Made by a program: the position numbers and the translations under genes
DNA from: Prevotella sp.
Lineage (GTDB): Bacteria > Bacteroidota > Bacteroidia > Bacteroidales > Bacteroidaceae
Assembly: GCA_017483805.1 (NCBI GenBank)
Contig: JAFUUL010000155.1
Span: 1 to 39,338 of the forward strand
DNA: 39,338 nt
Direction of reading: 5' to 3'
The notes under the pieces: model-generated
The model's input: the letters and a program-made list of their open reading frames with translations, nothing else
What the model was told of the DNA's origin: nothing
Databases searched by the model: none
In this document: one piece after another, positions 1-39,338 of the stretch
Numbering within the stretch: the stretch's first letter is position 1
Layout: the number at the start of each line of letters is the position of its first letter

Positions 1-43
1 AAGGACGAAAGTGTATCTTTGCCATGTTTTTAAGAACTTGGTC

Positions 44-74
44 CAAAGGTACAAATATTTTTGGACATAGCAAA
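44..74 (-). promoter_or_regulatory. Bacteroidetes-type promoter reading off the left edge
   Basis: On the minus strand TTTG (71-74) is followed after 19 bases by TACCTTTG (44-51), matching the Bacteroidetes -33/-7 consensus. Transcription would start near base 38 and leave the window, so a minus-strand gene probably begins just beyond the left edge. The -33 box lies inside the left arm of the hairpin at 71-102. Confidence 0.65.
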
Positions 75-102
75 GCCCTGGCTTGAGAAAGTCGGGGCTT
101 TG
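71..102. terminator. Hairpin, possible terminator
   Basis: CAAAGCCCTG (71-80) pairs with CGGGGCTTTG (93-102) over ten positions with one G-T pair and a 12-base loop. A plus-strand run of A/T follows. It could end transcription entering from either side. Confidence 0.45.
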
Positions 103-110
103 TGATAAAA

Positions 111-144
111 AAAGAGGATGTGCCTATTTTGACACACCCTCTTT
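111..144. terminator. Hairpin, possible terminator
   Basis: AAAGAGGATGTG (111-122) pairs with CACACCCTCTTT (133-144) with one mismatch. The plus strand continues with TTC, so there is only a short T run. It is nine bases from the previous hairpin, making a tandem pair. Confidence 0.5.
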
Positions 145-543
145 TCGCTCACTTATTCGTACCTTTGTACACAGAAATACAATCCTGACAATCGAAATAA
201 TAAAGAAAAGTCTTTCTAAATCGTTTATATTCAGCCAGTTACATCCCACCTGTTTCTGCGGGTAGGCTGCTTACTGTAGTCTCTTCCCTTCTTACTGTAC
301 CCCCTTCACTCGCTGCCTCATAGGCTGCGAGCAGGATGTCGTGTGCTACGAGGAGATGAAATACGTCCTCTTCGCTCTGGTTCTCCTCCTCGGCGTTCTG
401 TTAAGATGTCTGCACTTCATACAAAGTGCGCTGCAATAGTAAGAATAAAAATTGGAACTGCCAAATAATTTGGCAAAAAAGTGAAAATAACTAGTAAAAA
501 TCCCAATATCATTTGACCAGTCAAATCCCAATATTATCCACGG

Positions 544-582
544 GTTTGGAGGCTCCAAACACATCGTTTGAAGCCTCCAAAC
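544..582. repeat. Palindromic 22-base-period array, two units (locus A)
   Basis: GTTTGGAGGCTCCAAAC (544-560) is a perfect 17-base dyad. It is followed after a 5-base spacer by GTTTGAAGCCTCCAAAC (566-582), a dyad with one mismatch. Start-to-start distance is 22 bases, the same as in the arrays at 20199-20281 and 32076-32158. It lies just downstream of the peroxidase-flavin reductase gene. Function unknown. Confidence 0.85.
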
Positions 583-605
583 TATTGCTAAACAGCATGG
601 GGTTC

Positions 606-1838
606 CTATTTCAGTTGCTTGCCGTCGGAAAAAGCCTTGCCTACGGTCTTGCCCAGTTGGATATAGGTGTGGTGGACGGGGTCGTAAGTGATGATGCCCA
701 TCTTCTCTACATCGGGGTTGCCGTCGGCTGCGAGATACTTCTCGTCGCAGAGGACGTTGACAATCTCGCCCACGAGATAGTAGCCGGTCTCGCTCTCATC
801 GATCTTCTGCTTCACGCGACACTCGAGTGTCAGGGGCAGGTTGGTGATGACGGGGGCATTCACATTGGGTGCCTTTTTCGTTGTCCAACCTGTGCGGGCC
901 ATCTTGTCGGGCGTGTTGCGACCGCTGACAATGCCCACATAGTCGGCTGCGACTTCTGTCTCTGCGGTAGCAAAGGCTACGGTGAACTCATTGTTGACCT
1001 TCAGATTATCAGTTGTAGCGTGCGAACTGAGCGAGATGACGATCTCGTGCATGTCCCACTGTCCGCCCCAGGCGGCATTCATGGCGTTGGGCTTGCCATC
1101 CTTGTCGTAGGTGCCGATGATGAGCACCGGCTGTGGAATGATCCACGGTTTTGATCCGAAACTTTTCATAGATTCTACAGTATTAGTGTTAGACTTGTTG
1201 ATTAGTGCCGTCTGGATGTCGGCCTCGATGGCGGCCACCTGGTCGGTGGGCTCGTAGCGCTTCAAGACGCGACCGTCGCGAGAGACGAGGAACTTGGTAA
1301 AGTTCCACTTGATGTCCGGGTTCTTGTCGTAGTCGGCGTCCCGCTTGCGCAGCATCTGGTCCATCATCTTGCCCCGCTGGTCGTTGAGGTCGAAACCTGC
1401 GAAACCTTGCTGCGACTTCAGATAAGTGAAGAGCGGCGACTCGCCAGGGCCATTGACATCGATCTTGTCGAACTGCGGAAAGCGGATGTCGAAGTTGGCG
1501 GTGCAGAACTCGTGGATCTCCTGAATGGTGCCGGGAGCCTGCTGGCCAAACTGGTTGCAGGGGAAGTCGAGTATCTCCAGGCCCTGCTGCTGGTATTTCT
1601 CATAGAGTGCCTCCAGTTCCTTGTACTGAGGGGTGAAGCCACAGCGGGTGGCGGTGTTCACGATGAGCAGCACCTTGCCCTTGTAGTCGGAGAGCGACAC
1701 GTCACGGCCGGCATCGTCCTTCACGCTGATGTCATAGATAGTCTTTCCTGCGCAACATGACTTGCCACAGGTTTCTTGTGCCGAAAGAGTCAGCACGCAG
1801 AGGGTTGCCACGAGGCAGAGGGTCATTATTCGTTTCAT
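606..1838 (-). CDS. Exported glutathione peroxidase fused to a flavin reductase-like domain
   Basis: Residues 1-20 look like a type I signal peptide ending LSA|QE. Residues about 33-212 are a glutathione peroxidase domain: NTATRCGF with the peroxidatic Cys66 in place of selenocysteine, FPCNQFG at 92-98 and WNFTKF at 178-183. Residues about 224-410 resemble small FMN-binding flavin reductases (NAMNAAWGGQWD, then the split-barrel core). Enzymes of the first family reduce peroxides with thiol donors; the second family binds FMN. The signal peptide implies both domains act outside the cytoplasm. The linker (about 213-223) is rich in Asn, Thr and Ser and is AT-rich in the DNA. Met224 (ATG at 1167-1169) is where a free-standing flavin reductase would start, so a recent fusion or an internal start are both possible. 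It is the last gene of the peroxide cluster. Confidence 0.85.
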   Translation of the reverse strand: MKRIMTLCLVATLCVLTLSAQETCGKSCCAGKTIYDISVKDDAGRDVSLSDYKGKVLLIVNTATRCGFTPQYKELEALYEKYQQQGLEILDFPCNQFGQQAPGTIQEIHEFCTANFDIRFPQFDKIDVNGPGESPLFTYLKSQQGFAGFDLNDQRGKMMDQMLRKRDADYDKNPDIKWNFTKFLVSRDGRVLKRYEPTDQVAAIEADIQTALINKSNTNTVESMKSFGSKPWIIPQPVLIIGTYDKDGKPNAMNAAWGGQWDMHEIVISLSSHATTDNLKVNNEFTVAFATAETEVAADYVGIVSGRNTPDKMARTGWTTKKAPNVNAPVITNLPLTLECRVKQKIDESETGYYLVGEIVNVLCDEKYLAADGNPDVEKMGIITYDPVHHTYIQLGKTVGKAFSDGKQLK

Positions 1839-1884
1839 GTTTCTTGCCTTTTTACTTTTTTACCTTTTTACTTCTTACCTTTTC
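1839..1884. repeat. Tandem 7-8-base repeat between ohrR and the fusion gene
   Basis: On the minus strand the sequence runs AAAAGGT, AAGAAGT, AAAAAGGT, AAAAAAGT, AAAAAGGC, a degenerate repeat of period 7-8. It contains the ohrR stop codon and ends next to the start of the following gene. Similar heptamer runs occur at 2313-2340, 33532-33566 and 38109-38198. Confidence 0.6.
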
Positions 1885-2315
1885 AGGGTTTCAATGATTG
1901 CGTCCAGTTCTTGTGCCAGGCTCTGATAGTCCTCCAACTGCAGGGGGCACGGCGCGAGTTGCTTGCCCATGCCGGCAGGGATGAGCCGGTAGGCCTGCTC
2001 CTCCATCGCCCTACCCTTCTCCGTCAGGCTGACTATCTGCTGGCGCTTGTCCTGTTCGCCCTTGCGACGGATGACCAGTTCTTGTTTCTCCATGCGCTGC
2101 AGCAGGGGCGTGACGGTGTTGGTCTCCAACAGCAGCCGGTGGGCGATGTCGTTCACGGGCTGGGTGTCCTTCTCCCAGAGCACCATCAGCACCAGGTACT
2201 GCGGATAGGTGATGCCCAGTTCGGTGAACATCGGCGTATAGGCCTGCGTCATCAGTCGCGCCGCCGTGTAGAGCCGGAAGCAGATCTGATTGTCGAGTTG
2301 CAGTTCAGCGTGCAT
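1875..2315 (-). CDS. ohrR: OhrR-like MarR-family peroxide-sensing regulator
   Basis: This is a 146-residue winged-helix MarR-family protein. The N-terminal stretch LDNQICFRLYTAARLMT matches OhrR, whose single N-terminal Cys is oxidised by organic hydroperoxides and releases DNA. Here that residue is Cys12 from the ATG. ITYPQYLVLMVLWE and the wing region RRKGEQDKRQQIVSLTEKG are typical of the family. I chose the ATG at 2313-2315; a TTG three codons upstream lies in the intergenic repeat and would put the Cys at position 15. It sits between two glutathione peroxidase genes in one direction, so it probably controls them. The usual OhrR partner, ohr, is absent here. The family call is firm; the inducer is inferred. 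Confidence 0.85.
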   Translation of the reverse strand: MHAELQLDNQICFRLYTAARLMTQAYTPMFTELGITYPQYLVLMVLWEKDTQPVNDIAHRLLLETNTVTPLLQRMEKQELVIRRKGEQDKRQQIVSLTEKGRAMEEQAYRLIPAGMGKQLAPCPLQLEDYQSLAQELDAIIETLKR

Positions 2316-2340
2316 AATTGCCAATTATCAATTGCCAATC
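2313..2340. repeat. Heptamer tandem repeat at the gpx-ohrR junction
   Basis: On the plus strand four consecutive heptamers, CATAATT, GCCAATT, ATCAATT and GCCAATC, fill the gap exactly from the ohrR start codon to the stop codon of the upstream peroxidase gene. It contains CAATT-ATC-AATTG, which looks like an operator, but the 7-base periodicity explains this symmetry better. Confidence 0.6.
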
Positions 2341-2884
2341 AAGCCAGCATGGCTTCCACGTCCTTCTCAAAGTCCTTCGGCTCGGTGGTGGGCGCATAGC
2401 GCTTGATAGTCTCGCCGTCCTTCGAGATGAGGAACTTGGTGAAGTTCCACAATATGTCGCTATCCTTCTCTACGCTCTTGCTGATCTTCTTCAGCATGGC
2501 GTGGGTGGCCTTGGCCTTCAGTCCCTTATACTCCTCGGTGGGTGCCTGCTCCTTCAGATACTCGAAGATGGGCTCGGCAGCAGGGCCGTTCACGTCGGTC
2601 TTCTTCATGATCTGGAAGGTCACGCCATAGTTCAACTGGCAGAACTCCTCGATCTGTGCATCGCTGCCCGGATCCTGCTCCTTGAACTGGTTGCAGGGGA
2701 AGCCGATGATCACCAGACCGCGGTCCTTGTATTTCTGGTTCAATTCCTCCAGTCCTGCGAACTGAGGCGTAAATCCACACTTGCTGGCTGTATTCACCAC
2801 CAGCAGCACCTTACCTTCAAACTGCTTGAAGTCAATCTCTTTTCCTTTGCTCGTCTGAGCCTTGAAGTCATAAATCTTTTTCAT
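2339..2884 (-). CDS. Glutathione peroxidase, cytoplasmic
   Basis: A complete 181-residue glutathione peroxidase without a signal peptide. It carries NTASKCGFTPQF with peroxidatic Cys36, FPCNQF at 62-67 and WNFTKF at 146-151, the Trp-Asn part of the catalytic site. A second Cys at 64 and one at 82 are present; Cys-type bacterial enzymes of this family usually take electrons from thioredoxin. It heads the minus-strand cluster with ohrR and the exported peroxidase, so the pair would cover two compartments. A promoter (2925-2955) and a long inverted repeat (2944-3007) lie immediately upstream, suggesting peroxide-dependent control. Confidence 0.92.
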   Translation of the reverse strand: MKKIYDFKAQTSKGKEIDFKQFEGKVLLVVNTASKCGFTPQFAGLEELNQKYKDRGLVIIGFPCNQFKEQDPGSDAQIEEFCQLNYGVTFQIMKKTDVNGPAAEPIFEYLKEQAPTEEYKGLKAKATHAMLKKISKSVEKDSDILWNFTKFLISKDGETIKRYAPTTEPKDFEKDVEAMLA

Positions 2885-2924
2885 ACCTTTACTTTGATTA
2901 GATGTTCTGTGTTGTATTCGCCGG

Positions 2925-2955
2925 CAAAGGTAAGAAGAATAATTTATATCGCAAG
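2925..2955 (-). promoter_or_regulatory. Promoter of the peroxide-defence cluster
   Basis: The minus strand reads CTTG (2952-2955, a weak -33), 19 bases, then TACCTTTG (2925-2932, a perfect -7). The start site would lie near 2918, giving a leader of about 35 bases before the peroxidase ATG. The -33 box lies inside the left arm of the inverted repeat at 2944-3007. Confidence 0.7.
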
Positions 2956-3007
2956 CGATTTAACGTAAACTTTAATCTTGTTTAACAATAAGTCGCTCGC
3001 GATATAA
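2944..3007. promoter_or_regulatory. Paired inverted repeat, candidate OhrR operator
   Basis: TTATATCGCAAGCGA (2944-2958) and TCGCTCGCGATATAA (2993-3007) are reverse complements except at one position, 34 bases apart. Each arm is itself a small dyad (TCGC-NN-GCGA). The proximal copy covers the -33 element of the peroxidase promoter, so a bound repressor would block transcription. Assignment to the adjacent OhrR-like protein is inference. Confidence 0.55.
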
Positions 3008-3023
3008 TCAGACGATGTGTTGC

Positions 3024-4613
3024 TCAGAACTCGCTGGTGAAGTGGAACTGGATGTGCTCGAAGTCCTGTTGGGCCATCTGGAGCACGTAGCCGGAATCGG
3101 CCAGGAAGACGTCGCGGCCCTCCTTATCCTTGGCCATATACTGATATTTGCGCTTCTTGAACTGCTCCAGTTCCTGCTCGTTGTCACTCGAGATCCAGCA
3201 GGCCTTGTAGAGGTGGACGGGCTCCCAGCGGCACTTGGCGTTGTATTCGTTCTCCAAGCGGTACTGGATGACCTCGAACTGCAGTTGGCCTACGGTGCCG
3301 ATGATCTTGCGGTTGTTGAACTGGTTGACAAAGAGTTGGGCCACGCCCTCGTCCATCAGTTGGTCGATGCCCTTCTGCAGTTGCTTGGCCTTCATGGGGT
3401 CGTCGTTCTCGATGTACTTGAACAGTTCGGGCGAGAACGAAGGCAGACCGCGGAAGTGGAGTGGCTCGCCCTCTGTGAGCGTGTCGCCTATCTTGAAGAT
3501 ACCGCCCGTGTCAGGCAGACCCACGATGTCGCCTGGCCAGGCCTCGTCGATGGTAGACTTGCGCTGGGCCATGAACTGCGTAGGCGAAGTGAAGCGCATA
3601 GTCTTGCCCTGACGGACGTGCAGGTAGGGCACGTTGCGCTGGAACTTGCCCGAGCACACCTTGCAGAAAGCGATGCACGAACGATGGTTGGGATCGATGT
3701 TGGCGGTGATCTTGAAGATGAAACCAGTGAACTTAGGTTCCTCGGGCTGCACGTCGCGCTCCTCGGCCTTGGTGGGACGGGGACTGGGGGCTATCTCGAC
3801 GAAACAGTTCAAGAGTTCCTGCACGCCGAAGTTGTTGAGGGCCGATCCGAAGAAGACGGGGGCCACTTCGGCCTGCCGGTAGGTCTCTACATCGAACTCT
3901 GGGTAGACGCCTTCTACCAGTTCCAAGTCGTCGCGCAGTTTCTGGGCGTCCTGCTCTCCCACACGGGCATCCAGTTCGGGGCTGTCTATGTCTACCTCCA
4001 CTTTCTCGGTGACGCGCTGCTTGTCGGGGGTAAAGAGGTCCAGTTTCTGCTCGTAGATGTTGTAGACGCCCTTGAACTTGGCCCCCTGGTTGATGGGCCA
4101 CGACAAGGGGCGCACCTTGATCTCCAGTTCCTGCTCCAGTTCGTCGAGCAGGTCGAAGGGGTCGCGGCCCTCGCGGTCCATCTTGTTGATGAAGATGATG
4201 ACGGGGGTCTTGCGCATGCGGCAGACGGTCATCAGTTTGCGGGTCTGCGTCTCCACGCCTTTAGCGCCGTCCACCACGATGATGGCCGAGTCGACGGCAG
4301 TCAGCGTGCGGAAGGTGTCTTCAGCAAAGTCCTGGTGGCCAGGGGTGTCGAGGATATTCACCTTGTACTCAATATCCTTGCCGTCTGGCGTGTAGTCGAA
4401 CTCCATCACCGAGGTCGATACGCTGATGCCACGCTGCTTCTCTATCTCCATCCAGTCGCTTGTGGCGGTCTTCTTGATCTTGTTGTTCTTCACTGCACCA
4501 GCCACCTGTATCTGTCCGCCGAAGAGCAGGAATTTCTCTGTCAGCGTGGTCTTACCGGCATCGGGGTGCGAAATGATTGCGAATGTTCTTCTTCTCTCTA
4601 TCTCTTGATTCAT
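3024..4613 (-). CDS. prfC: Peptide chain release factor 3 (RF3)
   Basis: RF3 is the GTPase that removes RF1 or RF2 from the ribosome after termination. The G1 motif HPDAGKTT is at residues 16-23, followed by the switch region [15 protein letters not shown]3 DTPGHQDF and G4 NKMD. The C-terminal part fits RF3 ([17 protein letters not shown], and a tail with [14 protein letters not shown]). From [11 protein letters not shown] the protein has 529 residues, the normal length. The frame is open to an ATG at 4658, but that would overlap the upstream gene and add 15 residues absent from the family. It is the last gene of the minus-strand unit that begins at 8600. Confidence 0.96.
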
Positions 4614-4639
4614 CTTGTCTGTATGTTGTTCTGAAAGTT

Positions 4640-6484
4640 TCAATTCATGATGATGCACATCTTTGTGAGGTCGTCGCTGGGCTCAGCGTCGCCTACAAAT
4701 TCCTCAACGGCTTTGTGGACGCTCTCCGAGGTCTGGCGGGCACTGCCCCAGTCTTGCTTAAGCAGGGCCTGCAGACGTTCGTCACCAAACTGCTCGTGCT
4801 GGCTGTTTTCGGCCTCATTGATGCCATCGGTATAGACGAAAAGGGTCTTTCCGTGCATATCGTCCACCTCTTCGCCTTCGTACTCCACCTCTGACCACAA
4901 TCCGATGGGGGCGTTCGACTCCATCTTCATATATTCGCCGTCGAGCAAGGGCGGATTGTGGCCTGCATTGCAGTATTCCATGTGACCCGTCTTGAGGTTG
5001 ATCAGGCCGATGAACATCGTGACAAACATGCCCTGCTCGTTGTCTTCCACGAGCGCGTGGTTCAGGCGGGTGGCTATGGTCTTGGGCGGCAACTTGCCGT
5101 CGACTAGCGTGCGGAACATGCGGGTGACCTCGGCCATGAAGAGAGCCGCAGGAACGCCCTTGCCGCTGACGTCGCCCACGCAGAAATAGAGCAGGTCGTC
5201 GATCAGCGCGTAGCCATAGAGGTCGCCACCTACTTCCTTGGCCGGCGTCATCATGGCGTAGAGATCCACATCCCTGCGACGGGGGAACACGTGGGGCAGC
5301 ATACGCTTCTGTATCTCGCGGGCAATGCGCAGTTCACTCTCTATGCGCTCCTTGGCCTTCGTGGTGGCCTCCAACTGGTCGTAGGCCTCTTGCAACTTGC
5401 TGTGAACGCCCTGCAGGCGCTTCATATGCATCCTGCGGCGGATGACGATGAACACCAGGAAAGCAATGATGATGACGGCAATCGCGCTGCCCGCCCAGAG
5501 CATCAGTCGCTCGTTGGCCAACTCCTTCTCCTTCGCATCGTTCTCGGCGTAGGTCAGAGAGAGTTCGGTGTCGAACTCTGCCATCTGTGCTCGCGCCTCC
5601 GACGATTGGATGGAGTCCATCACCTCACGGGTCTTCTTCTGCCAGTAGAGAGCCTGCTCCAGATTGCCCATGTGCTCGTAGATAGAGGCTTTCTGTGCAC
5701 AACGGTTCTGCTGGTGAATCAGTTTGTCCGTCCGCTTCAGGGCCAAGGCCCACTGCTTGCGGTTCTTGGCCTGGTAGACATTGATCAGTTCGCCAAACAG
5801 GCCGCCCTGTCCGCCAAATTCGGCCATCAACTGCGCACGCTCCTTATAGGCATCTTCAAATCCCAGGCTGTCGCCCAGATTATAGCGCACCAGACATTTG
5901 TAACTCCAGGCCGTAATCTGGTTCATGGGGATGATGCCCGGCTCGTCGAGTGCCTTGCGGGCGTTCACCTGCACCTGCTCGTAGTCCTTCTTGCGCAGGG
6001 CTATCTCGCAGAGTCCCAGATAGCAAGGGGCCGCACTCTCGTCGGGCAGACACTTCTCCTTGAGTTCCAGCGCCTCCCTGAAACTTTTCTCGGCCATATC
6101 GTTGTTGCCCGACATCTCGCGGATGGATGCCAGCGTAAAGGTGGCGAAGTACATGCCGATGTTGCTATCGTTATCTTTGGCGTGGTGATAGATGGCATGC
6201 GACATCGTGACGCCCTGCTTACGGTCCACGTATTCGAACATGTAGATGGCCTCGTAACTGCAAGCACGGTAGTAGGTCTCCTGATAGCCGGAGAACTCTG
6301 TGGCACTTTTCACCTGCTTGATAGCCTCAAAGAAGTTGTCGGTCTCGCGGGCACTATAGCAGCGATAGGCTTCGTCGGTGAGTCTCTGCAGTTTAGGGGG
6401 CAGACTCTCTTCGGCCCAGGCGCTACCGCTTCCTGTCAGCAACAGGCAAAGCGCCAGAAACATGAGATAAACGATTCTTGCCAT
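4640..6484 (-). CDS. Membrane TPR-SpoIIE-type serine phosphatase
   Basis: A 614-residue protein with a signal peptide (about 1-25, ending SAWAEE), a helical repeat region with TPR character (about 27-310, for example [16 protein letters not shown]), one membrane helix near 330-350 followed by RRRMHMKR, a coiled coil (about 360-405), then a PP2C/SpoIIE domain. The phosphatase motifs are [33 protein letters not shown] and SDDLTKM. The layout implies an exported sensor controlling a cytoplasmic phosphatase, as in RsbU-like partner-switching proteins. No anti-sigma or anti-anti-sigma gene is adjacent, so the substrate is unknown. It lies 13 bases after rfbD and 26 bases before prfC. Confidence 0.88.
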
Positions 6485-6497
6485 ATCATGGTTATGT

Positions 6498-7352
6498 TTA
6501 TTTCAAAAGACATTCGATGCACGCACGAAGCGACTCCTCCCAATAGGGAATCTCGATGCCGTAGGTCTGCTTGATCTTGGTCTTGTCGAGCACGCTGTAG
6601 TGCGGACGGCTGGCTGGCGTGGGATACTCGCTGGTGTGGAGCGGGCGCACACGGCAACTGGTGATGCCAGCCAGACGGTGGATGGCCTTGGTGAAGTCGT
6701 ACCACGAGATGACGCCCTCGTTGGAGAAATGGTAGACGCCGGGCTCGATGCCCTGACCGATGGCGGCAAAGATGGCCACTGCCAGGTCGCGGGCATAGGT
6801 GGGCGTGCCTATCTGGTCGAAGATGACGCCCAACTCTGGTTTCTCCTGCCCCAGACGAATCATCGTCTTCACGAAGTTGTTGCCGAAGGTGCTGTAGAGC
6901 CAAGCCGTGCGGATAATCATCGAGCGGCTGCAGGCACTTAGCACGGCCTCCTCGCCGGCCAGTTTGGTGCGGCCGTAGGTGCTGTTGGGACACACAGGGT
7001 CAGTCTCTACGTAGGGCGTATGGTTGGTGCCGTCGAACACATAGTCGGTGGATATCTGTATCATCCAACCGCCACGCTTCTCTATGGCCTCGGCCAGATA
7101 GCCGGGAGCCGTTGCGTTGAGCAGATGGCAGAGCGACTTGTTGTCCTCGGCCTTGTCTACGGCGGTGTAGGCGGCGCAGTTGACGATGCCGTCTATCTCA
7201 TGTTCACTGACAAATCGGCCGACAGCCTCGCGGTCGGTGATGTCGAGGTCGGCCACATCCGTATTATAATAGGTATGGGCAGTGTGCTGCTGTTCCAGCA
7301 GTTGCATCTCGTTGCCCAGTTGGCCGTTGCAGCCAGTAATCAGTATGTTCAT
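6498..7352 (-). CDS. rfbD: dTDP-4-dehydrorhamnose reductase
   Basis: This short-chain dehydrogenase reduces dTDP-4-keto-L-rhamnose to dTDP-L-rhamnose, the last step of rhamnose donor synthesis for surface polysaccharide. Residues 7-13 GCNGQLG are the Rossmann motif; STDYVFDGTNHTPY and YGRTKLAGE (catalytic Tyr and Lys) follow. Length 284 is typical. The rfbA, rfbB and rfbC genes are not in the window. It starts three bases after the DUF4924 stop and sits in a unit of otherwise unrelated genes. Confidence 0.94.
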   Translation of the reverse strand: MNILITGCNGQLGNEMQLLEQQHTAHTYYNTDVADLDITDREAVGRFVSEHEIDGIVNCAAYTAVDKAEDNKSLCHLLNATAPGYLAEAIEKRGGWMIQISTDYVFDGTNHTPYVETDPVCPNSTYGRTKLAGEEAVLSACSRSMIIRTAWLYSTFGNNFVKTMIRLGQEKPELGVIFDQIGTPTYARDLAVAIFAAIGQGIEPGVYHFSNEGVISWYDFTKAIHRLAGITSCRVRPLHTSEYPTPASRPHYSVLDKTKIKQTYGIEIPYWEESLRACIECLLK

Positions 7353-7355
7353 CTC

Positions 7356-7901
7356 CTATTCAAACTTCAGTCCTTCTTCTTTATCCTTCTTATAGTAGTC
7401 GGAGAGCATACCCACAAGGGTGGAAATCTCCTTGACGGCGTGCTCCGTGCTGGTGCTCACCTCCTTCTTCTGCAGGCGCAGCATCATCACGCCGTAGAGC
7501 AGGTTCAGGCAGGTCTCTATCTCGCCCTCCTGCTTGTTGGCCCCACGGTTACGCAGTTCCACGATGAAAGGCAGCACCTTGTAGTATTCGGCGTTGTAGA
7601 ACGGAAACTTGGGCGACGAGAGCAACTGGGCGTGCAGTTCGCTGAGCAACTGTAGCGTCACCTTATTGATCTGCAGGTGCCCCTGTTCGCGGCAGCCCTC
7701 CTCGTTCATCATCTTGATGAGATTGCCAAACCAGTCGGCCTCTTCGTCCTTCTGCTCGTCGCTGTAGTCGAAGCGGTCGATGTATTCCCTGCGGATGCGT
7801 GGCAGCGAGCAGCCGAAAGCCCTGATGGTGTCTTCCACCTGCCACATGTAGAGTAAATATTCTGCGATGTTTCGCTTGCGTAGTTCCTGTGCAATAAACA
7901 T
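7356..7901 (-). CDS. DUF4924 family protein
   Basis: A 181-residue soluble, mostly helical protein resembling the Bacteroidetes-restricted DUF4924 family: it opens MFIAQELRKRNIAEYLLYMWQVED and has a conserved central stretch ending SPKFPFYNAEYYKVLPFI. No catalytic motif, signal peptide or membrane segment is visible. It lies six bases after the LysE-type gene and three before rfbD, so it is almost certainly co-transcribed. Function unknown. Confidence 0.8.
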   Translation of the reverse strand: MFIAQELRKRNIAEYLLYMWQVEDTIRAFGCSLPRIRREYIDRFDYSDEQKDEEADWFGNLIKMMNEEGCREQGHLQINKVTLQLLSELHAQLLSSPKFPFYNAEYYKVLPFIVELRNRGANKQEGEIETCLNLLYGVMMLRLQKKEVSTSTEHAVKEISTLVGMLSDYYKKDKEEGLKFE

Positions 7902-7907
7902 AATGTG

Positions 7908-8600
7908 CTATTTCACGAATTGGAGGCTGGTGAGCGTGGTGAGCAGGATAATGACACTGCCCAGAATGACCACCATACCTATAATCTTATTGATGAGTTT
8001 GATGCCGTTGTTGTCGAACTTCGTGCGAATCTGGTCAATGAGCCACGTCAGGCCCCACCACCAGAGCAGTGCGCCGCTGACGATACTCACGAAGCCCATC
8101 ACCATCTCTACGGGTTTGTCGGGCTGCAGGCCAAAGGCGAACTGTGCATAGAGGGCCATGAAGAGGAACACGATGAGCGGATTGCTCAGCGTGACCAGAA
8201 AAGCCGTGATGCCGTTGTGCGTCAGCGTGCCCTTGGGCTTGCCCGACTGGCGAATCTTGCGCGTGGGGTCGGTGCGATAGGTGTAGAAGCCGAAGCACAT
8301 GAGCAGCAGGCTGCCGATGATCTGCAGATAGAAGCGGTTGGTGTCGTTGCTCACGAAGTCGACCACGAGTCCCATACCCAGTCCAGTGATGCCGGCATAG
8401 ATCATGTCGCTCAGGGCCGCCCCGCAGCCGGTGACGAAGCCGTACCAGCGCCCTTTGTTCAGCGTTCGCTGCACACAGAGCACGCCCACGGGCCCCATGG
8501 GAGCCGACGCGATAATACCGATGAGCAGCCCCTTGAAGACGATGTCCAGGAGGTTGGGTATATCCGAAATGTTTGGTATCGTGTTTACATCGAACGGCAT
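7908..8600 (-). CDS. LysE-family membrane exporter
   Basis: A polytopic inner-membrane protein of the LysE/RhtB group of amino-acid and metabolite exporters. The first helix carries GLLIGIIASAPMGPVGVLCV, the family signature with the conserved Pro-Gly, followed by QRTLNKGRWYGFVTG and about five more helices. I start at the ATG at 8598-8600 (MPFDVNT, 230 residues). The longer frame to 8639 would begin inside the promoter. The start codon is only eight bases from the -7 box, so the message may be leaderless. First gene of the unit ending with prfC. Substrate cannot be told from sequence. Confidence 0.85.
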   Translation of the reverse strand: MPFDVNTIPNISDIPNLLDIVFKGLLIGIIASAPMGPVGVLCVQRTLNKGRWYGFVTGCGAALSDMIYAGITGLGMGLVVDFVSNDTNRFYLQIIGSLLLMCFGFYTYRTDPTRKIRQSGKPKGTLTHNGITAFLVTLSNPLIVFLFMALYAQFAFGLQPDKPVEMVMGFVSIVSGALLWWWGLTWLIDQIRTKFDNNGIKLINKIIGMVVILGSVIILLTTLTSLQFVK

Positions 8601-8608
8601 AACGGGTG

Positions 8609-8640
8609 CAAAGTTACGAATAATTTGCGAGAAAAGCAAA
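8609..8640 (-). promoter_or_regulatory. Promoter of the LysE-DUF4924-rfbD-phosphatase-prfC unit
   Basis: The minus strand shows TTTG (8637-8640), exactly 20 bases, then TAACTTTG (8609-8616), a perfect Bacteroidetes -33/-7 pair. The next four genes follow with gaps of 26 bases or fewer and no other strong promoter seen. The ATG at 8600 is eight bases past the -7 box. Confidence 0.85.
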
Positions 8641-8660
8641 ATTATCAGGAAGAATTAATT

Positions 8661-8676
8661 TGGCACGACTTTTGCA
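8661..8676 (+). promoter_or_regulatory. Sigma-54 (RpoN) promoter upstream of htpG
   Basis: TGGCACGACTTTTGCA contains the -24 element TGGCACG, four bases, and the -12 element TTGCA, a textbook sigma-54 promoter with the conserved GG and GC ten bases apart. The start site would be near 8688, about 36 bases before the htpG ATG. No TAnnTTTG box serves htpG. Sigma-54 promoters need an enhancer-binding activator, so htpG would be switched by a dedicated signal. Confidence 0.75.
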
Positions 8677-8723
8677 AGCAAGCATGAAGAAACAAGAACA
8701 GAAACAAGAAAACGTAATAAATC

Positions 8724-10778
8724 ATGCAAAAAGGTAACATCGGGGTTACGACCGAGAACATCTTCCCCGTCATCAAAAAGTTTCTCTACAGCGATCAAGA
8801 GATATTCCTGCGCGAGATGGTGAGCAATGCCGTCGATGCCACGCAGAAGATGAAGACTCTGGCCGAGAAGGGCGAGTATAAAGGCGAACTGGGCGATCTG
8901 ACGGTGCGCGTAGCACTGGATGCCGACAAGGGCACCATCACCATCAGCGACCACGGCATCGGCATGACCGAGGAGGAGATCGACAAGTATATCAACCAGA
9001 TAGCCTTCTCGGGCGTCACCGACTTCCTGGAGAAATACAAGGACAATGCCAACAACATCATCGGCCACTTCGGCCTGGGCTTCTACTCGTCGTTCATGGT
9101 GTCGAAGAAGGTGGAGATCATCACCCGCTCCTACAAGGAGGATGCGAAAGCCGTGAAGTGGAGTTGCGACGGCAGCCCTGCCTATGAGATTGACGACGCT
9201 GAGCGTGCCGACCACGGCAGCGACATCATCCTCTACATCGATGATGACTCGAAGGAATTCCTCGACAAGTACAAACTGGAGCAACTGCTGCAGAAGTACT
9301 GCAAGTTCCTGCCCGTGCCCGTGGCCTTCGGCAAGAAGACCGAGTGGAAGGACGGCAAGCAGGTGGACACCGAGGAGGACAATATTATTAATAATGTGGA
9401 GCCCCTGTGGACGAAGACCCCGTCGACGCTGAAGGACGAGGACTACAAGTCTTTCTACCGCACGCTCTATCCCATGCAGGACGAGCCCCTCTTCTGGATT
9501 CACCTGAACGTGGACTATCCCTTCAACCTGACGGGCATCCTCTACTTCCCCCGTATCAAGAACTCCATAGAGTTGCAGAAGAACAAGATACAACTCTACT
9601 GCAATCAGGTCTTCGTGACCGACCAGGTGGAGGGCATCGTGCCTGAGTTCCTCACCCTGCTGCACGGCGTCATCGACTCGCCCGACATTCCCCTGAACGT
9701 CAGCCGCAGTTACCTGCAGAGCGACCGCGAGGTGAAGAAGATCTCGACCTATATCACCAAGAAGGTCTCCGACCGTCTGAAGGCCATCTTCAACGAGGAC
9801 CGCAAGGCCTACGAGGAGAAGTGGGATCACCTGAAACTCTTCATCAACTACGGCATCCTGACCGAGGAGAACTTCTACGACCGCGCCAAGGACTTCTCGC
9901 TGCTGAAGGACACGGAAGGCAAGTACTTCACCTTCGACGAATACCGCACGCTCATCGAGGCTGCCCAGAAGGACAAGGACGGCAACCTGGTTTATCTCTA
10001 TGCCACCGACAAGGAGGAGCAGTACTCCTACATCCGCGCCGCCCAGGACAAGGGCTACAGCGTGCTGCTGCTCGACGGCCAACTCGACGTGCCTTGCATC
10101 CAGACGCTGGAGCAGAAGTTCGAGAAGAGCCGCTTCACTCGTGTGGATGCCGACACCGTGGACCATCTCATCCAGAAAGATGACAAGCCCCAGAGCAACC
10201 TGAGTGACACGGAACGTGACAATCTGTCAGCCGTCTTCCAGTCGCAGATGCCAAAGATGGACAAGGCAGAGTTCATCGTCGAGGTCAACGCCCTGGGCGA
10301 GGAGCAGCGGCCGGTGGTCATCACCCAGAACGAGTGGATGCGCCGCATGAAGGAGATGAGCCGCTACCAGAGTGGCATGGGGTTCTACGGACAGATGCCC
10401 GACTCCTACAACCTGGTGCTCAACAGCGACCACCCGCTGGTGAAGCGCGTGCTCAGTGATGCACAGACTCAACTGGACGAGCAACTGAAGCCCATCGAGA
10501 GTGAGATCAAGGGCCAGGAGGCCCGCCTGGCCGCCCTCAACCAGCAGACGGATAAGAAGAAGCCTGAGGAAATCACCCAGGAGGAGAAAGACGACAAGGC
10601 CGCCACACAGAAGGCCATCGACGAGCAGAAGGACAAGAAGCAGGCCCTCATCAGCGGCTACGCACAGGGCAACGACATCGTGCACCAACTCATCGACCTG
10701 GCCCTGCTGCAGAACGGTATGTTGAAGGGCGAAGCCCTCGACAAGTTCCTGCGCCGCAGCGTCGAACTGATCAAGTAG
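8724..10778 (+). CDS. htpG: Chaperone HtpG (Hsp90)
   Basis: Bacterial Hsp90, a dimeric ATP-dependent chaperone for late folding and stress survival. The GHKL ATPase domain (about 1-220) shows EMVSNAVDA, DHGIGMT and GHFGLGFYSSFMV; the middle domain includes LPLNVSRSYLQ-type sequence (IPLNVSRSYLQSDREVKKI); the C-terminal dimerisation domain follows. At 684 residues it is about 60 longer than the E. coli protein; part of the excess is a charged Lys/Glu/Gln-rich segment at about 580-645. It is monocistronic, with a sigma-54-type promoter at 8661-8676 and a terminator at 10810-10839. Confidence 0.97.
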   Translation: MQKGNIGVTTENIFPVIKKFLYSDQEIFLREMVSNAVDATQKMKTLAEKGEYKGELGDLTVRVALDADKGTITISDHGIGMTEEEIDKYINQIAFSGVTDFLEKYKDNANNIIGHFGLGFYSSFMVSKKVEIITRSYKEDAKAVKWSCDGSPAYEIDDAERADHGSDIILYIDDDSKEFLDKYKLEQLLQKYCKFLPVPVAFGKKTEWKDGKQVDTEEDNIINNVEPLWTKTPSTLKDEDYKSFYRTLYPMQDEPLFWIHLNVDYPFNLTGILYFPRIKNSIELQKNKIQLYCNQVFVTDQVEGIVPEFLTLLHGVIDSPDIPLNVSRSYLQSDREVKKISTYITKKVSDRLKAIFNEDRKAYEEKWDHLKLFINYGILTEENFYDRAKDFSLLKDTEGKYFTFDEYRTLIEAAQKDKDGNLVYLYATDKEEQYSYIRAAQDKGYSVLLLDGQLDVPCIQTLEQKFEKSRFTRVDADTVDHLIQKDDKPQSNLSDTERDNLSAVFQSQMPKMDKAEFIVEVNALGEEQRPVVITQNEWMRRMKEMSRYQSGMGFYGQMPDSYNLVLNSDHPLVKRVLSDAQTQLDEQLKPIESEIKGQEARLAALNQQTDKKKPEEITQEEKDDKAATQKAIDEQKDKKQALISGYAQGNDIVHQLIDLALLQNGMLKGEALDKFLRRSVELIK

Positions 10779-10809
10779 ACATCCTGTCACAAACACCACA
10801 GAACTCAGG

Positions 10810-10839
10810 AGGGCAGCCGTTGATTCGACTGCCCTTTTT
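10810..10839 (+). terminator. Intrinsic terminator after htpG
   Basis: AGGGCAG (10810-10816) pairs with CTGCCCT (10829-10835), and the plus strand runs into a stretch of T. It lies about 30 bases after the htpG stop codon. Confidence 0.75.
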
Positions 10840-10892
10840 GCTGCTTTTACAAAAAAAGACGGCAAAGGGCGCGGTTATTCAGAAAGTTTTCG

Positions 10893-10900
10893 TATCTTTG
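10893..10900 (+). promoter_or_regulatory. -7 box of the glucokinase gene
   Basis: TATCTTTG at 10893-10900 matches the Bacteroidetes -7 consensus and lies 40 bases before the ATG. No clear TTTG is seen at the expected -33 position (about 10869), so the promoter is partial. Confidence 0.55.
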
Positions 10901-10940
10901 TAGCCAAATTAGTACAAACAAGACATAAAACTATAAAAGC

Positions 10941-11930
10941 ATGATGAACGAACAAAGCAACATGAAGCCATACGTGATTGGCTTGGACTTGGGAGGAACT
11001 AACTCTGTGTTTGGCATCGTTGATGCCCGTGGTGAAATCAAGGCTACGACAGCCATCAAGACCGGCGGCTTCGCCAGTGCCGAGGCTTACGTAGACGCCT
11101 GCGTAGAGGCTCTGCAGCCTATCATCGAGCAGGTGGGCGGACTGGAGAAGATCAAGGCAATGGGCATCGGAGCGCCCAACGGCAACTACTACAAGGGCAC
11201 CATCGAGTATGCCCCCAACCTGCCTTGGGCCCACGACTGCATCGTGCCTCTGGCCAAGATGTTCAGCGAGCGACTGGGCGACATTCCCGTGGCACTGACC
11301 AACGACGCCAACGCTGCAGCCATCGGCGAGATGGTCTATGGCGTGGCCCGCGGCATGAAGAACTTCATCGTCATCACCCTGGGCACGGGTGTCGGTTCGG
11401 GCGTGGTGGTCAACGGACAACTGCTCTATGGTAGCGACGGCTTTGCCGGCGAACTGGGCCACGTAACGATGGTGCGCGGCGCCGATGGACGCTCTTGCGG
11501 CTGCGGTCGCACGGGCTGTCTGGAGGCCTATTGCTCGGCTACAGGCGTGGCCCGCACGGCCCGTGAGTTGCTGGCCAAGACCCAGCGTCCATCCCTGTTG
11601 CGCGAGTTGGATCCGGAGAAGATCACTTCGCTCGACGTCTCCATCGCTGCCGGCAAGGGCGACGAACTGGCTCAGGAGATCTACGCCTTCACCGGCAAGA
11701 TGCTGGGCGAGGCCTGTGCCGACTTTGCTGCCTTCTCATCCCCCGAGGCTTTCATCTTCTTCGGAGGTATGGTCAAGGCCGGCGAGTTGATCATGAAGCC
11801 CATCCGCGAGGCCTACGATGCCCACGTGATGGCCATCTTCAAGGGCAAGGCCCAGTTCCTGGTCAGCGGGCTCGACGGTGCTTCGGCAGCCGTGCTCGGT
11901 GCATCTGCCGTAGGCTGGGAGATTCAGTAA
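10941..11930 (+). CDS. ROK-family glucokinase
   Basis: Phosphorylates glucose (or a related hexose) with ATP. The N-terminal phosphate-binding motif is IGLDLGGTNSVFGIVD. TNDANAAAIGE carries the catalytic Asp, followed by LGTGVGSGVVVNG, the ROK signature near GFAGELGHVTM, and the zinc motif CGCGRTGCLEAYCS. Length 329 is normal. An ATG eleven codons in (MKPYVIGLD) could also serve as start. It is monocistronic between two terminators. Glucokinase is most likely, but N-acyl-mannosamine kinase and similar ROK kinases share these motifs. Confidence 0.88.
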   Translation: MMNEQSNMKPYVIGLDLGGTNSVFGIVDARGEIKATTAIKTGGFASAEAYVDACVEALQPIIEQVGGLEKIKAMGIGAPNGNYYKGTIEYAPNLPWAHDCIVPLAKMFSERLGDIPVALTNDANAAAIGEMVYGVARGMKNFIVITLGTGVGSGVVVNGQLLYGSDGFAGELGHVTMVRGADGRSCGCGRTGCLEAYCSATGVARTARELLAKTQRPSLLRELDPEKITSLDVSIAAGKGDELAQEIYAFTGKMLGEACADFAAFSSPEAFIFFGGMVKAGELIMKPIREAYDAHVMAIFKGKAQFLVSGLDGASAAVLGASAVGWEIQ

Positions 11931-11949
11931 GAACACAACGACAAAGAAG

Positions 11950-11973
11950 AAAGGCACGGGATCCCGTGCCTTT
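11950..11973. terminator. Bidirectional terminator between glucokinase and nadE
   Basis: GGCACGGGATCCCGTGCC (11953-11970) is a perfect palindrome extended by AAA on the left and TTT on the right. It ends the plus-strand glucokinase gene and the convergent minus-strand operon whose last gene, nadE, stops at 11981. Confidence 0.9.
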
Positions 11974-11980
11974 TCTCTTT

Positions 11981-13903
11981 CTACAGCCCCTCACACTCTT
12001 TCAGCCACAGGGCACTGGCGGCATCGCTGGGCATGCGCCAGTCGCCACGCGGCGACAGACTGACGCTGCCCACCTTGGGCCCGTCAGGCAGACAGGAGCG
12101 CTTGAACTGTTGGTTGAAGAAGCGGCGGCAGAAGGTCTGCAGCCATTTCTTGATAGTCTCATCATCATACTTGCCGTCGAACGCATGCTGAGCCAGCATG
12201 TAGATCTTGGACGGACGGAAGCCAAAGCGAAGCAGATGGTAGATGAAGAAGTCGTGCAACTCGTAGGGGCCCACCAGGTCTTCGGTCTTCTGGGCTATGT
12301 TGCCCTGTTCGTCTGCGGGTGTCAGTTCCGGTGAGATGGGGGTGTCCACCACGTCTATCAGCGTGTCGTGCTGGGCACTGAAGGCCGGCAGCGTGGCCAG
12401 ATAGCGTATCAGATACTGCACCAGCGTCTTGGGCACGCCACCATTCACACCGTACATCGACATGTGGTCACCATTGTAGGTGCACCACCCCAGAGCCAGT
12501 TCCGACAGGTCGCCCGTGCCGATGACCATGCCGCCCACCTGGTTGGCCACGTCCATCAGTATCTGGGTGCGCTCGCGGGCCTGAGAGTTCTCATAGGTCA
12601 CATTGTGGTTGGCCATGTCGTGACCGATATCCTGGAAATGCTGCTTCACCGAGAGGGCAATGCTGATCTCACGCTGCGTGATGCCCAGCGAGTCCATCAG
12701 GCTGACGGCATTGTCGTGCGTACGGTCAGAGGTGCCGAAGCCCGGCATGGTGATGCCGATGATACCCTTGCGGGAAAGGCCCAGTTTGTCGAAGGCGCGC
12801 ACCACGACGAGCAGGGCCAGCGTCGAGTCGAGACCGCCGCTGATGCCGATGACAGCCTTGTCGCAGCGGGTGTGGCTGAGGCGCTTGCAGAGGCCCATGG
12901 TCTGTATGCTGAGTATCTCCTCGCAACTCTCGGCCATCATCGACTGGGAAGGGATGAAGGGGTGAGGGTTCACCTGGCGAATCAGTTCGAAGTCGCGCGG
13001 CGTGGTGGGCTTGCAGTCCACATAGCGGGCCGTAGCCCCGTCCTGAGCGGTGCGGAAGGTGGTGTTGTTCTGGCGCTCTGAGCGCAGGCGGTCCACGTCG
13101 ACCTGCTGGATGCGCAGTTGCGGCTCCAGACTGAAGCGGTCGGCCTCGCAGAGCATACGGCCATTCTCAAATATCATGGCATTGCCGCCATAGACCACAT
13201 CCTGTGTCGACTCGCCGAAGCCGCAACTGCTGTACACGTAGCCGCACATCATGCGGGCACTCTGCTGGGCCAGCAGCGCACACAGGTAGTTGTGCTTGCC
13301 AATGAGTTCGTCGGTGGCCGAGAGGTTCAGTATGATGTCGGCACCGGCCAGGGCCAGATTGTTGCTGGGCGGGAGCGGTGCCCACACGTCCTCACAAATC
13401 TCGATGCCGAAGCAAGCCCCGTCGCAGGTGCGGAAGACCAGCGGCTCGCTGGACACCCTCACAGGGCTGCCGGCCAAATAGATATCCTGAGGAATCAGGT
13501 CGGTGGCCGAGGCAAACCAGCGCTTCTCGTAGAACTCGTTGTAGTTGGGCAGATAGGTCTTGGGCACCACGCCCAGCAGCGTTCCGCCCTGTATGACGGC
13601 AGCACAATTGTAGAGCAGCGACCCGATGCGCACAGGCAGTCCCACCACCGAGATGATGTCCAGTTTGCGGGTGAAGTCGAGCAGCATCAGCACGGCCTCC
13701 TCGGCCTTGTCGAGCAGCAATTGCTGGCGGAACAGGTCCTGGCACGAATAGCCCGTGATGCAGAGTTCGGGGAAGACGATGACCTCCACGCCCTTGCCTT
13801 CGGCCTGGATCATCAGGTTCTCTATCTGCTTGACGTTGTATTCCACGTCGGCCACGCGGATACCTGGTATCGCGGCAGCCACCTTGATTAGTCCGTATTT
13901 CAT
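11981..13903 (-). CDS. nadE: Glutamine-dependent NAD+ synthase
   Basis: Makes NAD+ from nicotinate adenine dinucleotide, using glutamine as nitrogen source. The N-terminal nitrilase domain (about 1-290) supplies ammonia: Glu46 in VFPELCITGYS, the Lys motif VVPKTYLPNYNEFYE, and the nucleophile Cys in CFGIEICEDVW. The C-terminal synthetase domain has the PP-loop GISGGLDSTLALL and GTGDLSELALGWCTYNGDHM. Length 640 fits the two-domain form. Its ATG overlaps the stop of the upstream DUF2027-Smr gene (ATGA), implying coupled translation. Last gene of the six-gene minus-strand unit. Confidence 0.96.
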   Translation of the reverse strand: MKYGLIKVAAAIPGIRVADVEYNVKQIENLMIQAEGKGVEVIVFPELCITGYSCQDLFRQQLLLDKAEEAVLMLLDFTRKLDIISVVGLPVRIGSLLYNCAAVIQGGTLLGVVPKTYLPNYNEFYEKRWFASATDLIPQDIYLAGSPVRVSSEPLVFRTCDGACFGIEICEDVWAPLPPSNNLALAGADIILNLSATDELIGKHNYLCALLAQQSARMMCGYVYSSCGFGESTQDVVYGGNAMIFENGRMLCEADRFSLEPQLRIQQVDVDRLRSERQNNTTFRTAQDGATARYVDCKPTTPRDFELIRQVNPHPFIPSQSMMAESCEEILSIQTMGLCKRLSHTRCDKAVIGISGGLDSTLALLVVVRAFDKLGLSRKGIIGITMPGFGTSDRTHDNAVSLMDSLGITQREISIALSVKQHFQDIGHDMANHNVTYENSQARERTQILMDVANQVGGMVIGTGDLSELALGWCTYNGDHMSMYGVNGGVPKTLVQYLIRYLATLPAFSAQHDTLIDVVDTPISPELTPADEQGNIAQKTEDLVGPYELHDFFIYHLLRFGFRPSKIYMLAQHAFDGKYDDETIKKWLQTFCRRFFNQQFKRSCLPDGPKVGSVSLSPRGDWRMPSDAASALWLKECEGL

Positions 13904-14964
13904 TTGATGGTCACTTGTGTAGCCCCGTAACTGTACTCCTGGAACGAGGCGTCCTGATAAGTATAATGTTTGTATCGGTATTGCAGTTCGTTGACCAGTG
14001 CCTTGCGCAGCACGCCCTCGCCCTTGCCATGAATGAACACGATCTTCGTGCCCTTCTTCTTCTCGTTGTCCTTGAGCACCTTGCGGAAGGCATCCAGTTG
14101 GTAGTTCAGTATGTCGCTGGCCGACATACCATTCGTGGTGTCGAGCAGCGCATCGGCATGCAGGTCGACCACGATGGTGCCGTCGTCCTTCACGGTGACG
14201 CTCTGACGCTTGTCCTGCACCACGGGTATCTGCCTGCCGTACATCTCTTCCTTCAGTTGGCGGGCGTCGACCACCAGCGGCCGGGCAGCCTTGCCGTTCT
14301 CAATGATGGTATAGACGAGCGACGGCTGCTCGAAGTAGGCATTGGGCAGGAAGGTGTGCAACTTGTAGAACTTCACGGGATCGATGCGCAACTGCACGTC
14401 TACCGTCGGGCGCAGCAGGAAGTTCTTATCGCGCTTGTAGGCCATCAGTTGGATGGCTACGCGCTCCATGCCGTTCAGGTCTTCGCGACCGAACTCCTCG
14501 ATAAACAGTTTGGTGTTCGGCTCCACTTCAGCCGTTGCCCTGAGCGACCAACCGCTGCCTTCAGCCGTCAGATAACTGAAGCGGATGTAGTAGTTGCAGT
14601 CGTTCACCAGATAGGTCTCGAAGCGGGTCTGCGAGAGTTCCTTCACGTCCATCGGCACAAAGGCCAGATAGGCCGACAGTTCCTCCCCGCCCTTGCGCTC
14701 CTCGGGCTTGGCCTTGAAGGTCACGGGCCGGTCGGCAGGCTCCACCTCATTGGGCTGGGCCGCCTGCTGCTGGCTCTTCTGCTTCACTTCCAAAACGTGG
14801 CTCGTATCATAGTTCTCCACGCCGATGACCACCACTTCGCTGATGGCCATGGGCACCTCGAATCCGTCTTCATCCTCCACGAGCACCACATTCTTCCCCT
14901 GGAAGCCGGCCACACGGCCGCCTCCTATCTCGCTGAGGAATCTCACTTTGTCTCCTATCTTCAT
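13900..14964 (-). CDS. DUF2027 protein with C-terminal Smr domain
   Basis: A 354-residue cytoplasmic protein. Residues about 1-50 (MKIGDKVRFLSEIGGGRVAG, then EDGFEVPMAISEVVVIG) form an SH3-like region typical of Bacteroidetes DUF2027 proteins. A Gln/Glu-rich linker follows, then a beta-rich middle part and a C-terminal Smr domain (about 265-354) with the family's FIHGKGEGVLRKAL. Smr domains occur in MutS2 and in stand-alone nucleases, but here there is no MutS ATPase part, so a nucleic-acid role is only inferred. It follows the GHL10 gene after 12 bases and overlaps nadE. Confidence 0.82.
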   Translation of the reverse strand: MKIGDKVRFLSEIGGGRVAGFQGKNVVLVEDEDGFEVPMAISEVVVIGVENYDTSHVLEVKQKSQQQAAQPNEVEPADRPVTFKAKPEERKGGEELSAYLAFVPMDVKELSQTRFETYLVNDCNYYIRFSYLTAEGSGWSLRATAEVEPNTKLFIEEFGREDLNGMERVAIQLMAYKRDKNFLLRPTVDVQLRIDPVKFYKLHTFLPNAYFEQPSLVYTIIENGKAARPLVVDARQLKEEMYGRQIPVVQDKRQSVTVKDDGTIVVDLHADALLDTTNGMSASDILNYQLDAFRKVLKDNEKKKGTKIVFIHGKGEGVLRKALVNELQYRYKHYTYQDASFQEYSYGATQVTIK

Positions 14965-14976
14965 TTGTCTTCTCTA

Positions 14977-16433
14977 TTACAGTTTAACAGTCTTCTTGGC
15001 CGGCTTGCTCTCGTTCTGCAGACGGTCCAGCGCGGTGACCACGTAGGTGTACTTCTGCTGTCCGTTGGCATAGGGCAACTTGTAGTAGGTGTTGGGCGTG
15101 ACCGCGACAATCTTCCCGGGGTCGTCGGTGTTCACCTTCTCGCCCTTCTCAAAGCGGTAGACCACGTAGCGGGTGGCCACGTCGTCCCACGACTTGCCCT
15201 TCGGTGCCGTCCAGAAGAGGATGTAGCCGTCGCTGGTCCACACGGGCTTCACTTTGCGGGGAGCCTTGGGTGCCTTCTTGTCGATGAAGGTCATCTGGGG
15301 CTGCAGGGCCGGATGGCGCCAGTAGTTCTGACGGAGCACGGTGCCGTAGTTGCCGGTATTGTCGACAGCGGCCTTGGCATACCAGAGCACGGTGCCCTGC
15401 ACGCCCGGCATCTGCTGTGAGAGCGTGCGCTTCTGGGCCTGCTGACCGAACTTCACAGTGCGCTCGATGTCCTCGCCGATGAAGAGCGGACGGCCGGCAG
15501 CATGCTGGCTCCACCAGCGGATGAGCGTGTCGTAGTCGGCGGCACGGTTGCCTATCTCCCAGTATATCTGCGGCACGCAGTAGTCCAGCCAGCCGTTGTT
15601 GACCCACAGGAGCACGTCGGCATAGAGGTCATCGTAGTTCTGCAGACCGTTGGTATTGCTGCCGATGGCGGCACTCTTCTTGTTGCGGTAGATGCCGAAG
15701 GGCGAGATGCCCACCTTCACCCAGGGCTTGGCCTGGTGGACGGTCTCATAGAACTGCTTGATGAAGAGGTTGACATTATAGCGGCGCCAGTCGCCCCGGT
15801 CCTTGATGCCGTTGCTGTACTGACGGTACTGGGCATCGTCGGGTATCTGCTGTCCGGCAGCGGGATAGGGATAGAAATAGTCGTCCATGTGGATGCCGTC
15901 GATGTCGTAGCGGGTGACGATGTCGCGCGCCACCTGGCAGATGTAGTCGCGGTTCTCGGGAATGCCGGGATTGAGAATCTTCAGCCCGTCGTAGTCGAAG
16001 CACCACTCCGGATGGCGCACGGCCACATGGGTGGTGGCGAGCAGGTTGGTGGTCTTCGTCTTGGCCCGATAGGGATTGATCCAGGCGTGCAGTTCCATGC
16101 CGCGAGCGTGGCACTGGTCTATCATCCACTGCAGGGGATCCCAGTAGGGCGACGGTGCCTTGCCCTGCTGTCCGGTGAGGAAGCGGCTCCAGGGCTCGAT
16201 GCTGCTCTCGTAGAGGGCATCGCACTCAGGACGCACCTGGAAGATGATGGCGTTGACGCCATCCTTCTGCAACTCGTCGAGTTGATAGGCCAGCGTCTGC
16301 TGCATCTTCTGGGTCCCCATGCCCTGAAACTGTCCGTTGACGCATTGTATCCACGCACCACGGAACTCTCTCTTCTGCTGGGCACTCACGAGGAGCGGCA
16401 TCATCAGCAGGAGTAGTAAGACTGTCTTTTTCA

Positions 16434-16437
<4 letters not shown>
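14977..16437 (-). CDS. Exported GHL10/DUF187 glycosyl hydrolase with fibronectin-like C-terminus
   Basis: An exported 486-residue protein: signal peptide MMKKTVLLLLLMMPLLVSA, then a TIM barrel of the GHL10 (UPF0748/DigH) family with REFRGAWIQCVNG, DGVNAIIFQVRPECDALY, GMELHAWINPYR, YDIDGIHMDDYFYP and PWVKVGISPFGIYRN. Residues about 400-486 look like a fibronectin type III module. E. coli DigH cleaves peptidoglycan glycan strands lacking stem peptides, so a role in wall turnover is plausible. The HMDDYF acid pair is the likely catalytic region. It overlaps the metH stop by ATGA. Exact substrate unproven. Confidence 0.88.
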
Positions 16438-19135
<2,698 letters not shown>

Positions 19136-19139
<4 letters not shown>

Positions 19140-19618
19140 TTGTAAACTTTCATGGCGCGATCCATCTCGCGGCGGTCCTCTTTCTCCTTCAGCGTCTGGC
19201 GCTTGTCGTAGGCCTTCTTGCCCTTGCAGAGGGCGATGTCCATCTTGGCCCGTCCGTTCTCGTCGATGAAGACGAGCGTGGGCACGATGGTGTAGCCCGT
19301 CTGCTTGGTGGCACTCTCCAGTCGGCTTATCTCGCGGCGGGTGAGCAGCAGTTTGCGGTCGCGCTTCTGCTCGTGGTTGTTGTAAGAGCCGTAGAAGTAG
19401 GGGCTGATGCTCATGCCCTTCACCCACAGTTCACCGCGGATGATGGTGCAATAGGTGTCTACGAGCGAGGCCTTGCCCGCACGGATGCTCTTGATCTCGG
19501 TGCCCGTGAGGACGATGCCTGCCGTCAGTTCCTCGATGAAGAAATATTCGAAGGCGGCCTTCTTGTTTTTTATCTGTACGGGACTCTTCTTGCGAATCTC
19601 CTCTTGCTGTTTGTTCAT
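19136..19618 (-). CDS. smpB: SsrA-binding protein SmpB
   Basis: Partner of tmRNA in rescue of stalled ribosomes. The sequence shows [34 protein letters not shown], the [19 protein letters not shown] beta-barrel segment, and the basic tail [26 protein letters not shown] that inserts in the ribosomal mRNA channel. Length 160 is normal. Start overlaps the DMP19 stop and its own stop overlaps metH, both as ATGA. The tmRNA gene itself is not seen in this window. Confidence 0.97.
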
Positions 19619-20121
19619 TCTATCGTTGCGAATTTCTCAATGTTCTCGTCTACATAGTGGGCAATCTGATCCGTCCAGCGCTCTTCGTTCTCGACGAACA
19701 TATCATCATAGTCGTCGAACTGGGGATACTGCTCGAAGAGGGCCATAAACTCCTCGTCGGTGCAGTCGCGCTCCAGGGCCTCGCGATGCTCCAGCCAGAG
19801 GGTGTGCACCTCGTAGAGCATCTTCGAGAGGTCGCGCAAGTGCCACATTTTGTTCAGGGCCTTGGCAAAGGGATTCTTGAAGATGAAGGGGCCATAGCCG
19901 TTGTGTATCAACTGGATAAAGCCTCCGTCCATCACTTCCTGGTGGAGCGTGTCCCAGCAGAGCAGGGTCATCTGGTCGGCATTCAACTGCTGCATGGTCT
20001 CAGCCGTCGGTTCACCGCCGATGGCCTGGCGCAGGGCGTCGATGAACACCTGCAGAAACTCGTCCATTCCCTCAAGAGCCGCCTGGCTCAGTGCTTCGTC
20101 TTTTACAGTTACTTGTATCAT
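19615..20121 (-). CDS. DMP19-like (DUF4375) protein
   Basis: A 168-residue acidic soluble protein. The central motif [20 protein letters not shown] matches the DMP19/DUF4375 family (typically E-x-x-NGGF-x-Q with NG). The C-terminus is strongly acidic ([15 protein letters not shown]). In Neisseria the namesake is a DNA mimic; that function should not be assumed here. First gene of the six-gene unit; its ATG lies only seven bases past the -7 box, so the message may be nearly leaderless. Confidence 0.78.
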
Positions 20122-20128
20122 AGGGGTG

Positions 20129-20160
20129 CAAAGTTACGAAGTTTTTTTTATTCCACCAAA
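20129..20160 (-). promoter_or_regulatory. Promoter of the DMP19-smpB-metH-GHL10-Smr-nadE unit
   Basis: The minus strand has TTTG (20157-20160), 20 bases, then TAACTTTG (20129-20136), a perfect match to the Bacteroidetes consensus. The ATG at 20119-20121 follows after seven bases. The sequence around the box (GTAACTTTGCACC) closely resembles the LysE promoter at 8609-8640. Confidence 0.85.
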
Positions 20161-20198
20161 TTTACGCCGAATTATTGATAGGCCAAGGCGCTTGTGGA

Positions 20199-20281
20199 GT
20201 TTGGACGGAGCAAACTGGGAGTTTGGACGAAGCAAACCCAGAGTTTGGACGAAGCAAACCCCAGGTTTGGACCGTCCAAAG
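20199..20281. repeat. Palindromic 22-base-period array, four units (locus B)
   Basis: Units start at 20199, 20221, 20243 and 20265, exactly 22 bases apart, each 17 bases: GTTTGGACGGAGCAAAC, GTTTGGACGAAGCAAAC twice, and GTTTGGACCGTCCAAAG. The outer GTTTG/CAAAC arms are kept while the core varies; the last unit is the most symmetrical. The spacers are TGGGA, CCAGA and CCCAG. The array lies between the minus-strand DMP19 promoter and the arabinose operon. Confidence 0.88.
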
Positions 20282-20304
20282 TCATGGGAGGGTGTTTTCG
20301 GGGT

Positions 20305-20431
20305 GCGGCGAAGCGGCGAATGCGGCGAAGCATTCCATAGAGATATTAAAAAATAAGAAAAGGCTCATTCAATATAAATATAAAAAATTAATAAGTCTAA
20401 GAAATGCTTCGCCGCTTCGCCGCTTCGCCGC
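20305..20431. repeat. Long inverted repeat with GCGGCGAA tandem arms
   Basis: The left arm (20305-20334) and right arm (20403-20431) are exact reverse complements except for one extra T at 20321. Each arm contains three consecutive GCGGCGAA-type units and ends GCATT. The 68-base loop is very AT-rich with no reading frame. As RNA it would form a 29-bp stem. It may be a non-autonomous element or a structural RNA; no transposase or target duplication is evident. Confidence 0.8.
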
Positions 20432-20516
20432 ATCTGCTAAAAATGCACATCAGAGGCAACAAAGACGGACGAAATGAACGAAAATTGCGCCCTATGCACA
20501 AATACATTGAAAAAGA

Positions 20517-20548
20517 TTTGGTGGTTTCAAATAAAAGTTGTAACTTTA
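20517..20548 (+). promoter_or_regulatory. Promoter of the arabinose operon
   Basis: TTTG (20517-20520), 20 bases, then TAACTTTA (20541-20548), one base off the -7 consensus. Transcription would start near 20555, giving a leader of about 50 AT-rich bases before the epimerase ATG. That leader contains ACTGTTTAATTTAATAACT, a weak dyad (GTT/AAC ends) that could be an AraR site, but I cannot verify this. Confidence 0.75.
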
Positions 20549-20604
20549 CACCCAAAATCGAAACAATAACTAAAACTGTTTAATTTAATAACTCAAAACA
20601 AACA

Positions 20605-21789
20605 ATGAAAGCATTAAAAGCATCTTTCTTTGGACTGAGTGCCATGCTGGCTCTCACGATGATGTCGTGCGACCCTCAGCAGACACAGCAACTGACGGCC
20701 TCGGGCCTGAACCCCGCCAAGTTTGACACCATCGTCGGCGGCGACACCGTGCGCCTCTACACGCTGAAGGGCGACAAGGGCATGGAGGTGTGCATCACCA
20801 ACTACGGCGGCCGAGTGGTCAGCCTGATGGTGCCCGACAAGAACGACTCGCTCGTAGACGTCGTGCTGGGCTTCGACAACATCGCCCAGTACATGGAGAA
20901 GACCACCGACTACGGCTCCAGCGTAGGCCGCTATGCCAACCGCATCAACCTGGGTAAGTTCACCCTGAACGACAGCACCTATCAGTTGAAGCAGAACGAC
21001 CGTCACCCCGGCGACCGCAACCACTGTCTGCACGGCGGCGGCGACACGGGATGGATGAACCAGGTCTACAAGGCTGAGCAGGTGGACGACCAGACCTTGA
21101 AGTTGACCATCACGGCCCAGGACGGCGAGAACGGATTCCCCGGCAACGTAGTGGCCACCACCACCTACAAGATAGTGGACGGCAACACGCTGGACATCAC
21201 CTGGGAGGCTACCACCGACCAGCCCACCATCATCAACCAGACCAACCACAACTACTACAACCTCTCCGGCAACTTCGAGGAGTTCGAAGGCGGCCTGCAG
21301 CAGATGCTGATGGTCAACGCCGACTCGTTCACCGTGGCTGACGACAGTTATATGCCCACCGGCGAGATTCGTGCCGTAGAGGGCACCACGATGGACTTGC
21401 GCCAGGAGCACGTCATCATCGAGGGCCTGGACCGCGAGTTCGACCAGGTGAAGAACGCCAACGGCGGCTACGACCACAACTGGTGTCTGAACACCAAGGG
21501 TGACGACACCCAAGTATGCGCCACGCTCTACAGCCCCCTGACCGGCATCTTCATGGAGATGTACACCAACGAGCCCGGCGTGCAGGTCTACACCGGCAAC
21601 TTCCAGGGCATAGGCGGCGAGGAGAACATCGTCCGCAAACTGGGCAAGCACTATCCTCAGTACATCTCGGTATGTCTGGAGAGCCAGAAGTATCCCGACA
21701 GCCCCAACCACCCCGAGTGGCCCAGCCCCGTGGTGACACCCGAGAAGCCCTACTACAGTCACGCAGCCTATAAATTCAGCACAAAATAA
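20605..21789 (+). CDS. galM: Aldose 1-epimerase (mutarotase), lipoprotein
   Basis: Interconverts alpha and beta anomers of aldoses. The N-terminus is a lipoprotein signal with lipobox LTMMSC (Cys22), so the enzyme is exported and membrane-anchored, unlike cytoplasmic GalM. Active-site sequences are visible: GRYANRINLGKF, HCLHGG, and NQTNHNYYNLSG with the catalytic His, plus NFQGIGGEEN near the C-terminal catalytic Glu. First gene of the arabinose operon, three bases before the MFS porter, so it likely presents the right anomer of arabinose or related sugars for uptake. Confidence 0.93.
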   Translation: MKALKASFFGLSAMLALTMMSCDPQQTQQLTASGLNPAKFDTIVGGDTVRLYTLKGDKGMEVCITNYGGRVVSLMVPDKNDSLVDVVLGFDNIAQYMEKTTDYGSSVGRYANRINLGKFTLNDSTYQLKQNDRHPGDRNHCLHGGGDTGWMNQVYKAEQVDDQTLKLTITAQDGENGFPGNVVATTTYKIVDGNTLDITWEATTDQPTIINQTNHNYYNLSGNFEEFEGGLQQMLMVNADSFTVADDSYMPTGEIRAVEGTTMDLRQEHVIIEGLDREFDQVKNANGGYDHNWCLNTKGDDTQVCATLYSPLTGIFMEMYTNEPGVQVYTGNFQGIGGEENIVRKLGKHYPQYISVCLESQKYPDSPNHPEWPSPVVTPEKPYYSHAAYKFSTK

Positions 21790-21792
21790 GCC

Positions 21793-23265
21793 ATGAGCAC
21801 AACAGACAAGGGTAGCAAGGGCTACCTCATAGGAATCGTGATGGTGGCCGTACTCGGAGGACTCCTCTTCGGCTACGACACCGCCGTTGTTAATGGTGCA
21901 GGACCTGGCTTCAAGGCTTTCTTTCTGGGAGCCGAGGACTTCAACTACACACTCGGTCTACATGGCCTGAGCATTTCGTCTGCACTCATCGGATGTATCA
22001 TCGGCTCAGCCCTCTCAGGTCTGCTTGCCACTCGTTTGGGACGAAAAAAGTCGCTGATTGTTGCTGGTATCTTGTTCTTCGTCTCTGCACTTGGATCTAT
22101 GTATCCGGAGTTCCTTTTCTTCGAATACGGCAAGCCGACAGCATCTCTCCTCATTGCATTCAACATCTACCGCATCATCGGTGGTATTGGCGTAGGAATG
22201 GCTTCTGCCATCTGCCCAATGTATATTGGCGAAGTGGCTCCCTCCAACATCCGAGGAATGCTCGTCAGTTGGAACCAGTTTGCCATTATCTTCGGTCAGT
22301 TAGTGGTATTCTTTGTCTGCTTCCTCATTATGACAGGTCACTCCGATGTGGCTTTCGTATCGACAGAAGATGCCCTCGACCCTACCAAGTCCCAAGATTC
22401 TTGGACTATTGCCACCAGTTGGCGCTACATGTTCGGCAGTGAGGCTATTCCTGCAGGTCTTTTTGCCCTGCTCATCTGCTTTGTTCCTGAGACGCCACGC
22501 TATCTCGTATCTATTGGCCAGGACAAGAAAGCATTGGGCATCCTAAGCCGCATCAACGGTTCCGGCAAGGCTCAGCAGATACTGGACGACATTAAGTCGA
22601 CCCTTACCGTCAAGACTGAGAAACTGATGACCTATGGATTCATCTGTATCTTCGTTGGAGTGATGTTGAGCGTATTCCAGCAGGCTGTAGGCATCAATGC
22701 CGTGCTTTACTATTCTAACGACATTTTCAAGTCGATAGGCATGGCTGACGCAAAGATGACGACCGTCATCATGGGTGTTGTCAACATACTATTTACGTTG
22801 TTGGCCATATTCACAGTAGAGAAACTTGGCCGCAAGCCCCTGCTCATCTGGGGATCTATCGGTATGGCCATCGGTGCATTGGGTGTTGCCCTCACTTTCG
22901 GACATGCTGGTTCGGAGATGATTACTGCCATCAGCCTGATGGTCTATTCTGCCTGCTTCATGTTCTCGTGGGGCCCCATCTGCTGGGTGCTCATCGCCGA
23001 GATATTCCCCAACACCATCCGTGGCGGTGCTGTAGCCATTGCTGTAGCCTTCCAGTGGATTTTCAACATGATTGTCTCGTCGTCATTCCCCACCATGTTC
23101 AACATGCACCTCAGCGAGGGCGACGACTTCGGCCACTGGTTCACCTACGGCCTCTACGGCATCATCTGTCTGCTGGCCGCCCTCTTCGTGTGGCGACTGG
23201 TGCCCGAGACGAAGGGCAAGACGCTGGAGGACATGACCGCCTTGTGGAAGAACAAGAACAAATAA
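21793..23265 (+). CDS. xylE: MFS sugar porter, XylE-like sugar:H+ symporter
   Basis: A 12-helix sugar porter of 490 residues. Signatures include GGLLFGYDTAVVNGA in helix 1, RLGRKKSL in loop 2-3, PETPRYLVSIG after helix 6, QQAVGINAVLYYSNDIF in helix 7 and the final VPETKGKTLE. These fit the XylE/GLUT family, with XylE (xylose:proton) the closest recognisable relative. Much of the gene (to about 22960) uses codons with less C/G at third positions than its neighbours, while the last 300 bases return to the local pattern. In an arabinose operon its substrate may be arabinose or xylose. Confidence 0.88.
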   Translation: MSTTDKGSKGYLIGIVMVAVLGGLLFGYDTAVVNGAGPGFKAFFLGAEDFNYTLGLHGLSISSALIGCIIGSALSGLLATRLGRKKSLIVAGILFFVSALGSMYPEFLFFEYGKPTASLLIAFNIYRIIGGIGVGMASAICPMYIGEVAPSNIRGMLVSWNQFAIIFGQLVVFFVCFLIMTGHSDVAFVSTEDALDPTKSQDSWTIATSWRYMFGSEAIPAGLFALLICFVPETPRYLVSIGQDKKALGILSRINGSGKAQQILDDIKSTLTVKTEKLMTYGFICIFVGVMLSVFQQAVGINAVLYYSNDIFKSIGMADAKMTTVIMGVVNILFTLLAIFTVEKLGRKPLLIWGSIGMAIGALGVALTFGHAGSEMITAISLMVYSACFMFSWGPICWVLIAEIFPNTIRGGAVAIAVAFQWIFNMIVSSSFPTMFNMHLSEGDDFGHWFTYGLYGIICLLAALFVWRLVPETKGKTLEDMTALWKNKNK

Positions 23266-23289
23266 CATAAATATCAATAAAAAACGACA

Positions 23290-25074
23290 ATGAATTGGAA
23301 TTCAACTGAATTTATCTGGCTCGACTGGCTCGTTTTAGGAGTTGGCGTGCTGGGTGTGGTGGCAGCCGTGTGGTATGCCATCTGGAAAGACAAGAAAGCG
23401 CAGAAAGGCGCTGACTCTTCTGCTTACCTCTTCGGTAAGGGAGAGCCCTGGTATGTCATCGGTATGGCTATCTTTGCCGCCAACATTGGTTCAGAGCACC
23501 TTGTCGGCTTGGCTGGTACAGGTGCCAAGAGTGGTGTGGGCATGGCCCACTGGGAGATGCAGGGCTGGATGATCCTGATCCTCGGCTGGCTGTTCGTACC
23601 CTTCTATCAACTGATGATTAACAAGATGGGTAAGATTATCACCATGCCCGACTTCCTGAAGTTCCGCTACACCAAGGCTACCGGCTCTTGGCTGAGTATC
23701 ATTACCCTGGTGGCTTATATCCTGACCAAGGTGAGCGTAACGGCCCTGACGGGTGGCATCTTCTTCAAGTACCTCTGGGGACTGGATTTCTGGTATGGTG
23801 CCATCGGTCTGATTCTCATCACCGCCGTGTTCACCGTCTTTGGTGGTATGAAGGGTGTGATGACGCTGTCAACCATCCAGACACCTATTCTTATTATAGG
23901 CTCGTTCCTCGTTCTGTTCCTCGGACTGGCAGCCCTGGGCGGTGGCAACATTGCCGAAGGCTGGACCAGCATGATGGACTACTGCGGTAAGTTGAACAAC
24001 GGCTACGGTACCACTCATATGTTCCACTGGGAGGAAGGCGACTCGATGTTTGCCGAATACCCAGGCTTCGTGGTGTTTATCGGAGCCTCTATCATCGGAT
24101 TCTGGTACTGGTGTACCGACCAGCACATCGTCCAGCGTGTACTCGGACAGGTGCCTGGCGAGAGCAATGCCGAGGTGATGAAGCGCGCTCGTCGTGGCAC
24201 TATCGCTGCAGGTTTCTTCAAAGTGCTCCCCTGCTTCATGTTCCTGATTCCTGGTATGATTGCCGCTGCTCTGGCAGAGAAGGGTGCTTTTACCCTTGGC
24301 GAGACCGATGCAGCCTTCGCTATTATGGTACAACAGGTACTGCCAGCAGGCGTAAAGGGTATCGTGACGATCGGCTTCATCTGCGCCCTCGTAGCATCGC
24401 TCGCAGCATTCTTCAACTCATGCGCTACACTGTTCACCGAGGACTTTTACAAGCCTCTGAAGAAGGGTATGAGCGAGGCTCACTACGTGCTCGTTGGTCG
24501 TGTTGCTACTGTGGTAGTGGTTATCCTCGGCTTCGCATGGTTACCTATCATGATGGGTATGGACACACTGTACAACTACTTGCAGGGCATCCAGTCGCTG
24601 CTGGCTCCCGCTATGGTGGTGGTATTCGCTTGTGGTATCCTGAGTAAGAAGGTGACTCCTAAGGCTGGTGAGTGGACCATGATCGTAGGCTTCCTTATCG
24701 GTATGGTGCGTTTGGTGACCAACGTCATTACTGACACTGGCCGATTCATAACAGATTCACAGGCAGCAGCAAAGACCGCCCTCGGAGAGGTTGTAGATCC
24801 AAGCACTATTATGCATGGTGCCTTCTGGGAGTACACCGCTTGGTTCTGGCAGACAAACTGGCTCGTGTTCGAGTGCTGGCTGCTGGTATTCCTGCTGGTG
24901 TTCATCTACGCCGTCTCCATGTTTACCACTGCTCCCACCAAGGAGCAGATTGACGCCATCACCTTCACCAAGGACTTCAAGGCATCTATCAAGGAGAGTT
25001 GGGGCGCATTCGATATCATCGGCACACTGGTGGTTATCGGTCTCTGCGCTTGCTTCTATGCATATTTCTGGTAA
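23290..25074 (+). CDS. Sodium:solute symporter, SGLT-type sugar transporter
   Basis: A 594-residue polytopic protein of the SSS family, about 14 helices. Family features include FAANIGSEHLVGLAGTGAKSG, the MPDFLKFRYTKATGSWL segment, VFGGMKGVMTLSTIQTP and FWYWCTDQHIVQRVLG, typical of SGLT-like sugar symporters. In Bacteroides thetaiotaomicron a sugar symporter of this kind sits next to araR, so L-arabinose is the likely substrate. It is 24 bases after the MFS gene and four bases before araR. Confidence 0.9.
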   Translation: MNWNSTEFIWLDWLVLGVGVLGVVAAVWYAIWKDKKAQKGADSSAYLFGKGEPWYVIGMAIFAANIGSEHLVGLAGTGAKSGVGMAHWEMQGWMILILGWLFVPFYQLMINKMGKIITMPDFLKFRYTKATGSWLSIITLVAYILTKVSVTALTGGIFFKYLWGLDFWYGAIGLILITAVFTVFGGMKGVMTLSTIQTPILIIGSFLVLFLGLAALGGGNIAEGWTSMMDYCGKLNNGYGTTHMFHWEEGDSMFAEYPGFVVFIGASIIGFWYWCTDQHIVQRVLGQVPGESNAEVMKRARRGTIAAGFFKVLPCFMFLIPGMIAAALAEKGAFTLGETDAAFAIMVQQVLPAGVKGIVTIGFICALVASLAAFFNSCATLFTEDFYKPLKKGMSEAHYVLVGRVATVVVVILGFAWLPIMMGMDTLYNYLQGIQSLLAPAMVVVFACGILSKKVTPKAGEWTMIVGFLIGMVRLVTNVITDTGRFITDSQAAAKTALGEVVDPSTIMHGAFWEYTAWFWQTNWLVFECWLLVFLLVFIYAVSMFTTAPTKEQIDAITFTKDFKASIKESWGAFDIIGTLVVIGLCACFYAYFW

Positions 25075-25078
25075 GAAG

Positions 25079-25753
25079 ATGACTTATTATAAAGAACATA
25101 CACAATTCTGGGTGTCGGTGGACGTCATCATCTTCGGATTCGACGAGTCGAAACTGAAGGTGCTCATCGGCCGACGCCAGATGGATCCCGGTCGCGGAGA
25201 GTGGAGCCTCTACGGAGGCTTCGTCTCCGCGAGCGAGAGCATCGACGAGGCCGCCGAGCACACGCTGCAGAAACTCACCGGACTGAGCAACCTCTACATG
25301 CGCCAGGTGGGAGCCTTCGGCGCCGTAGACCGCGACCCGGGTGAGCGCGTCATCTCTGTCGCCTACTATGCCCTCATCAACGTGAAGGACTACGACGAGA
25401 AGCAGCGCGAGAAGTACGGTCTGGAGTGGGTGGACATCAACCAGATACCCACACTCTACTCCGACCACAACCTGATGGTGGAGCAGGCCCTGAAGAAGAT
25501 GCGCCAGAAGATCAAGACGGAGCCCATCAGTTTCCGGCTGCTGCCCAGCCTCTTCACGCTCACGCAGTTGCAGCGTCTTTACGAGGCCGTCATCGGCGAG
25601 GAGGTGGACAAGCGCAACTTCCGCAAGCGCATCAAGGAGATGGACTTCATCGAGAAGACCAACCTCATCGACAAGAAGTCGTCGAAGCGCGGAGCCGCTC
25701 TCTACCGCTTTAATAATAAGGTATACAACGAAGACCCTAACTTTAAACTTTAA
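25079..25753 (+). CDS. araR: AraR, NUDIX-type arabinose regulator
   Basis: A 224-residue NrtR-family regulator: a NUDIX-like domain (about 1-140) and a C-terminal winged helix (about 150-215, with FTLTQLQRLYEAV and FRKRIKEMDFIEKT). The NUDIX box is degenerate: GGFVSASESIDEAAEHTLQKLTGL lacks the REUXEE acidic cluster, so it should bind a ligand rather than hydrolyse nucleotides. This architecture matches BtAraR, the arabinose-responsive repressor of B. thetaiotaomicron. I start at ATG 25079, four bases after the symporter stop; upstream in-frame sequence is the symporter read out of frame. It is part of the operon it probably controls. Confidence 0.9.
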   Translation: MTYYKEHTQFWVSVDVIIFGFDESKLKVLIGRRQMDPGRGEWSLYGGFVSASESIDEAAEHTLQKLTGLSNLYMRQVGAFGAVDRDPGERVISVAYYALINVKDYDEKQREKYGLEWVDINQIPTLYSDHNLMVEQALKKMRQKIKTEPISFRLLPSLFTLTQLQRLYEAVIGEEVDKRNFRKRIKEMDFIEKTNLIDKKSSKRGAALYRFNNKVYNEDPNFKL

Positions 25754-25759
25754 AATACT

Positions 25760-26470
25760 ATGTTAGAAGAACTGAAACAGAAAGTATTCAAGGCCAACCT
25801 CGACCTGGTGAAGCAGGGACTGGTCATCTTCACCTGGGGCAACGTCTCAGGCATCGACCGCGAGAAGGGCCTTGTGGTGATCAAGCCCTCGGGCGTCAGT
25901 TATGACGACATGAAGGCCGAGGACATGGTGGTGGTCGACCTGGAGACAGGCAAGGTCGTAGAAGGCGACCTGAACCCCTCGAGCGACACGCCCACACACC
26001 TGGTGCTCTACAAGGCCTTCCCCAACATTCAGGGCGTGGTGCACACCCACTCCACCTATGCCACCGCCTTCGCACAGGCCGGCCGCGACATTCCCAACAT
26101 CGGCACCACCCATGCCGACTATTTCTACAAGGACATCCCCTGCACGCGCGACATGACGAAGGAGGAAGTGGAAGGACAGTACGAACTGGAGACGGGCAAC
26201 GTCATCGTGGACGAGATCCTGAACCGACGCAAGATCAACCCCGACCACACGCCTGCCGTGCTGGTGAAGAACCACGGTCCGTTCTCATGGGGCACCTCTC
26301 CCGACAATGCCGTCTACAACGCCAAGGTGATGGAGCAGTGTGCCAAGATGGCCTTCGTGTCGTTCTCGGTCAACCCGAACACGACCATGAACCCGCTGCT
26401 CGTGGAGAAGCACTACAACCGCAAGCACGGCCCCAATGCCTACTACGGTCAGAAAGGACAAAAACATTAA
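25760..26470 (+). CDS. araD: L-ribulose-5-phosphate 4-epimerase
   Basis: Converts L-ribulose-5-phosphate to D-xylulose-5-phosphate. It is a class II aldolase-fold metalloenzyme: TWGNVSGID near the N-terminus, [24 protein letters not shown], then zinc His residues in [13 protein letters not shown] and the distal His in [12 protein letters not shown]. Length 236 is typical. It begins six bases after araR and 29 bases before araA. Confidence 0.96.
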
Positions 26471-26499
26471 TATTATCAATAACTAAAAACAATACAACA

Positions 26500-28041
26500 A
26501 TGGCAAAAGCATTTGAGAATTTAGAAGTTTGGTGGGTGACTGGTGCACAGTTGCTCTATGGTGGTGACGCAGTCGTAGCAGTGGACGGTCACTCGAAGGA
26601 GATGGTGGAAGGCCTGAACAATAGCGGCATCATCCCCATCAAGATTGTATATAAAGGCACAGCCAACAGCAGCAAGGAAGTGGAGGCCGTGATGAAGGCC
26701 GCCAACAACGACGACAAGTGCGTGGGCATCATCACCTGGATGCACACCTTCTCGCCCGCCAAGATGTGGATCAAGGGTCTGCAGGACCTGCAGAAGCCCC
26801 TACTCCACTTCCACACCCAGTATAACGCCGAGATTCCCTGGGAGACGATGGACATGGACTTCATGAACCTGAACCAGAGCGCCCACGGCGACATTGAGTT
26901 CGGACACATCTGCACCCGTATGCGCGTGCCTCGCAAGGTGGTCTGCGGCTACTGGAAGGACGAGGCTGCTCAGAAGCAGATTGCCGTTTGGGCCCGCGTG
27001 GCTGCCGGCGTGGCTGATGCCAAGAACGTGCGCTGCCTGATGTTCGGCATGAACATGAACAACGTGGCCGTGACCGACGGCGACCGTGTGGAGTTCGAGC
27101 AGCGTCTGGGCTACCACGTGGACTACTATCCCGTCAGCAGCCTGATGGAGTACTTCAAGAAGGTGACCGACAAGGAGGCCGACGAACTGGTGGAGGAGTA
27201 CAAGAAACTCTACACCATCAAGATCGACGAGAGCGGCGAGGAGGTCTACTGGCAGAAGGTGAAGAACGCCGCCAAGGCCGAGATTGCCCTGCGCCGTGTG
27301 CTGAAGGACGAGGGCGCTACCGCCTTCACCACCAACTTCGACGACCTGGGCGATGCCGACATCGACGCTCCCGACTTCTGCGGGTTCGACCAGATTCCCG
27401 GTCTGGCTTCGCAGCGCCTGATGGAAGAAGGCATCGGTTTCGGTGCCGAGGGCGACTGGAAGACCGCCTGCCTCTACCGCACGCTGTGGGTCATCTCGCA
27501 GGGTCTGCCCACCGGCTGCTCGTTCCTCGAGGACTACACGCTCAACTTTGCCGGCGACCGCTCGTCGTGCCTGCAGAGCCATATGCTGGAGGTCTGCCCG
27601 CTCATCGCCGTCGACAAACCCAAACTGGAGGTTCACTTCCTGGGCATCGGCATCCGCAAGCAGCAGACTGCCCGCCTGGTGTTCACCTCTAAGGTGGGCC
27701 GTGGCATCAAGGCTACCGTCGTAGACCTGGGCAACCGTTTCCGTCTGATCTCGCAGGAGGTGGAGTGCATTGAGCCGAAGCCCATGCCCAACCTGCCCGT
27801 GGCCAGCGCCCTCTGGGTGCCCCAGCCCACGTTCGAGATCGGTGCCGGCGCATGGATTCTGGCCGGTGGCACGCACCACAGCGCCTTCTCCTACGACATC
27901 ACCGAGGACTACTGGGAGGACTTCGCCGAGATGACCGGCATCGAGTATGTCCGCATCAACAAGGACACCAAGACTGCCGAGTTCAAGCAGCAACTCCAGA
28001 ACAACGAAATGTACTATATGCTCTCTAAAGCCCTGAGATAA
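26500..28041 (+). CDS. araA: L-arabinose isomerase
   Basis: Isomerises L-arabinose to L-ribulose with Mn2+. The start is the ATG of [21 protein letters not shown]; the frame is open further upstream but that is araD out of frame. The catalytic and metal residues lie in [35 protein letters not shown] and [11 protein letters not shown]. At 513 residues it is normal length. The two Glu and two His ligands expected in the family are all in place. Confidence 0.97.
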
Positions 28042-28042
28042 T

Positions 28043-29635
28043 ATGACAGCAAAACAGACAATCGAAGCAGGTAAAGCCATTCTCGGTATCGAGTTTGGCT
28101 CTACCCGCATCAAGGCCGTTCTCATCGACGAGAACAATAAGCCCATCGCACAGGGCTCGCACGAGTGGGAGAACCAACTGGTAGACGGACTGTGGACCTA
28201 CTCCACCGAGGCCATCTGGTATGGCCTGCAGGACTGCTACGCCGACCTGCGCAAGGACGTGCGCCGTCAGTACGACTGCGAGATTGAGACCCTGGCCGCC
28301 ATCGGCTTCTCGGCCATGATGCACGGCTACATGGCCTTCGACGAGCAGCAGCAGATTCTGGTGCCCTTCCGTACGTGGCGCAACACCAACACGGGCAAGG
28401 CTGCCGCCGAACTCTCCAGCCTGTTCAACTACAACATCCCCCTGCGCTGGAGCATCAGCCACCTCTACGAGGCCATCCTCGACAACGAGGAGCACGTGCC
28501 CAGCATCAAGTACCTCACCACGCTGGCAGGCTACGTGCACTGGCAGGTGACGGGCCAGTTTGTGCTCGGCGTAGGCGATGCCTCCGGCATGATTCCCGTT
28601 GACCCCGCCACGAAGACCTACGACGCAGAGATGGTCCAGAAGTTTGACGAGATCCTCGCAGCGAAGAACCTGCCCTACAAGTTGCTCGACATCCTGCCCA
28701 AGTCGCTCAATGCTGGCGAGAACGCAGGCTTCCTCACACCCGAGGGTGCCCAGCGTCTCGACGTCAGCGGCCATCTGAAGGCAGGCATCCCCGTCTGTCC
28801 ACCCGAAGGCGATGCAGGCACGGGCATGGTGGCTACCAATGCCGTCAAGCAGCGCACAGGCAACGTCTCGGCAGGCACCTCGTCGTTCTCGATGATTGTG
28901 CTGGAAAAGCCGCTCAGCAAGCCCTACGAGATGATCGACATGGTGACCACGCCCGACGGCTCGCTCGTGGCTATGGTCCACTGCAACAACTGCACCAGCG
29001 ACATCAACGCCTGGGTGGGCCTCTTCAAGGAGTACCAGCAGTTGCTCGGCGTGCCCGTCGACATGAACGAGGTCTACGGCAAACTCTTCAACAAGGCCCT
29101 CGAGGGCGATGCCGACTGTGGCGGCCTGATGGCCTACAACTATGTCTCTGGCGAACCTGTCACGGGCCTGAGCGACGGCCGTCCCCTCTTCGTGCGCTCG
29201 GCTAACGACAAGTTCTCGCTGGCTAACTTTATGCGCGCCCATCTGTATGGTGCCATCGGTGTGCTCAAGTTGGGCAACGACATCCTGCTGAAGGAAGAGA
29301 ACGTGAAGGTGGACCGCATCACCGGCCACGGTGGCTACTTCAAGACCAAGGGCGTGGGTCAGCGTATGCTGGCCGCTGCGCTCAACTCGCCCATCTCCGT
29401 CATGGAGACTGCCGGCGAAGGCGGCGCATGGGGCATCGCCCTGCTGGCCGGCTACGTGGTCAACAATCCTAACCGCCTCTCGCTGGCCGACTATCTGGAG
29501 ACAGTGGTCTTCGCCGGCAACACGGGCGTCTCGATTGCTCCCACCGCCGAGGATGTGGAGGGCTTCAACCGCTACATCGAGAACTACAAGCAGGGCCTCG
29601 CCATCGAGCAGGCTGCCGTGGACAACAAAAAGTAG
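28043..29635 (+). CDS. araB: FGGY-family L-ribulokinase (Bacteroidetes AraB)
   Basis: A 530-residue FGGY carbohydrate kinase. Motifs: [17 protein letters not shown] for ATP phosphate binding, [13 protein letters not shown], and [15 protein letters not shown] and [19 protein letters not shown] in the C-terminal half. It differs from enterobacterial AraB and looks closer to xylulokinase-like FGGY kinases, as in Bacteroides, but its place directly after araA (one base gap) and with araD argues that it phosphorylates L-ribulose. Xylulose kinase activity is an alternative. Confidence 0.86.
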
Positions 29636-29695
29636 TTTTGGGGAAACAGGTCTTAAAACGTATTATATATAAAGGTGATATAAATCATTATCTAT

Positions 29696-31708
29696 ATGAA
29701 CGACAACAAAGTAATGCTGAAGGCAGCCGACAACATCCGTATCCTGGCTGCCGCTATGGTAGAAAAGGCTAAGTCGGGACACCCCGGCGGTGCCATGGGT
29801 GGTGCTGACTTCATCAACACCCTGTACAGTGAGTTCCTGGTCTACGACCCCGAGAATCCCGCATGGGAAGGCCGTGACCGCTTCTTCCTCGACCCCGGCC
29901 ACATGGCTCCGATGCTCTACAGCCAACTCTGTCTCATCGGCAAGTACACCCTCGAGGATCTACAGCAACTGCGCCAGTGGGGCTCCGTCACGCCCGGCCA
30001 CCCCGAGCGCGAGATTGAGCGCGGCATCGAGAACACCAGCGGTCCCCTCGGCCAGGGCCACACCTTCGCCGTGGGTGCTGCCATCGCAGCCAAGTTCCTG
30101 AAGGCCCGTCTGGGCGACGTGATGAACCAGACCATCTACGCCTACATCTCCGATGGTGGCGTGCAGGAGGAAATCTCGCAGGGCGCAGGCCGCATAGCCG
30201 GCAACCTGGGCCTGGACAACCTCATCATGTTCTACGACGCCAACGACATCCAACTCTCCACCCGCACCGAAGTGGTGACCATCGAGGACACCGCCAAGAA
30301 GTATGAGGCATGGGGCTGGTATGTACAGAAGATCGACGGCAACGATGTCGACCAGATTCGCGAGGCCATCAAGAAGGCTCAGGCTGAGAAGGAGCGTCCC
30401 AGCCTCATCATCGGCCACTGCGTCATGGGCAAGGGTGCCCGCAAGGCCGACGGCTCGTCCTACGAGAGCAACTGCGCCACCCACGGTGCTCCCCTCGGCG
30501 GCGACAACTTCGTACAGACGATGAAGAACCTGGGTGCCGATCCCGAGAACCCCTTCCAGATCTTCCCCGAGGTCAAGGAACTCTACGCCCGTCGTGCTGA
30601 GGAACTGAAGAAGATCGTGGCTGAGCGCTATGCCGCCAAGGCCGCCTGGGCCAAGGCCAATCCCGAGAAGGCCGCCCTGCTCGAAGAGTGGTTCAGCGGT
30701 CGCGCTCCTAAGATCGACTGGAGCAAGGTCGAGCAGAAGGCAGGTGCCGCCACCCGCGGTGCTTCTGCCACCGTGCTGTCAGTGCTGGCCGAGCAGGTGC
30801 CCAACATGATCTGCGCCTCTGCCGACCTGTCTAACAGCGACAAGACCGACGGCTTCCTGAAGAAGACCCACGACATCGTGCGCGGCGACTTCAGCGGTGC
30901 CTTCTTCCAGGCTGGCGTGGCCGAACTCACCATGGCCTGCTGCTGCATCGGCATGGCCCTCCACGGAGGCGTCATTCCCGCCTGCGGCACCTTCTTCGTT
31001 TTCTCTGACTACATGAAGCCTGCCGTGCGCATGGCAGCCCTCATGGAGTTGCCCGTCAAGTTCATCTGGACCCACGATGCCTTCCGCGTCGGTGAGGACG
31101 GCCCCACCCACGAGCCCGTGGAGCAGGAGGCACAGATCCGCCTGATGGAGAAACTGAAGAACCACCACGGCCGAAACAGCGTGCTCGTTGTCCGTCCTGC
31201 CGATGCCGAGGAGACCACCGTCTGCTGGCGCATGGCTATGGAGAATACCCTCACGCCCACGGCCCTCATCTTCTCTCGCCAGAACATCGAGATGCTGCCC
31301 GCCGGCAACGACTACACGCAGGCTACTAAGGGTGCCTATGTGGTGGCCGGCTCCGACGCTGACTACGATGTCATCCTGCTGGCCAGCGGCTCTGAGGTGT
31401 CCACCCTCGAGGCTGGTGCCACGCTGCTGCGTCAGGACGGCGTGAAGGTGCGCATCGTCAGCGTGCCCAGCGAAGGCCTGTTCCGCAGCCAGTCGAAGGA
31501 ATACCAGCAGAGCGTGCTGCCCTGCGGCAAGAAGAAGTTCGGCCTGACCGCCGGTCTGCCTGTCACACTCGAGGGTCTTGTGGGTGCCGACGGCACGGTG
31601 TGGGGTCTGCAGAGTTTCGGTTTCTCGGCTCCCTACAAGGTGCTCGACGAGAAACTCGGCTACACCGGCCAGAACGTCTACGAGCAGGTGAAGAAACTGC
31701 TGGCCTAA
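29696..31708 (+). CDS. tkt: Transketolase
   Basis: Thiamine-diphosphate enzyme passing two-carbon units between D-xylulose-5-phosphate and aldoses, the exit from this operon into the pentose phosphate pathway. Full length, 670 residues. N-terminal KAKSGHPGGAMGGAD, LDPGHMAPMLYS and GPLGQGHTFAVGAA are present. The ThDP-Mg motif is atypical: YISDGGVQEEISQGAGRIAGN in place of the usual GDGCxxEG. The pyrimidine and C-terminal domains follow (THDAFRVGEDGPTHEPVEQ). A 60-base gap after araB contains no clear promoter or terminator. Confidence 0.94.
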   Translation: MNDNKVMLKAADNIRILAAAMVEKAKSGHPGGAMGGADFINTLYSEFLVYDPENPAWEGRDRFFLDPGHMAPMLYSQLCLIGKYTLEDLQQLRQWGSVTPGHPEREIERGIENTSGPLGQGHTFAVGAAIAAKFLKARLGDVMNQTIYAYISDGGVQEEISQGAGRIAGNLGLDNLIMFYDANDIQLSTRTEVVTIEDTAKKYEAWGWYVQKIDGNDVDQIREAIKKAQAEKERPSLIIGHCVMGKGARKADGSSYESNCATHGAPLGGDNFVQTMKNLGADPENPFQIFPEVKELYARRAEELKKIVAERYAAKAAWAKANPEKAALLEEWFSGRAPKIDWSKVEQKAGAATRGASATVLSVLAEQVPNMICASADLSNSDKTDGFLKKTHDIVRGDFSGAFFQAGVAELTMACCCIGMALHGGVIPACGTFFVFSDYMKPAVRMAALMELPVKFIWTHDAFRVGEDGPTHEPVEQEAQIRLMEKLKNHHGRNSVLVVRPADAEETTVCWRMAMENTLTPTALIFSRQNIEMLPAGNDYTQATKGAYVVAGSDADYDVILLASGSEVSTLEAGATLLRQDGVKVRIVSVPSEGLFRSQSKEYQQSVLPCGKKKFGLTAGLPVTLEGLVGADGTVWGLQSFGFSAPYKVLDEKLGYTGQNVYEQVKKLLA

Positions 31709-31735
31709 GCCGCCACATCCCTATTTGCACTCAAC

Positions 31736-31769
31736 AAGAGGGCACCCCGTCACATTGGGGTGCCCTCTT
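31736..31769. terminator. Strong hairpin after transketolase, shared with the minus strand
   Basis: AAGAGGGCACCCC (31736-31748) and GGGGTGCCCTCTT (31757-31769) form a perfect 13-bp stem with an 8-base loop. It ends the arabinose operon 28 bases after the tkt stop, and on the minus strand it overlaps the last codons of a small reading frame. No long T run follows on either strand. Confidence 0.8.
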
Positions 31770-31845
31770 CAAGTAATCGCTCATCCATACACTTGCGCCA
31801 TATATAGGTTCTCTTACGCCGCTTCCACCCAAAGGGCTTCGGCAT
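31750..31845 (-). CDS. Candidate small basic protein (31 residues)
   Basis: The ATG at 31843-31845 opens a 31-residue frame beginning MPKPFGWKRRKRTYIWRK and ending GTPM before TGA. It is highly basic in its first half and acidic after residue 21. A perfect promoter (31863-31894) lies just upstream, giving a leader of about 12 bases, and the strong hairpin at 31736-31769 lies over the stop codon. Promoter, short frame and terminator thus form a compact unit of about 120 bases. It could equally be a small RNA whose reading frame is accidental. No family recognised. Confidence 0.45.
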   Translation of the reverse strand: MPKPFGWKRRKRTYIWRKCMDERLLEEGTPM

Positions 31846-31862
31846 CGTTCTGAGAACAGGTG

Positions 31863-31894
31863 CAAAGATAAAAAGAATTTTCCAACAACGCAAA
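31863..31894 (-). promoter_or_regulatory. Promoter of the small minus-strand transcript
   Basis: On the minus strand TTTG (31891-31894), 20 bases, then TATCTTTG (31863-31870), exact consensus. Nothing but the small frame at 31750-31845 and the hairpin lies downstream before the end of the convergent tkt gene. Confidence 0.75.
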
Positions 31895-31937
31895 CTTTTG
31901 AGGGAGAAATCATTCGGAAGAAGAAAGAAAAACGCAT

Positions 31938-32039
31938 CTTCGGGTGCAAAGTATGGCAGGTTAGGCAGTAAGGTATGGCACTTTACTATGGTAAAGTCCT
32001 ATCGGAACGACCGTAGAGTGCCATACCTTGCACCCGAAG
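31938..32039. repeat. 102-base inverted repeat with internal hairpin
   Basis: The outer 21-base arms (31938-31958 and 32019-32039) are reverse complements except for one base; they begin CTTCGGGTGCAA. The 60-base interior holds a second hairpin, ACTTTAC (31980-31986) with GTAAAGT (31991-31997), and a repeat of GTATGGCA (31951-31958 and 31973-31980). No reading frame. It may be a small mobile-element relic or a structured RNA. Confidence 0.75.
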
Positions 32040-32075
32040 ACAGCATCGGGAAAAGCCGAAGATGACGGCTGCTGG

Positions 32076-32158
32076 CTTTGAAGCCTCCAAGCGGGGAGTT
32101 TGAAGGCTTCAAACGGGTGGTTTGGAGGCTCCAAACCCATCGATTGGAGGCTTCAAAC
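32076..32158. repeat. Palindromic 22-base-period array, four core units (locus C)
   Basis: Units of 17 bases start at 32076, 32098, 32120 and 32142, exactly 22 apart: CTTTGAAGCCTCCAAGC, GTTTGAAGGCTTCAAAC, GTTTGGAGGCTCCAAAC, GATTGGAGGCTTCAAAC. The middle two are perfect dyads that differ by a paired change. In the same register to the left, 32054-32070 (AGCCG...CGGCT) and 32033-32050 (CCCGA...TCGGG) are also dyads with unrelated arms. The array lies between convergent genes. Confidence 0.88.
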
Positions 32159-32175
32159 TCATAGTTGCCTTGGGG

Positions 32176-32191
32176 ATCGGGATTTCCCGAT
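32176..32191. terminator. Palindrome past the YihY stop codon
   Basis: ATCGGGATTTCCCGAT is a 7-bp dyad with a TT centre, 19 bases beyond the stop of the minus-strand YihY gene. It could act as a terminator, but it lacks a T run. Confidence 0.35.
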
Positions 32192-32210
32192 ACCTATGAG
32201 GCGGAAGAGT

Positions 32211-33527
32211 TCAGCAACGAGCGAGGTCCTCCAGGCGGATGGAGCGCGACTGGCGAAGATAGTCGCCGCGCAAGCGGACGGCCTCAGTCCACTGGGAACT
32301 CATCAACTGCCTGACGGGCAGGTCGATCTGCCACTGGCCCTGCGCCTCCAGGCGGTCTATCATCACGCCTACGCTCAGACGGTCGAGACTCTCGGCTGGC
32401 ACGTAGCGCGAGGCGTCACCCTTCTCGTCGGGCGAGATCTCTATCAGCAGGCGGGCCTCGATGAGACGGTAGAGCAGGTCGTTGACGATGCGGATGGGGA
32501 TGCCCGTCTCCTGGCGCAGGTCATCGGCCGTGGCGGCACGACGGCCGGCGGCAAAGCGGCGGCAGACGCGCGACATGAGCACGGAGGAGAGCATCAACTG
32601 ATAGCGATGGCTGATGTTGTCGGTGCGGGCGTCGTAGTCGTAGTAGTCCAGATTCTGCGAGGTGTAGGTCAGTTCAGCCCCGAAGAGGCAGATGGTCCAC
32701 GATATCTGCACCCAGAGCATGAAGAGCGGCAGGGCGGCAAAGGATCCGTAGATGGCGTTGTAGCCCGTCACCCAGAGTTGGGAGTGGATGTAGAAGAACT
32801 GCACCAACTGCATGGCGATGCCGGCCAGGATGCCGGGCACGATGGCGTTTTTCACCTTCACGTGGGTGTTGGGCATGAAGACGTAGAGGCCCACGAAGAG
32901 CAGCGACATGAGCACGTAGGGCGTGGCGTCGATGAGCCAGCGCACGACGGGGCCGAGCAGCAGGAAATCGGGCAACGACTTGGCCACGGTGGCCAGGAAG
33001 AGGCTGATGCCCGACGAGACGACGATGAGGATGGGGAAGAGGAAGAACATGGCCAGATAGTCGGTGATGGTGCGGAAGATGCTGCGCTTCTTCTTCACCT
33101 GCCATATCTCGTTGAAGGTCTGCTCGATGTTGCTCACCAGCATCATCACGGTGTAGAGCATGAAGATGAGGCCCACGCCGAGGAAGATGCCGCTCTTGGT
33201 GTGGACGAGGTAACTATTGACGAAGCCGATGATGACCTCGGCCACCTGTGGCTGCGACGAGAAGGCATCGCGGAACCACACCTCGATGAACTTGTTGTAG
33301 CCAAAGCCACGGGCGATGGCGAAGACGACGGCCAGTATGGGTACGATTGCGAGCAGCGTGCTATAGGTGAGGGCCGAAGCCTGGGTCAGCACGCGCTTGG
33401 TAGTGAAGAAGCGCACGGCCAGGAAGGCCGTCTTGATGATGGCAAAGAGCACACGCCGGACGGGCGGCAGTTTGTCGTCGTCAATCCGCCACATCTCCAC
33501 CTGAAGGAATCGTATCAGTCGCTTCAC
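32211..33527 (-). CDS. YihY/UPF0761 family inner-membrane protein
   Basis: A 438-residue protein with six predicted membrane helices of the YihY (once miscalled ribonuclease BN) family: LTQASALTYSTLLAIVPILAVVFAI, LYTVMMLVSNIEQTFNEIW, YVFMPNTHVKVKNAIVPG and GYNAIYGSFAALPLFMLWVQISW are typical. After residue about 300 there is a cytoplasmic extension resembling a winged helix (ATADDLRQETGIPIRIVNDLLYRLIEARLL). Start is GTG at 33527, which fits the N-terminus MKRLIRF; the codon follows an AT-rich heptamer repeat. It lies downstream of the RNase P RNA gene. Function unknown. Confidence 0.88.
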   Translation of the reverse strand: MKRLIRFLQVEMWRIDDDKLPPVRRVLFAIIKTAFLAVRFFTTKRVLTQASALTYSTLLAIVPILAVVFAIARGFGYNKFIEVWFRDAFSSQPQVAEVIIGFVNSYLVHTKSGIFLGVGLIFMLYTVMMLVSNIEQTFNEIWQVKKKRSIFRTITDYLAMFFLFPILIVVSSGISLFLATVAKSLPDFLLLGPVVRWLIDATPYVLMSLLFVGLYVFMPNTHVKVKNAIVPGILAGIAMQLVQFFYIHSQLWVTGYNAIYGSFAALPLFMLWVQISWTICLFGAELTYTSQNLDYYDYDARTDNISHRYQLMLSSVLMSRVCRRFAAGRRAATADDLRQETGIPIRIVNDLLYRLIEARLLIEISPDEKGDASRYVPAESLDRLSVGVMIDRLEAQGQWQIDLPVRQLMSSQWTEAVRLRGDYLRQSRSIRLEDLARC

Positions 33528-33531
33528 CCCC

Positions 33532-33566
33532 TTTAACTGTTAACTCTTTATTCTTAACTCTTAATT
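33532..33566. repeat. Heptamer tandem repeat between rnpB and YihY
   Basis: Five consecutive heptamers on the plus strand: TTTAACT, GTTAACT, CTTTATT, CTTAACT, CTTAATT. The run ends close to the YihY start codon on one side and at the RNase P RNA 3' end on the other. Confidence 0.65.
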
Positions 33567-33572
33567 AAAAAA

Positions 33573-33968
33573 AGAGCACTGCCCCTATAAGCCGGGTTCT
33601 GTGCCGCCTTGCGGCGGTGTCTGCCATTTATCTACTACGCACCTCGCGATGCGTCTCTAGCGTTCTACCCTCCATCGCATGCCTTGCGGCAACTCGGGCG
33701 GGCAACCCTGAGCATGGCGATGGTATACATGAACTTGCAGCCTCCAGTGGGAACAGCCCGACGATCGCCCGCCGGCTGGTGGTCTCTTACACCGCCTTCT
33801 CACCCTTACCCCACCCCCCCCGAGGGGGCGTGGGGCGGTCGTTCTCTTCTCCCCTGACCAGCCGTCGCCGACTGCTTCTACTTTCAGAAGTGGAGTGCCC
33901 TGTGCTGCCCGGACTTTCCTCTCGCCTCCCCTTTCAGGGACACCAGCGGCAGACCGTGGCAGTGCTCT
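33573..33968 (-). ncRNA. rnpB: RNase P RNA, bacterial type A
   Basis: The catalytic RNA that trims tRNA 5' ends. On the minus strand AGAGCACTGCC (33958-33968, reverse complement) pairs with GGCAGTGCTCT (33573-33583) to close helix P1. The universal GAGGAAAGTCCGGGC core follows the 5' part, and the 3' part contains ACAGAACCCGGCTTATA, both diagnostic. A very GC-rich hairpin around 33810-33838 would be a peripheral helix. The length of about 396 bases is normal. A run of T follows P1 on the transcribed strand. It starts 17 bases after the map stop. Confidence 0.95.
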
Positions 33969-33985
33969 ATGTGTGTATCAATCTG

Positions 33986-34861
33986 TCAATAGGTGAGCAC
34001 CTCTACGCCGTGCTCCGTCATCAGCAGCGTGTGCTCCCACTGGGCACTGGGCTGCTCGTCCTCGGTGATGACCTCCCAGCCATAGGGATCGTCGGCATCG
34101 ATGAAGACGCGCCAGGTGCCCATGTTGATCATCGGCTCGATGGTGAACACCATGCCGGGCACGAGCAGCATGCCGGTGCCGCGATAGGAGTCGTGGTCTA
34201 CGTCGGGCTCCTCGTGGAAGGCCAGGCCCACGCCGTGGCCAGCCAGGTCGCGCACGATGCCGTAGCCATACTTCTTGCAGTGCTTCTTGATGGCGTGGCC
34301 AATGTCGCCCACGAAGCCCCAGGGCTTGGCAGCCTCCATGCCTATCTCCAGGCACTCGCGGGCCACGCGCACCAGTTGCTCCTTCTCGGGTGTGGTCTTG
34401 CCGATGATGAACATACGCGAGGCGTCGGCATAGTAACCATCGAGGATGGTGGTGAAGTCCACATTGATGATGTCGCCCTCCTGGAGCACGTCCTCCTCCT
34501 TGGGAATGCCGTGGCAGACCACCTCGTTGATGCTCGTGCAGACACTCATGGGGAACGGGGGCGTCTCCTCGTCGCCGCCATAGTTCAGGCAGGCGGGCGT
34601 GGCGTTGTGCTCCTCGCAGTACTGGCGGCAGATGCGGTCTATCTCCAGCGTGTTCATCCCCTCATGGATGGCAGCGGCCACGGCATCGAGCACGCCGGTG
34701 TTGACCACGCCGGCTCGACGTATGCCCTCTATCTGCTCAGGGGTCTTGATGAGGTCGCGCGTGGGGACAAGTTTGCCCTTGTTCTCCCAGTACATGATTT
34801 TCTTATCCAGTTCTGTTGGCTCCTGTCCTGGCAGACAGTGCCATCTGCGTTTCTTTGTCAT
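33986..34861 (-). CDS. map: Methionine aminopeptidase, type I
   Basis: Removes the N-terminal methionine from new proteins. The metal ligands are visible: DIINVDFTTILDGYYADASRMF (two Asp), GHGVGLAFHEEPDV (His), FTIEPM (Glu), and WEHTLLMTEHGVEVLT (distal Glu). A 40-residue N-terminal extension (MTKKRRWHCLPGQEP) precedes the catalytic domain, giving 291 residues; forms with such an extension exist in several phyla. It follows the kinase fusion gene after 14 bases and runs straight into rnpB. Confidence 0.96.
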   Translation of the reverse strand: MTKKRRWHCLPGQEPTELDKKIMYWENKGKLVPTRDLIKTPEQIEGIRRAGVVNTGVLDAVAAAIHEGMNTLEIDRICRQYCEEHNATPACLNYGGDEETPPFPMSVCTSINEVVCHGIPKEEDVLQEGDIINVDFTTILDGYYADASRMFIIGKTTPEKEQLVRVARECLEIGMEAAKPWGFVGDIGHAIKKHCKKYGYGIVRDLAGHGVGLAFHEEPDVDHDSYRGTGMLLVPGMVFTIEPMINMGTWRVFIDADDPYGWEVITEDEQPSAQWEHTLLMTEHGVEVLTY

Positions 34862-34875
34862 TATCTCTTCAACTA

Positions 34876-36822
34876 TTACTTTTCAAATCCGGAAAAGGCC
34901 GCCACCGTCTCAGCCAGTGCACGGGGGTTGCCCATGTCGAAGCGCTCGCCCTTCAGGCGGAAGCCTATCATGCCCGACTGCTCGCGCACCTTGTCGAGGG
35001 CCGACGTCAGTTCTATCTCGCGCACGTGGTCGCCCTCGCTGTCGGCAGCCTCGATGTCTGCCTCCAGTTGCATGAACACCTCGGGCGTCAGGATGTACTG
35101 ACCGAAGACGGAGCAATACTCCTTCTCCCCTTTCTTGTTGCGCACGCCGAGGAACTCTTCGGCGTGGCTGGCCTTGGGTTTCTCCGACAGGCCGTTGACC
35201 TGCAGCACGCGCTCATCCTGGTCTTCCCACACGCCGCTCATGATGCCGAAATGGCTCACCTGATCCAGTGCCACCGGATAGAGGCCCACCAGCAGTTTGT
35301 TGAATCGCTCGTAAGCCTCAATCAACTGCAGGGCGCAGGGCTTGTTGGACGCCGAGCGGTAGAGCGTGTCGCCCAGCATGAGCAGCACGGGCTCGTTGCG
35401 CGCAAAGCCCACGGCCTGATAGACGGCGTGGCCGAAGCCGCGCTTCTCGCGCTGATAGACGTAGTGCAGGCGCTTGCCGATGTCGAGTATGCGGTTTTCG
35501 TACTCGCGGCTCTCGGCGTTCAGTTTGCCGGTATGCTCAGCACCCAGCGGACGCTCGAAGAAGTCGGCATAGAGTTGACGCTCCTCCTTGCTGCCCAGCA
35601 CCAGGCATATCTCCTCGATGCCGCTCTGTATGAGTTCCTCGAGCAAGATCAGAATCACGGGCCTCACCATGCCGTCGGGGCACGGAATGGGGAAGAAGTC
35701 TTTCTTCAGGCTGCGCGTGGCCGGATAGAGCCGCGTGCCGAAGCCTGCCACGGGTATGATGGCACGCCTGACGGTATGGACAGGCTGGATGGTCAACTTG
35801 TAGGCAGGCATGCCCAGACCGATCAGATAGTCGGTCAACTGCTTCTGGCAGGCCTCGTCCTTAGCCAAAAACTGCACCGAGCCGTCGCCATGAGAGCCCA
35901 CGCCCTTGCCACCATAGGTCAGGGATTTGATGTGCTCATCGGCCAGCACCGCCTTCAGTTTAGGCGACGTCAACTCGCTGGGGCAGAGCGGTGCCACCTG
36001 ACGGTCGAACACCTCTTCGGTCTCCGTCATCAGCCGACCCAGGGCCTCCACCTGGCCGGTAGCCATATACTGGACGGCCTGATCCACAAACCGCTGGTTC
36101 TGTTCGCCCAGCGCCTTGTGCAGCAGTTCCTCCTGCTCGTTGGAGGCAAAGGGATAAGCCTTATTCAGGTCTGACAGGATCTTGATGGTGTCCTTCGTAC
36201 CGCACAGGTCGGCAAACACCCAGTAGAGGTGCTTCTTCACGTTGAGCGGCCTCACCTCAACCTCATCGCCGTCGAAGGTCATCAGGTTGGGCTTCACACC
36301 GAAGGCACAGGCCTGATCCAGACGACCGCAGCGCGACGACGTGCGAAGTTCGCCCACGTAGGCGATATTCATCTCGCCCATCGTGTTGAGGTTCAGATTA
36401 TAAATAAGATTGAACGCGCGCGCGACGAGTACACAGATGGCCGCACTCGACGACAGGCCGCTCTTCATGGGCAGCGTCATGTCGGTGATCTTAATGCGCA
36501 CGCCGCCTACCTTATACCACTGCAGCATATACGATGCCACACCGGCACAGTAGCAGAAGAAGTCGCCCGAACGGGCCACGCGCTTCAGGGCCTGTTCGTC
36601 CATCCGGCAGGAGAAGTCGCGCCAATGCTCGTTGATCTGCATGGCCTCGCTCGTCACCTCGAAGTTCTTCGATTTCTCCACCTCGGCGTAGATGCCCTGC
36701 TCGATACCGGTCACGATGGCAGCACCCGGTGCTATGTCGGCATTCATCGTCCGATAGTGACCGGCCCAGTCGGTATGCTCTCCAAACAGGCACAGACGCC
36801 CTGGAACGAATAGTTTAATCAT
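34876..36822 (-). CDS. Fused GHMP sugar kinase and UTP-sugar-1-phosphate uridylyltransferase
   Basis: A 648-residue two-domain enzyme from the ATG at 36820-36822 (MIKLFVPGRLCLFGEHTDW); the longer frame to 36858 would begin inside the promoter. Residues about 1-350 are a GHMP kinase of the galactokinase branch: PGRLCLFGEHTDW, LPMKSGLSSSAAICV and GGKGVGSHGDGSVQFL. Residues about 360-648 are a GalU-like nucleotidyltransferase: IPVAGFGTRLYPATRSLKKD, EKRGFGHAVYQA, and MLGDTLY. One chain could therefore convert a free sugar to its 1-phosphate and then to a UDP-sugar. Bacteroides Fkp is a comparable fusion for fucose but has the reverse domain order and uses GTP. The sugar is unknown; galactose or glucuronate are candidates. 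Confidence 0.86.
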   Translation of the reverse strand: MIKLFVPGRLCLFGEHTDWAGHYRTMNADIAPGAAIVTGIEQGIYAEVEKSKNFEVTSEAMQINEHWRDFSCRMDEQALKRVARSGDFFCYCAGVASYMLQWYKVGGVRIKITDMTLPMKSGLSSSAAICVLVARAFNLIYNLNLNTMGEMNIAYVGELRTSSRCGRLDQACAFGVKPNLMTFDGDEVEVRPLNVKKHLYWVFADLCGTKDTIKILSDLNKAYPFASNEQEELLHKALGEQNQRFVDQAVQYMATGQVEALGRLMTETEEVFDRQVAPLCPSELTSPKLKAVLADEHIKSLTYGGKGVGSHGDGSVQFLAKDEACQKQLTDYLIGLGMPAYKLTIQPVHTVRRAIIPVAGFGTRLYPATRSLKKDFFPIPCPDGMVRPVILILLEELIQSGIEEICLVLGSKEERQLYADFFERPLGAEHTGKLNAESREYENRILDIGKRLHYVYQREKRGFGHAVYQAVGFARNEPVLLMLGDTLYRSASNKPCALQLIEAYERFNKLLVGLYPVALDQVSHFGIMSGVWEDQDERVLQVNGLSEKPKASHAEEFLGVRNKKGEKEYCSVFGQYILTPEVFMQLEADIEAADSEGDHVREIELTSALDKVREQSGMIGFRLKGERFDMGNPRALAETVAAFSGFEK

Positions 36823-36855
36823 ACGCGTATTCTTGCTTTTAGTTTGTTTGATGTG

Positions 36856-36863
36856 CAAAGTTA
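36856..36863 (-). promoter_or_regulatory. -7 box for the kinase-uridylyltransferase gene
   Basis: TAACTTTG on the minus strand, about 34 bases before the ATG. At the expected -33 position there is only TTTT. This promoter probably serves the fusion gene, map and perhaps rnpB and YihY. Confidence 0.7.
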
Positions 36864-36902
36864 AGCATTATTTTTCAAAAACGAAAAAAATGTGCCGAAA
36901 AA

Positions 36903-36934
36903 TTTGCAAGAGTCGGGAAAAGTTCGTACCTTTG
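36903..36934 (+). promoter_or_regulatory. Promoter of the tRNA cluster
   Basis: TTTG (36903-36906), 20 bases, then TACCTTTG (36927-36934), a perfect consensus on the plus strand. The first tRNA starts about 50 bases further on. It is divergent from the kinase gene promoter. Confidence 0.85.
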
Positions 36935-36986
36935 CACCGCTTTTGAGCGAAAAAGCCTTTCGGTCGCCCTTTTGGGGGAATACCGA

Positions 36987-37073
36987 GGAAGTTTGGGTGA
37001 GTGGCTGAAACCAGCAGTTTGCTAAACTGCCGTACGGGTTCCCGTACCGGGGGTTCGAATCCCCCAGCTTCCG
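36987..37073 (+). tRNA. tRNA-Ser (anticodon GCT)
   Basis: Cloverleaf: acceptor GGAAGTT pairs with AGCTTCC (one G-T), anticodon stem GCAGT/ACTGC with loop TTGCTAA, anticodon GCT at 37021-37023, a long variable arm, T arm GGGGGTTCGAATCCCCC, discriminator G at 37073. Length 87 with the long variable arm fits serine. It reads AGC and AGU codons. CCA is not encoded. Confidence 0.96.
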
Positions 37074-37088
37074 CAGTCTTGACATGAT

Positions 37089-37160
37089 GGTCGATTCATC
37101 TAATGGTTAGGATACAAGATTCTCAATCTTGGCATAGGGGTTCGATTCCCCTATCGACTA
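37089..37160 (+). tRNA. tRNA-Glu (anticodon CTC), copy 1
   Basis: Cloverleaf of 72 bases: acceptor GGTCGAT with ATCGACT (first pair G-T), D arm with TAATGGTTAGGATA, anticodon stem CAAGA/TCTTG with loop TTCTCAA, anticodon CTC for GAG codons, T arm AGGGGTTCGATTCCCCT, discriminator A. CCA is not encoded (CTC follows). It is identical over its whole length to the second copy. Confidence 0.93.
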
Positions 37161-37196
37161 CTCAGGCAAGGCAACAAGAGGGTGGAAGAAAAGCAT

Positions 37197-37268
37197 GGTC
37201 GATTCATCTAATGGTTAGGATACAAGATTCTCAATCTTGGCATAGGGGTTCGATTCCCCTATCGACTA
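37197..37268 (+). tRNA. tRNA-Glu (anticodon CTC), copy 2
   Basis: Same 72 bases as copy 1, 108 bases downstream. Here CCA follows the discriminator at 37269-37271, so the 3' end is encoded. The 36-base spacer between the copies has no gene. Together with tRNA-Ser it forms one transcript ending at the terminator at 37277-37304. Confidence 0.93.
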
Positions 37269-37276
37269 CCAAAAGG

Positions 37277-37304
37277 AGCCTCAGAGTAATCTGGGGCTTT
37301 TTTT
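37277..37304 (+). terminator. Intrinsic terminator of the tRNA cluster
   Basis: AGCCTCAGA (37277-37285) pairs with TCTGGGGCT (37290-37298, one T-G pair), followed by seven T. It separates the tRNA genes from tcdA. Confidence 0.85.
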
Positions 37305-37325
37305 ATTAACTACACAGACAAACGC

Positions 37326-38126
37326 ATGACAAGTCATCCAATATTCAGACGAACGGAACTGCTGCTGGGCAACGAGGCGATGGAGCGAATCAGCCGCCAG
37401 CGAGTGATCATCTTCGGCGTGGGCGGCGTGGGGTCGTGGTGTGCCGAGAGCCTGGTGCGCTCCGGTATTCAGCATCTGACGATCGTAGACTCCGACCGCG
37501 TGTGCATCACCAATGTAAACCGCCAGTTGATGGCCACCATGCAAACCGTGGGCCAGGTGAAGGTGGAGGCCCTGCGCGAACGCCTGCTGGCCATCAACCC
37601 CAAAGCCGAGATTACGGCCCTGCAGCAGATATTCACCGAAGATACCGCCGAGAGTTTCACCATCGGCGACTACGACTACATCATCGATGCCATCGACTCG
37701 CTGAAGGACAAGGTGCTGCTCATCGAGATGGCTTGTCGCACGAAGGCCAAGTTCTTCTCGTCGATGGGGGCTGCACTGAAGATGGACCCCACACGAATCA
37801 AGGTGGCCGAGTTCTGGAAGGTGCAGGGAGACCCGCTTGCCCGTGCACTGCGCAAGAAGTTTAAGTCGCTCCAGCGGTTTCCCAAGCGCAAGTTTCTGTG
37901 CGTCTATTCCGACGAACTATTGCAGAACCGCGGGCACAACGCCACCTGCGGCACCGAACAGTGCATGTGCCCCAAAGCACAAAGCGGCCCTGGCGACCCT
38001 ACCCTGCTGAATCACGAATGGTGTTCGGCCAAGGCACAGATCAACGGCACCGTGGCCCACATCACGGCCATCTTCGGCTTCACGCTGGCAGGGCTGGTGA
38101 TGAAGGATGTGATGAGTGATGAGTGA
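37326..38126 (+). CDS. tcdA: tRNA threonylcarbamoyladenosine dehydratase TcdA
   Basis: An E1/ThiF-fold ATP-dependent enzyme that cyclises t6A37 to ct6A in tRNAs. The nucleotide-binding loop is VIIFGVGGVGSWCAESLVRSG, with the ThiF-type ITNVNRQLMA motif and DYIIDAIDSLKDK. A Cys cluster TCGTEQCMCP and the C-terminal GTVAHITAIFGFTLAG helix match TcdA/CsdL. Length 266 is normal. No promoter is seen in the 21 bases after the tRNA terminator, so it may depend on read-through. The stop codon lies inside the heptamer repeat that follows. Confidence 0.92.
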   Translation: MTSHPIFRRTELLLGNEAMERISRQRVIIFGVGGVGSWCAESLVRSGIQHLTIVDSDRVCITNVNRQLMATMQTVGQVKVEALRERLLAINPKAEITALQQIFTEDTAESFTIGDYDYIIDAIDSLKDKVLLIEMACRTKAKFFSSMGAALKMDPTRIKVAEFWKVQGDPLARALRKKFKSLQRFPKRKFLCVYSDELLQNRGHNATCGTEQCMCPKAQSGPGDPTLLNHEWCSAKAQINGTVAHITAIFGFTLAGLVMKDVMSDE

Positions 38127-38198
38127 TGAGTGATAAACGAAAAGTGATGAGTGGTTAGTCTTCCACCCATCACTTTTCACTTATCACTTATCACTTCC
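38109..38198. repeat. Mirrored heptamer repeats forming a terminator-like stem
   Basis: Four heptamers GTGATGA, GTGATGA, GTGATGA, GTGATAA (38109-38136) contain the tcdA stop. Four on the other side, CACTTTT, CACTTAT, CACTTAT, CACTTCC (38171-38198), run up to the stop codon of the convergent mutase gene. Between them AAAAGTGATGAGTGG (38140-38154) and CCACCCATCACTTTT (38163-38177) pair with one mismatch and an 8-base loop. It probably ends both transcripts. Confidence 0.75.
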
Positions 38199-39338
38199 TT
38201 AGAGTCCCAGGTCTTTCTTGATCTGCTCAATCTTCTCTTCAGCAGCCTTGGTGCAACGCTCGTAGCAGCCTGCGCACTTGAACGAGGGATCTTTGACCTC
38301 GGTGTAGAACTTGATCTTGGGCTCGGTGCCACTGGGACGCACGCTGATCTTGGTGCCGTCCTCGCAGAACCACTGCAGCACATTGCTCGTGGCGGGCATC
38401 TGGAGTTTCTCCACACGACCGTCGGCATACTTGGCCTCCAGCGTCTGGTAGTCTTTCACCAGGCAGACCTTCGAACCACCCAGCACCGTGGGCGGGTTGT
38501 TGCGGAAGTTGGTCATCATCTGCTTGATTTCGTCAGCACCGGTCTTGCCGGGACGCACCACGTTGATGGTCACCTCCTTCGAGAAGCCGTACTCAGCATA
38601 GATATCCATCAGCAGGTCGTAGAGGGTCTTGCCATTGTCGCGTGCCCAGGCTGCAATCTCGCAAATCAGGCAGATAGATGCAGGGGAGTCCTTGTCGCGC
38701 ACCTTGTCAAACGGCAGGAATCCGAACGACTCTTCGCCACCGCCGATATACTTCTTCTTGCCCTCGTTGATGCGAATCTCGTTGGCAATCCACTTGAAGC
38801 CCGTGTAGCAGTCCATATACTCCACGCCGTTCTTCTTGGCAATCTCGGCAATCACCTCGGTGGTAACGATCGTCTTCACCAGGAACTCGTTGCCCTTCAG
38901 TTGGCCCAGTTTCTTCTTGTTGGCGATGATGTACCAGCAGAACATCATGCAGGTCTGGTTGCCGTTCAGGATCTCCCACTCGCCCTTGGCGTTGCGGCAG
39001 ACGATGGCCAGACGGTCGGCATCGGGGTCGCTGGCGATGACCAGGTCGGCATTCAGGCGTGTGCCCAGTTTCATGCCCAGGGTCATGGCCTCGGCATTCT
39101 CGGGATTCGGGCTAACAACGGTGGGGAAGTTACCGTCGATGACCATCTGCTCGGGCACCACGTGAATGTTCTGGAAGCCCCATGAGCGCAGAGCCATCGG
39201 GATGATGACGCGGCCTGTGCCGTGCATGGGCGAATAGACGATGTTGAGGTCCTTCTGGCGCAGGATGACGTCCTGGTCGACCATAGCCTCGTGGACAGCC
39301 TGGATGTAGTCCCAGTCCATCTCACCGCCGATGGGAAT
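38199..39338 (-). CDS. Phosphohexomutase (phosphoglucomutase/phosphomannomutase), 5' end missing
   Basis: The C-terminal 379 residues of an alpha-D-phosphohexomutase; the gene continues past the right edge, so the catalytic serine domain is not seen. Visible motifs are the metal loop ASDPDADR, the sugar-binding loop YIGGGEESFGFL, and the phosphate loop RPSGTEPKIKFY, in the right order. Large bacterial phosphoglucomutases of this type interconvert glucose-1- and glucose-6-phosphate, but phosphomannomutase or phosphopentomutase activity cannot be excluded. It ends against the heptamer repeat shared with tcdA. Confidence 0.92.
   Translation of the reverse strand: MPIGGEMDWDYIQAVHEAMVDQDVILRQKDLNIVYSPMHGTGRVIIPMALRSWGFQNIHVVPEQMVIDGNFPTVVSPNPENAEAMTLGMKLGTRLNADLVIASDPDADRLAIVCRNAKGEWEILNGNQTCMMFCWYIIANKKKLGQLKGNEFLVKTIVTTEVIAEIAKKNGVEYMDCYTGFKWIANEIRINEGKKKYIGGGEESFGFLPFDKVRDKDSPASICLICEIAAWARDNGKTLYDLLMDIYAEYGFSKEVTINVVRPGKTGADEIKQMMTNFRNNPPTVLGGSKVCLVKDYQTLEAKYADGRVEKLQMPATSNVLQWFCEDGTKISVRPSGTEPKIKFYTEVKDPSFKCAGCYERCTKAAEEKIEQIKKDLGL

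Follow-up and report, generated by a model that had tools for sequence, protein, structure and literature searches.

The window, by which we mean the whole 39,338-nucleotide stretch of Prevotella DNA that was analysed, contains an array of four 17-bp dyads (array C) between two convergent genes, together with two further arrays (A and B). The features of these loci are listed below; arrays and repeats are given without a strand.

544-582, no strand: array A, two units at 22 bp, starting at 544 (GTTTGGAGGCTCCAAAC) and 566 (GTTTGAAGCCTCCAAAC)
606-1838, minus strand: glutathione peroxidase / flavin reductase-like gene, its 3′ end abutting array A
19615-20121, minus strand: DMP19-like gene, left of array B
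20199-20281, no strand: array B, four units at 22 bp, starting at 20199, 20221, 20243 and 20265
20304-20434, no strand: GC-rich inverted repeat (TGCGGCGAAGCGGCGAA / TTCGCCGCTTCGCCGCA), adjacent to array B
20605-21789, plus strand: aldose 1-epimerase gene, right of array B
29696-31708, plus strand: transketolase gene, left of array C and convergent with the gene to its right (Pfam Transketolase_N, Transket_pyr, Transketolase_C_1)
31935-32075, no strand: dispersed inverted-repeat (MITE-like) element, main inverted repeat 31937-31958 / 32019-32040
32076-32158, no strand: array C, four 17-bp dyads starting at 32076, 32098, 32120 and 32142, in 22-bp register with 5-bp spacers GGGGA, GGGTG and CCATC
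32211-33527, minus strand: YihY/BrkB-family membrane protein gene, right of array C and convergent (Pfam PF03631)

The units of array C start exactly 22 bp apart, as an earlier note on this DNA had described, and its remark that the same architecture occurs at two other places was borne out by the units at 544/566 and at 20199/20221/20243/20265, again with a period of 22. Compared with the pattern GTTTG-N7-CAAAC, the units at 32098 and 32120 are exact, that at 32142 has one mismatch and that at 32076 has two. Array A lies 23 bp beyond the stop codon of the minus-strand gene 606-1838, and the inner sequence of array B is of the GACGAAG type. Beyond A, B and C, no other array of GTT..AAC or CAA..TTG pairs was found within the window. 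Single units with up to two mismatches were not significantly enriched window-wide (19 compared with 13.1 expected, a number reached by 6 of 100 shuffles). The signal resides in exact units and their register, not in loose single-unit counts.

The earlier note had proposed three readings for array C: a phased protein-binding array, a chain of RNA hairpins or a selfish repeat. The first fits the observations below best, the second is disfavoured and the third is a live rival.

Arrays recur genome-wide in an exact 22-bp register

The genome from which the window derives (own genome, G000) is a 3.63-Mb draft of 199 contigs (completeness 91.7, contamination 7.2). It contains 109 exact GTTTG-N7-CAAAC units and 52 exact unit pairs at 22 bp, compared with 1 and 0, respectively, for the reversed-pattern control. 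Two main types of inner sequence occur, RAGSCTY and GACGAAG-like. One contig of the same draft (G000:C134, locus L140) is a near-duplicate of the window region around 32000, which suggests a strain mixture in the draft genome; L140 was omitted from the tests of unit number and spacer pairing and kept in the unit, neighbour, position, covariation and arm-versus-flank sets.

The register was equally strict elsewhere. Within 400 kb of the relative G085, three-unit CAA..TTG arrays numbered 20 at a period of 22 and 0 at periods of 20, 21, 23 and 24. Across 52 loci homologous to three array-bearing genes of the own genome (collected for other purposes, and some of them overlapping), a scan of dyad lengths 13-19 found triples of perfect 5-bp-arm dyads solely at period 22 (8 counts). 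Random unit spacing genome-wide, the outcome that the earlier note had set against its proposal, was not what we found: the 22-bp register is exact in both G000 and G085. A sequence-free scan for perfect 5-bp arms gave almost no matches in G085, since the arms in that genome are invariant in their outer 3 bp only; arrays of this genome were then found by CAA..TTG scans and a weight matrix.

The layout is kept where the palindrome sequence differs

The exact GTTTG pair pattern was present in 0 of 35 same-genus relatives and, among the matches listed, the named records bearing it are mostly rumen Prevotella MAGs. The looser three-unit pattern GTT-N11-AAC at 22 bp was found in 17 of 71 same-genus relatives, and its reversal CAA-N11-TTG, intended as a control, in 23 of 71. 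Because the reversed pattern was itself enriched, genomes of other genera were used as the control instead: three-unit 22-bp arrays of either arm type occur in 34 of 71 same-genus relatives compared with 1 of 47 genomes of other genera. The palindromes themselves are unlike between genomes (GTTTTGC..GCAAAAC in G017, GTTCCCACGGAGGGAAC in G007, GTTCCACCCCATGGAAC in G035 and CAATTTGGGCGAAATTG in G085). Arrays are also carried by two Bacteroides species, with 42 three-unit GTT..AAC matches in B. xylanisolvens XB1A and 24 in B. congonensis; the sister MAG RGIG4792 has 42, and Xylanibacter brevis has one together with 15 CAA..TTG matches. The architecture is thus more widespread than any one palindrome sequence.

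Array positions are generally not common to distant species. Comparison of the own genome with G082 and G085 gave scattered coincidences only, at about the number expected from a rough reckoning. Clustering of 664 proteins encoded at 129 array loci gave no transposase or other recurrent family that stood out among the 25 largest clusters, inspected by eye, and searches of the open-licence literature for the array sequences and the topic returned no description that we recognised. CRISPR arrays have repeats with unique spacers of about 30 bp, and cas genes; the 5-bp spacers of the present arrays do not agree with this, and no recurrent family stood out among the largest clusters of neighbouring proteins.

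Turnover between sister species

The main alternative to protein binding is that the arrays are a tamed mobile minisatellite, parasites or hitchhikers spread by transposases that act on MITE-like elements, in the manner of BrickBuilt. We consider this doubtful, while giving it a substantial chance. Evidence on both sides came from the sister species RGIG4792 (G119), which was queried with 34 segments from 40 loci (without L107, L123, L127, L139, L140, L124 and the window arrays). Twenty-four of the 30 returned loci were examined and the second matches L341 and L344 were left uncounted, giving 22 own arrays for comparison. Fifteen are kept in the sister (L118 in degraded form), five are absent or truncated, one is replaced and one (L141) was left unclassified. 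The five absent or truncated arrays (L105, L108, L110, L120 and L133) are all of the RAGSCTY type; those arrays are therefore dispensable, and own arrays without a full counterpart are what a mobile repeat would produce. For L117, the sister instead has a same-type array at a distance of about 200 bp, and at the array C locus (sister L098) the neighbouring element is present and the array absent.

Changes were seen as whole 22-bp units at array B, L113 and L118; the aligned sister locus of array B has one extra unit, and at L113/L330 the inner sequence has been replaced between near-identical flanks. When 38 units were compared, 25 had changed, 3 of them by exact inversion, and another differed by a single central base, which could be a point mutation. 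The clearest inversion is at L122/L322, where one unit (L122 2876-2892) is flipped and the downstream flank is identical. This points to template switching, or to a different mechanism of inversion acting at short inverted repeats.

In the 11 of the 15 kept arrays that aligned in register without gaps, mismatches amounted to 12/380 in arms, 36/266 in inner sequences, 39/135 in spacers and 123/1023 in flanks. That the arms diverge less than the flanks (P=7e-8) speaks against the mobile alternative. Since own arrays had been chosen for intact arms, the comparison was repeated with the flank rate halved, which left a marginal difference (P=0.04).

Some arrays are carried by MITE-like elements

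A ~106-bp inverted-repeat element, of which the window copy lies beside array C, adjoins an array in 8 of its 9 own-genome copies among the fetched loci (one, L140, duplicates the window copy), and this association supports mobility. The element also occurs without an array, at L143 and at the sister locus L098. The earlier note had taken two dyads beside array C as a continuation of its register. One of them, AGCCG-N7-CGGCT at 32054, is indeed in register; the other, CCCGA-N8-TCGGG at 32033, spans 18 bases and is displaced by one base. As both belong to a separate element that is also found array-free, the continuation holds only in part. In the window, L133, L140 and L141, the dyad that precedes the array by one register has all of its pairs (5/5); in L110, L117, L124 and L132 it has 3-4/5 (L110, L117 and L132 judged by eye). 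The ends of the element resemble a Bacteroidetes promoter motif (TAnnTTTGCACCC; window 31935-32075, L098 6500-6700 and L143), and those of the 31935-32075 element could direct transcription into array C. Sequence resembling the GC-rich inverted repeat at 20304-20434 adjoins arrays in L114 and L129.

A second carrier was found in B. congonensis (L370-L375), where a ~480-bp element with long terminal inverted repeats (ends AAAATGATATAATTATCTTGCAC) holds an array in its middle; five copies are near-identical and the sixth differs on its left side. Arrays riding in MITE-like elements indicate that some arrays are mobile passengers. Against a general explanation of this kind, no such element was seen by eye beside most own arrays, the largest clusters of neighbouring proteins lack a transposase, and a search of 12 genomes for the Y1 transposase family PF01797 gave no match in five, each of which bears arrays (G082, which is only 80% complete, G017, G070, G003 and G026).

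Comparison with known dispersed repeats gave partial likenesses. BrickBuilt of P. gingivalis is, in the excerpted description, a 23-nt repeat without spacers, always intergenic, with a repeat number of 1 to 22.8 and 19 copies in strain ATCC 33277 (PMC4596501). As far as that excerpt goes, it resembles the present arrays in belonging to the same order, Bacteroidales, in forming tandem repeats that are dispersed between genes with almost the same period and, for some arrays, in a setting like its MITE leader and tail (PMC4596501). Unlike BrickBuilt, the arrays have a 22-bp period and a 17+5 layout, with 0 arrays at period 23 in the 400 kb of G085, and a 17-bp dyad followed by 5 bp is absent from the excerpted BrickBuilt description (PMC4596501). 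The REP/BIME elements, in the part of the source considered, are likewise short palindromes in tens to hundreds of dispersed copies with species-specific families; unlike them, the arrays keep a strict 22-bp register (PMC3733652). By eye, no GTAG or CGTC tag was seen on array units, which are symmetric as GTT-N11-AAC or CAA-N11-TTG. RAYT/REP repeats of the GTAG type, for which a cognate Y1 (RAYT) transposase is known, were rejected on the five array-bearing genomes in which PF01797 was not found; this result is silent on CGTC repeats, which according to the excerpted source have no dedicated transposase.

Arrays within protein-coding linkers

Four multi-unit arrays lie within predicted ORFs, which is in keeping with a mobile repeat. 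Each has three exact or near-exact units and spans 66 nt, so the reading frame is kept. The genes encode a CobB/CobQ-like protein, a TolC-family outer membrane protein, a protein with a DUF4450 match below the Pfam cut-off and a protein without a Pfam family. The linker of the CobB-like gene carries a GTTTG-arm array in the own and sister genomes, three perfect GTTCC..GGAAC dyads at 22 bp in G018, and three GTTCG..CGGAC units at 22 bp in G013, where 4/5 arm pairs match. Because the encoded linker peptides differ, it is the DNA layout that is kept, and unrelated palindromes in one linker of three species are not explained by the copying of one element. No array was seen by eye in the CobB-like linker of G020, G009 and G015. 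No clean empty site was found in homologues of the CobB-like gene, L134 or the TolC-like gene, whose aligned linkers are variable. In G006 (L150), heptamer repeats (TTCACTC) stand where other species have 22-bp arrays.

Rickettsia palindromic elements are palindromic repeats that lie in frame inside proteins, and the four arrays here share this presence in coding genes. Unlike those elements, they are 66-bp arrays of a 22-bp unit, the peptide is not conserved across species and most arrays are intergenic.

Unit number is narrow and arrays avoid one another

A weight-matrix scan of 400 contiguous, unselected kb of G085 found 21 arrays, 21 of 21 with three or four units, besides 16 lone weak matches. 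Three or four units were also found in 38/42 arrays of G085, 26/27 of G082, 15/20 of B. xylanisolvens and 27/39 of the own genome, in sets that were seeded or chosen by exact hits. The dominance of three or four units counts against the mobile alternative.

Distances between arrays were compared with simulated placement, with gap thresholds set after the data were seen. The 21 arrays of G085 have a mean gap of 19.3 kb and a coefficient of variation of 0.52, lower than expected from uniform placement (P=0.00065; P=0.0035 with the lone matches counted in). When placement was drawn from the 135 intergenic regions, the coefficient of variation gave P 0.0018-0.0028, and 1 gap was shorter than 8 kb compared with 6.5-6.9 expected (P 0.0004-0.0008). 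Across the complete genome of G085, the 71 arrays with exact three-unit hits (a list that includes 13 of the 21 found in the 400 kb) likewise have 1 gap below 8 kb compared with 13.4 expected, which was unreached in 20,000 simulations; on this scale the arrays are only weakly even (coefficient of variation 0.82, P=0.05).

On the six contigs of the own genome with two or three arrays, 0 of 7 gaps were under 11.9 kb (P=0.0024) and none was below 8 kb, compared with 2.6 expected (P=0.027). Counting the lone and degenerate units on contigs C27 and C77 introduces a 3.0-kb gap and changes these values to P=0.17 for the minimum gap and P=0.045 for the 8-kb test. The nine contigs of G082 that hold two or more listed arrays among C1-C17 gave 24 gaps, none of them shorter than 4.1 kb (P=0.0026) and 8 of them below 8 kb compared with 8.7 expected, so in this genome the deficit is confined to distances below 4 kb. 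Arrays thus avoid one another, strongly in G085 and more weakly in the own genome and G082. On the mobile reading, the missing close neighbours would reflect target immunity or the loss of close pairs.

No regional bias was detected in G085, whose eighths, taken irrespective of the origin, contain 9, 5, 6, 11, 14, 8, 7 and 11 arrays (chi-square P=0.42).

Arms vary nearly independently

A further alternative is that the units, singly or as a whole array, form hairpins in RNA or single-stranded DNA, acting as terminators, mRNA stabilisers or cruciforms. Several observations point this way. Relative to dinucleotide shuffles, folding is favourable for array C (z -5.5) and array B (z -6.2); of the 46 own clusters, 15 are no more than 40 bp 3′ of a predicted stop codon; the single-unit flips are as expected from template switching at inverted repeats; and a few outermost units have complementary flanks when inspected by eye.

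The arms themselves do not behave as paired strands. The earlier note had read a matched pair change as a sign that symmetry is kept, and had proposed an excess of paired over unpaired changes as the test. Little excess was found in G000, G082 or G085: agreement at the paired positions 4-8 is about that of shuffled partners, and the arms vary nearly independently. The change that it had singled out is pair 6 in G000, which agrees in 0.32 of units compared with a shuffle mean of 0.39, no excess; among distinct units the value is 0.42 (shuffle mean 0.33, maximum 0.58). Across all 106 units of G000, a set that includes the near-duplicate L140 and L210 (which overlaps L106), pair 5 exceeds the shuffle maximum (0.94 compared with 0.92), as does pair 8 (0.71 compared with 0.54), and both excesses vanish when the 24 distinct units alone are counted. 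For G082, pair 6 lies above the shuffles on all units (0.72 compared with 0.70) and not on distinct units, and pair 8 is below chance (0.20 compared with 0.35). In G085, pair 8 is above the shuffles on all units (0.97 compared with 0.96) and on distinct units (0.91 compared with 0.87); on all units, pair 6 equals the shuffle maximum (0.83) and pair 7 is below chance (0.13 compared with 0.41).

In each of four genomes, spacers around units or around the array centre showed no more nested complementarity than expected at random (P 0.07-0.86). Adjacent spacers resembled each other more than expected in two of them (G000 and G121), which was not the case in G082 or G085. For arrays B and C, structure prediction gave a single long nested hairpin as the dominant fold, not a hairpin chain. 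A chain of RNA hairpins is therefore not supported by arm covariation, spacer pairing or folding. In addition, the symmetry often reaches near the centre of a unit and leaves little loop, arrays also lie inside ORFs and between divergent genes, and an Rfam search of 701 bases around array C gave 5 weak matches, all far under the gathering threshold. We regard hairpins of either kind as improbable. The near-independent arms and the lack of nested spacer pairing favour half-sites for a dimeric protein over RNA hairpins.

DNA uptake sequences are short single sites at a much higher density than the arrays, whose separation ranges from several to tens of kilobases. Signatures of self-DNA written in species dialects, akin to such sequences or to Chi-type recombination marks, are the least probable reading, one that we think very unlikely: the species-specific sequence, common layout, wide dispersal and avoidance of close neighbours agree with it, and the sparse placement and complex multi-dimer sites do not. 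The likeness lies in genome-wide marks that differ between related species, as described for the dialects of Neisseriaceae in the part of the source considered (PMC3630211).

A model of cooperative docking

Taken together, the strict two-turn register, the narrow unit number, the near-independent half-sites, the changing specificity, the avoidance of neighbours and the conservation of arms lead us to favour, tentatively and at somewhat less than an even chance, a model in which the arrays are cooperative docking sites for a putative fast-changing DNA-binding protein, perhaps a chromosome-organising one. From these features we infer protein binding, a single protein and a chromosomal role. An array of ~83 bp would be a docking platform for several dimers of one sequence-specific protein, and each 17-bp dyad would be the site of one dimer, with two half-sites around one central base. 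The distance between successive half-sites would alternate between 12 and 10 bp, close to one helical turn, such that three to four dimers could bind cooperatively on one face of the DNA. Distances of several to some tens of kilobases may be maintained between arrays, which would lie at sites that tolerate inserted DNA, mostly intergenic and sometimes in-frame protein linkers. The specificity of the protein would differ by species, with the arrays changing along, so that layout is kept and sequence is not. Units would turn over by 22-bp gain or loss, single-unit flips and spacer change, and MITE-like elements would carry some arrays to new sites. The most likely role would be to organise or mark the chromosome, as domain anchors or by seeding a nucleoid protein. 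Counting against the model are the largely unshared array positions of distant species, the dispensable RAGSCTY-type arrays, the carriage of some arrays in dispersed elements, the absence of a prominent family among the largest neighbour clusters, the arm pairs that lie above the shuffles, the marginal arm conservation at the halved flank rate and the limits of the spacing tests given above.

SlmA, Noc and MatP have dispersed palindromic binding sites with a role on the scale of the chromosome, and sites of this type show a macrodomain bias, being confined to the terminus or excluded from it. The present arrays differ from them in comprising three to four sites instead of single ones, in changing sequence within a genus and, in G085, in showing no regional bias. 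BldC sites are direct repeats at regulated genes, whereas the present sites are genome-wide dyad arrays. Cooperative binding to repeated DNA sites, as proposed for the arrays, is described for BldC in the excerpted source (PMC5859096).

A more far-reaching version of the docking model is that the arrays constitute a chromosome addressing system across the Bacteroidaceae, in which 83-bp four-dimer arrays are selected at near-regular intervals and written in species dialects, even through coding linkers, for a putative reader protein of species-specific DNA recognition; we judge this version unlikely, though worth stating. If the arrays are docking sites, they would form a genome-wide system in which the geometry stays and each species rewrites the sequence, would imply co-evolution of a DNA-binding protein with tens of sites per genome, and would open a way into the study of chromosome folding in a dominant group of gut and rumen bacteria. 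As parasites, they would instead represent a minisatellite with a narrow range of copy number that has entered protein linkers in frame. The carriers include the named strains Bacteroides xylanisolvens XB1A, B. congonensis Marseille-P3132T and Xylanibacter brevis ATCC 19188, which makes the model directly testable.

Other observations

The only contig of the viral collection with an exact pair is L103 (IMG/VR contig IMGVR_UViG_3300038345_000181), which bears three GTTTG-N7-CAAAC units at 22 bp at positions 3434-3494. The window also contains runs of 7-base repeats at 33533-33564, 38109-38153 and 38169-38196 (TTAACTC, GTGATGA and ATCACTT). Positions 1-150 of the window and positions 1-150 of L142 open with a common dispersed sequence (GGACATAGCAAAGCCCTGGCTTGAGAAAGTCGGGGCTTTG...).
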